This document shows positions 1-64,000 of a stretch of DNA of 64,000 nt, one piece after another. Position numbers and translations under genes: made by a program. This DNA is from Fimbriimonadaceae bacterium. Its GTDB lineage: Bacteria > Armatimonadota > Fimbriimonadia > Fimbriimonadales > Fimbriimonadaceae. How positions within the stretch are numbered: position 1 is the first letter of the stretch; the number at the start of each line of letters is the position of its first letter. Where the stretch lies: NCBI GenBank assembly GCA_022843485.1, contig JALHNM010000005.1, positions 62,001 through 126,000 of the forward strand, in the 5' to 3' direction. The notes beneath the pieces are model-generated. The model was not told where the DNA came from and searched no databases. It worked only from the letters and a program-made list of their open reading frames with translations.

Positions 1-166
1 GGTCGGTCGGACCACTGCCCGGGAGGAGCAGGACGGCGGGGACAGGCTTGGCCGCGGCTTCCGGGCGGAGCAGAGTGCCCTTGAGTTCGATCCCGCCCGC
101 ACCGGCGAAGGTGATTTCGGTCGAAGTGGCCTGGGCGACGGCGAGCACGAGGGAGAGGAAGGGCAT
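1..166 (-). CDS. Secreted alpha/beta hydrolase, N-terminal fragment
   Basis: Only the first 55 codons are inside the window; the gene runs off the left edge. The ATG at 166 lies 15 bases after the stop of the upstream oxidoreductase, so the two are probably co-transcribed. The product starts with a short hydrophobic signal-like stretch (MPFLSLVLAVAQA), then a strand pair ending in LKGTLLRPE and the segment PAVLLLPGSGPTD. That segment is the usual first core strand plus oxyanion loop of S33/dienelactone-hydrolase-type serine hydrolases. The nucleophile and His lie outside the window, so substrate is unknown. Confidence 0.7.
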   Translation of the reverse strand, partial: MPFLSLVLAVAQATSTEITFAGAGGIELKGTLLRPEAAAKPVPAVLLLPGSGPTD

Positions 167-180
167 GGCGTTGCTTGCTG

Positions 181-1251
181 TTAGACGGTGAGGTCGATCG
201 GCTCCTCGACACCCGTCACGCTGGACTTGTAGAGGGCGTCGAACACGGCGTTGAGCACGAGGCCCTGTTCCCCGGGGACGGGCGAGGGGTCGCCGTTCCG
301 GATGGCGCGGACGAAGGCCTGAACCTCGGCGATGTGGGCACTCTCGACGCGGGGGACGTTGCGCGGGCGGAGGTCGAACAGTTGCCGGTCCACCTCTGTG
401 TAGACTTCGACCGGGTCGTCGCCCCACCCCTTGACGACCGCCCCAGACTTGGTGCCGAACAGCTGAGTCTGGAAGAGGTCGTCCTTGAGGTTGGCCATGA
501 AGCTGCTTTCGAGGACCACGACGGCACCGGTCTCGAAGCGGATGAAGCCGACGGCCATGTCCTCGACGGTGAACTTGGCGCGGTCGTAGTCGCCCATGCC
601 GTTCCAGAGGTCCGGGTTCCGGCCGAGCTTGTCCCACGTCTTTCCGCTGGCGCTGACCGGCGTCGGGTGGCCCATCAGGAACAGCGTGAGGTCGAGGATG
701 TGGACGCCGATGTCGATGAGCGGTCCGCCGCCTTGTTGCTCCTTGTCGATGAAGACGCCCCACCCAGGGACTCCCCGGCGCCGCAGGGCCTGGGCACGGG
801 CATAGAGGACCTCGCCCATGTGCCCGGCGTCGATGTAGTCGCGCGCGAACCGGGCGGGCCCGCCGAAGCGCATCTGGAGGGCCACCTGCAGGATCTTGCC
901 GCTCGCACGGGCGGCGCGGCACATTGCCCGAGCCTCGTCGCCGTCCATCGCGAGGGGCTTCTCGCAGAGCACGTGCTTGCCGGCGTTCAGGGCGTCCACC
1001 GTCGGTTTCAGGTGGTGCTTGTTGGGGGTGGTCACGCTCACGGCGTCGAGCGTGGGATCGGCCAGGAGGTCCCGGTAGTCGGCGGTGACCTTCGGGATGT
1101 CGTGGGTCTTGGCGACATCTTGGGCGAGGTCCAGGTTCGTATCGCAGGCCCAGACGATCTCGCACTCGTCGGGGAGGGACTGGTAGCCGGGGATGTGGCA
1201 CCCGCGGGCGATGCCCCCTGTCCCTATGAGGCCGACTTTCAGCTTCCGCAC
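181..1251 (-). CDS. Gfo/Idh/MocA family oxidoreductase
   Basis: 356 residues, the normal length for this NAD(P)-dependent sugar/inositol dehydrogenase-like family. The Rossmann motif GLIGTGGIA is at residues 8-16 and the family signature EKPL at 97-100 supplies the active-site Lys. The C-terminal half is the alpha/beta substrate domain, with GVHILDLTLFLMG carrying the conserved His/Asp face. No signal peptide is seen, so it should be cytoplasmic. It lies 39 bases downstream of a second member of the family and just upstream of a hydrolase, suggesting a small carbohydrate-modification operon. The substrate cannot be read from sequence. Confidence 0.93.
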   Translation of the reverse strand: MRKLKVGLIGTGGIARGCHIPGYQSLPDECEIVWACDTNLDLAQDVAKTHDIPKVTADYRDLLADPTLDAVSVTTPNKHHLKPTVDALNAGKHVLCEKPLAMDGDEARAMCRAARASGKILQVALQMRFGGPARFARDYIDAGHMGEVLYARAQALRRRGVPGWGVFIDKEQQGGGPLIDIGVHILDLTLFLMGHPTPVSASGKTWDKLGRNPDLWNGMGDYDRAKFTVEDMAVGFIRFETGAVVVLESSFMANLKDDLFQTQLFGTKSGAVVKGWGDDPVEVYTEVDRQLFDLRPRNVPRVESAHIAEVQAFVRAIRNGDPSPVPGEQGLVLNAVFDALYKSSVTGVEEPIDLTV

Positions 1252-1290
1252 GGGAGAGGAGGCTACCCGTCCCGCACCCCGTCGCGAGGG

Positions 1291-2274
1291 CTACGGGGCT
1301 TCGACGGGGGTGGGCGCGCCGTCGTTGCGGGCACTTTCGAGGGCGGCAAGGCTCACGGCCACCGCCCAGGCCCCTTCTTCGGCCGTGACGGGGGGCTGGC
1401 CGGAATCGACGGCCTCGACGAACGCCTGGAGCTGCCGGTAGTACGGGTCGTCAGTCGGGGCGTAGGTGTTCTCTGTCCTGGTGCCGCCGTCCGTGTGGAT
1501 CCGGAGGGTCGGGTTGTCACGGCTGTCGAGCTCGATCAAGCCCTCGCTCCCAGCGGCGTCAATGGTCGTCCGGAACCCGCTTGGGTCGAGCCAGGTCGAC
1601 TCGACGTGGGCGACGCAGCCGCCCTCGTAAGACACCGTGGTCAGGGCATAGTCTCCGACGAACTCGGCCCCCGCGATCTGTGAGCCCTGACGCACCGAGC
1701 GGGACACGACCGTGAGCGGCCGCCCGAGGGTCCAGTTCAGCCAGTCGAAGTCGTGGACGGCGAGGTCGAGGAGCACCCCGCCCGACCGGGCGAAGTCTTG
1801 GAACCAGCCGCCGGTGCCGGTCGGGGCCTTTCCGCCGCGGCGGAGCCGGACCGAGGCGGGGCGCCCGATCGCCCCGGCCTCGATGCGGTCGTGGGCGGCA
1901 CGGTGCTCCGGGAACCAGCGTACGACGTGGGCGGGTACGAGCAGGGCCCCCGAAGCCCGAGCGGCGGCCATGAGCGACCGGCACTCGTCGAGCGTCGGGC
2001 AGAGCGGCTTCTCGACGAGAGTCGGCTTACCGGCCTGCAGGGCGGCGAGGGCCGCGCCGTGGTGGAGGTCCGTGGGGAGGCACACGTCGATGGCGCTGCA
2101 ACGGGCGAACAGGTCGTCTAGAGTCGCAGCGGTCTGGGCACCGTGACGGTCGGCGAAGGCCCGGCTCCGGTCGGGGTCCACGTCGAACGCGACGGTCTCG
2201 ACCCCCGCCATTTGGGCGTACTTCGAGGCATGGACGTTCCCCATGCCTCCGCAGCCGACGATCCCTACCCGCAT
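1291..2274 (-). CDS. Gfo/Idh/MocA family oxidoreductase
   Basis: 327 residues. N-terminal dinucleotide-binding motif GIVGCGGMG (residues 4-12), EKPL signature at 88-91, and LDLAVHDFDWLNW in the C-terminal domain with the conserved His-Asp pair. It is the promoter-proximal gene of a minus-strand trio (two oxidoreductases then a hydrolase). It is only distantly similar to its neighbour, so the pair more likely performs consecutive steps than reflects a recent duplication. Product cytoplasmic; substrate probably a sugar or cyclitol by family. Confidence 0.93.
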   Translation of the reverse strand: MRVGIVGCGGMGNVHASKYAQMAGVETVAFDVDPDRSRAFADRHGAQTAATLDDLFARCSAIDVCLPTDLHHGAALAALQAGKPTLVEKPLCPTLDECRSLMAAARASGALLVPAHVVRWFPEHRAAHDRIEAGAIGRPASVRLRRGGKAPTGTGGWFQDFARSGGVLLDLAVHDFDWLNWTLGRPLTVVSRSVRQGSQIAGAEFVGDYALTTVSYEGGCVAHVESTWLDPSGFRTTIDAAGSEGLIELDSRDNPTLRIHTDGGTRTENTYAPTDDPYYRQLQAFVEAVDSGQPPVTAEEGAWAVAVSLAALESARNDGAPTPVEAP

Positions 2275-2434
2275 ACGGGGAGTCTACGCGATCTCGTCGG
2301 CGGTGAGTCGTGGCGGGGGGGACGTGCGGAGCAGGAGCTCCGCGGACCGGGGCGGAACCGGAGTTCCGCCCCTCGGAGGATTTCTGGGCCCGGGACGGGA
2401 ACTGGAACGGGAGGGTGACGACGTAGACATCGGG

Positions 2435-3070
2435 GTGGCCATCCCTACCGTGTCCAGCATCGGAGCCGGTGCTCTGCTGACGTTCCTCGCCGCCGGTGCT
2501 TCGGTCGTGGCGCCCCGGACATTCGATATGCGCGACCCTAAGGGAGTCAGCGGGCTTTCGCTCCGGATCGACTCGGCCCTTGAGCCCGTACACGGGAGCG
2601 CCGTTGGGGTCTCGGGGAGCGTCGTGTTCGACCCCGAGAAGCCGGAGCTTTCGAAAGGCACCGTCTCGATCGCCGCCAAGGAAGTGCGGCTCGGGAGCCA
2701 AGGCCTGACCGAGGCGATGCACGAGGACTGGTGCCTCGACGTGGCGAAGCACCCCTCGATCGACTTCACCGTGAAGCGGGTGTACGACGTAAAGGCCGAC
2801 GGGCCCGGCCGCTGGACGGTCAAGGTGGACGGAGACTTCAAGCTCAAGGACGTCACGAAGCCGCTCACGGTGACGGCCACCGTCACGCACCTCAAGGACA
2901 GCATCAAGGCCCGCGGGGGGATGGAAGGCAAGGACGGGGATCTGCTCCAAATCCGGTCGCGGTTCTCGTTCAACCGGCTCGACTTCGGCGTGGCCCCGGA
3001 TCTGAATCCGAAGGTGATCGGCCCCGTCGTCGAGGTCGACCTGTCCTTCGTCGGGGTGAGCCCGAATTGA
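2435..3070 (+). CDS. Secreted YceI-like domain protein
   Basis: YceI proteins are periplasmic lipocalin-like barrels that bind isoprenoid-type lipids. Here a signal-like hydrophobic stretch (GAGALLTFLAAGASVVA) precedes the barrel, which shows the family pattern: FDMRDPKGVSGLSLRID at the start, a SGSVVFDPEKPELSKGTV repeat, the strand DFTVKRVYDV, then DGDFKLKDVTKPLTVTATV and the terminal FSFNRLDFGV. An open frame continues upstream to 2243 but lacks coding character. GTG at 2435 or 2450 leaves a normal signal peptide, so the start is approximate. The stop overlaps the TTG start of the next gene (TTGA), implying translational coupling. Confidence 0.82.
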   Translation: MAIPTVSSIGAGALLTFLAAGASVVAPRTFDMRDPKGVSGLSLRIDSALEPVHGSAVGVSGSVVFDPEKPELSKGTVSIAAKEVRLGSQGLTEAMHEDWCLDVAKHPSIDFTVKRVYDVKADGPGRWTVKVDGDFKLKDVTKPLTVTATVTHLKDSIKARGGMEGKDGDLLQIRSRFSFNRLDFGVAPDLNPKVIGPVVEVDLSFVGVSPN

Positions 3071-3609
3071 CCGGGCTTCTTCTTGCGGCGGTCCTGGCCC
3101 AGTCGGCCGGGGAGGCGGCTGTCGGCCTGGCCAAGGGCGCGTTCGCGTCCCCGTTCGAGCCGATGCACGTGACCGGGCCGTACGCAGGAACCCGCATGTG
3201 CCCCGTCTGTGAGTGGGCACAGTCGCCGATGGCAATGGTGTGGGTCAACGGTGCCCCTGAGGCCGACGTCCGGGCGGTGGTCCAAGGGATCCAAGCGGGC
3301 GTCGCCGAGGCGGGATCGGCGGGCGTCAAGGCCTTCCTGATCGACGCCAACGTGGCCGGGGCGGACGACGCGGCCAAGTCTCGGCTCGCGGGCTGGGCGG
3401 AGGCATGGGCAACCCCGGACGTGTTCCTGATGTACCGTCCGGCCACCTTGAAGACGGCGCTCAAGAACTACCGCCTCGACGCGACGGACTCCTGGAAGCT
3501 CGTCGTCATCACAGTGAACAAGCGCCGAGTCGTACAGTCCTGGCCCGCCGCGACTGCGGCCGACGCCGCCGCGGTACGCCAAGCGGTGGCTGGGCTCGTC
3601 AAGAAGTGA
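3067..3609 (+). CDS. Secreted thioredoxin-like protein with CPVC motif
   Basis: 180 residues from a TTG start overlapping the preceding stop; the longer frame upstream is a shadow of the YceI gene. The signal peptide (LLLAAVLAQSAG) is followed by FEPMHVTGPYAGTRMCPVC. A CPVC cysteine pair in this setting and the later beta-alpha-beta pattern (AFLIDANVAG, VFLMYRPATL, LVVITVNKRRVV) suggest a thioredoxin-like fold in the periplasm. I recall similar short proteins in Planctomycetes and Armatimonadota but not a characterised function. Coupling to a YceI protein hints at a shared periplasmic role. The fold assignment is inference. Confidence 0.75.
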   Translation: MTGLLLAAVLAQSAGEAAVGLAKGAFASPFEPMHVTGPYAGTRMCPVCEWAQSPMAMVWVNGAPEADVRAVVQGIQAGVAEAGSAGVKAFLIDANVAGADDAAKSRLAGWAEAWATPDVFLMYRPATLKTALKNYRLDATDSWKLVVITVNKRRVVQSWPAATAADAAAVRQAVAGLVKK

Positions 3610-4713
3610 TCACCCTGCTAGGGCGGCGGCGAGGGCGGCCACGATGCGGGCGTTCTCGGCCTCGCCCTTGACGGCCGTGCGGACGTAGCGACCCTGGAAC
3701 CGGGGACTGAGGGAGTCGCAGTCGCGGAGGAACACGCCTGTCGTGGCGGTCGCGGCGCACACGGATGCCGCTAGGGGCCGGACGAGCTCGAAGAGCAGGA
3801 AGTTCGCGACTGAGTCGAAGACCCGGGTCACGCCGGGAAGGGCGGCGAGGGCCTCTGCCATCGACCCCCGAAGGACGGCCGTCTCCTCGGCGCGGGCCGC
3901 GTAGTAGCCGGGGTCGCGCAGGGCCTCGACTGCGGCGACCTGAGCGAGCAGCCCTACGGACCATGGCGGACTCATGGGGGCCAGGTCGGCTACGAACTGG
4001 GGCGAGGTCGCGAGGTAGCCCGCCCGGAGCCCGCTCAGCGCGTAGAACTTGGAGAGGCTCTTCGCGACGGTCAACCGAGGGTCGGTGCCGACGAGGGGTT
4101 CGGCCGATGGGGTGCCCGGTGCGAAGTCGATGTACGTCTCGTCGATCCAGACGCGGGTCTCGCTGGGGAGCCCGGACAGGAGCCCCTCTACCAAGGCCCG
4201 ATCGACGTGGACGCCGGTCGGACTGTTCGGGTTGACGAGCACGACGAGCCGGCACCCCTTGGCCGCCCGCAAGAGGGCCTCGAGCCGAGGGCGGAAGCCG
4301 TCGTCGGGGTCGAGTTCGCACCGCACGGTCTCGACGCCGAGCACGTGCTCGAAAATGTGGCTGTACTCGCCGTACATCGGGTCGAGGACGCACACTCGGT
4401 CGCCCGGTGCGACGAGTCGCGGGAAGGCGAGGTACATGAGGGAGGAGGTCCCCGCACCCAGGAGGACGCTGGAGGGGTCGAGCCCCCTGGCATCGGCGAT
4501 CGCCTGGACCAACCCTTCGCCGTGGGTCGGGGGGCTGGTCTTGACGAGCCAGGCGAGGTGGGCGCGAAGGGCTTCTAGTACGCCGGGGGCCGGGTCGTAC
4601 CAGGCGTCGAGCACGTCGGCGTTCACGACCTCGCCGCTCCGCTCCAGGGTCTGGAAGTCGGTACCGACGGCGTCGAAGAAGGCTCCACCGTGTACGGCTC
4701 GTACGGGGGACAT
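3610..4713 (-). CDS. HisC-like class I/II aminotransferase
   Basis: 367 residues from the ATG at 4713, eight bases after the trpA stop. The frame continues upstream to 4800 only by reading through trpA. PLP fold type I features: NPNSPTG at 161-167, DETY at 191-194, the Schiff-base Lys222 in SLSKFYALSGLRAGY, and a C-terminal RYVRTAV supplying the carboxylate-binding Arg. The pattern matches histidinol-phosphate/aromatic aminotransferases and the related CobD decarboxylases. Position after trpA favours an aromatic or histidinol-phosphate role, but substrate specificity is not decided by these motifs. Confidence 0.88.
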   Translation of the reverse strand: MSPVRAVHGGAFFDAVGTDFQTLERSGEVVNADVLDAWYDPAPGVLEALRAHLAWLVKTSPPTHGEGLVQAIADARGLDPSSVLLGAGTSSLMYLAFPRLVAPGDRVCVLDPMYGEYSHIFEHVLGVETVRCELDPDDGFRPRLEALLRAAKGCRLVVLVNPNSPTGVHVDRALVEGLLSGLPSETRVWIDETYIDFAPGTPSAEPLVGTDPRLTVAKSLSKFYALSGLRAGYLATSPQFVADLAPMSPPWSVGLLAQVAAVEALRDPGYYAARAEETAVLRGSMAEALAALPGVTRVFDSVANFLLFELVRPLAASVCAATATTGVFLRDCDSLSPRFQGRYVRTAVKGEAENARIVAALAAALAG

Positions 4714-4721
4714 GACTGGTT

Positions 4722-5516
4722 CTACGACCCCGGGCGGGTCGCGTCCTTGAGGGCCCGGATCGACTCGAGAAGCCCGGCCCGGCCGCGGCCCCCGTCCCAA
4801 TCACGGGCGAGCCGGTCGACGAGCCAGGACCCGACGACCGCTCCGTCGGCGAATCGGCACACGGCGCGGACGTCCTCGGGGGTACTGATGCCGAAGCCGA
4901 CGCAGACCGGGAGGTCGGTCCTGGCTCGAAGCCTAGCCACCAGCGCCTCCGCTTCGTCGCCTTGGCGGCTCGAAGCCCCGGTGACCCCCGTTCGCGAGAC
5001 CGCGTAGAGGAACCCGCGGCTCACGGCGCAGACGGCGTCCAAGCGGGCGTCCGTGCTCGTGGGTGCGGCGAGATAGACCGTGTCCAGACCCTCGGTCCGG
5101 GCGGCGACGGCCCATGCACCTCCCTCTTCGGGGATCATGTCGCAGACGATAGAGCCGCTGGCGCCCGCTGCTCGTGCCGCGGCGGCAAAACCAGGGAGCG
5201 TCATCCGCAGCATCGGGTTCGTGTATCCCATGAGCACGACAGGGACTCGGTCGAACCCGGCGAGTGCGTCAAGGACGCCCCGGGTCGTGACCCCTCGCTC
5301 CAGGGCGCGGTGGCTGCTCGCCTGGATCGTCGGTCCGTCGGCGATGGGGTCGCTGAACGGCAGACCGACCTCGATCAGGTCGGCGCCGCCCTCCGCCAGG
5401 GTGTCGAGGATGGCGGGCAGGTCCTCGAGCGCAGGGTCGCCGGCCGTCACGAAGAGCACGAGGGCCTTCTCCCCGCGGGCCCGAAGCGTTCCGAACGTGT
5501 CTGCGATCCTGCCCAT
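4722..5516 (-). CDS. trpA: Tryptophan synthase alpha subunit
   Basis: 264 residues, full length. It cleaves indole-3-glycerol phosphate to indole and glyceraldehyde-3-phosphate for the beta subunit. The catalytic residues are in the classical positions: Glu49 in LIEVGLPFSDP and Asp60 in IADGPTIQ. The phosphate-binding loops (GYTNPML; VGFGIS then GSWLVDRL) are present. trpB is not adjacent upstream; the neighbour at 5.67 kb is a divergent dsbD-like gene, so the trp genes are split. Probably co-transcribed with the downstream aminotransferase. Confidence 0.97.
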   Translation of the reverse strand: MGRIADTFGTLRARGEKALVLFVTAGDPALEDLPAILDTLAEGGADLIEVGLPFSDPIADGPTIQASSHRALERGVTTRGVLDALAGFDRVPVVLMGYTNPMLRMTLPGFAAAARAAGASGSIVCDMIPEEGGAWAVAARTEGLDTVYLAAPTSTDARLDAVCAVSRGFLYAVSRTGVTGASSRQGDEAEALVARLRARTDLPVCVGFGISTPEDVRAVCRFADGAVVGSWLVDRLARDWDGGRGRAGLLESIRALKDATRPGS

Positions 5517-5668
5517 CGACTTCCCCGCTATCTAACCCTCTCCCTCGGCCCGCCCCTCGCCGGGCCTGGGCCGGGACGCCGCTTGAGCTGGCCCTCGGGG
5601 GGGCCACCGGAACCGCGGGAGCACTGCAAGGGTTGGGGGCAGTAGTACACTCGTACCGGGTTCACCGC

Positions 5669-7819
5669 ATGATGCACCGCGCCGCAACGACGTTCGTCCT
5701 CCTCCTGCTCGCCCTCGCGGGGTGGGCGCAGAACACGCCGCCTACGATCTCGTTCGCGCTGGACAAGGCCTCCGGCCGACCGGGCGAGGTCGTACGGGGC
5801 GTGGTCACGGTCACCTTCGCCGAGGGCCTGCACGCCTACCAGAACCCCCCGAGCGAGGACTATATGATCCCGCTGGAGGTCAAGGCGGACGAGGGGACCA
5901 CGTTGGTCAAGGTCGAGTACCCGGCGGGGGTCGGTAAGGCGGTCGGCGGGAGCGACGTCCCGGTGCTCGTCTACTCCGGTGAGACGCGGGTGCCGGTGCA
6001 GATCAAGCTGGGCGCGAAGCCAGGCCCCCAGACCGTCGCGCTGAAGGTGCGTTACCAGCAGTGCGACGCGACGAGCTGCTTCGCGCCGAAGACGGAGCGG
6101 GTCGAGGCCAAGGTGACGGTTTCGGGTGGGACTGCGGCCGCGGCTGGGGGCTTGATCCAGGAGTTGAAGGCGGATCGGACGGAAGTCGCGCCGGGGACCC
6201 GGGTCACCCTGACCTTTCGGTTCAAGGAGGGCGCCCGGGCCAGGATTCAGGTGCTCAGCAAGGTCGCGGGCGAATCTACGGTCTTTTCCTTGCAGAGCGG
6301 GACGACCCAGATCAAGGTCGAACACGACTCGGTCGTGCGGCTCACGGTGACCGGGAAGGACGGCAAATCGGAGACCCGCGAGATTCGGATCAAGGTCAAG
6401 CGGCCGCAAGCGGAGGAGACCCCCGCTTCTGGAGTGACGACGCCTCCCGACACCCCGGTCTCGAGCGAAGTCCCGTCCCAACCGGTCGGCTCGGCCGACG
6501 CACCGGCCCCCGCGGCCGGTCAGGAGGCGGCGGCACCGACCGAGACCGGGCTCGCGGGCTGGCTCCAGACGAACTTTCGCGCCGGAAACTGGCTGTTCAT
6601 CGTGCTCGGGTCTGTCCTCGTCGGGCTGGCGCTCACGTTGACGCCCTGCGTCTACCCGATGATCCCGATCACGGTGTCCTACTTCAGCAACCAGACCGCC
6701 CAGAACCGGGCGGGCAAGCTCGGCCTCGGGGCGATGTACATGCTCGGGATCGCGATCACCTACGGGATCGTAGGGGCCATCTTCGCGTCGTTGGGTAAGG
6801 GGGTGGGGGCCCTGTTCACGTACCCGTGGTTCCTGTTCGCCCTGTCCGCACTCATGGTCGTGCTTGCGCTGTCGATGTTCGACGTGTACGAGATCGGGGT
6901 GCCGCAATTCATCGGGCGCCAGTTGAAGGGCCGGTCCGGTCCGGTCGGGGCGCTTGTGATGGGTTTGCTCATGGGCTTCGCGGCGGCGCCGTGTGCCGGG
7001 GCGCTGGTGAGCGCGGTCGCGATCGAGGTGGCGAACACCCAGTCGCTGCCGATCGGGATGCTCGTCTTCTCGGCGATCGGGCTGGGGCTCGGGTTGCCGT
7101 TCCTCGCGTTGGCCGCCGTTTCGACGGGGGCGAACAAGGTCTTGCCGAAGTCGGGCGGGTGGCTCAAGACGGTCAAGGCGGTCCTCGGTCTCGTGGTGAT
7201 GTGGCTTGCGGTGGACTACCTCTTCAAGGGCCTTGGGCTCCGGGCGGGCGAGGCCACGACGCTGGCTGCTTGGGCGGGGGCGTACGGGCTCGGGGCGGCC
7301 TACCTCTTGCTCGTCGACCGGTCCGAGCCAAGCCACTTCGTGGTCGGGGTCAAGGGAACAGCGGTCGCGGCGCTCGGGCTCCTCGCGGGGATGGCGCTCC
7401 AGGAGCGGTCGAACGTGCTCTTCCAGCAGGAGCTGGCGCGGAGCGGGGCGGGGGTGACGGCCCAGGTGCAGTGGGTCAAGTACACCGACGCCGCGTTCGA
7501 GGAGGCCAAGGCGAGCGGGAAACCGATCATGATCGACGCCACCGCGGACTGGTGCACGCTCTGTAAGGAGATCGACCGCAAGGTCTTCCAAACGCCCCGA
7601 GGGTTGACGGCCCTGCGCGACGTGGTGGCGCTGAAGATCGACCACAGTACGGGGGTCGATCAGGCCTACATCGATGCGACGACGAAGCGGTTCGGCATCG
7701 TCGGGCTGCCGCACATCATGTTCTTCCGGCCGGGCGGCGATCTCGTGGCGACCAAGAACGAGCTGGCCGACGTAGCCGAGCTCGAGGCCGTGCTGCGCCA
7801 GTCCGGGGCCTCGCTTTGA
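5669..7819 (+). CDS. dsbD: DsbD-like thiol:disulfide interchange protein
   Basis: About 716 residues; start is one of two adjacent ATGs (5669/5672) before the signal peptide TTFVLLLLALAGWAQ. Order: N-terminal DsbD-alpha-like domain (TISFALDKASGRPGEVVRG with the QQCDATSCF cysteine pair), a second Ig-like region, a Pro/Ala linker, a multi-helix membrane domain with redox cysteines in TLTPCVYPMIP and FAAAPCAGAL, and a C-terminal thioredoxin-like domain with DWCTLCKEID. This is the complete electron path from cytoplasmic thioredoxin to periplasmic substrates. The second Ig-like region makes it slightly longer than E. coli DsbD. Its stop overlaps the TTG start of kdsA. Confidence 0.93.
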   Translation: MMHRAATTFVLLLLALAGWAQNTPPTISFALDKASGRPGEVVRGVVTVTFAEGLHAYQNPPSEDYMIPLEVKADEGTTLVKVEYPAGVGKAVGGSDVPVLVYSGETRVPVQIKLGAKPGPQTVALKVRYQQCDATSCFAPKTERVEAKVTVSGGTAAAAGGLIQELKADRTEVAPGTRVTLTFRFKEGARARIQVLSKVAGESTVFSLQSGTTQIKVEHDSVVRLTVTGKDGKSETREIRIKVKRPQAEETPASGVTTPPDTPVSSEVPSQPVGSADAPAPAAGQEAAAPTETGLAGWLQTNFRAGNWLFIVLGSVLVGLALTLTPCVYPMIPITVSYFSNQTAQNRAGKLGLGAMYMLGIAITYGIVGAIFASLGKGVGALFTYPWFLFALSALMVVLALSMFDVYEIGVPQFIGRQLKGRSGPVGALVMGLLMGFAAAPCAGALVSAVAIEVANTQSLPIGMLVFSAIGLGLGLPFLALAAVSTGANKVLPKSGGWLKTVKAVLGLVVMWLAVDYLFKGLGLRAGEATTLAAWAGAYGLGAAYLLLVDRSEPSHFVVGVKGTAVAALGLLAGMALQERSNVLFQQELARSGAGVTAQVQWVKYTDAAFEEAKASGKPIMIDATADWCTLCKEIDRKVFQTPRGLTALRDVVALKIDHSTGVDQAYIDATTKRFGIVGLPHIMFFRPGGDLVATKNELADVAELEAVLRQSGASL

Positions 7820-8643
7820 CCGGGTTCTCGGTGGGGTCGGTGACGGTCGGAGGGCCGCGGCTCACGGTGATCGCGGGTCCGTGCCTGGCGGAGTCCTTGG
7901 CCCTCTGTGACCAGGTGGCGGACGTGATGGCCGGGGTCTGCGAGCGGCTCGGCTTCGGGTACGTGTTCAAGGCGAGTTACGACAAGGCGAACCGGACCTC
8001 GGGGGCGGCGCCGCGTGGGGCGGGACTCGACGAGGGGCTCGAGGTTCTACGGCGGGTGGGGGAGCGTACGGGTCTGCCGGTCACAACCGACGTCCACCTG
8101 CCCGACCAGGCCGAGGCCGTGGCCGGGGTGGCGGGGCTGCTGCAGGTGCCCGCGTTCCTGTGCCGCCAGACAGACCTGCTCCTGGCCTGCGCGGCGACCG
8201 GGCGGCCGGTGAACGTGAAGAAGGGGCAGTTCCTGGCGCCGTGGGACGCCCGGAACATCGTCGAGAAGCTGCGGGGGGCTGGGGCGCAAGGGGTGATGCT
8301 GACCGAGCGGGGGACGAGCTTCGGCTACAACGCGCTCGTCGTCGATATGCCCGGGCTCGAGACGATGCGGGGGTTCGGGTGCCCGGTCTGCTTCGACGCG
8401 ACCCACTCGGCTCAGCGGCCGGGCGGGGCCGGGACGGCGAGCGGCGGGGTGCGGGACTCGATTCCGGCCCTCACGCGGGCGGCGACGGCGGTGGGGATCG
8501 ACGCGTTGTTCTTGGAGGTCCACCCCGACCCGGTCCGGGCCTGGAGCGACGCCGCCACCCAGTGGCCCCTCGACCAAGCCGAAGCGCTGCTCCGGCAGGT
8601 CAAAGCGATCCACGAAGCCATCGGGGCCGCGTTGCCGACTTGA
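7816..8643 (+). CDS. kdsA: 3-deoxy-8-phosphooctulonate (Kdo-8-P) synthase
   Basis: 275 residues. It condenses phosphoenolpyruvate with arabinose-5-phosphate to Kdo-8-phosphate for lipopolysaccharide. Family motifs: IAGPCLAES, VFKASYDKANRTS, TDVHLPDQA, NVKKGQFLAPWD, FDATHSAQ and FLEVHPDP. The Cys in AGPC, the His of DATHS, the Glu of LEVHP and a downstream Asp fit the metal-dependent class (Aquifex type) rather than the metal-free E. coli type, which has Asn at the first position. Start TTG at 7816 overlaps the dsbD stop. An outer membrane with Kdo is implied. Confidence 0.95.
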   Translation: MTGFSVGSVTVGGPRLTVIAGPCLAESLALCDQVADVMAGVCERLGFGYVFKASYDKANRTSGAAPRGAGLDEGLEVLRRVGERTGLPVTTDVHLPDQAEAVAGVAGLLQVPAFLCRQTDLLLACAATGRPVNVKKGQFLAPWDARNIVEKLRGAGAQGVMLTERGTSFGYNALVVDMPGLETMRGFGCPVCFDATHSAQRPGGAGTASGGVRDSIPALTRAATAVGIDALFLEVHPDPVRAWSDAATQWPLDQAEALLRQVKAIHEAIGAALPT

Positions 8644-8729
8644 GGGCCGAGTGACGGTCTCGGGGGCGTGACGTCGCCCGTGCCCTTTGGCGCGACTGCC
8701 TGCGCCGGGCCGCATACCTCACCCCCCAA

Positions 8730-8760
8730 CCCCCCTCTCCTTCGCGGAAGGAGAGGGGGG
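8730..8760. terminator. Strong bidirectional terminator-like hairpin
   Basis: A perfect 14-bp stem (8730-8743 with 8747-8760) around a GCG loop lies between the convergent kdsA and DUF1905 genes. There is no U tract, but position and symmetry fit a shared terminator. Confidence 0.65.
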
Positions 8761-8770
8761 CTCCGGACCC

Positions 8771-8820
8771 CCTCCCTCGTTTCTATCGGGAGGCCTGTGC
8801 CCGGCGAAACAGAGGGAGGG
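8771..8820. terminator. Second hairpin between convergent genes
   Basis: 8771-8783 pairs with 8806-8820 with a single bulged A, directly abutting the stop of the minus-strand DUF1905 gene at 8825. It is likely that gene's terminator. Confidence 0.5.
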
Positions 8821-8824
8821 AGAC

Positions 8825-9127
8825 TCAGTCGATCGAGCCGCCGTCGCCGATCACGATTCGTAACGAGACGTCCTGACCCTCTTCGAGCCCGTGCGCCTTG
8901 CGGAAGACGGCGCGGACTGGGACGAGGTAGACGCCGTCCTTGGGCATGAGCGACGTCTGCCATTCCGTCTCGCCGAGTCGCACTGTCACAGGGATACAGC
9001 CCCAGCCGTAACTGACGACCTTCTCGATCGCCTTGATCTCGCGGGACAGGTCTTCGGGCACCGCGACGAAGAAGAACGGGGCAGGGCCCTTCCAAAAGAT
9101 GACTCGTCCGAGAAACGCGATCGTCAT
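8825..9127 (-). CDS. DUF1905-like small protein
   Basis: 100 residues. The pattern FLGRVIFWKGPAPFFFVAVPEDLSRE, then a basic/Gly strand, then LMPKDGVYLVPVRAVFRKA and a terminal beta strand (VSLRIVIGD) matches the compact DUF1905 barrel. No biochemical role is established for the family. The next gene is divergent, 90 bases away. Confidence 0.75.
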   Translation of the reverse strand: MTIAFLGRVIFWKGPAPFFFVAVPEDLSREIKAIEKVVSYGWGCIPVTVRLGETEWQTSLMPKDGVYLVPVRAVFRKAHGLEEGQDVSLRIVIGDGGSID

Positions 9128-9217
9128 GCGTCATAGGACTGGACGAGCGGGCGCCCACCAGAGTCGCCGGCAGGCGCCGCGCCAAACCGAGGCGCGACTC
9201 TGTGATAGAGTCGATCG

Positions 9218-9703
9218 ATGGACGTTCGCCAAGCCCTGAAGCGACAGAACCACGCCGCGCTCGCCATGCTCCGACAGGCTGTGGAGAGGTGCCCCGAGGA
9301 GGTCTGGACCTCGGGCGCCCATCCGCGCACCTTCTGGCGGATCGCCTACCACGCCGCCGCTTACGCCCACCTCTACCTGTTCGACGACCTGGCGTCCTTC
9401 AAACCGTGGTCGAAGCACCGGCTCGACTGCACCTACCTCGAGGGGGAGGTCGAACCGGCCGAGCCGTACACCATCGCCGAGATGCTCGAGTGCATCGACC
9501 TGATCGACGCGGACGTCGACCCGAGCCTCGACCGGCTCGACCTGAGCGCGGAGAGCAGCGGCTTCACCTGGTACCCGACCGTCACCCGCGTTGAGCTGCA
9601 GATCCTGAGCCTGCGCCACCTTCACGGGCACATCGGCCAGCTCTCTGAGATCTTGATCGAGAACGGAGTGGACACCGACTGGATCGGCCCGCAACCGGGC
9701 TGA
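9218..9703 (+). CDS. DinB-like four-helix metal-binding protein
   Basis: 161 residues. Its helices carry the widely spaced His residues typical of the DinB/YfiT fold: TFWRIAYHAAAYAHLYLF near residue 45 and LRHLHGHIGQLSEIL near the C-terminus. These bind a divalent metal in family members, which include thiol-dependent transferases. The ATG at 9218 is preceded by a tight spacer after the divergent DUF1905 gene. Substrate unknown. Confidence 0.8.
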   Translation: MDVRQALKRQNHAALAMLRQAVERCPEEVWTSGAHPRTFWRIAYHAAAYAHLYLFDDLASFKPWSKHRLDCTYLEGEVEPAEPYTIAEMLECIDLIDADVDPSLDRLDLSAESSGFTWYPTVTRVELQILSLRHLHGHIGQLSEILIENGVDTDWIGPQPG

Positions 9704-9736
9704 CACTCGGGTCTGACTTGACACATCGTGTGAGCC

Positions 9737-9893
9737 GGCGGGTGGCCGGGTTGAGTGGGATGGGTCGTGCCCGCTCAGCCCGGTTCCAGGAGAACCGAAC
9801 CCGTGTGGTCGCGTGTGCCCGAGCACCTGGCTATGGCCCTGGACGCAGCGGAGCCACCCAGTGGCAGCCGGGGTAAAGACCAGGCCACCAGCC
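9737..9893 (+). repeat. MITE-like repeat, copy A
   Basis: Begins GGCGGGTGGCC and ends GGCCACCAGCC, an 11-bp terminal inverted repeat with one mismatch. The left 45 bp, including an internal hairpin (CCGGGTTGAG with CTCAGCCCGG, one G.T pair), is almost identical to copies B and C. The right half carries the shared core CTGGCTATGGCCCTGG. Confidence 0.75.
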
Positions 9894-9897
9894 GAGG

Positions 9898-10209
9898 TCA
9901 CTCTTTCCCCCTGCGGGGTAACTCGCGCCGACGACGGGCGGAAAGGTCATAGAGGTAGACGACGATGCCTGCGACGACAAGGACGAGCCCTGCACTATGA
10001 GAGACTAGCCCACTCTCCTGTAGGATGGTCTGTTGCCTTAGATCTGGAGCCAAGGAGCTATGCTCATAAAGCAAGAAGCCCGTGGCTACCATTGCTCCCC
10101 CGATTGCTTGCAATCCAAGCCCTACTGACTCGCGAGTCAGTCCCTTGCTAAGCGACATTACCAAGAGTCCGATCGCGATTATGCGTAGAAATTCGTAGAG
10201 TGCGATCAT
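9898..10209 (-). CDS. Small predicted membrane protein
   Basis: About 103 residues from the ATG at 10209 (an upstream in-frame start at 10242 also exists). Three hydrophobic segments can be seen: FLRIIAIGLLVMSL, GLGLQAIGGAMVATGFLLY and AGLVLVVAGIVVYLYDL, followed by an Arg-rich tail RRRRELPRRGK that should lie in the cytoplasm. No family recognised. Base composition is lower in GC than the surroundings, and the gene sits between repeat copies A and B, so it may have been acquired. Confidence 0.55.
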   Translation of the reverse strand: MIALYEFLRIIAIGLLVMSLSKGLTRESVGLGLQAIGGAMVATGFLLYEHSSLAPDLRQQTILQESGLVSHSAGLVLVVAGIVVYLYDLSARRRRELPRRGKE

Positions 10210-10284
10210 CAGTAGACGTCCTAGTCTATTTGCGCGAGCCACGAGACCTGCTCGAGGTACCCCGCTTCGATTCGCTGAAACGTC

Positions 10285-10448
10285 GGCGGGGTGGCCGGGT
10301 TGAGTGGGATGGATCGTGCCCGCTCAGCCCGGTTCCAAGGGAACCCTCGAAGCCGCGTGGTCGCGTTTACTGAGGCACCTGGCATTGGCCCTGTAGGCGG
10401 CCAAGACACCAAGGCACCAGCGGGGCCAGGACCAGGCCACGCGTCGCC
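10285..10448 (+). repeat. MITE-like repeat, copy B
   Basis: Starts GGCGGGGTGGCC and ends GGCCACGCGTCGCC. It shares the left 45 bp of copy A with a G-to-A change, and has an internal GGTTCC-AA-GGGAACC hairpin where copy A has GGTTC-CAGGA-GAACC. The right half is more diverged. Confidence 0.72.
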
Positions 10449-10493
10449 AGGACGTGCGAGGGAATTATCGGCCGAGCGACGGGTTCCCATGCA

Positions 10494-10706
10494 CTATTCC
10501 TTCGGGTGGGCCACCCCGGCGTCGCTCTCTCGAGCAAGGACAAAGTACGTGTACGCAACAAGCACATACTGAACAATGATCGCTGCTGAAAGCGCGACCG
10601 GAAGGAGAGGAAGGGCGTACAGAAGAAACGCTCCTAGGGAACCGTTCGAAGCGGCCCACATGGTCTTGAAGGGATGAGCTCGTACGAAGGTACCGAGTTT
10701 CTTCAT
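10494..10706 (-). CDS. Small predicted membrane protein
   Basis: About 70 residues (ATG at 10706; another at 10715 overlaps the previous stop). Contains an amphipathic N-terminus (KKLGTFVRAHPFKTMW) and one or two membrane segments (GAFLLYALPLLPVALSAAIIV, LVAYTYFVL). Starts two bases after the stop of the small gene upstream, so they form a mini-operon. Function unknown. Confidence 0.5.
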   Translation of the reverse strand: MKKLGTFVRAHPFKTMWAASNGSLGAFLLYALPLLPVALSAAIIVQYVLVAYTYFVLARESDAGVAHPKE

Positions 10707-10708
10707 CG

Positions 10709-10870
10709 TCAGCACCCCGAACCGATGCTTTCGAGATTGAGGAACAAGGTAAGGAACCCGCTGTTTGCGAGCGCAATGCCGACCACGTCTGCGGAAGTGA
10801 ACCTTTCGGACGGGCGGCCCGGTTGGGCGCCATCCGCGGGCTGATCCTTGTTGTCGTCCATACAGGGCAT
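10709..10870 (-). CDS. Small hypothetical protein
   Basis: About 53 residues from the ATG at 10870 (alternative at 10861). An acidic/polar N-terminus (DDNKDQPADGAQ) precedes a short hydrophobic helix (VVGIALANSGFLTLFLNL). Paired with the small membrane protein directly downstream; both sit between repeat copies B and C. No homology recognised; coding status is moderately supported by the tight pairing. Confidence 0.4.
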   Translation of the reverse strand: MPCMDDNKDQPADGAQPGRPSERFTSADVVGIALANSGFLTLFLNLESIGSGC

Positions 10871-10942
10871 GCGGCGATTATAGCAATTCCGCGTCGTCCT
10901 CACCTCGTCGGGTGGCAGGGTTGGAGGTGGGCTCGGGAGGTA

Positions 10943-11059
10943 GGCGGGTGGCCGGGTTGAGTGGGATGGGTCGTGCCCGCTCAGCCCGGTTCCAGGAGAA
11001 CCGAAACCGCGCGGTCGAGTGCGCTAGAGCACCTGGCTACGGCCCTGGCCACAGCCGCC
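10943..11059 (+). repeat. MITE-like repeat, copy C (short)
   Basis: Starts GGCGGGTGGCC, nearly identical to copy A over the first 60 bp, then loses much of the right half and ends GGCCACAGCCGCC. It lies just upstream of the HAF gene. Confidence 0.7.
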
Positions 11060-11111
11060 CGTCCGTCGAGAATGGAACCTGACGTGGAGTTGGGGCGGTC
11101 ATAGTGGGTGG

Positions 11112-12113
11112 ATGAGGCTCCTCGGGTTACTCCTCGTACTCGTTCCCCTGGGTGCCTACGCCCTCCAGTACAAGGTCGTGGAGGTGGGCGTGCCTCCCTT
11201 AGGGCTGACTGTGGAGGGTCTGGCGCTCAACGAGGCGCAGACGGTCGTGGGGGTCAGGGGCCAGTATTGGTACGGTCAGGGGTTCCGGTGGTCGGCCGAG
11301 GCCGGGGCCCGACTCCTCTTCCCGTCCCTTTCCTACCGGGCCCATAGCTCGATGGCCTACGACGTGAACGAGGCGGGGGTGGTCGCCGGCTACGTCAGCG
11401 CACCCAACCGCCGCCCGGCCCTCTTCCACCCGGACGGGACGGTCGAGCGACTGCCGTTCCCTCCTGGGGCCTTGGGTGCATGGGCGGTCGCGCTCAACGA
11501 CGTCGGGGACGTCGTGATTTACGCCGACGGGGTCGGAGTCTACGACGGCTACGTTTGGCGGCGAGGAGAAGGGTTGACGCGCATGCTTCCGCTCGTGCGC
11601 TCCAGCGTCTATCCGACCCGGGTCAACAACGACGGGGTGGTCTGCGGGTACGGCACCGACGGAGTCAATAGTCGTGCCTGGAGGTGGACGAGGAGCCAAG
11701 GCTTCGAAGACCTCCGCATCCTGCCCGGGCTCGACGACACCGTGCGGGCGCACGACATCAACGACGAGGGTACGATCCTTGGTCATTGGACAGGCTTCCT
11801 TACGAGCGGGGGCTTTATCTGGACGGTAAGGGAAGGTCTACGGAACCTGGAGTTGCCTCTTGGGGCGATACCGAACGGACTCAACGACAAAGGCCTGATC
11901 GTCGGTGCCTGGACCCACTCTCAACCCAAGGAGGTCGATGCTTTCATCTCTGACGGCATCGGCGACTTCCGGCTGCTCAACGACATGCTCGAACCGGGGT
12001 CGCGACAGTACGACGTCCGTTATGCGGTCGACGTCAACAACAACGGCGTCATCTTGGCCATCGTCCTCGTCGGCCGAGAGGCAAGGAGCGTCCTCCTTTA
12101 CCCTGTCGAGTAG
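11112..12113 (+). CDS. Secreted HAF-repeat protein
   Basis: 333 residues with a clear signal peptide (MRLLGLLLVLVPLGAYA). The body is a series of short repeats of the type D-(I/V)-N-(D/E)-x-G-x-(V/I)-x-G: YDVNEAGVVAGY, ALNDVGDVVIY, RVNNDGVVCGYG, HDINDEGTILGHW, GLNDKGLIVGAW, DVNNNGVILAI, each followed by a W/F-containing strand. This is the extracellular HAF-type repeat, thought to form a beta-propeller-like structure. No anchor sequence is seen at the C-terminus. A paralogue lies at 37428-38480 on the other strand. Confidence 0.8.
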   Translation: MRLLGLLLVLVPLGAYALQYKVVEVGVPPLGLTVEGLALNEAQTVVGVRGQYWYGQGFRWSAEAGARLLFPSLSYRAHSSMAYDVNEAGVVAGYVSAPNRRPALFHPDGTVERLPFPPGALGAWAVALNDVGDVVIYADGVGVYDGYVWRRGEGLTRMLPLVRSSVYPTRVNNDGVVCGYGTDGVNSRAWRWTRSQGFEDLRILPGLDDTVRAHDINDEGTILGHWTGFLTSGGFIWTVREGLRNLELPLGAIPNGLNDKGLIVGAWTHSQPKEVDAFISDGIGDFRLLNDMLEPGSRQYDVRYAVDVNNNGVILAIVLVGREARSVLLYPVE

Positions 12114-12157
12114 GCGATAACCCGTACGGGGGGGCAACGCCTGGCTACAGCACGAAC

Positions 12158-12317
12158 GCTGGCCGGGTTTGGGGGGAATGGCCCTGGCTCGCCCTTCCCG
12201 GTTCAGAGGGGGTCCTCGCACCCGCATCGTTGCGTGTACCGGGGCCCCTGGCTATGGCCATGGGCATCGATGAGCCACCCAGGAACCTGCGGGGCCATAA
12301 CCCGGCCTCCCGTCGGG
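12158..12317 (+). repeat. MITE-like repeat, copy D (diverged)
   Basis: CTGGCCGGGTTTGG at the left, CCCCTGGCTATGGCC in the middle and GGGGCCATAACCCGGCC at the right place it in the family. The left terminal repeat is degraded. Confidence 0.55.
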
Positions 12318-12497
12318 CGGCAAGGGACACAGCCCGGCGACTCATCATGACCGGGCCACCCGTCGCCCTCCGCTCGCTGTCCCAGTGCCGTCCGAAGGCC
12401 GTCTCATCGCGATGAGTCCACGATGAGCCCCCGGCGCCTCGGCGTCCGTTCACCTAGCGGGAGGGCTACGGGCGGTCGTTGAGACGCCGTCCCGCAC

Positions 12498-12640
12498 TGG
12501 CGGATGTCCGGACTGCCCGGAGAGGACCGTACCCGCCCAGCCCAGTTCTCAAGGAACGCTCGCACCCTCGCGGCAGCAGGCGCCCGAGCACCCGGTCACG
12601 ACCCTAGACGCAGCCAGAGTCACCGACCGACCGGCGACGC
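12498..12640 (+). repeat. MITE-like repeat, copy E (degenerate)
   Basis: CGTACCCGCCCAGCCCAGTTC and GCGCCCGAGCACCCGGTCACG align with the centre of copy A with many substitutions. The 12114-13039 spacer holds copies D and E and two tandem repeats; no convincing gene is seen there. Confidence 0.4.
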
Positions 12641-12786
12641 CACAACCTGGCCCCCCGCCGAGGCATGAGAGCGGCCGCACGCTGGCCACAGGGCCGTGTC
12701 GATGGGCTTGGGAGGGGCTAGGGGGCGAGTGGCTCCGTTTGTGCGCCAGCGCTCCCGGCAGGATCGGGTCGGGATCCGAGCGTTCC

Positions 12787-12830
12787 TATGCTCGGACTAT
12801 GCTCGGACTATGCTCGCACTATGCTCGGAC
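12787..12830. repeat. Tandem 11-bp repeat TATGCTCGGAC x4
   Basis: Four consecutive 11-bp units (TATGCTCGGAC, the third with one G-to-C change). A shorter array of the same unit occurs at 61564-61592, 49 kb away. Confidence 0.85.
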
Positions 12831-12887
12831 TATAGGCCTTCGAAGGGGCCTGTGGGCTTGGGCGGGCGTGGCCGGGGTGGTGTCTCG

Positions 12888-13009
12888 TGCACCCCGGTCG
12901 CTTTGCGGTAAAGCCGAAATACGAGAAACTGTCCCCCCGGAACCGGGCTGCACCCCGGCCGCTTTGCGGTAAAGCCAAACTACGAGAAACTGTTCCTCCG
13001 GTACCGGGC
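12888..13009. repeat. Tandem 61-bp repeat x2
   Basis: 12888-12948 and 12949-13009 are two 61-bp units differing at a handful of positions, followed by the first bases (TGCAC) of a third. Each unit contains GCTTTGCGGTAAAGC, a short hairpin-forming segment. It borders the low-GC HNH cassette. Confidence 0.85.
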
Positions 13010-13039
13010 TGCACAAGACATCAGCCCGGCCACGCGCCT

Positions 13040-13348
13040 TCACCCCGGCGTCTGAGCAATCTCAATCGCATTTACGCCCTGAATGAACTTCATCTCCGCC
13101 TCTTCGTCATGCGACATCAGCAACAAGTGAATTGGGAATCGCTCGCAGATCGCCGCCAACTCGCTCCTCACTGATAGGCAGTCGATGTCGGTCTGGCAGA
13201 TCACCAGCAAGTCGATATCGCTGACGGAACTCATTCTTGTTGCAACCGAGCCGAAGAAGAACCAACGGGTGGACGGTGCTTGAAGCTTGATCCGCTCAAT
13301 CTCGTCGTAGATCGAGCGCAGTGCTACCTGGAGTGGGTCATCTGTCAT
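13040..13348 (-). CDS. Small nucleotidyltransferase-fold protein (MNT-like)
   Basis: 102 residues from the ATG at 13348, which overlaps the upstream stop (ATGA). The Pol-beta-type nucleotidyltransferase signature is clear: FFFGSVATR (Gly33-Ser34) and SDIDLLVI with Asp44 and Asp46. The usual third acidic residue on the next core strand is replaced in FPIHLLLMS, so catalysis may be impaired or differ. Small proteins of this class (MNT) often act as antitoxins of HEPN toxins, but no HEPN protein is visible here. Last gene of a low-GC, three-gene minus-strand cassette with an HNH nuclease. Confidence 0.8.
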   Translation of the reverse strand: MTDDPLQVALRSIYDEIERIKLQAPSTRWFFFGSVATRMSSVSDIDLLVICQTDIDCLSVRSELAAICERFPIHLLLMSHDEEAEMKFIQGVNAIEIAQTPG

Positions 13349-14001
13349 TTCGAATTGATTCGGCCGAGGAAGGGGCCCCACTTGAGGATTTCACAGCCCA
13401 TCGTTGCGGCAACGACGTCCGCCGAACTCGTGGACCCACCGTTCGGATTTGTAATGACCGCCACCGAGAACTGCCCATATCGGTCACGGGCTGTCCTCAC
13501 GTGATCAGCGGTCAACTCATACTCATTGATCATCACTACAACGATATCGGGCAAACCATTGCGGGAGATGCGATAGAGTCGGTCATGCACTCTGTAGAAG
13601 CTCGCGACCTTGTCGTGCTGGCGCAGGCACCGCTCTATGAACTCCGTTTCCTTTGATTGGAACCCTCGCACGTTCCGCAGGCTAAGTACACGAAGGAGAT
13701 CACCATATGCACCGGTGGCAATACAGTTGCGTTGCGCGAGGAGGATGGCTTCGCCGGTCCAAAACGATTCCTTCGGCACATTGGCAATGAACTCTACGTC
13801 CAGGTCGTGCTCCACCAAGGCCCTTATCGTGTTAACCTCGACGCGCGTCGCGGAGACGATCCCTGCCACAAAAGGGTCGAGTTTGTCGCGAGACACGTGA
13901 AGCACTTGATCCGAAAGAATCTCGACGCTCGACACCACCTTCTCTTCGCGCAAGTTGCTGGCGACCCAATTCGTTGTTTCAACTAAAGTGTAAGTCGCCA
14001 T
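13345..14001 (-). CDS. Hypothetical protein, middle gene of HNH cassette
   Basis: 218 residues. The start is well supported: AGAGGAG lies just upstream of the ATG at 14001, inside the end of the HNH gene. I do not recognise a family. Two parts are visible: an N-terminal helical/alpha-beta region (VEFIANVPKESFWTGEAILL, TGAYGDLLRVL) and a C-terminal alpha/beta region with hydrophobic strands DIVVVMINEYEL, FSVAVITNPNGG and a final GCEILKWGPFLGRI. The strand-helix-strand arrangement could be a nuclease-like or Rossmann-like core, but no catalytic signature is certain. Coupled on both sides by overlaps (23 bases and 4 bases). Confidence 0.75.
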   Translation of the reverse strand: MATYTLVETTNWVASNLREEKVVSSVEILSDQVLHVSRDKLDPFVAGIVSATRVEVNTIRALVEHDLDVEFIANVPKESFWTGEAILLAQRNCIATGAYGDLLRVLSLRNVRGFQSKETEFIERCLRQHDKVASFYRVHDRLYRISRNGLPDIVVVMINEYELTADHVRTARDRYGQFSVAVITNPNGGSTSSADVVAATMGCEILKWGPFLGRINSK

Positions 14002-14704
14002 TTCGCTCCTCTCTTAGGATGTCTGCCATGCCCTCTGGAAATCGGCTGGCAACGTCTCCCTCTCCTTCTCCGATATGCTTGGCCTCAAGGTCGTCAATGT
14101 GCTGACGAAGGGCCTCCAGTACCTTCAACTCGGACTTGCTCAAGTGTTGACGATTTGCGTCGAGGATTACAAGAACTTTCCGATTATTCGGCAGAACGAT
14201 GGCACGCACTTTACGCCGCCAGACCGTTGCAAGCTCGCTTTCCGGATCATGACGATACTCATTGTTCGGGCCGTACTGATCGAATACGAATTGGTTTTCG
14301 GTCAGTACCGGCTCTATGGCCTTCCGCACGGTGTCCCGGTCGGGCAACTCGACGGCCCCGAAGAGTGAGTTGAGCCGTTCGACGTGCTTGCGCTTCCACT
14401 CGCGTACTCTGCCTTCTGAGAAATCTTCGGGGGCCTTATCGATCATAGCGTGGCAATTGGCGCACAGCAAGATCAAATTGCCGTACGAGCGCTTGTCTTC
14501 GGGCGTAGCCGTCGCATCGCCGCGCGGCCCCCCGCCGCTTGCCGCGATGATGTGAGCCATTTCCGCGAAGTGAACGTTCGACGTGTCGGTATCGACGAAG
14601 AGCCTGTCAGCACACTCAGGGCGCTGACAGTACCCGCCAGAGTCTGCAAACAACCTTAGCGTGGTGTGGTGGTCGGGATCGGCTCGGCCGCGGCTGCAGG
14701 CCAT
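13979..14704 (-). CDS. HNH endonuclease-domain protein
   Basis: 241 residues. The N-terminal half is a Cys4-zinc HNH (beta-beta-alpha metal) domain: Cys26/Cys31 (GYCQRPECAD), His51 in EMAHIIAAS, Asn77 in YGNLILLC, and Cys81/Cys84 with His85 in LCANCHAMID. All active-site residues are present. The C-terminal half (after about residue 120) is a separate domain with WRRKVRAIVLPNNRKVLVIL and a long helix LSKSELKVLEALRQHIDDLE that I cannot assign. It is the first gene of a three-gene operon whose G+C is visibly lower than its flanks, a sign of transfer. A defence or conflict role is likely by analogy, not shown. Confidence 0.88.
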   Translation of the reverse strand: MACSRGRADPDHHTTLRLFADSGGYCQRPECADRLFVDTDTSNVHFAEMAHIIAASGGGPRGDATATPEDKRSYGNLILLCANCHAMIDKAPEDFSEGRVREWKRKHVERLNSLFGAVELPDRDTVRKAIEPVLTENQFVFDQYGPNNEYRHDPESELATVWRRKVRAIVLPNNRKVLVILDANRQHLSKSELKVLEALRQHIDDLEAKHIGEGEGDVASRFPEGMADILREERNGDLHFS

Positions 14705-14763
14705 GTAGACACCTTAGGATTGGGTAGGGACTCGAGGTTGCGAGTGTGGTTGCTTGTCATAGG

Positions 14764-16029
14764 CTACTCCAAAGCCTGCGTGTAGACCGCCTTCACCACC
14801 TCGTCCGGCGTCGTCACTCCAGATAATACCTTTTGCTTCCCGTCCTCCAGCATCGTCCTGAACCCCTGCCTCCGCACCGTCTCCATCATCTCCGAGAACC
14901 CGGTGCCACGAGCGACGGCTTCTTTCACCTCGCGGGTGGCGACGACGAGCTCGAACACCCCGACCCGCCCCTTGAACCCCGTCCCGCGGCAGTCGGCGCA
15001 GCCCGGGCCCTTCAGCAGGCGGGCCCCCGCCATGTCCTCCGGCCCGACCCCGATCGCCACCAGCTCCTCCTTCGAATAGGGGTGCGGGGCGGCGCACTTG
15101 GGGCAGTTCACCCGCACCAGGCGCTGGGCCATGATCGCGACGAGCACGCCCGCGATCAGGTACGGCTCGGCGCCCATGTCCACCATCCGCCCGACCGACT
15201 CGATCGCGTTGTTCGTGTGCAGCGTCGAGAGCACGAGGTGGCCGGTCAGGCCCGCCTGGATGCCGATGCCGAGCGACTCCGAGTCGCGCATCTCGCCCAC
15301 CATCATCACGTCCGGGTCCTGCCGCAAGAACGAGCGCATCACCCGCGGGAAGCCCACCTTCTCGGACACCTGCACCTGGGCGATGTTGTGGTCGAACTCG
15401 TACTCCACCGGGTCCTCCACCGTCACGATGTTGCGCTTCTTGCTGTCCAGCTGGTTGAGGCTGGCGTACAGGGTGGACGTCTTCCCGGACCCGGTCGGCC
15501 CGGTGACGAGGATGAGGCCGTAGGGCACCTCGATCACCTGCCGCCACTTCGCCTCGACGTCCGGCGGCATGCCGAGCGCGGGCAGCTCCACCTTCATCGA
15601 CTGCGGGTCGAGCAGGCGCATGACGAACTTCTCGCCGTTCAGGCAGGGCACGCACGAGGCACGGGCGGAGAGCCGACGCCCCTCGAACTCCATGTCGATG
15701 CGCCCGTCCTGCGGCTCGCGGGTCTCGTCGATCCGCATCCCCGCCGCCAGCTTGAGCCGGGCGAGCACGTTGGCCGCCTGCTCCGGGGGGAGGAAGCCGG
15801 TCTCGTGCAGCACCCCGTCCTGGCGGAACCGGATCTTGAGCTGGTCGCGCTCCGGCTGCAGGTGGATGTCGCTGGTCTTGGACTCGAGCGCCTGCATCAT
15901 GACGTTGTCCACTATGCCCACCGCCAGCGACATCTCGTTCCCCCCCATCTCCCGGCTCTGCCCCGACTCGCGGAGGATCAGCCGGAACCTCTTCGCCGCC
16001 CCCCAGTTGCCTTGCTCTTGGACGCTCAT
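14764..16029 (-). CDS. Type IV pilus/type II secretion ATPase (PilB/GspE type)
   Basis: 421 residues from the ATG at 16029; the open frame beyond it lacks coding character. Motifs in order: N2-like region (SKTSDIHLQPE), Walker A GPTGSGKTST (177-186), Asp box TVEDPVEYEF, Walker B VMMVGEMRD with Glu246, His box TGHLVLSTLHTNN, and the zinc Cys4 of PilB/GspE (Cys309, Cys312, Cys344, Cys347). It lacks the usual N1 domain, so it is shorter than most PilB proteins. It should power pilus or pseudopilus assembly at the inner membrane; no other pilus gene is adjacent. Confidence 0.93.
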   Translation of the reverse strand: MSVQEQGNWGAAKRFRLILRESGQSREMGGNEMSLAVGIVDNVMMQALESKTSDIHLQPERDQLKIRFRQDGVLHETGFLPPEQAANVLARLKLAAGMRIDETREPQDGRIDMEFEGRRLSARASCVPCLNGEKFVMRLLDPQSMKVELPALGMPPDVEAKWRQVIEVPYGLILVTGPTGSGKTSTLYASLNQLDSKKRNIVTVEDPVEYEFDHNIAQVQVSEKVGFPRVMRSFLRQDPDVMMVGEMRDSESLGIGIQAGLTGHLVLSTLHTNNAIESVGRMVDMGAEPYLIAGVLVAIMAQRLVRVNCPKCAAPHPYSKEELVAIGVGPEDMAGARLLKGPGCADCRGTGFKGRVGVFELVVATREVKEAVARGTGFSEMMETVRRQGFRTMLEDGKQKVLSGVTTPDEVVKAVYTQALE

Positions 16030-16214
16030 CAGTGTGTGGATGATAGCCGGTGGCGGACGAGGGAGGTGGTTCACGCGATCGTCGCCATCGGTGCCCGCCC
16101 CTTTCACCCCAATTGGACGGGTGCGAGCGTGACTTTCTGACGCGTGCCTAGTCCGGTGGGGAGAACAGAAGGGCCCCAGGGGTTGGCCCTGGGACGGGCT
16201 GCGCTCCCCGCCGC

Positions 16215-17456
16215 TCAGGGGCGCGCGGTTGTCGGTATGCCCTTCTGTCGGAGCATCTTCATTCGATCCGCCCAGAGTTGCGTACCATCTGCCGTCGTGC
16301 CCGGGCGCTCTGTCCAATCGCGCTCCACCTTGAAGTCTTCGTAGCCCTTGCGCACAGCTTTGACTTCCCAGTCGAACCGGAAGTTGCCGGTCGCGCCTTG
16401 GAGCTCCCGTACCTCGAAGGTGCCGTTACTCAGTTCACCGGCGGCGAGGCCCTTCGTCTCGAACGAGCGCGGAGTGAGGAGGACGGTGTCCGAGCCGGCC
16501 GCCATCATCTCCACGAAGTGCGAGGGCAGGGTCACGGTGGCGCGGCCGTTCGTCAGCCGGGCGGAGCCCCTGACGTACATGCCGGCCTCGGGGCCCTCGA
16601 GCGAGGCGTACCAGTTGTCCTTGGTCGGGTCGCTGCGCGAGGGCTCTACGAAGAACTTGAGGTCGCCAAAGATCTGCCCAGCACCGACCGTCGGGTTCCA
16701 AAAGGCACCCGCACGACCAATCACGGTGCCGGGCTGGGTGATCGCCATGAGCCCGTTGTCGGGCGAGGTGGGGTTGATGCCGAGCGCGACCGCGTTGCCA
16801 GTACGGGTGGAGATCGCCAAGAACGAGCCTCCGCTCTGGGGAGTGAACTGGAAACTTGGGCCAACGAGCTGGTTCGAGAGGGTGAGAGGGCCAGTGCTGA
16901 GGCTTGTGCTGCTGATACTTCCGGTGGTCAGGCTGCCCGAGATGAACAACCCGCTGACCCGGCCGGTGCCCGTCACGGACAATGTGTCGCTGGGTGAGGA
17001 CGTGCCGATCCCAAGCTTGCCGTCGCCCGTGATCCGCAGAAACTCGCGGAAGTTGCTGCCAAGAGAGCCTTCCCCGCCGAACCGAAGCGGCTGGGTCCTG
17101 TTCCAGATGACGGCCGGCCCCGCCTGCGAGCCTTCGCCCAAGAGGTAGACGTAGCCGTTCTGGCTGAGGGCGCCAACGGTCGGCCAGCCGTACTGGGCAG
17201 GCGTGACCGCTTCGATCGAAAGTCCAGCGTTGAAGCCGGTTTGCGAGGCCACGATCCGAGAAGCCATGGCCGTACCATCGACGCGAGAGCTGCCAGCGTC
17301 CGCTGTCCCGGGACTCGATGGTTGGAGCTTCACGAAGGTGGGGGTCACCCCACCGACCTGCGCGTCAGCGGAGCGGGAGCTCAGCACGACCGCCGCACCG
17401 ACGAGCGAAAGGAGCGCTACCGCGAGAGTGGCGCGTTTTTGGGAAAGCAGTTCCAT
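16215..17456 (-). CDS. Secreted fibre-like surface protein
   Basis: 413 residues. Signal peptide TLAVALLSLVGAAVVL; N-terminal segment VGGVTPTFVKLQPSSPGT; a central GKLGIGTSSPSDTLSVTGTG motif of the kind seen in tail-fibre and trimeric surface proteins; and a C-terminal module beginning YASLEGPEAGMYVRGSARL followed by TLPSHFVEM, VLLTPRSF and FRFDWEVKAVRKGYEDF. The same architecture is found in the paralogue at 57160-58290, with near-identical C-terminal motifs. Probably exported and displayed on the cell surface; partner and function unknown. Confidence 0.8.
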   Translation of the reverse strand: MELLSQKRATLAVALLSLVGAAVVLSSRSADAQVGGVTPTFVKLQPSSPGTADAGSSRVDGTAMASRIVASQTGFNAGLSIEAVTPAQYGWPTVGALSQNGYVYLLGEGSQAGPAVIWNRTQPLRFGGEGSLGSNFREFLRITGDGKLGIGTSSPSDTLSVTGTGRVSGLFISGSLTTGSISSTSLSTGPLTLSNQLVGPSFQFTPQSGGSFLAISTRTGNAVALGINPTSPDNGLMAITQPGTVIGRAGAFWNPTVGAGQIFGDLKFFVEPSRSDPTKDNWYASLEGPEAGMYVRGSARLTNGRATVTLPSHFVEMMAAGSDTVLLTPRSFETKGLAAGELSNGTFEVRELQGATGNFRFDWEVKAVRKGYEDFKVERDWTERPGTTADGTQLWADRMKMLRQKGIPTTARP

Positions 17457-17899
17457 GAATCTCCGTTGGCATCTCGCCGGAACCCATTATAGGGCAATGT
17501 AGCGGCATTCGGCAATGTTACAGGAAGAAATCCACTACGCCTCCTTGCCACCCGCCGGGGTTGGAGGCGCCCACCCCAGCGACATTGCGATCCCCGCGGT
17601 CACGATGGCTCCAAGGGTCAGTGCGGGCCTCGATAGCAAAGGTCTCATTGGTTGCTTCATGTTGGCTCTCCTAGCGAATTCGCCAGGAAGGCCACCTTAC
17701 CCGGTGATCCAATGAACTTGGCGCGGACGCCTCGATCCCCGACCCATCCCTCCCCAACTAGGCCGGTCTAACCGTCGGGCCAGAACGGAGGTCGACGCTC
17801 CGCGGCGACCCGGTCAGCCCGCTGGAGGCTGGGCACTGCCGAAGACGGCCCGGGGAGCCCAAGGCATCACCCCACCCACGACCCCTCGCGTCCGGCAAG

Positions 17900-17986
17900 G
17901 GGCTAGCGCCCATGGCTATGGCCCTGAGTCTCGGCCTGGCCCGGGCTACCTGGGCTCGACGGGCCAAAACTCTGCCACCTACCGCC
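17900..17986 (+). repeat. MITE-like repeat, right-hand segment, copy F
   Basis: GGCTAGCGCCCATGGCTATG...GACGGGCC, ending GCCACCTACCGCC, matches the right half of copy H. The rest of the 17457-18009 spacer shows no gene that I can support. Confidence 0.55.
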
Positions 17987-18009
17987 ATGCGCCAGGCATA
18001 CTTCGGTGA

Positions 18010-20097
18010 GTGGAAGAGGGCGACGGACCACAGATCGGTCAACGGCGGCGGGTCAGGGGCCTGCGAGAAGCCTCGGAGAGCGAGCGAGAAGGCTTCGACC
18101 TGTCGGCCCCGCAGGATCGCGTCCAGCACTGGACACTGAACCTGCGTAGGTTCCCGGTCACCCTGGCGGCGCGCGTCTTCGGTCTCGCTCTCATCCTCGT
18201 CGTGTCGGCGCTGGCCCAGGCCCGATTGGGAGGCGGCGGCGGGTTCGGCGGCGGTGGAGGCGGGGGCCGAGGCGGGGGGTTCGGAGGAGGCGGTGGAGGG
18301 TTCGGCGGAGGAGGCGGATTCAGCGGAGGTGGGGGCAGCTTCGACGGAGACCGTGCGCCTCTCCTGCTCGGGCTCATCGTCCTGTTCGTCATCGTCCAAA
18401 TCATCTTCCGGTGGCTCGAGCAAACCAGGTACGAGCAGACAGTGACGGAAGCGGACGACGCCCGACTCCTCCGAGACCGCCGCCACGCCGAGGCGACCCT
18501 GGCGGCCTCCGACCCGGACTTCAACCCCGAAGGGCTCTACGCCCGAATCGGGTCGAGCTTCGCCGAGATGCAGCGGGCATGGTGCGCGCAGGACCTCTCA
18601 CCGGTGCGGGCCTTCATGAGCGACGGTGTTCACGAGCGCCTGAGCCTGCAGATCATGGAGCAACTCGACTTCGGCTATCGGGTCGAGATGTCAGAGTTCA
18701 GGGTCTTGAACGTCCAAGCGATCGATGCCCTCGCCGAGAGGCACTTCGACACCGTCGCGATCGCCATCCTCGCGACAGGCACCTTCCAACGGGTCGATCG
18801 GGAGAACGGCCGACCCGTCGCCGACAAACCGCCGGAAGTCGGTTCCTTCGTCGAGGTCTGGACCTTCATGCGACGCCACGGGGCTCGCACCCGCGCGGGT
18901 GTCCAGGGGCTCATGGAGGGTCACTGTCCCAACTGCGGCGCCTCGCTGTCGCTCGCCCAAAGCGCGAACTGCGGGTCGTGCGGCTCCCTTCTGCGCAGCG
19001 GCGAGCACGATTGGGTGCTCGTCGAGATCACTCAACGCTCGGAATGGAAAGGGCTCTCCGTCGCCCCCGTCGCAGGGGTGGACGAACTTTGCCAGCGCGA
19101 CCCCGACTTCGCGCTCGCACACTTGGAGGACCGGGCGTCCGTGATCTTCTGGCGACTGACGATGGCCGATCGGCTGGGCTCCGTGACCCCGCTCCGAAAG
19201 TGTGCCGTGGGCCCCCTGTGCGATCAGATCGAGTCGGGATACCGGGCGGCCGGCACCGAACGCCCGTACGTCGGCGAGCGAGCCGTCGGCTCGGCGGACG
19301 TCGTCGCCCTCGCACCTGCCGGGATGCCCGCGGGGGACTTCGACGCCGAGCTCGACCGCGCGTTCGTCCGTGTGCGCTGGGCGGGGCGGCCCTTCGAGGC
19401 CAAAGGCCGCACCCGGACCAAGTTGAGTCACCAGGCCACGATGTTCGACACCCTGTTGGTGCTCGTACGCCAACCCGGTGTGCGTTCCGTGCTCTCCCGC
19501 GCCTTGAGCTCGGCGCAGTGTCCCAGGTGTGGGGCCGCGGAGACGGATTCCACGAGCCACAGTTGCGAGTTCTGCGGGACGGTCTTGAACGACGGCGGAG
19601 CGGACTGGGTGCTCCAGACCGTCGTCCCCGTGGGCTCAGTGGCCGCCCAGGTAGCCCTGGAGCAGGTTCGGTCTCAATCTGCGGCGCCGGAGTCCCAGCG
19701 AGCCACCGAGTCCGCCAGCGGGATGGTCGCATGGATGGTCTACATGGCCCTGAAGGACAATGAACTCGATGCAAGGGAGCGAGCCATTATCGACCGGGTG
19801 GCGCGCAAGCGCGGGATCCGGAACGAATCGGTGGAACTCCTGCTGGACGCCGCGGCTACGGGCCGACTCGAGCCCCCCATGCCTTCGGGAGACGCGCAGG
19901 CGAAAGAGTGGCTCGACGCTATGGCCGATGCCGCCTTGATCGATGGAAAGGTCACGGCGGCGGAGCACAAGCTGCTCTCGCAAGCCGCCACCGCCCTCGG
20001 TTGGGACAAGGAGGACGTGAAGCTGATGCTGAGGCAACGAAGGCTCTACGTCCTCCGCAACGCCCGCGATGAACTCAAGGGCCGCAACGACACCTAG
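18010..20097 (+). CDS. Membrane protein: Gly-rich linker, Tim44-like domain, two zinc ribbons, TerB-like C-terminus
   Basis: Up to 695 residues from a GTG at 18010; the first ~45 residues look non-coding, so the true start may be near 18130. Order: hydrophobic signal/TM (VFGLALILVVSAL), a 40-residue Gly-rich run (residues 73-112), a TM helix (PLLLGLIVLFVIVQIIF), a Tim44-like region (LYARIGSSFAEMQRAWCAQDL...), a zinc ribbon CPNCG...CGSCG (from 306), a second globular region, a second ribbon CPRCG...CEFCG (from 504), and a helical TerB-like end (LKDNELDARERAIIDRVAR, DAALIDGKVTAAEHKLL). Tim44-like proteins with Gly-rich linkers are common in bacteria; this combination with two ribbons and TerB is less so. 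Function unknown. Confidence 0.82.
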   Translation: MEEGDGPQIGQRRRVRGLREASESEREGFDLSAPQDRVQHWTLNLRRFPVTLAARVFGLALILVVSALAQARLGGGGGFGGGGGGGRGGGFGGGGGGFGGGGGFSGGGGSFDGDRAPLLLGLIVLFVIVQIIFRWLEQTRYEQTVTEADDARLLRDRRHAEATLAASDPDFNPEGLYARIGSSFAEMQRAWCAQDLSPVRAFMSDGVHERLSLQIMEQLDFGYRVEMSEFRVLNVQAIDALAERHFDTVAIAILATGTFQRVDRENGRPVADKPPEVGSFVEVWTFMRRHGARTRAGVQGLMEGHCPNCGASLSLAQSANCGSCGSLLRSGEHDWVLVEITQRSEWKGLSVAPVAGVDELCQRDPDFALAHLEDRASVIFWRLTMADRLGSVTPLRKCAVGPLCDQIESGYRAAGTERPYVGERAVGSADVVALAPAGMPAGDFDAELDRAFVRVRWAGRPFEAKGRTRTKLSHQATMFDTLLVLVRQPGVRSVLSRALSSAQCPRCGAAETDSTSHSCEFCGTVLNDGGADWVLQTVVPVGSVAAQVALEQVRSQSAAPESQRATESASGMVAWMVYMALKDNELDARERAIIDRVARKRGIRNESVELLLDAAATGRLEPPMPSGDAQAKEWLDAMADAALIDGKVTAAEHKLLSQAATALGWDKEDVKLMLRQRRLYVLRNARDELKGRNDT

Positions 20098-20213
20098 GGC
20101 GCGTTCGGCGCCTGCTCGCCCTTTGTCGTCAGCCCCGGGCGCTGTGCGTGACGGCTCTCGCGGAAGTCCCTGGGGGAGATCGAAGGCTCAACGGCGCAAG
20201 TCGAGACGGTAGC

Positions 20214-20290
20214 TGCCCATGGCTATGGCCCTTGGCTCCTGCCTGACCGTTGACTCAGGAGCGCGACGGGCCATAACCAGGCCACCCGCC
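20214..20290 (+). repeat. MITE-like repeat, right-hand segment, copy G
   Basis: CCCATGGCTATGGCCC...GACGGGCCATAACCAGGCCACCCGCC; the last 11 bases are the perfect family terminal repeat. Confidence 0.65.
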
Positions 20291-20320
20291 GCTCGGGGCC
20301 ACCCGGTCGCGGTGACTGGA

Positions 20321-21145
20321 ATGGGAACGAAGACCATTGGGCGTGGGGGTACATACGGGGGGAGGACTGAGATCGAAGGTAGACGCAAAGTCACATGGCT
20401 CATCGCCCTGCTCGGAGCCGGGCTGCTAGCCTGCACGCCTGCCCCACGCCAGGCGACCGACTGGTGGGCCCCGTCACCAGACGATGACCTAGCGGTGTTG
20501 CCACCGCCGAAGCGTCGAGTCGAGGTGAGCGAGGCCGAGCGGCGGGTCGGGGCCGGTCGGACGGCGGACAGCCTCGCCTTGCTGGGCTCGGCCTACCTGT
20601 TCGACCGACAGGGCCAACGGGCTTTGGAGACGTTCGAAGCCTGTCTCGAGGTCGCCCCGGACGACCTTCGGTGTGCCGGAGGTCGTGCCCAGGCCCTCTT
20701 CGCCCTGCGGGACTACGTCCGGGCCGCCAGTGAGTTCAGAACTGTTGCCCCGAGGGCAGTGACTCCGAGAGGTAAGGCGCTCTTGCTCGATCAAGCAGGG
20801 CTGTCAGCCTGGCTGGCAGGAGACCTCAAGGCAGCTGAGGCGGACTATCGAGCGGCCTTAGGTGCAAGTCCCGAGGAGCATCTTCCCCAGCGAGGGCTGG
20901 GCCGTGTCCTCGGACAGCAGCGTCGGTACGCGGAAGCCGTCCCCCTCCTGGACTCTGCGGCGGCCTCGGACTCGAGGGCAATGAGGTCGTCCGCCTCGCT
21001 TTGGGCCGCCCTGGCACTCCTCGAGATGGGCGACCCAGCCGCAGCAAGGATCAGGGTGGCCCGTATCGAGAGGGGCGACCTCTCCAAGCGCGAAGCCGAG
21101 GTTCTGCGACGGGGGGTCGCCCCTCGGTTGGGGGCGGATCAATGA
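20321..21145 (+). CDS. TPR-type lipoprotein
   Basis: 274 residues from the ATG at 20321 (the open frame reaches 20219, but that lies in repeat G). A lipoprotein signal ends in LLGAGLLAC with lipobox Cys38, after a basic stretch GRRKVTW. The mature part is made of helical hairpins like TPRs: SLALLGSAYLFDRQGQRALE, AGGRAQALFALRDYVRAASE, ADYRAALGASPEEHLPQRGLG, SLWAALALLEMGDPAAARI. Likely anchored in a membrane as a protein-interaction scaffold. Its stop overlaps the next start (ATGA). Confidence 0.75.
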   Translation: MGTKTIGRGGTYGGRTEIEGRRKVTWLIALLGAGLLACTPAPRQATDWWAPSPDDDLAVLPPPKRRVEVSEAERRVGAGRTADSLALLGSAYLFDRQGQRALETFEACLEVAPDDLRCAGGRAQALFALRDYVRAASEFRTVAPRAVTPRGKALLLDQAGLSAWLAGDLKAAEADYRAALGASPEEHLPQRGLGRVLGQQRRYAEAVPLLDSAAASDSRAMRSSASLWAALALLEMGDPAAARIRVARIERGDLSKREAEVLRRGVAPRLGADQ

Positions 21146-21351
21146 GGGTGCTCGCCTGGTGTTTGTTCGCCTTTGGGCTCTGGATCGCAAAGGCGGGTCT
21201 GGAGACGCTGACGACCGGGGTGTTTTGGTACAGCCACTATCGGTCTTACACGGGCTCGGCCGCCACAGGCGCGGGTTGGTTCCAACTGCTTGCGGGTGTG
21301 CTCTTCATGCTTGCCCCACTCGCGCAGCGTTGGGACGAGGAGCGGGAGTGA
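21142..21351 (+). CDS. Small two-helix membrane protein
   Basis: 69 residues, translationally coupled to the TPR lipoprotein (ATGA overlap). Two membrane segments: LAWCLFAFGLWIAKAGL and WFQLLAGVLFMLAPLA, with a charged C-terminus QRWDEERE. No family recognised; coupling suggests a joint role with the lipoprotein. Confidence 0.6.
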   Translation: MRVLAWCLFAFGLWIAKAGLETLTTGVFWYSHYRSYTGSAATGAGWFQLLAGVLFMLAPLAQRWDEERE

Positions 21352-21778
21352 ACGGCATAGTCAGCCTTGCCCTCTCGTGCGCTGATTCGCCTGGGACTCG
21401 GAGGGTCGGCTGACGTCGGCCACCGGGGCTTGGGGGATGCGGCGGGTGGCCCGGCCTGACCGGAAGGGCAGGCGGCCGGGTGGCTTCGTCGTGAGTGGTG
21501 GCTTGCGCCTCGACCGGCGCCTTCCCCCTCGTTGCACGGCCCTTCGGCATACTCGGGCGAAAGAGTACACCCGATCCGCCCGGGGTGTCTCGATCCGTCC
21601 ATCGCAGTCTCGACACCCCCTCCCCGGGGCCTTTCCGTTCCGTTGTTCCGCTCGGTGTCCGTGCAGTGTCCGTTCAGTGTCCGATCAGTCGAGTACTCGG
21701 ATGCTGGGGGCTCCCAGTGCGGGATAGCTGAGAAAAAGCGGAAGAGGAGCCGAGTATCAAGCCTAGGATGGCGAGGAC

Positions 21779-22030
21779 GGCGGGTGGCCGGGTTGAGGGG
21801 GATGGATCGTGCCCGCTCAGCCCGGTTCCAAGGGAACTCTCGAACCCGCACGGATGCGCAGGTGCCCGAGCACCGGGCGATGGCTCTGGGCGCAGACGAG
21901 CCACCCGGCCAAGGGTGGGGCTCTCTCTCAGCCACGCGCCGTGAAAGGGCTAGCGCCCATGGCTATGGCCCTGAGGCCTAGGCTGGCCGGGGCCTACGGA
22001 CATCGACGGGTCATAACCGTACCACCCGCC
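21779..22030 (+). repeat. MITE-like repeat, copy H (full length)
   Basis: 252 bp, the longest copy, with perfect 9-bp ends GGCGGGTGG and CCACCCGCC. It contains both the left segment found in A-C and the right segment found in F and G. The 21352-22112 spacer otherwise holds the short tandem run GTGTCCGTGCAGTGTCCGTT near 21655-21690 and no supported gene. Confidence 0.75.
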
Positions 22031-22112
22031 GATGGGAAAGCGCCTCGAAGTCCGAGGCTGAGCTCTACGACAGCGAAATCTGGCTGCGCTACGTCGAGGA
22101 AGAAACGCCCGA

Positions 22113-23084
22113 ATGAACCCCAACGTCCGCCTTCTCCCGATCCTTATCCTTGCCGCCCTTGCTCCTGTCGGGTGGCCGCAGCAGTCCCGATCGAAGGGGG
22201 GCGAGATCATCACCAGGCTGCCCGCCGTTCGCATGCCAGCGGGGACGTGCGACACCTTCGGCTGGGTGCCGATCGACAAGTACGAAAAGCTGTCCGGCGA
22301 CACGGCCCGGGCGCTCGCCCTCGTCCGCGCCAAAGACTACGCCGCCGCGAAGCGGCTCCTCGACCGCCTGATCCTCAAGGAGCCTCGGAACGTAGTGGCC
22401 CGGAAGTTACGGATCGACGCCGTTCGGGGGCAAGGCAAGCTCCGAGACCACATCAAATGGCTCTACGGTCTGGCGAGGGGCTCCTACTCAGTCAGGCATC
22501 GCTTTTCCGATACCGGTTTAGCGTTCGAATACCGTCTGTCCCTTTTCCTCGAGGATCGAGACGCCGACCGAGTCGGCAAGAACGGGCTCATGCGGTTCCA
22601 CGGCAACGACTCCCCTGCCGACCTCTATTCGAGCCTGTCAATAGGCGAGGACGATCTCGGGGGGGTCACCTACCGCATCGTCTTCGCCAGCCTCTCCTAC
22701 GACTCCGACCGGCTGGACGAGAGCAGGAGGACGTTGGGGAGCTTTGTCGCCGAGTACCCACACGTTTACGAGGTGCGGCTCCTCTACGCCCGTGCGCTGA
22801 GTGGTGGCTCGGGACAGGCCGTAGACGGTGCCGGTCGGATCGTCAAGAGTCGCCCCCCGATCGAGCCGGACGAGATCGGCTCGATCCGACAGGTCGAGCG
22901 GGTTTTGAAGGACGCGCCCCTTTGGGCCCAAGGACACCTCACCTTGGGGGCTTATCTGGTCGGGAGCGACAGGGCCCGAGCCATCGCGTCTCTGCGTCGC
23001 GGGATCCAGCTCAGCCCGCCCGGCAGTGAGCAGAGGCAATGGGCGACCGAGATGATCGAACGCATTGAGAGCCTGAAGCGCTGA
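22113..23084 (+). CDS. Secreted TPR-like protein
   Basis: 323 residues. Signal peptide LLPILILAALAPVGWPQ. The mature part has TPR-like helical pairs: ALALVRAKDYAAAKRLLDRL, VVARKLRIDAVRGQGKL, LSYDSDRLDESRRTLGSFV and, at the end, AQGHLTLGAYLVGSDRARAI. The centre (FHGNDSPADLYSSLSIG) is not repeat-like. No catalytic signature seen. A strong hairpin follows the stop. Confidence 0.72.
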   Translation: MNPNVRLLPILILAALAPVGWPQQSRSKGGEIITRLPAVRMPAGTCDTFGWVPIDKYEKLSGDTARALALVRAKDYAAAKRLLDRLILKEPRNVVARKLRIDAVRGQGKLRDHIKWLYGLARGSYSVRHRFSDTGLAFEYRLSLFLEDRDADRVGKNGLMRFHGNDSPADLYSSLSIGEDDLGGVTYRIVFASLSYDSDRLDESRRTLGSFVAEYPHVYEVRLLYARALSGGSGQAVDGAGRIVKSRPPIEPDEIGSIRQVERVLKDAPLWAQGHLTLGAYLVGSDRARAIASLRRGIQLSPPGSEQRQWATEMIERIESLKR

Positions 23085-23097
23085 CGCGGGCGGGTTG

Positions 23098-23125
23098 CCC
23101 GGCCTGACCCGGAGGTCAGGCCGGG
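23098..23125 (+). terminator. Terminator-like hairpin after the TPR gene
   Basis: A perfect 12-bp GC-rich stem (23098-23109 with 23114-23125) around CGGA, 14 bases after the stop at 23084. No U tract. Confidence 0.6.
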
Positions 23126-23310
23126 AGCTAAGGCCCTGTCCCCGGATCATCGCTTCGCGACGGGGCCGGGCCTCCCGCCGGGGCTAGGAGGTCGGGGCGG
23201 GTCGTGAGGAGAGTGTCCGACAAGGCCCAGTCGCCCGGGTCACCCCGGCCAACAAACCCCGTATCGAGCCCCCCGCAACCCGGACGCCCGCGAGAGCCGG
23301 AGCTCAGCGG

Positions 23311-24222
23311 CTAGGGGACGACGCTCTTCTCGCCCGGCTTGTTCTCGTAGTAGACGACCTCGCTCTCCACCCCGCCCTCGGGCGTGAGGTCGAGCAGGAC
23401 GAAGGCGGGTGGGAAGTGGGCGTAGTCGCCGCCCCACCAGGCCCCGCTCACCGCGCCGCCGCAGACGTAGGTGACCCGGTCGTAGTGGCAGACGTCCACA
23501 TGGTGCTGGTGCCCGGCCAGGGCCAGGCGCACGTTCTCGTGCTTGAGGAACAGCTCGCGCAGCTCCTTCGGCTTGCCGACGCCGCCCCCCTCGATGATGT
23601 TCGAGACGCTGAAGATCGGGGTGTGGGTCACGAGGCAGGCGGGCAGGGTCGTCTTGCCGAGCTCCTCGTCCAGCCAGGCCCACTGCTCGGCGTCGACCTC
23701 GGTCGGCTTGCCGGGGTGGAAGACGTCGAGCAGGAAGAAGCTCCAGCCACCGTGGTCCATGCGGTAATGGCGGTGCGGCATCTGGAAGTGCTCGACGGCG
23801 AGAGCCTTGCGGTCTCCGGGATCCTTGTCCTTGGGGTACCAGATATCGTGGTTGCCGATGACGTGGGCGAACGGCACCTTGACGTGCTCGCGCAACAAAC
23901 CGGCCCAGTTCTCGAACTGGCCGAGGGCGTTGGCCTCGTCGTTGCCCTGGTCGACGGCCATCACGTTGTCCCCGCCGAAGAGGTAGAGCCCGGGCCGGCG
24001 GGCGTTGGCGAGCGCGAACGCCTGGGCGACCCGCTCCTGCTGGCGGAACTTCGACCGGTCCGGCGCCTCGGGGTGCGGCACGTGGGCGTCGGTGAAGAAG
24101 GCCACCCGGAGGCTCTCGCTCCGGGGCCCGGCCGCCCGGGGGACACCCGCCAGCGCACCTGGGGCCAGAACCCCAAGGGCGGCGACGCCGAGCACCTCGC
24201 GACGGCTCAGCCCCCGGCTCAA
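23311..24222 (-). CDS. Tat-exported metallophosphoesterase
   Basis: 303 residues from the TTG at 24222, which overlaps the stop of the upstream gene (TTGA). The N-terminus LSRGLSRREVLGVAALGVLAPGALA is a twin-arginine signal peptide. The calcineurin-like motifs are complete: FFTDAHV, FGGDN, VIGNHDIW, LVTHTPI and LAGHQHHVDV. Tat export suggests folding with metals before secretion. Coupled with an exonuclease/endonuclease/phosphatase-family protein, so the pair may release phosphate or process a phosphoester outside the cytoplasm; substrate unknown. Confidence 0.9.
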   Translation of the reverse strand: MSRGLSRREVLGVAALGVLAPGALAGVPRAAGPRSESLRVAFFTDAHVPHPEAPDRSKFRQQERVAQAFALANARRPGLYLFGGDNVMAVDQGNDEANALGQFENWAGLLREHVKVPFAHVIGNHDIWYPKDKDPGDRKALAVEHFQMPHRHYRMDHGGWSFFLLDVFHPGKPTEVDAEQWAWLDEELGKTTLPACLVTHTPIFSVSNIIEGGGVGKPKELRELFLKHENVRLALAGHQHHVDVCHYDRVTYVCGGAVSGAWWGGDYAHFPPAFVLLDLTPEGGVESEVVYYENKPGEKSVVP

Positions 24223-25085
24223 CGGCCCTCCTTCGTGCGCACGAACTCGACGACGACGGCACGGTGGTCGGAGGGCCAGGGATCGACGGCGATGTCCGTC
24301 ACGGGGCCGGTCTCGCCGACGACCCAGGCCCCCGTCGGCCGAAGCGCACCGCGGTAAACGACGAAGTCGATCCGGTCCATGACGTCCTTGGGGTCCAGCG
24401 TCCCCACGGGGTAACCCGGACTCCACGTGTAGCCGGGCTTGGCCTTGGGGTCAGGGTGGACGTCGCGGTAGCCGTCACGGAAACCTGCCTCTTCGGCCAT
24501 GCGGGTCACCGGCCAGGCCACAGTCATCCCGAACGTGCGCTCGCGCGTCGCCTCGACCCAATCGAGGTGCGAAGGGGTGTTGAAGTCGCCGGTGAAGACG
24601 ACAGGCAGGGTTCGGTCGCGCCGGGCGGCGAGGTTCGCCAGCACCCGGCCCATCTGCGCCACGCGGCCCGCGTCCGCCTCGACCTGCTTGGCCTCCTCAG
24701 GCGTCTTGGCCTTGCCGTCCCGCACTTCGTACGGTCCATAGGGATATGGGTTGAAGTGGTCGTTGTAGACGAGCACGTGCGAGCCGTCCGGCAACCTGAC
24801 CTTGGCCCCGCCCCAGCGGTTCCCGTCCACCTTCCAGTCTTCCACGATCTCGAAGCGGGTGACGACCGAGGCCTTGGCGCTGTGGTTCCAGCCGAGTCCC
24901 TTTGCGATCTCCGCGAGGTTCTCGCCCGGCTCCTGGACACCGACGACGTCGGCCCTGGCCGCTTCGACGGCCTTGACGGTCTGACTGAGCGGCTGGAATT
25001 TGGTCCCGCCGACCAAGACGTTGAAGCTCATGACCCGGATCGGGGCCGGGGCCAGCACGAGGGCAGCGGCAAGGGCAGTGAACAC
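24219..25085 (-). CDS. Secreted endonuclease/exonuclease/phosphatase-family protein
   Basis: 288 residues. Signal peptide MFTALAAALVLAPAP. EEP-fold catalytic motifs: MSFNVLVGG (Asn), VVGVQEP (Glu), NDHFNPYPYG (His), VFTGDFNTP (Asp/Asn), MDRIDFVVY and WPSDHRAVV (Asp-His pair). Members hydrolyse phosphodiesters in DNA, phosphoinositides or sphingomyelin; the extracytoplasmic location fits a nuclease or lipid phosphodiesterase. First gene of a two-gene minus-strand operon. Confidence 0.9.
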   Translation of the reverse strand: MFTALAAALVLAPAPIRVMSFNVLVGGTKFQPLSQTVKAVEAARADVVGVQEPGENLAEIAKGLGWNHSAKASVVTRFEIVEDWKVDGNRWGGAKVRLPDGSHVLVYNDHFNPYPYGPYEVRDGKAKTPEEAKQVEADAGRVAQMGRVLANLAARRDRTLPVVFTGDFNTPSHLDWVEATRERTFGMTVAWPVTRMAEEAGFRDGYRDVHPDPKAKPGYTWSPGYPVGTLDPKDVMDRIDFVVYRGALRPTGAWVVGETGPVTDIAVDPWPSDHRAVVVEFVRTKEGR

Positions 25086-25194
25086 GGATTCGAGTGTGCC
25101 CCAGAGTTGTTAAGATTCTGTCATTATCAGGAGTGCTTTCCTTCCCTAGGCTCGTTGCGGCCAGGGCGGACCGGAGAGTAACATCTGGCCGGTA

Positions 25195-26160
25195 ATGTCT
25201 GGCCAACATATCACTGCTGACTCCGCGTCGTCGTGGACGCTGGTAAAGGCGGGATTTAGCGTCGAACCGACTGGCCCTATCGAACCACTTGAACGCGCGG
25301 GGCTCCGAGCGAGGGTTCTCTACCGCAACCAGCGGGGAGACGTGCCGTTCGACGTCTACGAGGCGGCCCTCGCGCTCGCCGACGGGGCGACGTCCCCTTG
25401 GGTGCCCCGAATCAAACAGACCGTGGCCTGGGGGATCCTCGGCCTTGGCCGAGAAAGTCTCTTCGTGAACTGGCTTGAACAGGCCCTCGAGGCGGCCTAC
25501 GCAATGGGCACACCCGCCGACCAGTTCTCGGCGGAGCTCGACGCCATCGTCAGGTTCCCGTTGCCGGAGGGGGCCGCCGAGCGGCGCGCGGTGCTTGACC
25601 GGCTCAAGACGCGATTCGGCGAGGCCGACCGCTTCGAACGTCTCCGGTTCTTCTTCCTGGAGGCCGAGCTCTTTGACGCCTTGGGCCAGCACGCCAGCGC
25701 AGCAAGGTCTGCATTCCAGGCAGCCGATGCCGCCCGGGCCGTAGGGGATGTCCGGTACGAGACCTTGTGCCGACTCGTAGGACTGCGTAGCCTGGGGCAG
25801 CTCCAGAGTCCTCTTTGCCTGGCTCGAGAGATGCTCGACGTTGTCCGAGAGCGAGCCGCGCACCCAACTTACGGGACCTCCGGGAACCAGCTCTCCCAGA
25901 CCGGGATCGCGTTCCGGGATGCGGGAGCGATTGAGATCGCTGGACGCCTGTTCTCGCGAGCGGCTGCGGCAGAGGAGTCCTCGTCAGGGTGGAGACGAGC
26001 CTCCGTGCTCCGGGTGATGGCCGCCGATGCGTTCCACACGGCCGGGTTGCGCGAGCGAGCCCGGTTCAACGAACTCCTCGCAAAGGACGCTGACGAGGCG
26101 AGCCGGTCTGCGGAGGGGACGGAGTGCGTCCGGCGGCTCGCTTCGTACTTGGGGCGCTGA
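25195..26160 (+). CDS. Cytoplasmic TPR-like protein
   Basis: 321 residues, no signal peptide. Helical throughout with TPR-like pairs (FLEAELFDALGQHASAARS, AGAIEIAGRLFSRAAAAEE, VMAADAFHTAGLRERARF). The first ~100 residues (LVKAGFSVEPTGPIEPLERAG; WGILGLGRESLFVNWLEQAL) do not match a family I know. Divergent from the EEP gene, with a lower-GC 110-bp spacer that probably holds both promoters. Confidence 0.65.
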   Translation: MSGQHITADSASSWTLVKAGFSVEPTGPIEPLERAGLRARVLYRNQRGDVPFDVYEAALALADGATSPWVPRIKQTVAWGILGLGRESLFVNWLEQALEAAYAMGTPADQFSAELDAIVRFPLPEGAAERRAVLDRLKTRFGEADRFERLRFFFLEAELFDALGQHASAARSAFQAADAARAVGDVRYETLCRLVGLRSLGQLQSPLCLAREMLDVVRERAAHPTYGTSGNQLSQTGIAFRDAGAIEIAGRLFSRAAAAEESSSGWRRASVLRVMAADAFHTAGLRERARFNELLAKDADEASRSAEGTECVRRLASYLGR

Positions 26161-26230
26161 GCCCCTCCAGCATCCGGGGGCACCTCGGCACCGCTCGCAA
26201 CTCCAGGGTTGGAGAGTGTACACTCGTCGG

Positions 26231-26587
26231 GTGGTCACCGGCCTCCACGCGATGGTCTACAGCGACCAGCCCGAGGCACTCCGGGCGTTCTTCCGCGACG
26301 TCGTCGGCTGGCCCGCGGCGGACGTCGGAGACGGGTGGCTCATCTTCGACGCCCCCGCCGCCGACCTGGGCGTCCACCCCACCGACCACGAAGGCAGCCC
26401 CCCGACCGGCACGGCCGAGCTGTCCCTGGTCTGCTCCGACATCCATGCCACCGTCGCCGAACTGTCGGCCCGCGGCGCCGTGTTCGCCCAAGCGGTCGAG
26501 GATCACGGCTACGGATGGGTCACCGTTATCGAGGCGCCCGGCGGCTACCGGATCCAGCTCTACCAACCCCGGTACGACAAGGCATAG
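26231..26587 (+). CDS. VOC (glyoxalase-like) family protein
   Basis: 118 residues from the GTG at 26231; the open frame further upstream overlaps the end of the TPR gene. The single beta-alpha-beta3 pair shows FFRDVVGWP after HAMVYSDQPEALRA, then GWLIFDAPAADLGVHP, AELSLVCSDIHATVAEL and the final GGYRIQLYQP. This is the usual pattern for VOC metalloenzymes and resistance-like proteins. Substrate unknown. Confidence 0.85.
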   Translation: MVTGLHAMVYSDQPEALRAFFRDVVGWPAADVGDGWLIFDAPAADLGVHPTDHEGSPPTGTAELSLVCSDIHATVAELSARGAVFAQAVEDHGYGWVTVIEAPGGYRIQLYQPRYDKA

Positions 26588-26669
26588 CCCCGACGCACAC
26601 CGGGTTTTTGCGCCCGGGGCGTTAAGATCGGTAAAGGCCTGATACAATGCATGAGAGGCTCGGAGCCCT

Positions 26670-28595
26670 ATGCTGAGTATCGTCGCGTCCGTTTTGCTGT
26701 CGTCGTCTCCGCTGGCTGTGGTCGGCGGGGCCCCCGTCCACCCCGAGCGGCTCCTCGTGAAGGCCCCGCTCTCGACTGCTTCCCGGGCGGCCGCGGGGCT
26801 GGGGGCTCGAGTGGTCTCCGCCCACCCCGAGATCGGCTGGACCATCGTCGAGGCCCCGACCGGGCGCCTGCAGGCCACCCGGGCCGCTCTGGCCGCGGTG
26901 CCGGGCATCGTCCGAGTCGACTTCGACCGACGGGCCCGGCTCGCCTACACCCCGAACGACCCGTTCTGGTCGCAGCAGTGGCACATGCGGGCGATCAAGG
27001 CGGACGCGGCCTGGGACACAAGCCGAGGCTCCGACGCCGCCATCGTGGCCGTGATCGATACGGGCGTACGCCTGGACCACGAAGACCTCGCCGCCAACGT
27101 CTGGCGCAACCCGGGCGAAGTCGCTGGCAACGGCCTTGACGACGACGGCAACGGCTTCGTGGACGACCTGCACGGCTGGAACTTCGTGGCGCTGAACAAC
27201 GATCTCACCGATGCTTATGGCCATGGCACCCCCTGCGCCGGGCTGGTCGCGGCGGTGCAGGACAACGGGATCGGGGTCACCGGCGTCGCGCCCAGAGCAC
27301 GGGTCATGGCGATCAAGGCCACGAACCCGGACGGCTACCTCTTCGACAGCTACCTGGTGCCGTCCTACGTCTATGCGGCGAACATGGGGGCACGGGTGTT
27401 CAGCATGAGCTACTTCTCCGACCGGGTCTCGGCGGCGGAAAGGGACGCCCTCGACTACGCCGTCGGCCGGGGGGTCCTACCCATTGCCGCCGCCGCGAAC
27501 GAGGACAGCGCGATCCCGATGTACCCGGCCGCCTACGACATCGTCATGTCCGTCGGCGCGGTGGACGGCGGGAACTTCAAATCGTGGTTTTCCAACTTCG
27601 GGACCTGGGTAGACGTCGCTGCGCCAGGCGAGGGGCTCCTCTCGACTGGAGCGGACGGGGGCTACACTGGCTTCGGCGGCACCAGCGGCGCCTGTCCCCA
27701 CGTGGCCGGGGTCGCCGCGCTGCTGATCGGGGCCAAGCCGACCGCCTCCGCCGGCGAAGTCCGGGCGGCGATCGAGGACACGGCCCGGCCGCTCGTCCAG
27801 GCCCCCTACGGCGAGTGGACCACCTATGGGCTCGTCGACGCGGAGGCCGCCCTCAACGCCCTCCTCACCGGCCCTGCCCCGCACCGGCCCGTCGCCGTGA
27901 GGTCGATGACCGTGGTCGGGACGCAGATCGGGGCGGCTTCGATCGATCCCAGCCCGCTCGTCACGACCCGCATCCGGGGGCGCGGCTTCCTCGGAGTGGG
28001 CGACCTGCGGATCCAGAAGGGGAACGAGACGCTCACGATTCAAGCTCGCGCCCGCGACTGGGTCGACGTCCTGTTCCGCCCGCGAGCCCAGGGCGACTTC
28101 ACCCTGTGGGACGGCGGCACCCTCCTCGCTACCGTGCCAAGCCCCGTCCTCCCGCGCACGGCCAACCCGCTCATCGACGCTTCGGGCGTGGGCGCCGCCG
28201 CATCCGGCGGGTTCTTCGACGCCCTCACCGACGACGGCCGCGAGGTCACGCTCGGGAGGGACTCGAACGGCCAGATCACGCTCCAGACCACGTTCTGGGG
28301 AGTGAGGCCGAATGCCTTCACCCAGGTCCGGCTCAACCGACGCTTCACCGCCGCGGGAGGCACCCAACGGCTGGAGTTCTACGACTGGTCCAGCGGCAGC
28401 TACCCGTACGGGAGCTGGGTGCAGGTCTGGTCCGGGCCGGTCAACGCGACCCCCGAAGTCCTGACCCTCAACGTCCCCGAAATCGGGCTGTACCGCGACC
28501 CCTCGGGCACCGTCTACGCCCGGATCGTCGCCACCGGCACTCCGAACGGCGCCCGACTCGCCGTCGATAGCCTCCGGCTCCAACTCTCGCGCTGA
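26670..28595 (+). CDS. Secreted subtilisin-family (S8) serine protease
   Basis: 641 residues. Signal peptide at 1-20, an inhibitor-like propeptide to about 90, then the S8 domain with catalytic Asp130 (VAVIDTGV), His185 (GHGTPCAG), oxyanion Asn277 (AAANED) and Ser339 (GGTSGACPHVAG). After about 400 there is an IPT/Ig-like linker and a ~130-residue C-terminal beta-sandwich (LEFYDWSSGSY, SGTVYARIVATGTPNGARL) that resembles the ends of three other secreted proteins in this window. A weak promoter (TTAAGA, 15 bp, TACAAT at 26643-26648) lies 22 bases upstream of the start. Confidence 0.94.
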   Translation: MLSIVASVLLSSSPLAVVGGAPVHPERLLVKAPLSTASRAAAGLGARVVSAHPEIGWTIVEAPTGRLQATRAALAAVPGIVRVDFDRRARLAYTPNDPFWSQQWHMRAIKADAAWDTSRGSDAAIVAVIDTGVRLDHEDLAANVWRNPGEVAGNGLDDDGNGFVDDLHGWNFVALNNDLTDAYGHGTPCAGLVAAVQDNGIGVTGVAPRARVMAIKATNPDGYLFDSYLVPSYVYAANMGARVFSMSYFSDRVSAAERDALDYAVGRGVLPIAAAANEDSAIPMYPAAYDIVMSVGAVDGGNFKSWFSNFGTWVDVAAPGEGLLSTGADGGYTGFGGTSGACPHVAGVAALLIGAKPTASAGEVRAAIEDTARPLVQAPYGEWTTYGLVDAEAALNALLTGPAPHRPVAVRSMTVVGTQIGAASIDPSPLVTTRIRGRGFLGVGDLRIQKGNETLTIQARARDWVDVLFRPRAQGDFTLWDGGTLLATVPSPVLPRTANPLIDASGVGAAASGGFFDALTDDGREVTLGRDSNGQITLQTTFWGVRPNAFTQVRLNRRFTAAGGTQRLEFYDWSSGSYPYGSWVQVWSGPVNATPEVLTLNVPEIGLYRDPSGTVYARIVATGTPNGARLAVDSLRLQLSR

Positions 28596-28604
28596 CGCGA
28601 GCCC

Positions 28605-28641
28605 GGCCTGCCCTCCCCCACCATTGCGGGGAGGGCCGGCC
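28605..28641. terminator. Hairpin between convergent protease and SnoaL genes
   Basis: 28605-28618 pairs with 28628-28641 with one mismatch, directly between the two stops. Likely bidirectional terminator. Confidence 0.6.
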
Positions 28642-28647
28642 CCGACG

Positions 28648-29004
28648 TCACTCGCCGATGTAGAAGAACCGCTCCTCGGCGATCTTGCCGTCCTTGACGT
28701 CGTAGACCGCGACCTCTTCCATCTCGCTCCGCTGGCCGGACGCCTTGTGGGTGGTGTCCATCCAGATCACCACCGCCACCTTGTCCGCACCGTGCGGGAA
28801 CGGGCCCTTCATCTTCGTGCCGTGGAGCTCGAAGTTGCCTTCCCACCACTCGTACTTCTTCTTGAGGCCCTCCGTCCCCTCGCTCAGCGAGCCGTCGGCC
28901 TCGTAGCTCTTGATCGCCGGCGAGTACAGCTCAGCCGCGATCTCCTCGTGCTTCCCCGCGTTGTACATCTCGACCAGCTTGGTGCCTAGTTCATGGGCGT
29001 TCAT
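28648..29004 (-). CDS. SnoaL/NTF2-like protein
   Basis: 118 residues from the ATG at 29004 (MNAHELGTK). The small cone-shaped NTF2-like fold is shown by the N-terminal helices (LGTKLVEMYNAGKHEEIAAELY), the strand YSPAIKSYEADGSL, the helix EGLKKKYEWWEGNF and the terminal sheet VAVVIWMDTTH and VAVYDVKDGKIAEERFFY. Such proteins are ligand-binding or isomerase-like; no catalytic residues can be assigned. Confidence 0.85.
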   Translation of the reverse strand: MNAHELGTKLVEMYNAGKHEEIAAELYSPAIKSYEADGSLSEGTEGLKKKYEWWEGNFELHGTKMKGPFPHGADKVAVVIWMDTTHKASGQRSEMEEVAVYDVKDGKIAEERFFYIGE

Positions 29005-29170
29005 GGTTCTCCAGTGGCGTCGTCCGCCAGCGACATCATAGCGCACACACGTCTAGTATCCCAACCCGGCCGGGACCTTTGCTGGTCCATGGTGCCGTTC
29101 CCAGAGGCAGGACAGTCTTTGGGGGCCACGGGGACGCGCCCGCCTCCCTAGGCCCCTCGACGCCCCGCCC

Positions 29171-29199
29171 TTGACGCCCGCCCCCGGGCCTGGTATCCT
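29171..29199 (+). promoter_or_regulatory. Sigma70-type promoter of tRNA-Lys
   Basis: TTGACG (29171-29176) and TATCCT (29194-29199) are separated by exactly 17 bases, and the -10 ends 13 bases before the tRNA. This is the clearest promoter in the window. Confidence 0.75.
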
Positions 29200-29212
29200 A
29201 GCCTCTTCGGAC

Positions 29213-29288
<76 letters not shown>

Positions 29289-29435
29289 CCGTCCGCGTCC
29301 CGAGCGAACCTTCAGAAACCGCAACCAGAACCCTTGTACGGCGACCACGTGGCAGCGCAATGGCCTGACTGTTCGGTTCCAGAGCCGCCTTAGCCCTCCG
29401 TTGACGGTGCTTCCACCTAGGCGACCTGAGGTTCA

Positions 29436-29648
29436 ATGAAGCAGATGCACTGTCCGCATTGCGGCAGCCCTAAGTTACGCAAGGCCGGACCCAGCGACCC
29501 TATAGGCCGGTCTCCCCTTGCGGATCCCGTGCTTAGCCTGAGGTTTCCGCTGCTCCTGATCCTATGGTTCGTGAAGAGGGCGAACACCCGGGTCTGTCTC
29601 CAGTGCGGACAGTTCGCCACAAGACTCGCCTGGCTCGACTGGTTCTGA
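29436..29648 (+). CDS. Small zinc-ribbon protein
   Basis: 70 residues. Two Cys pairs, HCPHCGSPKLRK near the N-terminus and RVCLQCGQF near the C-terminus, would form one zinc ribbon. Between them is a hydrophobic stretch (FPLLLILWFVKR) that could be membrane-inserted. Small and isolated, but the Cys spacing is convincing. Function unknown. Confidence 0.55.
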   Translation: MKQMHCPHCGSPKLRKAGPSDPIGRSPLADPVLSLRFPLLLILWFVKRANTRVCLQCGQFATRLAWLDWF

Positions 29649-29804
29649 ACCAGCAGCAGATTCAGCTCGGCCATGCGACGCGAGAAATCACTCGGTAGCA
29701 CACAGTTTTCTCCCGGAAGCGTCACTCCCCGTAAAAGTCTTGATATCATGAAGGTGCCCGCGTGGCCTGGCCCCTGGGGTCGGAGCTGCGGGGCGGGACC
29801 GACT

Positions 29805-31676
29805 ATGACCTTCACCCCCTTCAAACGCCTCCTGCCGGCCCTGCTCGCCCTCGTCGCGGCGGGGGCCTCGGCCGAGATCGTGTTCCCGAACAACCCGAGC
29901 GTCGTCGACGCCAAGCGCGACTTCGGCGCCCGCGGAGACGGCGTCACGGACGACACCCTCGCCCTCCAGCGCGCCATCGATGCCAGCTGCGGCTCTGGCG
30001 GCTTCACCCGGGCCCTCTACATCCCCAACGGCACCTACCGCGTCTCGAACACGTTGGTCGTCCCGATCGCGGTCGGGCCTTGGATCTACGGCCAGTCCCG
30101 AGACGGGGTCGTCATCCGGCTCGTGGATAACGCCGACCCCAGCGTGCTGAGCGTCCTCCGCACCCACCCCCGGGACAGTGGTGGCGGCTCGGCCGACTGG
30201 TTCATGCGCAACGTGCGCAACCTCACCGTCCACACCGGCAACAACCCGAACGTCGACGGCATCCGCTTCTTCGCCAACAACACCGGCATCCTCAAGAACG
30301 TCCGGGTGACCGGCAACGGGAACATCGGGATCAACGCCGGGTTCAGCGACCAGAGCGGCCCGAACATCGTCCAGGACGTGCTGGTCGACGGGATGCGGCT
30401 CGGGATCCAGATGCAGTGGAGCTGGGGCGGCACCATCAGCCGGGCCACGGTCCGTAACTGCCGCGAGACCGGGGTCTACGTGAGCGCGAACGCGATCGGC
30501 ATCGAAGACCTCGTCGTCGAGGACACCCCCCAGCCCCTCTTCGTCGACTACCCGAACGATTGGACCTGGTGGGGAGGCGTGGTCGCCCTCGTGAACGCCC
30601 GGCTCACCTCGGGCGCGGCCGTGAACGGCCCCGCCATCTTCAACCGGAGCGTGCTCTACGCCCGAAACGTGACCTCGAGCGGCTACACGAAAGTCATCCG
30701 CAGCGACACGCCGAGCGGCGACGTCAACGCCCCGAGCGTGCGCGAGTTCACCTCCCACGCCCCGGGCGGGCTGTTCGGGTCCGCCAGCTCCTCGCTCTGG
30801 CTGCCCGTGAAGCAGGAGCCGGCCGAGGTCTGGGAGAACGACCCGTCGAAGTGGCTCTGGGCCGACGACTACGGCATCACTGCGGGCGATGGCACCGACG
30901 ACACCGCGGGGTTCCAGGCGGCCTTCGACGCCGCTGCCGCCCAAGGCAAGACGGTCGTCGCCATCCGAGGCGCCCGGAACCAGGACCCGAACTGGTACTT
31001 CATCAACGGCGAGGTCCGGGTCAAGTCCCCGGTGCGGCTCGTCACCGGCGTGGGCTGGGGCCGGATCATCGGCACCGGGCGGATCGTGATCGACCGAAAC
31101 TCGGCGCCGACGGTCTTCTTCCGCCACATCGACGCGTTCGGCGGGACACCCGTCACGCTCGAGAACCGGGGCGCAGGAACGCTCGTGGCCGAGAGCTGCG
31201 GCGTCTCGATCCTGGGCACTGGCACCGGGGACATCTTCCTCACGAACTGCCCGGCGAACATCGAACTCCAGAACCCGCGGCAGTCGCTCTGGGCCCGGCA
31301 GCACAACCCGGAGGGCGCGTCGGAACGCGGCCTCAACGTCAATCGCGGGGCCCGACTCTGGGCGCTCGGCATCAAGTCGGAGGGCCGCGGCGTGCGCTAC
31401 CGCACCGAGGCCGGGGGCGCGACCGAGCTCTTCGGCATGTTCAACTACTCGACCTCGGTGGTCCCGAACGACCCGTGGCCGATGTTCACCGTCGAGGACT
31501 CGCTCTTCAGCGTGGCCGGGCTCCGCGAGATCTCGTTCGGCTCGACGTACGAGATCAAGGTGCGCGAGCGCCAGCGCGGGGTCACCCGGGAGGCCGTCGG
31601 CGGCGGCTGGATCGGCTGGTCGCTCTTCACGAACCTACGTCGCCTCCCCCAAGCGGACCGAACGACCATCGACTGA
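29805..31676 (+). CDS. Secreted pectate-lyase-superfamily beta-helix protein
   Basis: 623 residues from the ATG at 29805 (an earlier in-frame ATG at 29748 would add an unlikely leader). Signal peptide LLPALLALVAAGASA. DAKRDFGARGDGVTDDTLALQRAI is the signature of the Pectate_lyase_3/GH28-like right-handed helix, and a second copy, YGITAGDGTDDTAGFQAAF, begins near residue 360. The protein is therefore a tandem of two beta-helix domains. Asn-rich turns (TGNNPNVDGIRFFANNTGIL) line the helix. It probably binds or cleaves an extracellular polysaccharide; catalytic residues not identified. Confidence 0.85.
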   Translation: MTFTPFKRLLPALLALVAAGASAEIVFPNNPSVVDAKRDFGARGDGVTDDTLALQRAIDASCGSGGFTRALYIPNGTYRVSNTLVVPIAVGPWIYGQSRDGVVIRLVDNADPSVLSVLRTHPRDSGGGSADWFMRNVRNLTVHTGNNPNVDGIRFFANNTGILKNVRVTGNGNIGINAGFSDQSGPNIVQDVLVDGMRLGIQMQWSWGGTISRATVRNCRETGVYVSANAIGIEDLVVEDTPQPLFVDYPNDWTWWGGVVALVNARLTSGAAVNGPAIFNRSVLYARNVTSSGYTKVIRSDTPSGDVNAPSVREFTSHAPGGLFGSASSSLWLPVKQEPAEVWENDPSKWLWADDYGITAGDGTDDTAGFQAAFDAAAAQGKTVVAIRGARNQDPNWYFINGEVRVKSPVRLVTGVGWGRIIGTGRIVIDRNSAPTVFFRHIDAFGGTPVTLENRGAGTLVAESCGVSILGTGTGDIFLTNCPANIELQNPRQSLWARQHNPEGASERGLNVNRGARLWALGIKSEGRGVRYRTEAGGATELFGMFNYSTSVVPNDPWPMFTVEDSLFSVAGLREISFGSTYEIKVRERQRGVTREAVGGGWIGWSLFTNLRRLPQADRTTID

Positions 31677-31811
31677 CGAACCCGGCGAGGGCGGGGGCCG
31701 GCAGCGCCCCCGCCTCGCCAAGCGTGAGCAGGGGCCCCGGAAGAAATCGCGAGTCTGGAGGCGTCGAAACCCGCCCGGTTGGTGTATTGTGTACTGTCGA
31801 GGAGACCTACG

Positions 31812-33050
31812 ATGACGACGATCCTGGCCCTTTTCGCGGTGGCCGCCCCGTCCTGGGGAGCCCTGCAAGAGCCGTTCCTGGCCCAAGCCAACGGCAAACC
31901 GATCCAGCTCAACGTCGGGCACGCCGCCCCGATGCTGACCGACTTCGACGGCGACGGCAAGCGCGACTTGCTCGTCGGCGAGTTCGGCGGCGGCGGCATC
32001 CGGTTCTATAAGAACCACGGCTCGAGCGCCCAACCCGAGTTCCGAGACTTCGCCATGGTCGAAGCGGACGGCAAGCCGATCCGCGTCGAGGCTGGGTGAT
32101 GCATCGGCGCAGTTCCCCGGTTCGGGGACTTTGACGGTGACGGAACGAACGACATGGTCTCGGGCTCCTTCTCGGGAGGCCTGAGCTTCTTCAAGGGCAT
32201 GCCCGGCGGCAAGTTCGCGGCCGAGCAAAAGATGCTCCGCAACGGCAAGCCGCTGCACGACGAGTCGGCCCAGAGCCCTTGCCTCGGCGACTGGGACGGC
32301 GACGGGGACTTCGACCTCACGCTCGGGCTCATCTCGGGGCAGGTGATGCTCTACACGAACGAGGGCGGGATGCGCTTCTCCGATGGGAAGGGCCTCACGG
32401 CCGAAGGCAAGCCGATCCTCGCGGACGACGGCGGTCCCTGCATCGTCGATTGGGACGGGGACGGCACGCTCGACCTCCTGCTCGGCGACGCGGCGGGCAA
32501 CGTCTGGTTCCACCGCGGACTCAAGAAGGGCGGGACCGACCTCGCCAAAGGGGTCGCCCTGATCCCCGAAGCGGCCAAGGAGAGCGGCTGGACCCCGGCC
32601 AAACGCGACCCGAAGGCCAAGACCGGGCTCGACCGCAAGCGGCCGGGAGTCCGGGTCAAGCCCTGGGCAGGCGATTGGAACGGCGATGGAAAGCTCGACC
32701 TCCTGGTCGGCGACTTCCTGCAACTGCAGCGGGCCGAGAAGGTCCTGACGCCGGACCAGCGACTCGAGCGCGACGAGCTGGTCAAGCGACAGCAGGAGGC
32801 AGTGAAGAAGATGGAGGCGGTCAACAAACGGATCTTCGACCAGGCCGCCATGGAGTCCGGAGTCAAGTCGACCGAGCAGATGACCCCCGAGCAACGAACC
32901 AAGTTCTCGGAGGCCTACATGCGCATCGTCGAGAAGGACGAGGAGTACCAAAAGGTCTCCGCGGAGTACCAAGAGGTCGAGGCCAAGCTTCAGCCCCTCC
33001 AAAACGCCCCCGAAGCCACCGGCTTCGTCTGGGTGTACCTGCGGAAGTGA
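31812..33050 (+). CDS. Secreted FG-GAP/VCBS-repeat protein with one in-frame TGA
   Basis: 412 codons, with a TGA at codon 96 (32097-32099) in an otherwise unbroken frame. Signal peptide (TTILALFAVAAPSWG), then calcium-binding FG-GAP repeats before (TDFDGDGKRDLLVGEF) and after the TGA (FGDFDGDGTNDMVSGSF, LGDWDGDGDFDLTLGL, VDWDGDGTLDLLLGD, AGDWNGDGKLDLLVGD). A coiled-coil-like C-terminus follows (QRLERDELVKRQQEAVKKM). The repeat containing the TGA runs on seamlessly and no new start or SD lies near. The TGA is followed by TGC (Cys) and, 20 bases on, a SECIS-like hairpin. It may be a selenoprotein, or a recent nonsense mutation or sequence error. GAGGAG upstream of the ATG is a good RBS. Confidence 0.75.
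32111..32130 (+). promoter_or_regulatory. SECIS-like hairpin 3' of the in-frame TGA
   Basis: AG, a bulged T (32113), then TCCCC(G) pairs with (C)GGGGA and CT across an apical GGTT. The apical loop starts 20 bases after the TGA, has G at its first positions, and a single bulged T splits the stem. All three are features of bacterial SECIS elements. No computation was run. Confidence 0.45.
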
Positions 33051-33053
33051 ACC

Positions 33054-33096
33054 ATTGGGCGAGGCGGCAGGACGTAGACCTGCCGCCTCGCCCAAT
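33054..33096 (+). terminator. Terminator-like hairpin after the FG-GAP gene
   Basis: Perfect 18-bp stem (33054-33071 with 33079-33096), 7-base loop, four bases after the stop codon. Confidence 0.7.
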
Positions 33097-33157
33097 CCCT
33101 GGGGCTAGGTCCCCCGCCGGGCCGACCGGGCCGCGCTCCGGTCGGTATCTTCGTTCG

Positions 33158-33682
33158 GTGCCGCCCATCGTCCGCCCCTTCCGCCCTGAGGACACCGACG
33201 CCGTCGTCCAGGTGGTCGAGACCGTGTTCCGCGAGTACGGCTTCTCCTGGGACCCGGAGGGCTACTGCGCCGACCTCTGGCGCGTGGCCGAGACGTACGA
33301 CGCCTTCTGGGTCGCCGAGCTCGAAGGGGATGTGGTCGGGTGCGTCGGCTTCGAACTCCACGACCCGGTGCCGGGCGTGCCGGGCGGGGTCGCCGTGGTG
33401 GAGGGCGACGTCCGGGCCTCAGCCACCGACTGCGAACTCGTCCGCCTTTACGTCCTCCCCTCCGCCCGGGGGCACTCGCTCGGCCGCACGCTGACCGAGA
33501 CGGTGAGGGCCGAGGCGATGCACCGAGGCCGCGAAGCGATCGAGCTGTGGAGCGACAAGAAGCTCGTGCACGCCCACGCCCTCTACGAGCGGCTCGGGGC
33601 GTCACGGGTAGGTGAGCGGATCTGCCCAGGCGACCCGGATCAGAGCCCCGAGTGGGGGTTCCGGCTCCCCGTGGCCCCTTGA
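33158..33682 (+). CDS. GNAT-family N-acetyltransferase
   Basis: 174 residues from the GTG at 33158; the longer frame upstream is a shadow of the FG-GAP gene. GNAT pattern: VRPFRPEDTDAVVQVVETVF, the strand AFWVAELEGDVVGCVGFEL, then CELVRLYVLPSARGHSLGRTL (acetyl-CoA-binding R/Q-x-x-G-x-G/A region, here ARGHSLG) and a final LYERLGASRVG. Substrate unknown. Short spacer to a large terminator. Confidence 0.88.
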   Translation: MPPIVRPFRPEDTDAVVQVVETVFREYGFSWDPEGYCADLWRVAETYDAFWVAELEGDVVGCVGFELHDPVPGVPGGVAVVEGDVRASATDCELVRLYVLPSARGHSLGRTLTETVRAEAMHRGREAIELWSDKKLVHAHALYERLGASRVGERICPGDPDQSPEWGFRLPVAP

Positions 33683-33687
33683 AAGCA

Positions 33688-33723
33688 CCGAGGGCCCGCC
33701 CCCGTCTGGGGGCGGGCCCTCGG
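33688..33723. terminator. Bidirectional terminator
   Basis: Perfect 16-bp GC-rich stem (33688-33703 with 33708-33723), loop GTCT, between the convergent GNAT and Spy-like genes. Confidence 0.75.
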
Positions 33724-33746
33724 CACCGTGCGTCCTCTCGGCCAGG

Positions 33747-34217
33747 TTAGGGCTTCGAAGGCTTCGTACCCTTGGCGGGCTTGTCGCCCTTCGGGCCGCC
33801 CCGCTTCTCGCGGGCTTCTTTCATGGCCGCGGCCATCGACTTCTGGTACTGCTCCCACTGGGCGGGGGTCAGAACCGACTGGAGACCCTTGCGGTACTCC
33901 TCTTGGATCTTCCGCGCCTCGCCCCGCATCGCCTCGCGGTTGCCAGTCTGACCCTTCTCGCGGAGGGCCTTCATGTCGTTGTTGCGCTTGCGGTCGAGCT
34001 CGGCGATCTTGGTCTTCTGGCCAGCGTTGAGGTTGAGGCCGGCGAGGGCCTTCTCGTGGGCCTCTTGCATCATGCGCATGCCGCCCTGGGCGCGCTGCTC
34101 GCGGCCCGCCGCCGCACCCGGCGCTCCGCCGCGCGGGCCCGCCTGCTGGGCGAAAGCGGCCGACGAGACGAGCAGGGTCGCCGCCATCAGCACCGAAACG
34201 ATCAGGTTCTTCTTCAT
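33747..34217 (-). CDS. Spy/CpxP-like periplasmic protein
   Basis: 156 residues from the ATG at 34217. Signal peptide KKNLIVSVLMAATLLVSSAAFA, a Gly/Ala/Gln-rich linker, then a long helical pair ending in LTPAQWEQYQKSM, the LTxxQ motif of Spy and CpxP. Met-rich GGMRMMQEAHEKAL and a Lys-rich tail (KGDKPAKGTKPSKP). Spy-family proteins are ATP-independent periplasmic chaperones or stress sensors; this role is inferred. Confidence 0.85.
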   Translation of the reverse strand: MKKNLIVSVLMAATLLVSSAAFAQQAGPRGGAPGAAAGREQRAQGGMRMMQEAHEKALAGLNLNAGQKTKIAELDRKRNNDMKALREKGQTGNREAMRGEARKIQEEYRKGLQSVLTPAQWEQYQKSMAAAMKEAREKRGGPKGDKPAKGTKPSKP

Positions 34218-34276
34218 TGTCTTCCCCTCGGGCCGGAGCCCTCGTACCCCGGCAGACGGTGCCGGTCCCGGAATGT

Positions 34277-35032
34277 TCACTCCCGGGCTTGAAGTCCCGA
34301 TCCTAGCGGCGCTTCCGACCTGGCCAAGGTCACGAGCTCGACGATCCCGGCCTGCTCGGCGGACTTGAACTCCTCCACCGACCCCAAGAAGACCACGCGC
34401 CCCGCCTCCAAGAAGGCGACCCGGTCGGCCACCCGGAGCACCGACGTCACGTCGTGGCTCACGACGACGCTCGTCGCCCCCGTCCGGTCCCTCGTTTCCA
34501 CGATGAGCTGGTCGATCGCATAGGCCGTCACTGGGTCAAGCCCGCTCGTAGGCTCGTCGTAGAGCAAGACCGAAGGGGCAAGGGCCAGGGCCCGGGCCAG
34601 GCCGACCCGCTTGCGCATCCCACCACTGAGCTCGGCCGGCATCAGGCCCTCCTTCCCCGCCAGCCCGACCGCCTCAAGCTGCTCCGCCACCAACGCTCGG
34701 CCCTCGGCCGGGTTCAGCCGACGCTGCCTTCGCACCCCGAACAGCACGTTGTCGCCCACGTTGAGGTAGTCGAACAGAGCGGCGTACTGGAACACCATCC
34801 CGAGCCGGGCCCGGGCCTTCTCCGGTTCGCGACGGACGCTCACCCCATCGACGAGGACGTCCCCGCCCGTGATCGGCAACAGTCCGGCCACGCACTTGAG
34901 GAGCGTCGTCTTCCCTCCCCCGCTGCTGCCCATCACCACGAGCACCTCGCCCGGCTCGACGGTCAGGTCGATCCCGTGGAGCACGGTCGTGGCCCCGTAA
35001 GCAAGGGTCAGGTCCTGGACGACGACGCTCAC
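34277..35032 (-). CDS. ABC transporter ATPase, MlaF-like
   Basis: 251 residues from a GTG overlapping the upstream stop (GTGA). Walker A GSSGGGKTT at 35-43, Q-loop VFQYAALFD, signature ELSGGMRKRVGLARAL, Walker B VLLYDEPTSGLDP and switch His in VVSHDV. The SGGMRKRV signature and the LLYDEPTSGLDPVTA block are typical of MlaF-type ATPases that drive lipid transport between inner and outer membranes. MlaE/MlaD partners are not adjacent here. Coupled with an acyl-ACP-reductase-like gene, which supports a lipid theme. Confidence 0.9.
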   Translation of the reverse strand: MSVVVQDLTLAYGATTVLHGIDLTVEPGEVLVVMGSSGGGKTTLLKCVAGLLPITGGDVLVDGVSVRREPEKARARLGMVFQYAALFDYLNVGDNVLFGVRRQRRLNPAEGRALVAEQLEAVGLAGKEGLMPAELSGGMRKRVGLARALALAPSVLLYDEPTSGLDPVTAYAIDQLIVETRDRTGATSVVVSHDVTSVLRVADRVAFLEAGRVVFLGSVEEFKSAEQAGIVELVTLARSEAPLGSGLQARE

Positions 35033-36087
35033 GCCCCCGCCTGTCGCACCCGTCGCACGCGCTCGATGGTCTCGGCCGAGACCTCCTTCTCGAAGCTGCG
35101 GAACCCGGCGAGCTCGAACCCGTGCGTCTCGGCCCAGCGCTGGGTCTGCTCGACCTGCTCGAGCGAGACGTCCTTGCCCAACGTGTAGCCCGTCTCGATC
35201 CCCTCAAGAGCGAGCATCATCGTCTCGCTCATGCACGCGTAGGCCGTCCCCGTCGGGAATCCGAAGTCGAAGTGGAAGTCGACCGGCCCAGGCACCTTGA
35301 CGACCCCACCCTCGATCACCAGTACGTCCGGCCGCTCTCGGGCCACGCGCACGCTCACGTCCCGCGGCCGGCTCACGTCGCAGACCACCGCCCCCGGCTT
35401 GAGGTGTCGGGGCTCGACGATCGCCCCCCCGGCGCTCGTCACCGTCACCACGGCGTCGGCCTCGTGGAGGCGGCTCAGGTCGGTCATCGGTTCGCTGCCC
35501 GCGACCTCGGTTGCGAGGGCGGCCGTCCGCTCCGGGTCGCGACCGACCACGAACGTCCGTGCGAACCGGGGTGCGAGCGCCCGGGCACAGGTCTTGCCGA
35601 TCGAACCGGTGGCCCCGACCACGGCGAGGGTCGCCTCGCAGGGGTCGACTCCCACCAGGCGACACGCCTTCATCGTCCCCTCGATCGCTGTGGCGACCGT
35701 ATAGCTGTTCCCCGTCGTCACCCCCATCGGGCTTCGCTGGGCGATCGTAAGGCCGCCGTCGCCCACGACGCTCGTGAAGGCCCCGAGCCCGATCACCTTA
35801 GCCCCGAGCCGATGAGCGATCTCGATGCCCTCCAGGATCTTGGCGTACGCCTCTTCGACCGGCACCCCGCCCGTCATCATCCGCGGGGTGAGGGGGACCC
35901 CGACGAACCATCCGTGCGTCGTCGCCCCCGTCTTCGACACGATGCCCGTGATCTCGGAGACGTACTTGGCCTTGGTGCGGCGCAGGATCGTCTCGATCCA
36001 CCCCTCAGGCATCCACCGGGCCCAGGGGTACTTCTTGGCCGCTTGGCGGGCGGACAGCGGATGGAGCACGAACGCGAACGGCGTCAA
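35029..36087 (-). CDS. Probable acyl-ACP reductase (fatty-aldehyde-forming, AAR-like)
   Basis: 352 residues from the TTG at 36087 (start uncertain; the longer frame runs antisense into a neighbour). The fold is Rossmann: VVGATGSIGKTCARAL near the middle corresponds to the VVGATGDIGS motif of cyanobacterial AAR. Upstream GLGAFTSVVGDGG and TTGNSYTVATAIEG also match that family. ACMSETMMLALEG places a Cys at residue 285, aligning with the active-site Cys of cyanobacterial AAR. It should reduce acyl-ACP or acyl-CoA to aldehyde with NADPH. No aldehyde-deformylating oxygenase is seen in the window. Generic tools may call it shikimate-dehydrogenase-like. Confidence 0.8.
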   Translation of the reverse strand: MTPFAFVLHPLSARQAAKKYPWARWMPEGWIETILRRTKAKYVSEITGIVSKTGATTHGWFVGVPLTPRMMTGGVPVEEAYAKILEGIEIAHRLGAKVIGLGAFTSVVGDGGLTIAQRSPMGVTTGNSYTVATAIEGTMKACRLVGVDPCEATLAVVGATGSIGKTCARALAPRFARTFVVGRDPERTAALATEVAGSEPMTDLSRLHEADAVVTVTSAGGAIVEPRHLKPGAVVCDVSRPRDVSVRVARERPDVLVIEGGVVKVPGPVDFHFDFGFPTGTAYACMSETMMLALEGIETGYTLGKDVSLEQVEQTQRWAETHGFELAGFRSFEKEVSAETIERVRRVRQAGA

Positions 36088-36157
36088 GGCGGCGAGTGTA
36101 CCGGAGCGTAGCCTGCCGCCCCGAGCCGGGCCCTGAGGAGGGAGGTATGGTGCCGCC

Positions 36158-37396
36158 ATGCCTCGGGCAGTGGTGGTCGGGGGGGGCGTGGTCGGCTCGA
36201 CGGCGGCCCTCGAGCTTGCAGAGGCGGGGTGGCAGGTCACGGTCTGCGACCCCGACCTTGGCCCGGGCGGGTGCTCCCACGGCAACGCGGGGATGGTCGT
36301 GCCGAGCCACATCGTCCCGCTCGCCGCGCCGGGGGTCGTCGGGCAAGGCCTCAAGTGGATGCTCGACCCCAGGAGCCCGTTCCGACTCAAGCCCCGCCTC
36401 GACCCGGGGCTCTGGCGATGGACGGCGCGGTTCTTGCGGTCCGCCACTCGAGGGCACGTCGAACGCTCGGCCCCTGCCCTCCGCGAGATCGGGCTGCTGA
36501 GCCGACGGCTCTGGGCGGAGCGGGCGGCGGGGCTCCCGTTCGCGTTCGGGTTCGAAGAGCGGGGGCTCCTGATGCTGGCTCGAACGGCGCACGGGCTGGC
36601 CGAAGAGGAGGAGGGGGCCCGGCTCGCCGAGCGTCACGGGCTCGAGGCGCGCGTCCTCGACCGGGCGGGAGTCCAGGCCCTCGAACCGGAGGTGGAGGTA
36701 CGAGCGGCCGGAGGCGTCTTCTACCCCGGGGACGCCCACCTCGACCCGGGCGGGTTCCTGCGCGGGCTCTGGGGGCACCTTGAGGGCCTGGGGGTCGTGT
36801 CCCTTCCCTGGCGGATCGACGGGTTCGAGCGCCGTGGGGGGCGGGCCGTGGGGGTGCGGGCGGGGGCCGAATCGCTCCCCGCCGACGCGGTCGTCGTTGC
36901 GGGCGGGGCGTGGAGCCCGGCCCTCGGGCGGCTGTTGGGCTTCGAGCTGCTGCTCGAAGGGGGCAAGGGGTACAGCTTCACCCTCCGCCGGGAGGCCCTG
37001 CCCGTCCGGGTGCCGGCGCTCTTGGTCGAGCGACGGGTGGCGGTGACGCCGCTCGGGGGGCGGGTCCGGCTGGCGGGGACGCTCGAACTGGCGGGCACAG
37101 ACCGCACGATCGACCCCCGCCGCGTCGCCGGGATCGCGGCCGCCCCGCCGGAGTTCTACGGCGTGCCCGAGATCGCCCCGCCCGCCACGGACGACGTCTG
37201 GGTCGGCCTCCGCCCCTGCACCCCGGACGGCCTGCCCTCTATCGGCCTCGCGCCCGGGTGGGAGAACGTCGTGGTCGCAACCGGGCACGGCCCGATGGGC
37301 CTTAGCCTCGCCCCCGCCACGGCCAAGCTCGTCACCGGCCTCATCACCGGCACCCCTCTCCCCATCGACCCCGCCCCCTTCCGGCCCGACCGCTGA
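36158..37396 (+). CDS. FAD-dependent amino-acid oxidase/dehydrogenase (DadA-like)
   Basis: 412 residues. N-terminal FAD motif VVVGGGVVGSTAALELAEAG; the stretch GGCSHGNAGMVVPSHIVPL is characteristic of D-amino-acid dehydrogenase-type enzymes; second dinucleotide contact DAVVVAGGAWSPALG; C-terminal VWVGLRPCTPDGLPSIG and VVVATGHGPMGLSLAPATA. No signal peptide. It probably oxidises a D-amino acid or similar amine and passes electrons to quinone. Divergent from the AAR-like gene. Confidence 0.9.
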   Translation: MPRAVVVGGGVVGSTAALELAEAGWQVTVCDPDLGPGGCSHGNAGMVVPSHIVPLAAPGVVGQGLKWMLDPRSPFRLKPRLDPGLWRWTARFLRSATRGHVERSAPALREIGLLSRRLWAERAAGLPFAFGFEERGLLMLARTAHGLAEEEEGARLAERHGLEARVLDRAGVQALEPEVEVRAAGGVFYPGDAHLDPGGFLRGLWGHLEGLGVVSLPWRIDGFERRGGRAVGVRAGAESLPADAVVVAGGAWSPALGRLLGFELLLEGGKGYSFTLRREALPVRVPALLVERRVAVTPLGGRVRLAGTLELAGTDRTIDPRRVAGIAAAPPEFYGVPEIAPPATDDVWVGLRPCTPDGLPSIGLAPGWENVVVATGHGPMGLSLAPATAKLVTGLITGTPLPIDPAPFRPDR

Positions 37397-37427
37397 GATC
37401 CAGCGGCCGGGCCGGGGGGAAGAGACC

Positions 37428-38480
37428 TTAGTCGATGACCCGGTTACCCCGGGCTTGCGAAGGGTCTCGGCGGGGGAGGATGGGCGTGAGCAGGGCGGCG
37501 CCGGTCTGGGTGAGCGTGGCGTCCTTGACCCCGACCAGCATCTCGCGGGCGTCGTTGATGTCGCTCGCCCCCGACCACAGCACGTACCACAGGCCCTGTG
37601 ACGGGTCGATGAGAGCGCCGGGGGCGAAGCTCCCGATCCCTTCGAAGTGGACTTGGCAGGCGGTGTACTCGTAGAACGTCAGCGTGTCCCGTCGGTTGTT
37701 GATCGCTGTCGCCGACGTGTAGTTGGCGCCTCCGCCCAGGGTCTGCCACCCCGTGCCGGCCAGGTAGCGCACCGGGAACACATTGAGCGAGCTCCCGTAG
37801 TTCGAGATCCACCCGGCCATGTCGTTCCGGTCGTTCACCGCCCCCGTCACCACCCCTTGCCAGTTGCCCGGCGGGAGGCCGACGTCGACGACCTGCATCG
37901 TGTCGAGGTCGAGTTGGAGCCGCCCGGCCACCACGACCCGCTGGTCGTTGATGTCCGCGCAGCTGAGCCAGTCGAGCAGCGGGACCGTGCCGTTCGGCGT
38001 GAAGAGGACGGCGTTGCGCCACTGGTAGCCATAGCCCGTGTAGCCGCTCCCCCCGACGACGTCGCCGAGGTTGTTGACGGCCATGGCCGCGCTATAGGGC
38101 TGGCCCGGCAGGCCGCTGAGGACTTGCACCTCGTACTGCCCGTTCACCCGGCGCCACAGGCAGGCGACGGTCTGGAGCGACGAGTGCGTCGCCGGGCTCA
38201 GGTTGCCCACGATCAGGCCCGAGTCGTTGATGTCGTAGGCCGCCGAGCTGACATAGCCCGGGGCGAGGGGGAGCAACTCGAGGGGGCGGTTCTTCGGCGC
38301 GACCCAGGCACGGGTCGCCCCGCCCGAGGTCGTCCAGCCGACCGTGTCACCGAGTTCGTTCAGGGCGAAGGCGCTGGTGCCGTGTCCGAAGAAACGGACT
38401 GCGTAGCGCGGCGGTTGCTCGGCGGCGAACGCCGCGGCTCCCGCGAGGACGGCCAAGGCGAGAAGGATGTGTCTCATCAT
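37428..38480 (-). CDS. Secreted HAF-repeat protein
   Basis: 350 residues (start at the first of two consecutive ATGs). Signal peptide LLALAVLAGAAAFA. Repeats of the HAF type: ALNELGDTVGW, DINDSGLIVGN, AVNNLGDVVGG, DINDQRVVVAG, AVNDRNDMAGW, AINNRRDTLTF and DINDAREMLVG. It has the architecture of the protein at 11112-12113 but low sequence identity outside the repeats. Extracellular; function unknown. Confidence 0.8.
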   Translation of the reverse strand: MMRHILLALAVLAGAAAFAAEQPPRYAVRFFGHGTSAFALNELGDTVGWTTSGGATRAWVAPKNRPLELLPLAPGYVSSAAYDINDSGLIVGNLSPATHSSLQTVACLWRRVNGQYEVQVLSGLPGQPYSAAMAVNNLGDVVGGSGYTGYGYQWRNAVLFTPNGTVPLLDWLSCADINDQRVVVAGRLQLDLDTMQVVDVGLPPGNWQGVVTGAVNDRNDMAGWISNYGSSLNVFPVRYLAGTGWQTLGGGANYTSATAINNRRDTLTFYEYTACQVHFEGIGSFAPGALIDPSQGLWYVLWSGASDINDAREMLVGVKDATLTQTGAALLTPILPRRDPSQARGNRVID

Positions 38481-38598
38481 CGTGACCCTCTGTCCGGATT
38501 GTACCCACCGTTATCCTAAGAAAAGCATGCTCCCGGCTCAAAACTGCGACCCCGCCACCGGCCTGATCGAGGGTGGCCGCGAAGGGTAGGGTGAGGCC

Positions 38599-39369
38599 AT
38601 GGGGACGGTACTCGTGACGGGGGCGTCGGGTGGGTTGGGCGAGGAGTTCGCCCGGCAGTTCGCGGCGCGGGGGTACGACCTCCGGCTGGCCGCTCGCAGC
38701 GGGGACAAGCTGGCCGCGCTCGGGGGCGAGCTGGAAGCCAAGGCCGGAGTCAAGGCCGAGTGGCTCGCGGTCGACCTCGGCCGACCCGAGGGGCCGGACG
38801 AGGTTCTGGCCCGCTGGCCGGACGCCCCCGACATCCTCGTCAACAACGCCGGGTTCGGGAACTACGGCCTGTTCCACGAGATTGAGCCGGGCCGCGACGC
38901 CGCGCTCATCGACCTCAACGTCAGGTCGCTCACCGTGCTGACCCGCGCCTACCTCCCGGGGATGGTGGCCCGTCGGTCGGGGCGGGTCGTGAACGTCGCT
39001 TCGACGGCGGCGTTCTTCCCGGGGGCCTTCATGGCCGCCTACTTCGCCTCGAAGGCGTACGTCTTGAGCCTGAGCGAGGCCCTCGCGGAGGAGCTCAAGG
39101 GCACGGGGGTCACGGTGACCGCCTTCTGCCCTGGCCCCACCAAGACCGGCTTCCAAGACCGGGCCCGGATGACCGAGTCCAAGCTGGTGACGGAGGGGAT
39201 GATGGCGGCCGACACCGCGGTGCGGGAGGGGATCGAAGGGGCTCTCGCGGGCCGACGGATCGTGGTGCCTGGCGCTCGCAATCGCTTCCTCACCTGGCTC
39301 CCGCGGGTCACCTCCCGGGCGATGATGGCGGAGCAGGTCCGCCGGGCCCAGGAGCGGCGGGGGTCCTGA
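38599..39369 (+). CDS. Short-chain dehydrogenase/reductase (SDR)
   Basis: 256 residues. Classical SDR: TGASGGLGEEFA cofactor motif (7-18), DILVNNAGFGNYG, catalytic Ser in VNVASTAAFFPG and the YFASK (YxxxK) pair, then CPGPTKTGF. NNAG and the length point to the DltE/YdfG-like group; substrate unknown. Cytoplasmic. Precedes the rpoZ-dnaJ cluster. Confidence 0.93.
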   Translation: MGTVLVTGASGGLGEEFARQFAARGYDLRLAARSGDKLAALGGELEAKAGVKAEWLAVDLGRPEGPDEVLARWPDAPDILVNNAGFGNYGLFHEIEPGRDAALIDLNVRSLTVLTRAYLPGMVARRSGRVVNVASTAAFFPGAFMAAYFASKAYVLSLSEALAEELKGTGVTVTAFCPGPTKTGFQDRARMTESKLVTEGMMAADTAVREGIEGALAGRRIVVPGARNRFLTWLPRVTSRAMMAEQVRRAQERRGS

Positions 39370-39418
39370 GCCAGGCCCCACGACCGGGGCCCAGGGGCGG
39401 GAGCGCGGGCGCGGTATC

Positions 39419-39958
39419 ATGGCGGATTGGCCCCCCATGAAGCAAGGCGAGAAGATCCTCCCGCACCCTGATATTCTGAACGAAGTCGAATACGGCCGTT
39501 TCGTGCTCACCAACCTGGCGGCGAAGCGGGCGAAGCAGATCAAGGAGGGCGCCCCGCCCCTCGTCCGCATCGACTCGGGCCATCCGTTGAGCATCGCCCT
39601 CGCCGAGATCGCGGCGGGCAAGATCAAGCCGGTCATGCTCGCTGAAGGCGACGCGGTGGAAGGCGCCGCCGACTACTCGGCCCTCGACGGCCTGGAACTC
39701 GGCGAGATCGGCCTCCTCCTCCCCGCCATCGAAGAGGACATCGACATGGCGGCCGTCATCGGCATCGACGAGGACGACCTCCACGAGGACGAGACGGAGC
39801 ACCACGAGGACGACGAGATCGGAGGACTGGCCGACCTGCTCGGCGACGAGGAAGAGACCCTCGCCCCGGTCGCCGAGGACGGGGACATGTCGCTCGACGA
39901 CCTCGCCGAACAGGAAGAGAGCGAGTCGGACGAGGACGGGGAAGAGGCGCAAGTCTAG
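39419..39958 (+). CDS. rpoZ: RNA polymerase omega subunit with acidic extension
   Basis: 179 residues (ATG at 39419; ATG at 39437 is a plausible alternative because TATCAT at 39415-39420 could be the -10). The omega signature is at residues ~25-70: YGRFVLTNLAAKRAKQIKEG then HPLSIALAEIAAGKI. Canonical omega is about 60-100 residues; here a further ~100 residues form a highly acidic tail (EDDLHEDETEHHEDDEIG, EEDGD-type runs). Omega helps assemble and stabilise RNA polymerase. The acidic tail is unusual. Confidence 0.85.
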   Translation: MADWPPMKQGEKILPHPDILNEVEYGRFVLTNLAAKRAKQIKEGAPPLVRIDSGHPLSIALAEIAAGKIKPVMLAEGDAVEGAADYSALDGLELGEIGLLLPAIEEDIDMAAVIGIDEDDLHEDETEHHEDDEIGGLADLLGDEEETLAPVAEDGDMSLDDLAEQEESESDEDGEEAQV

Positions 39959-39976
39959 CGCGGTCCGCCGCGAGCC

Positions 39977-41104
39977 ATGGCGATGGCGACCGACCCTTAC
40001 GGTGTGCTGGGCGTCCCTCGGGACGCCTCGGCGGACGAGATCAAGTCCGCCTTCCGCAAGCTCGCCCGGCAGTACCACCCGGACGTCAACCCGAACGACC
40101 CGACCGCGGAGGACAAGTTCAAAGAGGTCTCCGCCGCGTACGAGATCCTCTCCGACCCCCAGAAGCGGGCCCGGTACGACCAGTTCGGTGTGACCGACGA
40201 CCAGCAGGGCGGCGGCCCGGGCGGCGACTTCTTCCAGGACGTCGGGGTCGGCGACATCTTCGAGGCGTTCTTCGGAGGGATGGGCGGCCAACGCCGACGC
40301 ACGAACGGGGTCGACGGCGAGGACGTCCGGGCCGAGGTCGTGCTCCAGCTCAAAGACGTCCTCCAGTCCAGCGAACGCAAGTTCACCTACCGCCGGAACG
40401 CGAAATGCTCGACCTGCGGCGGCAACGGGGCCCGACCCGGCACCCAACCGGTCACGTGCGGCACCTGCCAGGGCCAGGGCGTGGTCGGCCGGGTGCAACA
40501 GACCATCCTTGGGAGCATCCGGACGCAAACGACCTGCCCGACGTGCCAGGGGACGGGGCGCTCGATCCCCGACCCCTGCCCCACCTGCCGGGCCCGGGGC
40601 CGCGAGGCCGTCACCGCGGAGCTCACGGTGACGATCCCGGCAGGGATCGAGGAAGGGACGACCCTGCGGGTGGGCGGCAAGGGGAGCGACGGGATCGGCA
40701 TGGGCCGGCCGGGCGACCTCTACGTGACCGTCCATGTCGCCGAAGACTCCCGGTTCGAGCGGGAGGGCCGCGATCTGTTCGCCTCCCTCGACCTCACCTT
40801 CGCCCAAGCGGCCATCGGGGACACGGTCACCATTGAGGGCCTGACCGGGCCGGTCGAGCTCTCGGTCGAGGCCGGCACCCAGCCGGGGGCGACCAAGCGG
40901 GTCAAGGGAGAGGGCGTGCCCAAGCTCAACGGCGGCCCCCGCGGCGACCTCGTCGTGGAGTTCGGGGTCCTCGTCCCGAAGCGTCTCTCCGCAGAAGAGG
41001 CCGACCTGCTGCGAGAGTTCGCCCGGAAGCGAGGCGAGCCTGTGCCGGAGGGTCCGAGCGGCGGGGGGTTCCTCGGCGGGCTGTTCGGGAAGAAGAAGAA
41101 ATGA
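39977..41104 (+). CDS. dnaJ: Chaperone protein DnaJ
   Basis: 375 residues. J-domain with HPD at 34-36 (QYHPDVN), a short Gly-rich linker (GGGPGGDFF), a zinc domain with four CxxC pairs ([36 protein letters not shown]; the last lacks the usual Gly), and C-terminal substrate-binding domains ([17 protein letters not shown]). Starts 18 bases after rpoZ and overlaps prmA (ATGA). No grpE or dnaK is adjacent. Confidence 0.96.
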
Positions 41105-41940
41105 GCGCCTGGACCCAAGTCACCGCAGTCTTGGCCGAGGAGCCGGAGGACTGGTCGGTCTGGGCCGAGCTGTTCGAGCGGCACGGCCTTCCCGGCACCC
41201 TCCAGACCGACGACCCGCCCACGATGAGCGCCTACCTACCACCGGGCGGCGAGGCTGGGCTCGAGCCGCTGCGGGACGTGCTCCTGGAGAGGGGCGCGGT
41301 GCGGGTCGAGACCGCCTTGGTCGAGGAGGAGGACTGGGCGGAGTCGTGGAAGCAGTTCTTCAAGCCGCGCCGGGTGGGCGAGAGGTTCGTGGTGCGGCCC
41401 ACGTGGGAAGAGTTCGCGGCGGAGCCAGGCGACCTGGTGGTGGTGCTCGACCCCGGCCAGGCGTTCGGCACCGGCGACCACCCGACGACCCGAATGTGCA
41501 TGGAGTGCCTCGAACAGCTGCCGGTCGCGGGGAGCGAGGTGGCCGACGTCGGCTGTGGCAGCGGGATCCTCGCCGTGGCCGCGATGATGCTCGGGGCCCG
41601 GAGCGTGGACGCGGTCGACTCCGACTTGCCCGCCGTCGAGGCGACCGGTGAGAACGCGGCCCGCAACGCGGTCGAGGTTCGGGCCTTGCTCGGCCGGGGA
41701 TTCGAGCCGCTCGCACCGGAGGCGACGTACGACCTGGTGCTGAGCAACATTATCAGCGCGGCCCTCATCGCCCTCGCACCCGAGGCCGGGCAGCGGGTAC
41801 GGCCGGGTGGACACTGGGTCGTGAGCGGGGTCATCGAGTCGAACTGGCCCGACGTGCGGGCGGCGGCGGAGCGGGCTGGGTTCCGCCTCGTCGAAGCCCG
41901 CCAGGAGTTGGAGTGGGTCGCGGCGACGTTCGTTCGGTGA
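41101..41940 (+). CDS. prmA: Ribosomal protein L11 methyltransferase
   Basis: 279 residues, coupled to dnaJ by an ATGA overlap. PrmA layout: N-terminal substrate-recognition domain, then [27 protein letters not shown], the SAM motif [20 protein letters not shown], and [16 protein letters not shown] (the NxxA post-motif). Methylates ribosomal protein L11 at several positions. dnaJ-prmA-rsmE is a common bacterial gene order. Confidence 0.95.
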
Positions 41941-42626
41941 GGGCCCTGCCCCGGGCGTTCGTGCCTGGCGTGCCGGATCCGTGCGAGGCCCCGTTCGAAC
42001 TGCCGGACGAGGAGTTCCGCAAGTTCCATAGCGTGCTTCGGCTGGGCACGGGCGACGAAGTGGCCCTCCTGCCCGGGGACGGTCGGCTCGTGCGGTGCCG
42101 GCTCGAGGGTCGGTCGGCGGTGCCGGTCCAGACCCTGCATCCCCAGACCGAAGCACCCTTCCCGGTGACGCTCGCCCTCGGCCTGCCGAAACCCGAGAAG
42201 CTCGAAGAGTCGGTGCGGATGGCGACGGAGCTCGGGGTGGCCGGGGTCGTGGTCTTCCCTTCCGACCGGACAGTCGTGCGGTGGGAGCCCGCCAAGCTGG
42301 TGGCCAAGCTGGACCGTCTCCGCAAGATCGCACGAGAGGCGGCCGAAGTCTCGTTCCGGACCCGTCTCCCGGTCGTCGAGTCGGTCGCCGGGCTGGGGGC
42401 GGTGCTCGAGCGATGGCCCGAGGCCCTCGTGCTGAGCGAAGTCGAGGGCGTCGGGCCCAGGTTGGGCAGGGCAGAGGGGCCGACGACGCTCATCGTGGGG
42501 CCGGAGGGGGGGTGGTCGCCACGGGAGGTCGACAAGATCGGCAGTCGGGCGGTCACCCTGGGGCCCCGGGTGCTACGGGTCGACACCGCCGTGGCCGCGG
42601 CCTGTTCGCTCGCGCTTGGGAACTGA
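41937..42626 (+). CDS. rsmE: 16S rRNA m3U1498 methyltransferase
   Basis: 229 residues from a GTG overlapping the prmA stop (GTGA). N-terminal PUA-like region (HSVLRLGTGDEVALLPGDG) and a C-terminal SPOUT knot with TTLIVGPEGGWSPREVDKI and LGPRVLRVDTAVAAA, the RsmE motifs that bind SAM in the trefoil knot. Methylates N3 of U1498 in the decoding region. Confidence 0.95.
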   Translation: MRALPRAFVPGVPDPCEAPFELPDEEFRKFHSVLRLGTGDEVALLPGDGRLVRCRLEGRSAVPVQTLHPQTEAPFPVTLALGLPKPEKLEESVRMATELGVAGVVVFPSDRTVVRWEPAKLVAKLDRLRKIAREAAEVSFRTRLPVVESVAGLGAVLERWPEALVLSEVEGVGPRLGRAEGPTTLIVGPEGGWSPREVDKIGSRAVTLGPRVLRVDTAVAAACSLALGN

Positions 42627-42712
42627 GGCTCCGGGCCGGACCGGGTGTGGTTCGGCCGGACCGGTATACTCCGCCTTCGCCTCTGCATAGGGGCGTTCGA
42701 GGAGACTCAGTC

Positions 42713-45229
42713 TTGCAGGCCCGCGGTATCGCATTCCTTTTGGTCGTCTTGGCCCTTGCCATCGGCTCGGCCTTCTTCATGAGGTCGAAGCCGGTCAGTT
42801 ACGGGCTCGACGTCGTCGGTGGCGTCCGGTTCACGTACCAGATGGACACCTCGAAGCTGACCGCAGAGCAGCGACAGCAGATCCCGGAGATGCAGACCAA
42901 GATGCTCCGCATCCTCTCGAACCGGGCCAGCGGCGCGGTCGGCGTGGCGGAACCGAGCATCAGCGCCAAGGGCGTCGATCAGTTCGTGATCGAGCTGCCG
43001 GGCTTCACGAACCAAGAGGAGGCCCGCTCGATCCTGAGCAACACGGCCAAGGTCATCGTCTACTGGGCCCGCAACGTGAGCACCGAACGGCGGGAGAGCC
43101 GGAGGTACAGCGAGGCGGGGTCCGTCGAGGTCGCGGGCGTCGAGTACGTGGCGTTCAGCAACCGATCGGGCAAGAAGCTCGAGCCGGGGATGCCCGAGTA
43201 CGCCGAGATGATCGAGGGGTGGGAGGTCATCCTGGAAGGCGAGGACGTCGCGGGCGCGACCCCGCTCATCCTCGGCCCGGACACGGCCCGGCCCACCTTC
43301 ACCTTTAGCGACGACGGCGCGCGGAAGCTTGAGGCCTGGACGCGCCGCTACACCAACCAGCGCGAGAAGATCGCGTTCGTCCTGGACAACAAGGTCCTCA
43401 ACATCGCCCCCCTCGCGGACGGGGCGATCCTCACCACGAACGCCGAGATCCAGGGCTCGTTCCCGGCCAAGTACGTCCAGCAGCTCACGGAACTCATCCG
43501 GGCGGGGTCGCTCCCGGTGCCGCTCATCGAGCTCGAGAGCCAGAAGGTCGACCCGACGATCGGCTCGGAGGCCCTCAGCCAGATGGTGCGGGCGGGCGCG
43601 ATCTCGCTCGGCATCATCGCGGCGTTCCTGATCGTCTACTACGGGTTCGCCGGCATCATCGCCGCCCTGGCGATGGTCCTCTACGGTCTCTTCACGCTCT
43701 CCGTGCTCAACGGGATCGGGGCCACGTTCTCCCTCGCCGCCATCGCCGCCTTTATCCTGTCGGCCGGTATGGCGGTGGACGCCAACATCCTTGTGTTCGA
43801 GCGTCTCAAAGAAGAGATACGGGCGGGCCGCGAGTTGATGAAGGCGATCGACATCTCCTTCAAGCGGGCGTTCTCGGCGATCATCGACTCGAACATCGCG
43901 ACGGTGCTCACCTGCGGCGTCCTGTTCTGGTTCGGCACGGGCCCGGTCAAGGGCTTCGCGAGCACGCTGGCCATCGGCGTCATCGTCTCGTTCTTCACTG
44001 CGTTCATCGTGACGCGGGCGATCATCACCGGCCTCCTCGGCATCGGGATCGGGCACAACACGAAGTGGTACGGCCTGAACCGCAACTGGTTCGGCGAGCA
44101 CCTCGAGCACAAAGCGGGCGAGAAGCCGCTCAACATCGTCGGCCGGTCGAAGTTCTACTTTGCGATCTCGGCGATCCTAATCCTGCCCGGCCTCATCGCG
44201 GTCGCGGCGGGGGGCATCAAGCCGAACGTGGAGTTCCAGGGCGGTCTCGAGGCCTCCTACCTCCTGCCCCAGGGCAAGACCGCGGCCGAGATCCGCGAGG
44301 GCCTGGAGAAGGCCGGAGTGCGGGGGCCGAACGTCAAGTTCGCCGAGTCGGAGAAGGGCCGCATCGTCTACGTCACGATCCCCCCGACCGAAGGGTTTAC
44401 GAAGTCCGACCCAGAGACGAAGCAGCGGGTGGGCCAGGCGATCGGGATCACGACGCCCCCGCTCAGCTTCAGTGCGGTCGGTCCGACCATCCAGCGCGAG
44501 ACCGTGACGAACGCCATCAACGCCGTCCTCGTGGCCTCGGGACTGATCCTGCTGTACCTCGCCGTACGGTTCGGCGTCGCGGTCGGTGGGTTCAAGAACG
44601 GGATCAAGTTCGGCATCTCCGCGGTGATCGCCCTCCTCCACGACGTGCTGTTCGTCATCGGGACGGCGGGCATCGTGGGCATCCTGCTCGGGTGGGAGAT
44701 CAGCGGGCTCTTCATCACGGCCCTGCTCACCGTCATCGGCTTCTCGGTCCACGACACGATCATCATCTTCGACCGGATCCGCGAGAACCTGCGCAAGCCG
44801 AACCAGGGTGAGACGTTCGCCCACCTGTGCGACAAGTCGGTGAGCCAGTCGATCGCCCGCTCGATCAACACGTCGATGACGGCGGTCGTGCCGCTCATCC
44901 TGCTCATCGCCATCGGCACGCCGACGCCCGAGCTGAAGTTCATGTGCCTTTCGATGCTGCTCGGCATCTCGATCGGGGCCTTCTCCTCGATCTTCAACGC
45001 CACGCCGATCCTCTACCTCTGGAACCAGGGCACGATCCGGCGACAGGGCGAACAGGCCGGGCTCCTGGCCGAGGCGCAGCGGGAGCTCAAACTCCGGGCC
45101 CAGATGGCCACCGCGGAGGCCGCCGGGCTCGTGCCGGGCGCCGTCGAAGCCCCCACCGCCGCCGGTTACGGACAGATCAAGCGCCGGTCCAGCGCCCCCG
45201 GAACCACCCGCCGCGACGACGAAGAGTGA
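42713..45229 (+). CDS. secDF: Fused SecD-SecF protein translocase subunit
   Basis: 838 residues from the TTG at 42713, preceded by a good SD (GAGGAG) and a TATACT -10-like element at 42665-42670. SecD half (about 1-430): TM1, the periplasmic P1 domain (VIELPGFTNQEEARSIL), the FSLAAIAAFILSAGMAVDANILVFERLKEE hexapeptide-rich region. SecF half (about 470-838): a second TM1, GGLEASYLLPQG, then SVHDTIIIFDRIRENLR. One polypeptide of two six-TM halves uses the proton gradient to help protein export. The fusion is known from several phyla. Confidence 0.95.
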   Translation: MQARGIAFLLVVLALAIGSAFFMRSKPVSYGLDVVGGVRFTYQMDTSKLTAEQRQQIPEMQTKMLRILSNRASGAVGVAEPSISAKGVDQFVIELPGFTNQEEARSILSNTAKVIVYWARNVSTERRESRRYSEAGSVEVAGVEYVAFSNRSGKKLEPGMPEYAEMIEGWEVILEGEDVAGATPLILGPDTARPTFTFSDDGARKLEAWTRRYTNQREKIAFVLDNKVLNIAPLADGAILTTNAEIQGSFPAKYVQQLTELIRAGSLPVPLIELESQKVDPTIGSEALSQMVRAGAISLGIIAAFLIVYYGFAGIIAALAMVLYGLFTLSVLNGIGATFSLAAIAAFILSAGMAVDANILVFERLKEEIRAGRELMKAIDISFKRAFSAIIDSNIATVLTCGVLFWFGTGPVKGFASTLAIGVIVSFFTAFIVTRAIITGLLGIGIGHNTKWYGLNRNWFGEHLEHKAGEKPLNIVGRSKFYFAISAILILPGLIAVAAGGIKPNVEFQGGLEASYLLPQGKTAAEIREGLEKAGVRGPNVKFAESEKGRIVYVTIPPTEGFTKSDPETKQRVGQAIGITTPPLSFSAVGPTIQRETVTNAINAVLVASGLILLYLAVRFGVAVGGFKNGIKFGISAVIALLHDVLFVIGTAGIVGILLGWEISGLFITALLTVIGFSVHDTIIIFDRIRENLRKPNQGETFAHLCDKSVSQSIARSINTSMTAVVPLILLIAIGTPTPELKFMCLSMLLGISIGAFSSIFNATPILYLWNQGTIRRQGEQAGLLAEAQRELKLRAQMATAEAAGLVPGAVEAPTAAGYGQIKRRSSAPGTTRRDDEE

Positions 45230-45313
45230 CCGCCCCGACGAGCGAGTAGCCTAGCCGCCATCGGCTGGGCTGCCCCGCGTCACAGAATCGGCCACCGGGG
45301 CGTACTTCATGAT

Positions 45314-47635
45314 GTGGCAAAGTCCAACTGTGTTCGCTCGTTTCTCGTCGCAGCGCTCCTTCTGTGCGCTTTCGGGGCGGCCGCCCAGTGGACGCCGACC
45401 GTCCTCCGGGACTACGGCCCTGGACCCGTAGCCCCCGATCGAGCAGGGCTGCAGTCGTTCCGGTCGGGAAGCCAGCTCATCGTCGGAGGGACGCTCGGGT
45501 CGAGCGTCGACCTGGAGACGAAGAGCTTCGGTGTGCGTGGGCCGGGGCCCCTCAGTTCACTGGCCCGGGTCGCCTCGCAAGGAGCACTGCTCGCCGACGT
45601 CCTGTCCGGTTCGGTCGCACTCCTGGATCCTGCCGACTTTCGGCAACTCGGGGGCATCCCCCAGCCGTTGCCCACCTCCATTGCGGTGAGCGCCGCCGGG
45701 AACCTGGCCTACCTCGGGATGCTGAACGGCACGATCCGGGTCAACTCAGCGCGATCAGGGATCCTCTTCACCATCCTGCGCCTCCACGCGGACCCGATCC
45801 TGGACCTGGCGACGTCGCCGAGCGGCGACCTTCTCGCGGCCGCGTGCGAGGACTGGTCGGTCTCGGTCTGGTCCGCCACTACCGGACGCCTCGGCTACCA
45901 ACTCTTCGGGCACGTCGGCCGAGCCACCAGCGTGAGCTTCTCTCGCGATGGGCGGCTGCTGGCGACCGCTGGGGTTGATGGAACCATCCGCTGGTACCGT
46001 GTCGAAGACGGCGATCCCCGGGGGAGTCTGGCGGTCGGGACGCCCGGCCCGAGTTACTCCGTGGCGTTCACGGCATCGCCGGACGTCGTCGCCGTGGCCC
46101 CTGTCGGCGGGCCGGTGTCGCTCTGGAACCTCGCGACGGGCACCCGGATCGCCCAACTCTTGGTGCCGAGCTCGGTCACGGGCCTTGCCATCGCCGATTC
46201 AGGCCGGTCTGTGGCCGTTCAGACCAGTGACGGGGCTGTCTCCGTCTTCGACGCCGCTACCGGTGCGCTGAAGTCTCGGGTGGGCGGCCCGCCACAGCTC
46301 CGCGGGTTCGAGGCCAGCCTCGATGGCCGGATCGGCGTCGGCGGGGATCCGCAGATCCAGCTCGTCCGGCTCGACGGGGCCTTTGAGACGCTCGGGTCGT
46401 ATAACCTGGGTGCAGGCCCTCGCAAGGCCCTGTCCAGCACAGGGAGGGTTGTGGCACTCGGCACTCTGAACCGGGCTGGTTTCGCCATTGCCCCGGACTA
46501 CCGACTCCGAGAAGTCGTCCCGTTCGGTGCCGTGAACGACGTGGCCGTCACCCCGGACGGCTCTCGGGTCATCTTTGCTGGCAGCGGCTGGCTCGACGTC
46601 TACGTGACTGACACCGGAGTTCTCGAACGACGGTTGGACACCGTGGTGGTGACGGCTCTCACCGTCGATCCAGTCGGCAGGAAGGTGTTCTTCGCCGAGA
46701 TCAATGAGAGGGTGATCAAGAGCCTCGACTTGACCGACGGGGCCATCGAGGAGGTCGTCCCTTTGCTCGAAGGGGGGATCGAACGCATCGCAACGAGCAG
46801 GCAGGGGGCGCTCGTGGCCGCGAGCACTCGGGCCTCGACTTTCTTGGTCAACAACGTCCTCGGAATCCGGACAAGGATCCCCGGTGCGTTCCCGGTCTGG
46901 GTCTCAGAGGGCCAGATCCCGGGTGAGGGGGCGTTCATCGTCCAGTCCGCGACCGGCCTCGTCTACTATGCCGCAAGGGACTTCCGCGTTCTGGGCTCGC
47001 TCGACCTCCCTTCTGGTGGCGGGTTCACGGGCCTTAGCTCGGGAGAGTTCGCGGCTAAGGAAACCGGATTCGTGGCGTACACAAGCAATCTTGACGGGAC
47101 GCCGGCGAGGGTCGTCGAGTTGATCGACCCCCGGAGCCAAGCCTCCTTGAGCGATCTCCTCGCCGTTGCCTCGACGGTCGCCTCGGGGGGCATCGGAGAT
47201 CTGAGAACCCAAGACGCCCGGGCCCTCGAACTCCGACCGGACGGGTCGGACCGTGCGTTCGGGTTGACGGTTCGAGCTGCCACCGACGTCCTGAACCCGG
47301 ACCGGCTCGAGTTCGTCGCGCGGACGTCGGTCAGAGGCCTCGGGGAAGCCAAGGTCTTGATCGACGCGTTCGACTTCTGGACCCAGCAGTGGACTCCCGT
47401 GAGCCTGTCCTCGACCTTTACTGGGCCGAGCTACTCGGTCGTGAGCGGTCGCATCGACGACCCGCAGGCCGTACGCTACTTCGACTCGATCGACCGACGG
47501 GCCCTGCTCCGGCTCCGGCTGGAAACTGTGGGCCCGATCCGGGCGAGGGACTTGCGCGTGGCCGTCGACCAGTTCGCCCTGTTCGTCCGCGACCGGGTGC
47601 AGCTCTCGCGGCCGGGCGACGCTAGACGACCTTGA
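45314..47635 (+). CDS. Secreted WD40-like beta-propeller protein
   Basis: 773 residues from the GTG at 45314. Signal peptide VRSFLVAALLLCAFGAAA. Repeats with WD-like endings: LAAACEDWSVSVWSATTG, LLATAGVDGTIRWYRVEDG, VSLWNLATGTRIAQLL, GAVSVFDAATGALKSR, and later ones without Trp. These suggest one or two beta-propellers. The C-terminal ~120 residues (LIDAFDFWTQQWTPVSL; RRALLRLRLETVGP; RVAVDQFALFV) match the terminal module of three other secreted proteins here. Function unknown. Convergent with the next gene, overlapping by 14 bases. Confidence 0.78.
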   Translation: MAKSNCVRSFLVAALLLCAFGAAAQWTPTVLRDYGPGPVAPDRAGLQSFRSGSQLIVGGTLGSSVDLETKSFGVRGPGPLSSLARVASQGALLADVLSGSVALLDPADFRQLGGIPQPLPTSIAVSAAGNLAYLGMLNGTIRVNSARSGILFTILRLHADPILDLATSPSGDLLAAACEDWSVSVWSATTGRLGYQLFGHVGRATSVSFSRDGRLLATAGVDGTIRWYRVEDGDPRGSLAVGTPGPSYSVAFTASPDVVAVAPVGGPVSLWNLATGTRIAQLLVPSSVTGLAIADSGRSVAVQTSDGAVSVFDAATGALKSRVGGPPQLRGFEASLDGRIGVGGDPQIQLVRLDGAFETLGSYNLGAGPRKALSSTGRVVALGTLNRAGFAIAPDYRLREVVPFGAVNDVAVTPDGSRVIFAGSGWLDVYVTDTGVLERRLDTVVVTALTVDPVGRKVFFAEINERVIKSLDLTDGAIEEVVPLLEGGIERIATSRQGALVAASTRASTFLVNNVLGIRTRIPGAFPVWVSEGQIPGEGAFIVQSATGLVYYAARDFRVLGSLDLPSGGGFTGLSSGEFAAKETGFVAYTSNLDGTPARVVELIDPRSQASLSDLLAVASTVASGGIGDLRTQDARALELRPDGSDRAFGLTVRAATDVLNPDRLEFVARTSVRGLGEAKVLIDAFDFWTQQWTPVSLSSTFTGPSYSVVSGRIDDPQAVRYFDSIDRRALLRLRLETVGPIRARDLRVAVDQFALFVRDRVQLSRPGDARRP

Positions 47636-47939
47636 TCGTGACTCCAGGCAGGGAATGGGCGGCGCACAGCTCGCTGAGCGCATCGGCGAGAGCGGGGCCC
47701 AGCGTTTCGCGCGGCTGGCCGGCCAGCCAGGGCACCCGGAGGACGTGGGAGACGCTCTCGGGGTCGGGCGCGTTGACCTCCTGGTAGGCCAGGTCCACGG
47801 TCACCTGGAACTCGTCGCCCGCGCGCTCCCTCGCCTCGCTGAGCAGCGAGGCGAGGTGGGGGCGCAGCTCGTCGAGGCTCTGCGCCCCCGACTCCGCCAC
47901 GAAGAGGTTGCCGAATTGGTCGGTCGCTTGCCAGTCCAC
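47622..47939 (-). CDS. Small hypothetical protein
   Basis: 105 residues, no signal peptide. Alternating helix/strand with DWQATDQFGNLFVAESGA, ELRPHLASLLSEARERAG and the terminal strand LPGVTIKVV. I do not recognise a family. Its 3' end overlaps the WD40-like gene by 14 bases. Confidence 0.6.
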   Translation of the reverse strand: MDWQATDQFGNLFVAESGAQSLDELRPHLASLLSEARERAGDEFQVTVDLAYQEVNAPDPESVSHVLRVPWLAGQPRETLGPALADALSELCAAHSLPGVTIKVV

Positions 47940-48001
47940 AGCGGCGATTGTGGCCTAACGGCGACCGGCACGGCTCACAGCCCCGGGGAGGTCGCGGCGA
48001 A

Positions 48002-48025
48002 GGGGACGCGGAGAGCCGCGTCTCC
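48002..48025 (-). terminator. Terminator-like hairpin after the CNB gene
   Basis: 10-bp stem with one G.T pair (48002-48011 with 48016-48025, loop AGAG), downstream of the minus-strand stop at 48067. Confidence 0.45.
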
Positions 48026-48066
48026 TGATCCCTCCCGGGGCCGACCTCACCGGACCCGTTGCCGGC

Positions 48067-48507
48067 CTACTCGTCCACGCGCAGGAGTTCGAGTTCCTGG
48101 GTGACGCCCCGCAGGCGCTGGCAGAGGGCCACGGCGGCGTTGCGCATGACGACGAGTTCGAGCGCGGGGCGCTCGCGAAGGATCCTGCGCAAGGGCTCGG
48201 CGGGAACGACGAACAGTCTGGCCTCGTTCAGGGCGACCAGGCTGGCCGTCCTCGGCTGGCCGTCGATGAAGGCGACCTCGCCGATCATCGCCCCGACCCG
48301 GAGCTCGTCGACGACACTCCCGTCCTTGCGCTCCACCCGAACGCGTCCGGAAGCGACGATCATGATGTCTTGGCTCCGGTCGCCCTCGGTGACGATCGTC
48401 TGGCCGGGCTCGAACTCGCGGACCTCGCACACGCCCTCGACCGCCTCGATGTCGCCGAGAGTCGCCCCCTTCAAGAGGTAGGTGTCCGAGAGGAAGAACT
48501 TGTTCAT
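48067..48507 (-). CDS. Stand-alone cyclic-nucleotide-binding domain protein
   Basis: 146 residues from the ATG at 48507. One cNMP-binding domain with the phosphate-binding cassette: REFEPGQTIVTEGDRSQDIMIVASGRVRVER, then VGAMIGEVAFIDGQPRTASLVAL (the GE...R-T-A-S core of the pocket) and a C-terminal helix. No helix-turn-helix or effector domain is attached, so it may act through a partner. The BTAD/STAND regulator upstream on the same strand (97-base spacer) is a candidate. Confidence 0.9.
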   Translation of the reverse strand: MNKFFLSDTYLLKGATLGDIEAVEGVCEVREFEPGQTIVTEGDRSQDIMIVASGRVRVERKDGSVVDELRVGAMIGEVAFIDGQPRTASLVALNEARLFVVPAEPLRRILRERPALELVVMRNAAVALCQRLRGVTQELELLRVDE

Positions 48508-48603
48508 GCCTGCCTTATGATGGCACACAGGCAGGGGCGGTCAGCCGGGAGCCAGGGGTCACCGGTCGTCAACCCCGGAGGGACCAACGGGTTCGGGCCG
48601 GGC

Positions 48604-51585
48604 TCAGGCGGTCGGCGCGGGCTCGGGGGCTCCGTCGGGGCGGGGAGTGGAGTGCAGGTCGTGGACGAGCTCGTCCCACGAGGAGGCCGCGCCTTGGGCC
48701 CACAGCGTCGCGAAGGCCGTCCCGAGCGTCGCCTTGGCCTGGTCGACGAGCGGGTCGAGCTGATCGCTCTCATACGCGGCCAGGGGTCTGCCCTCGGCCT
48801 CGCGACCAGTGACAAGCTTGCCGAGCCAGCGGACCGCGGCTTGGGTGTCGCCCAGACTGGCGAGCACGCGGGCGACCGTCAGCCCGATCCACTTGAGCCC
48901 CGACTCGAACCCGGCCTCGAGCACCAGCCGCACGGACTCTTGGGCGCTCGCGAGGGCCTCGGCGGAGCGGCCCATGTTCTCGAAGACTTCGGCCTCGGTC
49001 CAGGCCACCAGGCCTTGGAGCCGGCGGTTGCGCGTGCGACGACCGGTCTCGGCCGCCTCGGCGAGCAGGATGAGGGCTTCGTCGTAACGTCCCTTGAACG
49101 ACAGGGCCGAGGAGGTGTCGAAGAGGATACGGGTCAAGGTCTCCGGGTTCGTGCCGTTGCGTCCGGCGGCGAGGCTCTCGAAGAAAAGCTCGAGCGCCTC
49201 GTCGTACCGGCCCAGGCAGGTCTGGGAGAGCGCGGTCTGGTAGACCGTGTTGGCGTAAGCACTCGTGTCGCCGAGCTCGATGCATAGGGCTCGGGCGGCT
49301 TGAAGATCGACGAGGGACTCCTCGTATCGCCCGGTGGTCTTGAGGTAAGTGCCCCGCGTGCGTAAGGCCCTCGCCAGCCAGGCCCGCTCATCCAAGGCCT
49401 TGAAGGTCTCGACAGCGGCTTCGAGCAGATCCCCGTTCCCGGTCACGTCCCCTTTGCTGGCCCAGAGAGAGGCTAGGCGGAGCTTGACCACAGCTCGATG
49501 GAGGATCGAGAGGCTCTCGCCGTGCTCGTCGTGGAGGGTCTGGACGAGCGGGCGCAGGCGGTCGGCCGAGCCGGACGTCCACGCGTACTCGAAGAGGTCT
49601 TTGGCGTAGTCGGTGGCCTCATCGGGAGTGGCCGTCCCGTCGAGGGCCGCCTCGAGCGCGGCGAAGAGGTTGTCCTCGGTTGCGCCCAGCACGCCGACCC
49701 AGGCTGTGTCGCTCGGGTTCGTCCTGCCTCGGAGGGTGCGAAGGAGGGAGTCGCGGTGATACTCGAAGTGCGCCCGTAGGGCGGCCTCGACCCGGCCGGC
49801 GGCCTCGAGGTGCTCCCAGGCGAACTCGCGGAGGGGCTCGAGGAGTCGGAACCGGGCGGTATCGCCACCCACGTCCACTTGGAGGAGCGAGGACTCGGTC
49901 AGTGCCTCGAGACCGTCGCGGACGTCCTGCCCCGGACACACGCCCTGAGCGGCCGCCTCGTCGAAGCTGCCCCGGAGCACGGAGAGAGACGCCCAAAGGT
50001 CTCGCTCTTCGGGGCCGAGGAGGGCGTGGCTCCATTCGATGGCGGCGCGGAGGCTGCGGTGGCGGTGGTCGCCGGTCCGTCCCCGGGCGACGAGGAAGCG
50101 CAGGAGGTCGCCGAGTTCCGCCAGCATCTGGGCCGGCGTCTGCGACCGGGCCCGGGCAGCGGCGAGTTCGAGGGACAGCGGGAGCCCTTGGAGCTCGACG
50201 CAGAGCCGGGCGACGGCCTGGGCGTTGAGCGGGGTGAGGCGGAACTGGTCGTTCACGGCCCGGGCCCTGTCGACGAACATGGCGACGGCCGGGATCTGCT
50301 GGAGCGCGTCGAGGGTCATCCGCCCGTCGGGGACAGCGAGCGGCCCGACCGTGAACACCCGCTCTTCGGTGAGGCGGAGGAGGACGCGGCTGGTCGCGAG
50401 CACGACGGCTCCCGGCGCGGCGGCCAGGAGATCCCCCACCGGTCCGGCGACGTCGGGCAAGACCTGCTCGAGGTTGTCGAGGACGACCAGGGCGGGGGCA
50501 TGGCGTAAAGCGGCGACGACGGCCCCTCGGGCGTGGGCCGGCTCGATCGACCCGTCGCAGACGTCGCGGGCCAGGGCGGGCCAGAACCCGGCCGGGTCGT
50601 CCAACGGGACGAGGTCGACGAACCACACCCGCCCGGCGAATCGGGAGTCGAGCAGCCGGGCGACCGTGAGGGCGAGCGTCGTCTTGCCGCAGCCGCCGGG
50701 GCCGTGGAGCGTGACGAGGCGGCTCGGCCCGTCCTCAGACAGGATCTCGACGAGCCGACGGGCGTCCTCGTCGCGGCCGAAGACGCGTGCCTTGGTCTCG
50801 GGGAGGGTCGGCGGGACGGGGGCCGCTTGGGCAGCGCGGCCCCTGGGCATCGTCTCGATGAGCCGCCAAGCCCGCTCGGAGGGCGGCTCGCCCCAAGCCT
50901 CCTCGAGGTCTCGCTCGAGCTGCTCGAACTGGGCGAGGGCCAGGCTCGGCGAACCGGAGGCGATATAGGCCTCCATCACGGCCACGTGGACGTCCTCGCG
51001 GCAGCCGAGGAGGGCCAGGGCCGCCTTTCCGACCTCGATGGCCTCGGCGTGACGCTGCCCGGCGGTGAGTTCGCGGGCGAGGTCGACCACGGCCCCCGCA
51101 TAGGCCTCCTCGATCCGGAGCCACTGGTTGACCGCCCAATCGGCGTCGCCGCCGAGAAGCTCCCCCCGCACGAGACCGACCGCCCGGCGGAGGACGTCGC
51201 TCTTCGCCTGGCCGCTGGCCTGCCGGGCCTCCTCGCAGAGCCGGAAGAAGTCCGAGACGTCGGTCTGGACACCGTCGGAGGAGAGCCTCACGTCGTCCCC
51301 CTCACTGCGGAGCCCGTCGGCGTCCGGGCCGAGGGTCGTCCGGAGCGACGAGAGGGCCGTTCGGAGGCTTTGTCTCGCGCCCTCCGGGGTGGCCTCTGGC
51401 CAGAAGGTCTCGGCGAGCTCGGCGCGGCGGAAGGGTCGGTCGGCATGGAAGGCGAGGAAGGCGAAGAGCGCGGCCGTCTGCCTCGTACGGAAGCGGAGGG
51501 GCTTCCCCTCGCGGTCGGTCGCCTCGAACGGGCCGAGCAGACGGACGGAGACGCGGCTTTCCGACGCGGGACGGCGTTCGGCCAT
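48604..51585 (-). CDS. BTAD/STAND-type transcriptional regulator with TPRs
   Basis: 993 residues. N-terminal winged-helix DNA-binding domain of the OmpR/SARP type (VRLLGPFEATDREGKPL; RRAELAETFWPEATPEGARQ) then a BTAD (about 110-250), a P-loop NTPase of the AAA/NB-ARC (STAND) type with Walker A GPGGCGKTT at 295-303 and Walker B-like LVVLDNLEQVLPD, and a long C-terminal TPR array (from about 600). Such proteins are signal-gated activators that oligomerise on nucleotide binding. The signal and targets are unknown. Confidence 0.92.
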   Translation of the reverse strand: MAERRPASESRVSVRLLGPFEATDREGKPLRFRTRQTAALFAFLAFHADRPFRRAELAETFWPEATPEGARQSLRTALSSLRTTLGPDADGLRSEGDDVRLSSDGVQTDVSDFFRLCEEARQASGQAKSDVLRRAVGLVRGELLGGDADWAVNQWLRIEEAYAGAVVDLARELTAGQRHAEAIEVGKAALALLGCREDVHVAVMEAYIASGSPSLALAQFEQLERDLEEAWGEPPSERAWRLIETMPRGRAAQAAPVPPTLPETKARVFGRDEDARRLVEILSEDGPSRLVTLHGPGGCGKTTLALTVARLLDSRFAGRVWFVDLVPLDDPAGFWPALARDVCDGSIEPAHARGAVVAALRHAPALVVLDNLEQVLPDVAGPVGDLLAAAPGAVVLATSRVLLRLTEERVFTVGPLAVPDGRMTLDALQQIPAVAMFVDRARAVNDQFRLTPLNAQAVARLCVELQGLPLSLELAAARARSQTPAQMLAELGDLLRFLVARGRTGDHRHRSLRAAIEWSHALLGPEERDLWASLSVLRGSFDEAAAQGVCPGQDVRDGLEALTESSLLQVDVGGDTARFRLLEPLREFAWEHLEAAGRVEAALRAHFEYHRDSLLRTLRGRTNPSDTAWVGVLGATEDNLFAALEAALDGTATPDEATDYAKDLFEYAWTSGSADRLRPLVQTLHDEHGESLSILHRAVVKLRLASLWASKGDVTGNGDLLEAAVETFKALDERAWLARALRTRGTYLKTTGRYEESLVDLQAARALCIELGDTSAYANTVYQTALSQTCLGRYDEALELFFESLAAGRNGTNPETLTRILFDTSSALSFKGRYDEALILLAEAAETGRRTRNRRLQGLVAWTEAEVFENMGRSAEALASAQESVRLVLEAGFESGLKWIGLTVARVLASLGDTQAAVRWLGKLVTGREAEGRPLAAYESDQLDPLVDQAKATLGTAFATLWAQGAASSWDELVHDLHSTPRPDGAPEPAPTA

Positions 51586-51778
51586 ACCGGGGCTAGTGTA
51601 TCCGATCTCTCGGGCACCGCCACGCCCCCCCTGCGGCCAGGTCGGGGGCGGTGGCCGTGGGGGGTGTGCATCGGGATGTCTGGGGGCCGGCTCCGGGCCC
51701 GCTCCCTACACAGAGTCTTGTGCCGACCCCGTCACAGGGACGTGACAGGCCCGTTGACGTCTCCCAGCGCCGGGGCTT

Positions 51779-51795
51779 GCGGCCTGAAAGGCCGC
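51779..51795. repeat. GC-rich palindromic repeat, copy 1
   Basis: GCGGCC-TGAAA-GGCCGC followed by GCTCCGAGGGC. Related copies occur at 52524-52571 and 54031-54106. The 51586-51816 spacer otherwise shows no gene. Confidence 0.6.
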
Positions 51796-51816
51796 GCTCC
51801 GAGGGCGAGATCCGGG

Positions 51817-52419
51817 TTAGGTGTCGAGGGTTACCAAGTCCCAGTCGGTCTCCTCGTCGTCGACAAGCCACGCCAGCGCACGCTGTCGCTCAACGACGAC
51901 CCCCGTGTCCACACCCTCAATCGGAGAGTTCCTCCGTAGGGCCCAGTGCACGCAGACCGTAAGGTCGAACGCGTCCCAAACCTCTCCGTGATCGCGGACG
52001 ACAGCGTCGCGACGACGGGATGCGGGGTCGGCGTCGAAGACGTTCTCGAAGAACCAGTCACTGTAGTGCCCCTGGAGGAAGGGCCCGAACTCCGAGGTCC
52101 ATCCCAGGCACCAGGCCAGCGCCCAGGCTGCCTCCATGGACCAGGAGGCTGGGACCTCGCCCGCGGGGGAGCGGGTCCACTCGATCTCCCGAGGCGTGAA
52201 CGCGGGTTGAAGGCCGTGCTCCGTGTGCCACTCGAGGGCGTGCTCGAGTCTGAGTCTCGAGCGGCGCGCGGTCACGACCGGCAGGAGCATGAGCGCGAAG
52301 AGCCGATCTGCCACCTCGGGCCCCTCGCGGGTGATGGGAGTGCGGTCTTCGTAGTCGAACCAGCGCCCCGTCGGCACGCCCCTTTCCCGACGCCATTCGT
52401 CGTTCGCCCAGCCTGTCAT
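51817..52419 (-). CDS. DUF4272-like protein
   Basis: 200 residues from the ATG at 52419 (MTGWANDEW). It shows the DUF4272 pattern: WRRERGVPT near the N-terminus, EVADRLFALMLLPVVTARRS, AFTPREIEWTRSP and the core WSMEAAWALAWCLGWTSEF, where the family has W-R-x-E-A-L-x-x-L-x-W-A-L-G. Cytoplasmic; no established function. The long frame upstream of the ATG overlaps a GC-rich repeat and is not coding. Confidence 0.75.
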   Translation of the reverse strand: MTGWANDEWRRERGVPTGRWFDYEDRTPITREGPEVADRLFALMLLPVVTARRSRLRLEHALEWHTEHGLQPAFTPREIEWTRSPAGEVPASWSMEAAWALAWCLGWTSEFGPFLQGHYSDWFFENVFDADPASRRRDAVVRDHGEVWDAFDLTVCVHWALRRNSPIEGVDTGVVVERQRALAWLVDDEETDWDLVTLDT

Positions 52420-52523
52420 GGTGCCATTCCTGGAGACGGAAGTTACCTTGTGACCGGCCCACGTGCGCTCCCGCCGGCGGGAGCGGAAAGGCTCCGCGAA
52501 GCCGTAACGGGTTGCGGTTCTTA

Positions 52524-52571
52524 AGGCCGCGGACCGGGGTGCGGCCTGGAAAGGCGGCGCTCCGGGGGCGG
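52524..52571. repeat. GC-rich palindromic repeat, copy 2
   Basis: AGGCCGCGGACCGGGGTGCGGCC, then TGGAAAGGCGGCGCTCCGGG, matching 54042-54095 with few differences. Confidence 0.7.
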
Positions 52572-52667
52572 CGGGCCGCATCGTGGCTCGGTTCGGCCGC
52601 GGATCGAGGCGACTTGGACAAACCAGCCTTAGTTCGGGGACTCACGGCACGGACTGGTCGACAGTCG

Positions 52668-53804
52668 TCAGAACTCGTAGGTATCCCAACGGACGCTGTC
52701 GAAGTGGACCTGCCAGAGCGCGAGCGCGACCGGTCTAAACGAGGAGAGTTCGATCCGGACGTTCATCCCCCCCTGATCGGACACGAACCTGCCGGTCCGC
52801 TCGACCCGTTCGACCTGACCAGAGGAGTAGTCGGTGCCGATCTCGATCGTCCCCAACTCCACGTAGAGCCGCGAGAATTGGTCTTTCAGGCTGACCCGAG
52901 CCTGTATCGGGCCGGCCAACGGGGACTTCGCCCTCGTCTTGACGAGAATCCGGCCGAACGCGGCTGTCGGCGAGCGGCCGCTGAGGTCGAGCCGGATGTC
53001 AGGGGCGAAGGTGTTAGGAACGAAGAACTTCGCCAAGACTAGCGCATCGTCGTCGATTCCTCGCAGGCTCTGCAGATCGCCGGAGACACGCCGACCGAGG
53101 CTCACGAGGTAGTCGTCCGGGACAATCGTCGCGATGAACCCGTTGTTCCCACCCCCATCGATCTCGAGGAGGTAGGCCGCGTTCCCGTTGACTGCGATCT
53201 TCGTGCCAAGCCCGAATCCCTGGCCGGGGTTGATGCCGACGCTGTTGGCGGGAAGGGCCCCAACTTTCTCTGGGTCAACGTGCTCGAGGAGGTAGGTCTG
53301 GCCCGCGTTGGTGAAGGGCAGCACCGGCGCGATCCCAAGCCAGTACCGACCGGGGAGGATCGAGAAATCCACGGGGATCGTGGCGAGATAGGCCCGGCCG
53401 TTCGCGAGAGTGCCGGTCAACTCGACGATCTGCACTTGGGACGGAAAGACGAGCGTCGTCCTCACGGCGCCCTGGCTGAGATCGTTGCCGGACAGTTCTG
53501 CCGCCGCGACGCTATCCCAAAGACTCACTCGCCAGCCGGTTATCGCGGAAAGCGGCAGGTCGGGGCGGCTCACATCGAAGGCCACGGCGACTTTCGTGAC
53601 GCGAGTCCCGGTCACGTCCACGTCGTCGATGATCGTGGAACTGAAGGCCTCGAAGTCCGGGAAGATCTGACAATAGTTGAACCCTGGGGTCGAAACGAGG
53701 CTCCTCCCGATCGGGTCGATCTGGTTCATGTCGATCGCCGCCGAAGCGGAGCCAGCGAGCACGAACCCCGTGAGGGCTCCCCAGACGATACGCAAGACTC
53801 TCAT
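52668..53804 (-). CDS. Secreted protein with shared C-terminal module
   Basis: 378 residues. Signal peptide IVWGALTGFVLAGSASA. The N-terminal two thirds is beta-rich (VDVTGTRVTKVAVAFDVSR; SILPGRYWLGIAPVLPF) without a recognisable family; it resembles secreted beta-sandwich proteins that precede sorting modules. The C-terminal part, after ALVLAKFFVPNTFAPDIRL, follows the module shared with 45314-47635, 26670-28595 and 55194-56945. Likely exported; function unknown. Confidence 0.75.
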   Translation of the reverse strand: MRVLRIVWGALTGFVLAGSASAAIDMNQIDPIGRSLVSTPGFNYCQIFPDFEAFSSTIIDDVDVTGTRVTKVAVAFDVSRPDLPLSAITGWRVSLWDSVAAAELSGNDLSQGAVRTTLVFPSQVQIVELTGTLANGRAYLATIPVDFSILPGRYWLGIAPVLPFTNAGQTYLLEHVDPEKVGALPANSVGINPGQGFGLGTKIAVNGNAAYLLEIDGGGNNGFIATIVPDDYLVSLGRRVSGDLQSLRGIDDDALVLAKFFVPNTFAPDIRLDLSGRSPTAAFGRILVKTRAKSPLAGPIQARVSLKDQFSRLYVELGTIEIGTDYSSGQVERVERTGRFVSDQGGMNVRIELSSFRPVALALWQVHFDSVRWDTYEF

Positions 53805-54030
53805 AACCTCTCCTCGCTTTCGAATGGTACCAGACTATGCAAGGAAGGCGTCCCGTTGCTTGCGCTAGCGAACAGCGAAGTTCGTTTCTATGGGCCCGCA
53901 TTTTTCTGGAAGACATCGGGCGGGCTCGCTCACCGATCGGCGGGCCAGGGGCATACGTGGTCTCGGTCGGGCTCTTTCCCACTGCCTCGCGCAGGGGTAC
54001 TCGGGGCGAGCGTGGATATCGAGTCCCTAC

Positions 54031-54106
54031 GTGCGGCCTAAAAGGCCGCGGACCGGGGTGCGGCCCGGAAAGGCCGCACTCCGGGGGCCGCGCTCCGAGG
54101 GCCGCG
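54031..54106. repeat. GC-rich palindromic repeat, copy 3
   Basis: GTGCGGCC-TAAAA-GGCCGCGG, then a second half with GCGGCCCGGAAAGGCCGC and GCTCCGAGGGCCGCG; the best-preserved copy. It lies just upstream of the alcohol dehydrogenase. Confidence 0.7.
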
Positions 54107-54133
54107 CGAGGGGGGCTGTATACTGAGGTTTCT

Positions 54134-55180
54134 ATGAGCCTGCAGACCGCCGCCTACGCCGCTCAGTCTGAGACCGCACCGCTCGCGCCCTGGAGCCTTT
54201 CGCGCCGGGAGCCGGGGGCGGAGGACGTGCTCATCGAGATCCTCTACTGCGGGGTCTGCCACACCGACATCCACTTCTCCCGCAACGAGTGGGGCAACGC
54301 CCAGTACCCGATGGTGCCCGGGCACGAGATCGTCGGCCGCGTCGTGCGGGTCGGGGCCAACGTCGAGCGCTGGAAGGTCGGCGACGCGGTCGGCATCGGG
54401 TGCTTCGTGGACTCCTGCCGCCAGTGCGGGCCTTGCCGAGCAGGGGAGGAGCAGTATTGCGAGGCGGGATCGACCTTCACCTACAACGCCCCTGACAAGC
54501 ACATGGGAGGCATGACGTTCGGGGGCTATTCCACCCAGATCACGGTCGACCAGCACTATCTCGTGAGGATCCCCGAGGGGCTGCCGCTCGACGCCGCCGC
54601 CCCGCTACTGTGTGCCGGGATCACTACTTTCTCCCCGCTGCGGCACTGGGGGGTCAAGGAGGGCACTCGGGTCGGCGTCGTCGGACTCGGCGGGCTCGGC
54701 CACATGGCCGTCAAGTTCGCCCGGTCGATGGGGGCGCACGTCACCGTGCTCAGCCACTCGCCCGGGAAGGAGGCCGACGCCAAGCGGCTCGGCGCGGACG
54801 CCTTCGTCGCGACGCACGACCCGGAGGTGTTCGAGCGCCATGCCGGGCAGGTCGACTTCATTCTGGACACAGTCTCGGCGCCTCACGACCTTAACGCCTA
54901 CCTCGGGCTCCTCGCGCTCGACGGCAACCTGGTGCTGGTCGGGCTGCCCGACCCGACGCCGGTCTCGGCCTTCCCCCTCATCCTGCAGCGACGCTCGATG
55001 AGCGGCTCGCTCATCGGCGGCATCCGCGAGACGCAGGAGATGCTCGACTATTGCGCCACCAAGGGCATCACCTGCGACATCGAGGTCATCCCCATGGACA
55101 AGATCAACGAGGCCTACGAACGCATGATGCGCAGCGACGTCCGGTACCGGTTCGTCATCGACATGGCGAGCCTGAAGTGA
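54134..55180 (+). CDS. Zinc-dependent alcohol dehydrogenase
   Basis: 348 residues from the ATG at 54134, ten bases after TATACT (54119-54124). Catalytic zinc ligands Cys42, His64 with Glu65, Cys160; structural zinc Cys95, Cys98, Cys101 and Cys109. Rossmann motif VVGLGGLGHMAVKFA and the C-terminal IGGIRETQEMLDYCATKGI typical of the YahK/CAD-like NADP(H)-dependent aldehyde reductases. Probably reduces aldehydes to alcohols in the cytoplasm. Confidence 0.94.
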   Translation: MSLQTAAYAAQSETAPLAPWSLSRREPGAEDVLIEILYCGVCHTDIHFSRNEWGNAQYPMVPGHEIVGRVVRVGANVERWKVGDAVGIGCFVDSCRQCGPCRAGEEQYCEAGSTFTYNAPDKHMGGMTFGGYSTQITVDQHYLVRIPEGLPLDAAAPLLCAGITTFSPLRHWGVKEGTRVGVVGLGGLGHMAVKFARSMGAHVTVLSHSPGKEADAKRLGADAFVATHDPEVFERHAGQVDFILDTVSAPHDLNAYLGLLALDGNLVLVGLPDPTPVSAFPLILQRRSMSGSLIGGIRETQEMLDYCATKGITCDIEVIPMDKINEAYERMMRSDVRYRFVIDMASLK

Positions 55181-55193
55181 CCCGTGGCCGGGC

Positions 55194-56945
55194 TCACCAG
55201 GCCGTGATCTGCCAGGCCGCTTGGTCGACGCGGTAGCACCAGTTCGGCTGGGAGACCGGGGCGACCGCCGACACGCGGAGCCGAGCCCGGACACGCCTTG
55301 TCGCCGGGTCGAAGTGGTTCGCTACCGACCCGAACACGAGGCTCGGGGCCTCGGTGGTGGTGAGGTTCCGGGTCGTCGAGTTCGTCCACTGGCCCGTCGT
55401 CCAGTTCCAGAGCTCCACGTCTTGCCGCAAGCCTGTGCTCGTGGCAGAGGAGGCGACGAGCAGGGACAGGCTCGCGACCGGGTACCCGGCCCCGACCACC
55501 GCCTCGATCTCGACGTTCACGGGGGGCACCTGCTGGTTCGGGACAAAGAACTTGCACACTTCGTAGACGTCGTTGTCGTTGGTGGCGAGCGAGGCCAGCG
55601 TCCCGCGATTCAGCCGGCCGAGCCGGACGGCCACTTGCGTCGGCGCCTGGTTCAAGAACGCCTGGACGAACTGGGCGATCGCATCCGTGTCGGGGCCGAC
55701 GTTGACCTGACCCCAGGCCAGGAACCGGCCCCCTCCGGCCGGCACCAGGCCGTTGAAGCGATAACCCGAGCCTTGGGGGGCGTCCGGGCCGTAGCGGTAG
55801 TCGAACAGCACCGACCCGTCGTCAGCCAGCCCCAGCAGCGAGCCTCGGTGACCAAGGGTATCGAAGACCCTCGGAGCGGAGAGCACCGCGGACGCCCCGA
55901 CGGGGAGGATCGGCGAACCGGAGGAGTACGTGTTCCGGATGGGGTAAGTGACCGGAGTCGACCATACGAGTTGTCCCGCAGAGTCGTACCGTCGAGTCTC
56001 GACGGTCGCGTCCGGACCCGAGTAGTCAAAAATCTGGGCGATGGCGTCGCCGGTCGGGCCGATCCCGAGCGAACTCCGGACCAGATTGTTGCCCGTCGGA
56101 ACTTGGACGTTCCACTGGAACGCGCCAGCCGCGTCGAACCGCGTGATCCGGACCTCCTCGTTCGGTTCGAGTCGACTCCGGACGTAGCTCAGGTACGTCG
56201 AGCCGTCGGGAGCCTCAGTGATGGAGGCCTCAGTGTCGGCGACGTTCGGGTCGCCGATCGACTTCGTATAGACGATGTTGCCGTTCGGTGCGTACCGGTT
56301 GAGAAGGACCTCGTTGGTGGCGAGGAGAGTCGACTCGGACAGGGCGACGGTCACATCGCCGTTCGACGCGATCTCAACGTCACTGAAGATCGTCGGCACG
56401 ACCGTCCGGTTCCAGACCGTGGTCAGGCTCGTGTCGATCTCGGTGAGGACCGCGTCGGGCGCCCCTTGTCCGTAGACCAGCACCACGTTTCCATTCGGCC
56501 TTTGGGCGATGTCCCCGTTCGAGTCGTTCGTGAACGTGTCGATGATCCTCTCATTGAGCAGGAGCCCGTTCTCGTTGTAGACGCGGAGGCAAAGGTCGTT
56601 ACTGACGATCGTTCCGACGGTTCCCACGACCAGGATCTGTTCGGCGCCCAAGCGGAACGCCGCGGCCCTCACCCACTCGACGTAGCCGGCTGGGGCCGGA
56701 TACGTCTGATCGAACACCACGGTCCCCGTCGGTCGGACCCTGCGGAGCCAGAGCTCGCCCCTTCCGGCCGTGCTCTCCTTTCTGCCGGCCAAGACCACGT
56801 CGCCGTTGGACGTCGAGAATCCTGAGGTGTAAAACGAACCGTCCGGCCCGGTCTCTCTTTGAGTCCAGAGGTCTTCGGCCGTCCGCTGGGCTACGGCGGA
56901 AGACAGGACGACGGTCAAGGTGATAACGAGGCCGAACGATCTCAT
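55194..56945 (-). CDS. Large secreted protein with shared C-terminal module
   Basis: 583 residues from the ATG at 56945 (MRSFGLVITL...). Signal peptide FGLVITLTVVLSSAVA. The main body looks like a beta-propeller with repeats such as PNGNVVLVYGQGAPDAVLTEI, SNGDVTVALSESTLLATNEV and GPTGDAIAQIFDYSGPD. The end (VCKFFVPNQQVPPVNVEIEA; VELWNWTTGQWTNS; RRVRARLRVSAV; CYRVDQAAWQI) is the shared module. Convergent with the alcohol dehydrogenase, 13 bases between stops. Confidence 0.78.
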   Translation of the reverse strand: MRSFGLVITLTVVLSSAVAQRTAEDLWTQRETGPDGSFYTSGFSTSNGDVVLAGRKESTAGRGELWLRRVRPTGTVVFDQTYPAPAGYVEWVRAAAFRLGAEQILVVGTVGTIVSNDLCLRVYNENGLLLNERIIDTFTNDSNGDIAQRPNGNVVLVYGQGAPDAVLTEIDTSLTTVWNRTVVPTIFSDVEIASNGDVTVALSESTLLATNEVLLNRYAPNGNIVYTKSIGDPNVADTEASITEAPDGSTYLSYVRSRLEPNEEVRITRFDAAGAFQWNVQVPTGNNLVRSSLGIGPTGDAIAQIFDYSGPDATVETRRYDSAGQLVWSTPVTYPIRNTYSSGSPILPVGASAVLSAPRVFDTLGHRGSLLGLADDGSVLFDYRYGPDAPQGSGYRFNGLVPAGGGRFLAWGQVNVGPDTDAIAQFVQAFLNQAPTQVAVRLGRLNRGTLASLATNDNDVYEVCKFFVPNQQVPPVNVEIEAVVGAGYPVASLSLLVASSATSTGLRQDVELWNWTTGQWTNSTTRNLTTTEAPSLVFGSVANHFDPATRRVRARLRVSAVAPVSQPNWCYRVDQAAWQITAW

Positions 56946-57159
56946 GGGGTGGCCACCAAGCGCAGAGATTATGGGTCGCCGGGAGCCTATGGCGAGTTGT
57001 CCGCGTCCTACTTCCAGCACATTTCTCGGTGGCCTTATGTCGGGTGTCGTCACGACTGGCGCAAGTGGCCGAGGGACAATCTCGGCCGTCTCCCCTAAAA
57101 ACCCCTAAGTGAGAGTCGCACAATTGGGGAGGGGTGGGTTAAACTCTCGTGAGGCCACC

Positions 57160-58290
57160 ATGCACAACCACCTCGTCCGTCTCGTTGCATTCTCCTTCGT
57201 CGCCGGCCTTTCGGCCACCCACGTGCCCGCCCAGGTCGGCGGCACCCTGCCCGCGTTCATCCGGTTACAGACCAATTCACCGGGAACCATGCAGAACGGG
57301 AGCGCCAACATCAACGGTAACCTGATTACTGGCCGGGTCGGCGTCGGGGGGGTCACCCCGATCTTCCCACTTGCCTTCCCCAACGTCCTAGGCGACAAAG
57401 CCGTCTTCTGGTCCCATAACCAACTCCTTTACGGCATCGGCGTCCAGGCGAACCTCCTGCAGATCTACGCGGACACTCCTAGCTCGTCGATCGCGTTCGG
57501 TACCGGTAGCAGCACGACCTTTGCGGAGGCCATGCGTATCACCGGGGGAGGCAACGTAGGGATCGGAACGACCAACCCGGGGAAGACTCTTGACGTGAAC
57601 GGGGAGGCGCGCTTCGCTTCCTCCACCCTCACCTACGGTACGGAAGCGGCGGCGCGAGCGGGGATGTTCGGACTCGATGCCAAGATCGAGGTCGATGGCC
57701 GGACGTCCTTCCGCGGCCTCTTCTTAGGACCGACGGGCGACGTGAACGCCAGCCTACAGTTCATGGGAACCCTCAACGACGTAGGGAACTTCGCCACCGG
57801 TGGGTTCAGCCGTGAGTCTAACTCTGTCTCCCGGATGTTCGCGACAGTCAAGAACTTCGTCGAGGTCAACCCGGACGACCTCTCGACCGACATCACCTAC
57901 GCCAGCATCGAAGGCCCGGAGGCGGCCATGTACACCCGCGGCACGGGAAGGCTGGCCAACGGCCGCGCCACGATCCAGCTCCCCTCCCACTTCCGGGCCC
58001 TCGCCCAGGAAGGCACGCTCACCGTCGTCCTCACCCCAGGCTCCTTCTCCTCGAAGGGCCTCGCCTACCAGGACAAGGGCCTCGGCGGCATCACCGTCGG
58101 CGAACTCGGCGACGGGAAGGGCAACTACCGCTTCGACTGGGAGGTCAAGGCCGTCCGCAAGCGCTTCCGCGACTACCAGGTCCTGCGCCCCTGGACGGAG
58201 CGACTGACCACCGACGCCAACCGGGCCGTCGCCTGGACCGACCGCGTCACGAGCTTCCAGAAAGACCAACAGATCCAATCGCGCCCCTGA
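57160..58290 (+). CDS. Secreted fibre-like surface protein
   Basis: 376 residues from the ATG at 57160. Signal peptide LVRLVAFSFVAGLSATHVPA, then VGGTLPAFIRLQTNSPGTMQ, the fibre motif NVGIGTTNPGKTLDVNGEA, and the C-terminal module YASIEGPEAAMYTRGTGRL, IQLPSHFRAL, VVLTPGSF and YRFDWEVKAVRKRFRDYQV. Clearly paralogous to 16215-17456, 40 kb away and inverted. Probably displayed outside the cell; function unknown. Confidence 0.8.
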   Translation: MHNHLVRLVAFSFVAGLSATHVPAQVGGTLPAFIRLQTNSPGTMQNGSANINGNLITGRVGVGGVTPIFPLAFPNVLGDKAVFWSHNQLLYGIGVQANLLQIYADTPSSSIAFGTGSSTTFAEAMRITGGGNVGIGTTNPGKTLDVNGEARFASSTLTYGTEAAARAGMFGLDAKIEVDGRTSFRGLFLGPTGDVNASLQFMGTLNDVGNFATGGFSRESNSVSRMFATVKNFVEVNPDDLSTDITYASIEGPEAAMYTRGTGRLANGRATIQLPSHFRALAQEGTLTVVLTPGSFSSKGLAYQDKGLGGITVGELGDGKGNYRFDWEVKAVRKRFRDYQVLRPWTERLTTDANRAVAWTDRVTSFQKDQQIQSRP

Positions 58291-58316
58291 GCCCCGTGGG
58301 CTGAGTCAGAGAGTGC

Positions 58317-58344
58317 CGTGTGGCCCTGCCTGGCCACACGGCCC
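58317..58344 (+). terminator. Terminator-like hairpin after the fibre-like gene
   Basis: Perfect 11-bp stem (58317-58327 with 58334-58344), loop CTGCCT, 27 bases after the stop. Confidence 0.55.
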
Positions 58345-58425
58345 TGATGAGATCGCACCGGAGTCGTCTAGAGCCCTCCCGGACAAGCGAACTCTTTCGG
58401 ATCGCTGAGGAGTCGTGACAGGTGT

Positions 58426-58779
58426 ATGGTGATCCGGGTCGTCGGTCGGGCTGTCGCGTGGGTGCTCGCCTTGGGCGTGACCCTGCCTGTGCTCAAGCTC
58501 ACGGCCGTCGCCTGTCTGATGCTCGCGTGTCTGGTGCCGGTCTTCCTCCCCGCCGATCGCCGCGTTGGGGCGTTCTGGCTGGCCCTCGCGGCCTGGGGCG
58601 TCGCCATGACCGTTCCCGTGGACGTCACTCTCGCAGACGCTCCCGGCCCACCACGACTCGTGCCTTATGTCACAGGCTTCCCAACCCGAGAAACGTCTCA
58701 GCGGGCGAGACGGGGCGAGGTTGTGCTTGGGGGTTGTTCGGTTTCCGGGTGGGAGCCCAAGTGGGTGCTCGTCTGGTAA
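58426..58779 (+). CDS. Small predicted membrane protein
   Basis: 117 residues. Two or three hydrophobic segments (AVAWVLALGVTLPVLKLTAVACLML, CLVPVFLPADRRVGAFWLALAAWG) then a short soluble tail with GCSVSGWEPKWVLVW. No family recognised. Codon usage matches the genome. Confidence 0.55.
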   Translation: MVIRVVGRAVAWVLALGVTLPVLKLTAVACLMLACLVPVFLPADRRVGAFWLALAAWGVAMTVPVDVTLADAPGPPRLVPYVTGFPTRETSQRARRGEVVLGGCSVSGWEPKWVLVW

Positions 58780-58841
58780 GCGATCGCTCGCCCCGATGCT
58801 CGCACTTCGGACCGCGCGGGGTCGTGTAAGCTCAGGTCGTT

Positions 58842-59417
58842 ATGGGCGAAGCGTTCGTGGTGCGGGCTCTGAACGAGGGGACGTGGCCGGCGTTCGCGCG
58901 GTTGGTCGAGCGGGACGGGGGCATATGGGGCGGGTGCTGGTGTATCTCGTACCACCTCGACCCGAGCGGACAGAAGGGGCAGTGCAAGCCCTATCGCGAG
59001 ACGAAGGAGCGCCTGGTGCTCGAGGGCCGGGCACAAGCGGCGCTGGTCTGCGAGGGCGAGGAGGCGGTCGGGTGGTGCCAATTCGGCCCCCCCGAGGAGC
59101 TGCGCAACATCAAGCTCCGCAAGCAGTACGAATCTGAACCGGGGCCCCGGCCCGATTGGCGGATCACTTGCTTCTACGTGGGCAAGGGGTACCGCAAGCG
59201 CGGGGTGGCGCGGCTGGCACTCGCGGGGGCGCTCGCCGAGATCGCCCGGCTCGGAGGCGGCCTCGTCGAGGCCTACCCCGAGGACGTCGAGGGACGCAAG
59301 ACCTCGTCGTCGTTCCTCCACAGCGGGACGCTCGCGATGTTCGAGAGGCACGGTTTCGAGCGGGTCCGCCGTCTTGGCAAGAACAACTGGGTCACCCGGC
59401 TAACGGTCTCGGGCTGA
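58842..59417 (+). CDS. GNAT-family N-acetyltransferase
   Basis: 191 residues. N-terminal VVRALNEGTWPAFARLV, the Cys/Trp-rich GIWGGCWCISYHLDP loop, strand AALVCEGEEAVGWCQFGP, then WRITCFYVGKGYRKRGVARLALAGAL, the acetyl-CoA-binding motif (RKRGVA). The Trp/Cys-rich loop is found in a sub-group of uncharacterised GNATs. Substrate unknown. Confidence 0.88.
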   Translation: MGEAFVVRALNEGTWPAFARLVERDGGIWGGCWCISYHLDPSGQKGQCKPYRETKERLVLEGRAQAALVCEGEEAVGWCQFGPPEELRNIKLRKQYESEPGPRPDWRITCFYVGKGYRKRGVARLALAGALAEIARLGGGLVEAYPEDVEGRKTSSSFLHSGTLAMFERHGFERVRRLGKNNWVTRLTVSG

Positions 59418-59480
59418 GCCCTCGGGAAGGGGGTTTCGGCCCGCTGGCATCATCGGCCGCCCCTATCCGGCGCGCCTAGG

Positions 59481-59945
59481 TCACTCCGCCTCGGCGTGCC
59501 AGGCGGACTCGATGGCGGCGATATCGAGCTTGACCATGCTGGTCAAGGCGGCGAAGGCGGCCTCGTTCTGGGCCGGGGTGCCGGTGGTCATCCAGTCGCT
59601 GAACTGGCTCGGCGTGACCTGCCAGACCACTCCGAACCGGTCGCGCAGCCACCCGCAGGCATAGGCCTCGCCGCCCTCGAGCAGGCGGTCCCAGAAGTGG
59701 TCGATCTCGCCCTGGGTGTCGCAGAGGACCATGAGGCTGGTGCCCATCGAGGGCTCGGTCTCGGGCCCACCGCTGATGAGCAGCAGGTCGCCCCCGTTCA
59801 CGTTCAGGGTCGTGGCGATGTGCTTCCCCTCGCGGTCGCGGTGCTCGCTGACGACCCTCGCGCCCGGGAAGACCGAGAGGTAGAAGGCCACCGGCTCCTC
59901 CGCCCCGTTCGGGAAGAGGAGCGAAGGCATCAAGGGCCTTGTCAT
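59481..59945 (-). CDS. VOC-family protein, PhnB-like
   Basis: 154 residues. PhnB/3-demethylubiquinone-methyltransferase-like VOC pattern: LMPSLLFPNGAEEPVAFYLSVFPGARV, LNVNGGDLLLISGG, LMVLCDTQGEIDHFWDRLL, and CGWLRDRFGVVWQVTP. The label methyltransferase is historical; these are small metal-binding proteins of uncertain function. Confidence 0.9.
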   Translation of the reverse strand: MTRPLMPSLLFPNGAEEPVAFYLSVFPGARVVSEHRDREGKHIATTLNVNGGDLLLISGGPETEPSMGTSLMVLCDTQGEIDHFWDRLLEGGEAYACGWLRDRFGVVWQVTPSQFSDWMTTGTPAQNEAAFAALTSMVKLDIAAIESAWHAEAE

Positions 59946-60030
59946 GGTTGGACGGTACCCCGTCCCCGGCCAGACGGGCCAGATTTGCCCACCCGGACCG
60001 CCATGGGGGTAAAGGGTCGCGCCTCCCCCC

Positions 60031-60051
60031 CCGGGGGCGTTAGGCCCCCGG
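60031..60051 (-). terminator. Hairpin overlapping the VOC gene stop
   Basis: CCGGGGGC pairs with GCCCCCGG around the stop codon of the minus-strand VOC gene at 60040. Confidence 0.4.
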
Positions 60052-60420
60052 CGAGTGGTAGCGGGCTAGGCTGAAGGTGTTGCCTTCGCAGTCCTTCACC
60101 CGGGCGATGTCGGCGATTCCGGGGATCGTGACCTTCGGGAGCGTGACTTCCCCGCCGTTGGCGACGATCAGGGCCGAGACCCGGTCCACGTCGTCGACGG
60201 CGATGGTGCACTCGAAGTTGCCGGTGAGGGTCGGGAAAGGCTCGGTCTGGGCTTGTTGCAGCGAGCCCCGGATGCCGCCACTGTCGATCATGAAGAACCC
60301 AGGCGGGCCCCACGCGTGGAAGGTCCAGCCAAAGACGGCCTGATAGAAGCCCATGGCCCGGTCGGTGTCGTGGACGTTGATGGCGAAGTGGGAGAGGGTG
60401 TTCGGCGCGGCGTCGGCCAT
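60040..60420 (-). CDS. VOC-family (glyoxalase-like) protein
   Basis: 126 residues from the ATG at 60420 (MADAAPNTLSH). HFAINVHDTDRAMGFYQAVFGW is the first beta-alpha-beta unit, ECTIAVDDVDRVSALIVANGGE and DCEGNTFSLARYH the second. This is the bleomycin-resistance/glyoxalase-like group. Divergent from the AraC regulator, 54 bases apart. Confidence 0.9.
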   Translation of the reverse strand: MADAAPNTLSHFAINVHDTDRAMGFYQAVFGWTFHAWGPPGFFMIDSGGIRGSLQQAQTEPFPTLTGNFECTIAVDDVDRVSALIVANGGEVTLPKVTIPGIADIARVKDCEGNTFSLARYHSPGA

Positions 60421-60474
60421 GGGTGCAGTATCCCCCGGGGCAACGCTGGCAGGAATGACCATAATCGGCAGGTT

Positions 60475-61218
60475 ATGTCGAATTCTCGCCAGACGGCCGA
60501 AGCCGGCGTGCTCGTGCGGTTCTGGACGCTCGACCACCATCGGGGCGAACGGGTGGACGGCCCGCCCACGCCCTGGCCGACGCTGGTCTACGCCGAGGCG
60601 GGGGCGCTGTTCGTGGAGCTGGACGACCGCAAGTGGGCTCTGCCCGCCGACCGGGCCTTGGTGGTCGGGGCAGGAGTCCGGTTCACGATGCGGACGTTGG
60701 CCCCGGCGCGCGTCCGGTCGCTCTACTTCGGGCCGGACTTCCCGCTACCCAAGGCCTCGGGGCTCGTCGAGGTGACTCCCCTGTTCCGCGAGCTCATCGT
60801 GGCGGCCTGTCGTCGGGGGCCGCTGCTGGCGTCGCGCGAGGAGCACCGGGCCCTAACCGTGCTCCTGCGGGTCGAACTCGAGGCGGCCTCGAGCCTCCCG
60901 ACGGGTCTCCCGTGGCCGCGATCGGAATGGCTCCGGCGATTCGCTTCGGAGGCGCTGGACGGCGACGGGCCGGTCGACGAGGCACTGGCGAAGACGGGCT
61001 ACAGCAGGCGGACGCTTGAGCGGGCAATGGCGGAGGAGACCCGGCTCTCGTTGGGCCGTTGGCTGCGACAGGCCCGGCTCCTCAAGGCCGTCGTCGCCCT
61101 GGGTGAGGGGTGTTCGGTCGCCGACGCGGCAGCCGTTGCGGGCTATTCAGAGCCCAGTGCTTTCATCCACGCCTTCCGCCGGGCCTATGGGACGACCCCG
61201 GGCGCACTGCGACGGTGA
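60475..61218 (+). CDS. AraC-family transcriptional regulator
   Basis: 247 residues from the ATG at 60475. N-terminal cupin-like effector domain (TLVYAEAGALFVELDDRKWAL; DRALVVGAGVRFTMRTLA) and a C-terminal pair of helix-turn-helices: DEALAKTGYSRRTLERAM and VADAAAVAGYSEPSAFIHAF, with the final YGTTPGALR. Divergently placed beside a VOC gene, which it may regulate. Confidence 0.92.
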   Translation: MSNSRQTAEAGVLVRFWTLDHHRGERVDGPPTPWPTLVYAEAGALFVELDDRKWALPADRALVVGAGVRFTMRTLAPARVRSLYFGPDFPLPKASGLVEVTPLFRELIVAACRRGPLLASREEHRALTVLLRVELEAASSLPTGLPWPRSEWLRRFASEALDGDGPVDEALAKTGYSRRTLERAMAEETRLSLGRWLRQARLLKAVVALGEGCSVADAAAVAGYSEPSAFIHAFRRAYGTTPGALRR

Positions 61219-61563
61219 GCCCTAGTCGGTGCATCGTTGGGCCAAGTCGCCGCTAGAGGCGGGTTCGAGTGGTGGGGCGCGGTCTGACCTGGCGAGGGTC
61301 GCAAGCGGTCGGCCCCGGCAGGCGAAGGCAGTCCGGGGGGTAGCTCGAACGACTGGGCTGCTACGGGGAAACGAGAGGACACCGGACTCGGGGCTACCGC
61401 GCCCCCAGACTCGGACACGACTCTCCGGTTGTGGGATCGAAGCCAGAGGCAGGCGCATCGCGTCCCGCTGGTCGTCCCTACCAGAACCTTTCCTCCTCGC
61501 CTCCCAAGCCGTCTGCTCGCCTGGCGTCCTCGGGCAGTGCGCCAGGCGCTCGAGCGTTGGAAC

Positions 61564-61592
61564 GCTCGGACTATGCTCGCACTATGCTCGGA
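61564..61592. repeat. Tandem 11-bp repeat, second site
   Basis: About 2.5 units of the same TATGCTCGGAC element found at 12787-12830. The 61219-61909 spacer otherwise contains no supported gene. Confidence 0.6.
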
Positions 61593-61863
61593 AGAGCGGC
61601 ACACGAGGGGAGCTGGACGGAACCGCTCGAGGGTGAGCCCTACCCCGCTCTGGCTCTCTGCTCGCGGCCTTCAGCCTGGCCGTTGAGAGCGGCACTCTTT
61701 CGGCTTCGTAAAACGTGGGGATGCCTCGGCAGCAGCCGAGATCGAGGCGAGGGGTGTCCAGGCGGAAGTGCCTTGACGTCGGTGGTAGCAACGAGTGTCC
61801 CCTAGGGGCGGGAACGACGAGGGCAATGGGCGAGCCGCTCGACGAAGCTACGTCGCGTGTTTG

Positions 61864-61892
61864 GGCGGCCGGGGCAGAGAGCCCCGGCCGCC
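61864..61892 (-). terminator. Terminator-like hairpin of the RRM gene
   Basis: Perfect 12-bp stem (61864-61875 with 61881-61892), loop AGAGA, just beyond the minus-strand stop at 61910. Confidence 0.6.
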
Positions 61893-61909
61893 TTGGTCAG
61901 GTGAGTCGA

Positions 61910-62221
61910 TTACCAGCGGCCGCCGCCGCCGCCGCGGTTGCCGCCGTAGCCGCCACCGCCTCGGTTGCCGCCACCGCCGCCACCGCTACGGTCCTCGCGG
62001 GGTTGGGCCTCGTTGACGGTGAGCGTGCGGCCGTCCATCTGGCTGTTGTTCTTGTCGGCGATCGCCGTGGCAAGGTCTTCGGCGTTGATATCGACGAAGC
62101 CGAAGCCGCGGCCCTCGATGATGCGGGCGTTCGTCCCGCCGTAAGCGCTGAAGTGGTCTTGGAGCTGTCGCTGATCGACGGAATACGGCAGGTTGCCGAC
62201 GTAAAGGGTTTTAGTTGCCAT
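61910..62221 (-). CDS. RRM-type RNA-binding protein with Gly-rich tail
   Basis: 103 residues. One RNA-recognition motif: RNP2 LYVGNL at 6-11 and RNP1-like RGFGFVDI with the aromatic pair, followed by MDGRTLTVNEAQ and a tail of Gly/Arg repeats (GGGGYGGNRGG). Same layout as the cold-induced Rbp proteins of cyanobacteria. It should bind RNA and act on mRNA stability or translation. A long untranslated stretch of about 110 bases upstream (to a TATACT on the minus strand near 62332) suggests 5' UTR control. Confidence 0.95.
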   Translation of the reverse strand: MATKTLYVGNLPYSVDQRQLQDHFSAYGGTNARIIEGRGFGFVDINAEDLATAIADKNNSQMDGRTLTVNEAQPREDRSGGGGGGNRGGGGYGGNRGGGGGRW

Positions 62222-62371
62222 GTGTAGCCTCGGGAGGCGTTGTCCGGTTCGGTGCTAGAAGGCGCAACTTCGAACCAGCCCGAGGGGCAAGTCGTAGGTA
62301 ACGTTTTCCAATGCAGTGAATCGAAGCAGTGCCAGTATAGTCCATTGGCCTCCGCAACGGACGCATCAGAC

Positions 62372-62635
62372 CTATTTCGAGTCTGGAGGCTGTCGGGAGT
62401 CCTTCCTCAGGCGGCATGGGCGCCCGGTGAACCCGCCCTGCTCCAGGAACGACCTCTCAAGCTGTCTCAGGAGCTTGTCGAGCAAGAAGTTGGTCTGGTT
62501 CACAACGCAGACCATCGTGTTGGCGGCGTTCTTGGGGCCATTCTCTTCGACATAGGGCCTATGGGCATAATAAGCCATCCCAATCAACAGATTCCCTTTA
62601 GCTGTCCATCTCGTCCATACCGCCGTGCCTCCAAG
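62372..62635 (-). pseudogene. Four-helix-bundle suffix domain remnant
   Basis: An open frame reading GNLLIGMAYYAHRPYVEENG, then ANTMVCVVNQTNFLLDKLL, RQLERSFLEQGGFTGR and LRKDSRQ. This resembles the C-terminal 'four helix bundle suffix' domain (NxLLD...LE..F..EGGF.ER). The four-helix bundle that normally precedes it is not in frame upstream and no start fits, so I read it as a decayed or truncated copy. The region is lower in GC than its flanks. Confidence 0.4.
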
Positions 62636-62783
62636 GCCGCCCCGGCAGTGCGGGGGCTGAGAGGGCGTGGCCAGGCTGATGTATCGTGCAGCCTGGTTCG
62701 AGAAACGTATGGTGTTGGGCTGCTTTGAGCGGAATTGTTACGAAGGGACCGGGTCCTGGAGAGCATCGGCATGGTCACGCGTA

Positions 62784-63497
62784 CTAAGGCCGCGCGAGTC
62801 CAGATTTAGCCAATCGTGCTCTTGAATTGCGGAGCCGCATCCAGCCGACAAAGCCTGCGGCCATTCGCCAAGCCAAGATGCCCAGATTCTGCAGTCTATC
62901 TCCCAAGCTCGCATGTTCGGTTTTCTCGAAAACAGTGATGGTGTCAACAACGCGGGTTCGTCTTACGTTGGGCGAAGTGATCAGAAGCATGGCGGTCGCC
63001 AAGTGCGGGCCAAGGATCTGCCAAGAGTCATGAACAGCGATTCTGCCGCCGACCGCCACCTTGGGAAACCACAGGTCTAGATCCCTCTTGATGGCGCGAT
63101 AGCTGTGAGCTCCGTCGACAAAGAGGAAACCGACGCTGTGCGGTACATAGTCTAGCGAATCGGCAGATCGCTTCCTGATGGGAACCACCCAGTTCTGGAC
63201 GCCTGCCTCCTTAACGTTCTGAAGAAAGTCTGAGAAAGTGTCTGTCTCGCCATAGAGTCTCTGGTGCTCGTTTGAACCAACGTGAGGATCGATGGCGTAG
63301 ACCAATGCGCCGAATCCTTTCTCAGTGCCGGATGCCAAGCAAATGGTCGAACGCCCTTTCCAACTTCCTATCTCGACGATCCCACTGTCTTTGGGTACTG
63401 TCTTGGCCGCTTCGTGAAGGAAAGTACCCTCCCGTACCGTCAACCATCCATCTATGCTTCCAACCTGAGCGTGGAAGTCAAAATCACCTTCTTGCAT
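62784..63497 (-). CDS. Class I SAM-dependent methyltransferase
   Basis: 237 residues from the ATG at 63497 (MQEGDFDFHA; 63524 is an alternative). Motif I IVEIGSWKGRSTICLASG, then ALVYAIDPHVG, FLFVDGAHSYRAIKRDLDLW and VGGRIAVHDSW, typical of Methyltransf_24-type enzymes often linked to sugar or cell-surface modification. Base composition is clearly lower in GC than groEL on one side and the RRM gene on the other, so horizontal acquisition is likely. Substrate unknown. Confidence 0.85.
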   Translation of the reverse strand: MQEGDFDFHAQVGSIDGWLTVREGTFLHEAAKTVPKDSGIVEIGSWKGRSTICLASGTEKGFGALVYAIDPHVGSNEHQRLYGETDTFSDFLQNVKEAGVQNWVVPIRKRSADSLDYVPHSVGFLFVDGAHSYRAIKRDLDLWFPKVAVGGRIAVHDSWQILGPHLATAMLLITSPNVRRTRVVDTITVFEKTEHASLGDRLQNLGILAWRMAAGFVGWMRLRNSRARLAKSGLARP

Positions 63498-63546
63498 ACA
63501 CCTGCTCGGACCGCACCGAAACATACCAGGTGCTGGCGACGGGAGA

Positions 63547-63574
63547 CCCGGTCTGGCCGAGTAGGCAGACCGGG
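63547..63574 (-). terminator. groEL terminator-like hairpin
   Basis: 9-bp stem (63547-63555 with 63566-63574) about 20 bases after the groEL stop on the minus strand. Confidence 0.55.
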
Positions 63575-63593
63575 CTCGATTTCCAGAACTTCC

Positions 63594-64000
63594 TCAGAAG
63601 TCCATATCGTCCATGCCGCCGCCCATTCCGGGGCCGCCGGCAGGGGCCTTCTTCTTCTCGGGCTTCTCGACCACGAGCGCTTCGGTCGTCAGGACCAGCC
63701 CGGCGATCGAGGCGGCGTTGGCGACGGTCGAGCGGGTGACCTTAGCGGGGTCGACGATGCCGGCCTTCACCAGGTCGACGATCTCGCCCTTCGCGGCGTC
63801 GAAGCCCATCCCGGGCTTCTCGTTCCGGACGCGCTCGACGATCACGCTGCCTTCCCAGCCGCCGTTCTCGGCGATGGTGCGCAACGGGGCCTCGAGGGCG
63901 CGGCGGACGATCATGATCCCGGTGGCCTCGTCGCCCTCCGCCTTGATCTTGTCGAGCGCGGCCTGCGCCCGCAGCAAGGTGGTGCCGCCGCCAGGGACGA
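63594..64000 (-). CDS. groEL: Chaperonin GroEL, C-terminal fragment
   Basis: The last 135 codons; the gene begins beyond the right edge. At the boundary the frame reads [18 protein letters not shown], as in GroEL apical/intermediate sequence, then [37 protein letters not shown] and the C-terminal [14 protein letters not shown], the Gly/Met-rich tail that lines the ring cavity. Essential folding chaperone with GroES. Confidence 0.97.

Follow-up and report, generated by a model that had tools for sequence, protein, structure and literature searches.

Bacterial selenoproteins decoded through a bSECIS element, such as SelD and formate dehydrogenase, combine an in-frame UGA codon, the selABCD genes and Cys-containing homologues with a hairpin that exposes an apical G[G/U] 16-37 nt downstream of the UGA. 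The published bSECIS constraints comprise a loop of 3-9 nt, a G in its first two positions, a distance of 16-37 nt from the UGA and an MFE of -7.5 or lower (PMC13188914). A second group of relevance is formed by the FG-GAP/FG-GAP_3 proteins (PF13517, PF01839), which frequently go by the name of VCBS repeat-containing proteins and are characterised by DxDxDG repeats, a propeller fold and an export signal. The locus described here shares the features of both groups. It very likely represents the gene of an uncatalogued bacterial selenoprotein family, in which UGA 96 is recoded and the product is an exported five-bladed propeller with a Sec-Cys pair. The comparative evidence for this reading covers the recoding, the interchange of Sec and Cys, the SECIS element, the co-occurrence with the decoding machinery and the predicted fold.

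The window, i.e. the whole stretch of 64,000 nucleotides that was analysed, contains a 412-codon frame whose sole internal stop is a TGA and which is closed by a terminal TGA. The main features of the locus are the following.

31812 to 33050, forward strand: predicted selenoprotein coding sequence, 412 aa with TGA read as Sec at codon 96; homologues are co-linear over the full length
32097 to 32099, forward strand: predicted Sec codon TGA (U96); TGA at this column in 55 distinct homologues, Cys in 6
32100 to 32102, forward strand: Cys97, adjoining Sec in the U-C motif; invariant, 100% in 60 aligned members
32114 to 32128, forward strand: core of the putative SECIS hairpin, UCCCC-G-[GUU]-C-GGGGA; loop at 32120-32122, or a 5-nt loop at 32119-32123
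33048 to 33050, forward strand: terminal stop TGA of the selenoprotein coding sequence

The initial annotation had described a TGA at codon 96 of an otherwise open frame, followed directly by Cys and by a resumption of the FG-GAP pattern. All three observations were confirmed: the TGA lies at 32097-32099 within the 412 codons, codon 97 is TGC, and FG-GAP_3 repeats flank the TGA on both sides (Pfam, 82.7 bits). The window protein matches PF13517 and PF01839 above the gathering score, with 82.7 and 28.9 bits, respectively, and all 32 members searched match FG-GAP Pfam models at E <= 0.01. On the opposite strand, a 486-codon open frame spans 31635-33095, probably a by-product of the high G+C content.

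Taken by itself, the window offers an open frame interrupted once and a hairpin of unremarkable single-sequence energy, both compatible with a nonsense mutation, a pseudogene or a sequencing error. The homologues point the other way. A search of the window genome and 150 relatives retrieved 15 genomes with a homologue having exactly one internal TGA, and two (G008 and G034) whose homologues have none. In 35 family ORFs from several phyla, read at codon level, the internal stop was always TGA, in the same column and followed by Cys, with no TAA, TAG or second stop; 26 more Planctomycetota loci agreed with this pattern, again with no further disruption. Overall, 55 distinct homologues from many genera and several phyla carry TGA at the site, verified at codon level. 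Because the same TGA recurs in many unrelated genomes, neither a sequencing error nor a nonsense mutation confined to this genome can account for it, which refutes the caveat first attached to the locus; the probability left to a broken gene of any kind is negligible. Recoding of UGA at codon 96 is near certain on this comparative evidence, and the gene seemingly broken by a stop is very probably intact.

The TGA form was found in Armatimonadota, Planctomycetota, Zixiibacteriota, Fermentibacterota (Aegiribacteria, Sabulitectum) and related lineages; the family is common in two phyla and occurs in others as well. In an even sample of 392 Planctomycetota genomes, with matches tallied by hand, 97 genomes hold the family, yielding 125 matches, 118 with exactly one TGA and seven with none; the TGA position was read at codon level in the 55 sequences, the remaining Planctomycetota matches being stop counts. 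Six TGA-less homologues were read (L027, L037, L165, L172, L174 and L175), each of which carries a Cys codon, TGT or TGC, in place of the TGA. Among the homologues read at codon level, neither a residue other than Sec or Cys nor a non-TGA stop was ever encountered at this position, as expected for a Sec site. Tandem and additional copies also occur: a Zixiibacteriota locus (L058) carries two TGA-containing copies side by side (2932-4497 and 4532-6160), and the host genome of the window has a second, shorter copy (G000:C13:30200-31075; L046, L189), with the TGA-Cys motif and without the coiled coil described below.

The host genome (2.96 Mb, 98.8% complete) encodes the whole selenocysteine machinery, all four of selA, selB, selC and selD being found. 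SelB scored 338.6 bits over its frame (curated cut-off 242), SelA 468 bits and SelD 335 bits, and a tRNA-Sec was detected with 72.3 bits and reported by ARAGORN as SeC with anticodon tca. The selD gene (L010, G000:C1 near 550250) itself codes for a selenoprotein: its frame contains a single TGA, within the classical CAG-U-ASK motif, and is followed up by a strong SECIS hairpin, the loop of which begins to the 3' side at a distance of 33 nt. Its loop plan, G-GUC-C, and that of the window, G-GUU-C, share a G-[GUY]-C architecture.

Across genomes, the TGA form accompanies selB. In the order to which the window belongs, selB was above the cut-off in 15/15 TGA-form genomes versus 57/113 genomes overall (Fisher p = 2e-5). 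Among Planctomycetota, it was above the cut-off in 82/90 TGA-form genomes, as opposed to 150/295 of those lacking the family (p = 4e-13). The comparisons in this paragraph take no account of relatedness and are inflated by kinship; the association is to be read as strong, the p values as inexact. Only 1/7 Cys-form Planctomycetota genomes had selB, compared with the same 82/90 (p = 2e-5), four of the seven being read at codon level (G351, G546, G511, G344) and three (G400, G461, G550) counted as Cys-form solely from a stop-free match. The absence of a selB above the cut-off in the other eight of the 90 TGA-form genomes probably reflects incomplete MAGs. In a set of 15 genomes examined through their contigs, selB was present in 13, and in another one a fragment of it lies at the edge of a contig. 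As a side observation, selB was above the cut-off in 233 of the 392 sampled Planctomycetota genomes, which suggests that this phylum harbours a large, little-described selenoproteome.

These data also bear on the idea that UGA is decoded here as another amino acid, whether Trp through a reassigned code or any residue through non-specific read-through. The analysis covered DNA sequence; the site alternates with Cys, the TGA form tracks selB, and the TGA is followed by a SECIS-like hairpin that is lost in the Cys forms. Moreover, TGA terminates 25 of the 37 long ORFs in the window (non-overlapping, at least 200 aa), in addition to the selenoprotein gene itself, and is thus an ordinary terminator here, which argues against a UGA=Trp code. 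Decoding as another amino acid is accordingly considered very unlikely, and Sec remains the preferred residue at codon 96.

A maximum likelihood tree built from 60 members places the Cys forms (G008; G351; the G546/G511/G344 group) inside the Sec forms, at no fewer than three positions. Sec therefore looks like the ancestral state, swapped for Cys more than once and, from the tree, in at least three separate changes. In six of the seven Planctomycetota cases, the Cys replacement is found in a genome without selB.

The hairpin proposed in the initial annotation held in its position, in its GGTT loop and in its bSECIS layout, whereas the bulged T depends on the choice of register, either U32113 or U32114 being able to pair with A32128, and is not conserved. 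The apical GGTT occupies 32119-32122, separated from the TGA by 19 nt, and the stem runs to 32128. When folded, the window hairpin reaches -16.2 kcal/mol with a GTT loop at 20 nt, which lies within the bSECIS limits of PMC13188914; L056 and L057, both close relatives, fell short of the required energy when scanned alongside it. As a single sequence, however, the segment 32090-32150 folds no better than its dinucleotide shuffles (z = -0.16), so the case for a real hairpin has to be made from the relatives. A search of the hairpin against Rfam, which to our knowledge contains hardly any bacterial SECIS entries, returned chance matches only and no SECIS family.

In the TGA forms, the loop lies at a fixed distance of 19-20 nt past the TGA, with two Fermentibacterota-type sequences shifted by +3 nt, and the consensus reads U-C-C-N-C / [AG]G[GU]U[UC] / G-N-G-G-A. 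Two stem pairs are invariant across the aligned TGA forms, while the variable pair 21-29 occurs as A-U in 17 sequences, G-C in 10 and C-G in one, and is unpaired in three (n = 31). At the level of codons, a proline third base changes in step with the second base of the Ala/Val/Gly codon across the loop.

Conserved amino acids dictate a number of the stem bases and two pairs never vary, so that the hairpin might in principle only reflect what protein sequence and codon choice impose on the CxxxxP[QR]xxD motif, with Sec inserted through another signal. The free third positions argue against this, as they pair well beyond what the codon usage of the individual genes would predict. In 55/55 TGA forms the Ala/Val/Gly codon ends in G (expected 20.5), and in 50/55 the Pro codon ends in the complement of its partner base (expected 14.8), both counts being inflated by phylogenetic relatedness. 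Among the five exceptions to Pro pairing, two are G-U, and the other three have in common a displaced stem that contains a bulged base; a Planctomycetota subgroup (L051, L054, L061) displays a natural hairpin variant, in which CCC faces GTG and pairing is kept through the bulged base. In the Cys forms, the same two synonymous-site tests gave 0/6 (G) and 1/6 (Pro complement), and the hairpin is absent from 6/6, even though the peptide is nearly identical; the hairpin thus vanishes where Sec is not needed. The conserved position, the compensatory changes and the loss in Cys forms together show that the hairpin is real, and its origin as a mere by-product is judged highly improbable. Machinery, TGA/Cys alternation and a conserved, covarying hairpin all favour the Sec-Cys interpretation.

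The AlphaFold2 model of the window protein (pLDDT 93.4, pTM 0.88) is a five-bladed beta-propeller; its elements, preceded by the export signal, are the following.

31812 to 31862, forward strand: N-terminal hydrophobic export signal (approximate extent), MTTILALFAVAAPSWG
31923 to 32009, forward strand: blade 1, strands 38-66 (AlphaFold2 model)
32115 to 32192, forward strand: blade 2, strands 102-127 (AlphaFold2 model); U96-C97 lie in the loop before the first strand
32271 to 32354, forward strand: blade 3, strands 154-181 (AlphaFold2 model)
32436 to 32513, forward strand: blade 4, strands 209-234 (AlphaFold2 model)
32649 to 32726, forward strand: blade 5 inner strands, 280-305 (AlphaFold2 model)
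32751 to 32999, forward strand: coiled-coil hairpin, residues 314-396, inserted ahead of the closing strand (AlphaFold2 model)
33012 to 33038, forward strand: C-terminal closing strand 401-409, TGFVWVYLR (AlphaFold2 model and alignment)

The closing strand is well conserved (W407 80%, G404 93%). The coiled coil is missing in short members, e.g. L035, L036 and L046, and is dispensable for this reason. The secondary structure of the model places Sec96-Cys97 in the loop entering the inner strand of blade 2, which, going by propeller topology, would point towards the central channel. Propellers usually carry their catalytic or binding residues in such inter-blade loops. An extracytoplasmic location is the most likely one for the family, as judged from its sequences: 64/67 members have a hydrophobic 12-mer near the N-terminus (mean hydropathy at least 1.6), some resemble lipoproteins, and two of the 32 members searched against NCBIfam match type IX sorting tails.

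On this basis, the following course of events can be proposed. The ribosome would pass the UGA at codon 96 without stopping, SelB delivering Sec-tRNA-Sec under the guidance of the hairpin, whose core starts 14 nt downstream, and Sec insertion would yield a 412-residue protein with a Sec-Cys pair. Once exported, the protein is predicted to fold into a five-bladed FG-GAP (DxDxDG) beta-propeller, with the coiled-coil hairpin preceding the closing strand and Sec96-Cys97 in the inter-blade loop entering the inner strand of blade 2. There the vicinal pair may act as a redox or metal(loid)-binding centre outside the cytoplasm, and upon oxidation it could form a selenenyl-sulfide.

Among the 60 members, Sec/Cys96 and Cys97 are the only invariant redox residues, and there is no further invariant Cys, His or aromatic residue to point to an active site. 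The simplest proposal is that this exported protein uses its vicinal Sec-Cys either for thiol/selenol redox chemistry or to bind a soft metal(loid). Most characterised selenoproteins are oxidoreductases (PMC13188914), and a catalytic redox role of the pair appears, roughly speaking, somewhat favoured. The pair may instead serve mainly as a metal(loid) ligand or as a structural vicinal selenosulfide: vicinal CU/CC motifs occur in the metal-related selenoproteins HgcA, SaoL and MbdU (PMC13188914), and the lack of a further active-site marker fits such a role, against which stands the predominance of oxidoreductases just mentioned; we regard it as a serious though not a favoured possibility. The broader picture of widespread, mainly Sec-encoded exported propellers acting as oxidoreductases or metal(loid) handlers, with the Sec-Cys loop as active centre and Sec as the ancestral state, is held with slightly better than even confidence.

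Genomic context and profile searches added little on function. No conserved operon partner emerged from 20 gene neighbourhoods, and the neighbours in the window, judged by eye from sequence as S8 protease-like and pectate-lyase-like, therefore give no functional clue. No catalytic family was matched by the window protein or the 32 members searched. Matches to the NCBIfam models FusH and XAC2610 were judged to reflect FG-GAP/DxDxDG motif similarity and were dismissed, as the window protein scores far below their cut-offs. A toxin reading, based on matches to TcdB_toxin_midN and Tc complex models, was likewise rejected, these matches stemming from shared repeats and lying below the Pfam gathering score.

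The initial annotation knew of no described selenoprotein in the FG-GAP family, and the resources consulted bear this out. The catalogue of 2026 (Table 1 of PMC13188914), which covers 119 families of prokaryotic selenoproteins, lists no FG-GAP, VCBS or propeller family, nor is there one among the nine new families of PMC12013277. In NCBIfam (June 2026), no model scored above cut-off for the window protein, and no selenoprotein model did so among the 32 members. Literature searches combining selenoprotein with FG-GAP or VCBS returned nothing relevant, with thin coverage of subscription papers and preprints; no earlier report of the family was found, and an unnamed sighting may exist among the selenoprotein candidates that PMC4807772 gives for two Planctomycetes. 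The novelty resides in the family itself, in its class of fold and in Sec being more common than Cys; the decoding mechanism was known before.

An overlooked selenoprotein family with more than 100 members would add an FG-GAP beta-propeller class missing from the catalogues, and the Sec-Cys pair in a propeller loop would constitute a new chemical motif to characterise. Annotation pipelines are expected to split or truncate such genes at the TGA, and methods that detect Sec through abundant Cys homologues would tend to miss the family, since its Cys forms are rare and derived. If Sec is indeed ancestral, the family may be one reason why many Planctomycetota and Armatimonadota retain the selenocysteine system, and it offers a testable explanation for the retention of selB in about half of the sampled Planctomycetota genomes.

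Ordinary FG-GAP proteins retrieved in the same homologue search are without the U-C motif; the new subfamily differs from them in its invariant U-C after blade 1, its five blades and its frequent coiled-coil insertion. Among solved structures, the best fold matches are the five-bladed GH62/GH43 glycosidases (5b6s, 4o8o and others), with Z 19.6 and an rmsd of 3.4 over 261 residues, but identity is about 10% and there is no sequence family match; the match was taken as a resemblance in fold, which says nothing about activity. Methanol dehydrogenase, a propeller enzyme with a vicinal Cys-Cys disulfide, provides a lead as another extracytoplasmic beta-propeller with an adjacent Cys-type pair, although it has eight blades and a PQQ cofactor as opposed to the five blades predicted here. 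Compared with known bSECIS selenoproteins such as SelD and formate dehydrogenase, the present family belongs to a different protein family and fold; in those proteins Sec is a minority among Cys homologues, whereas here it is dominant (118/125 Planctomycetota matches) and apparently ancestral.
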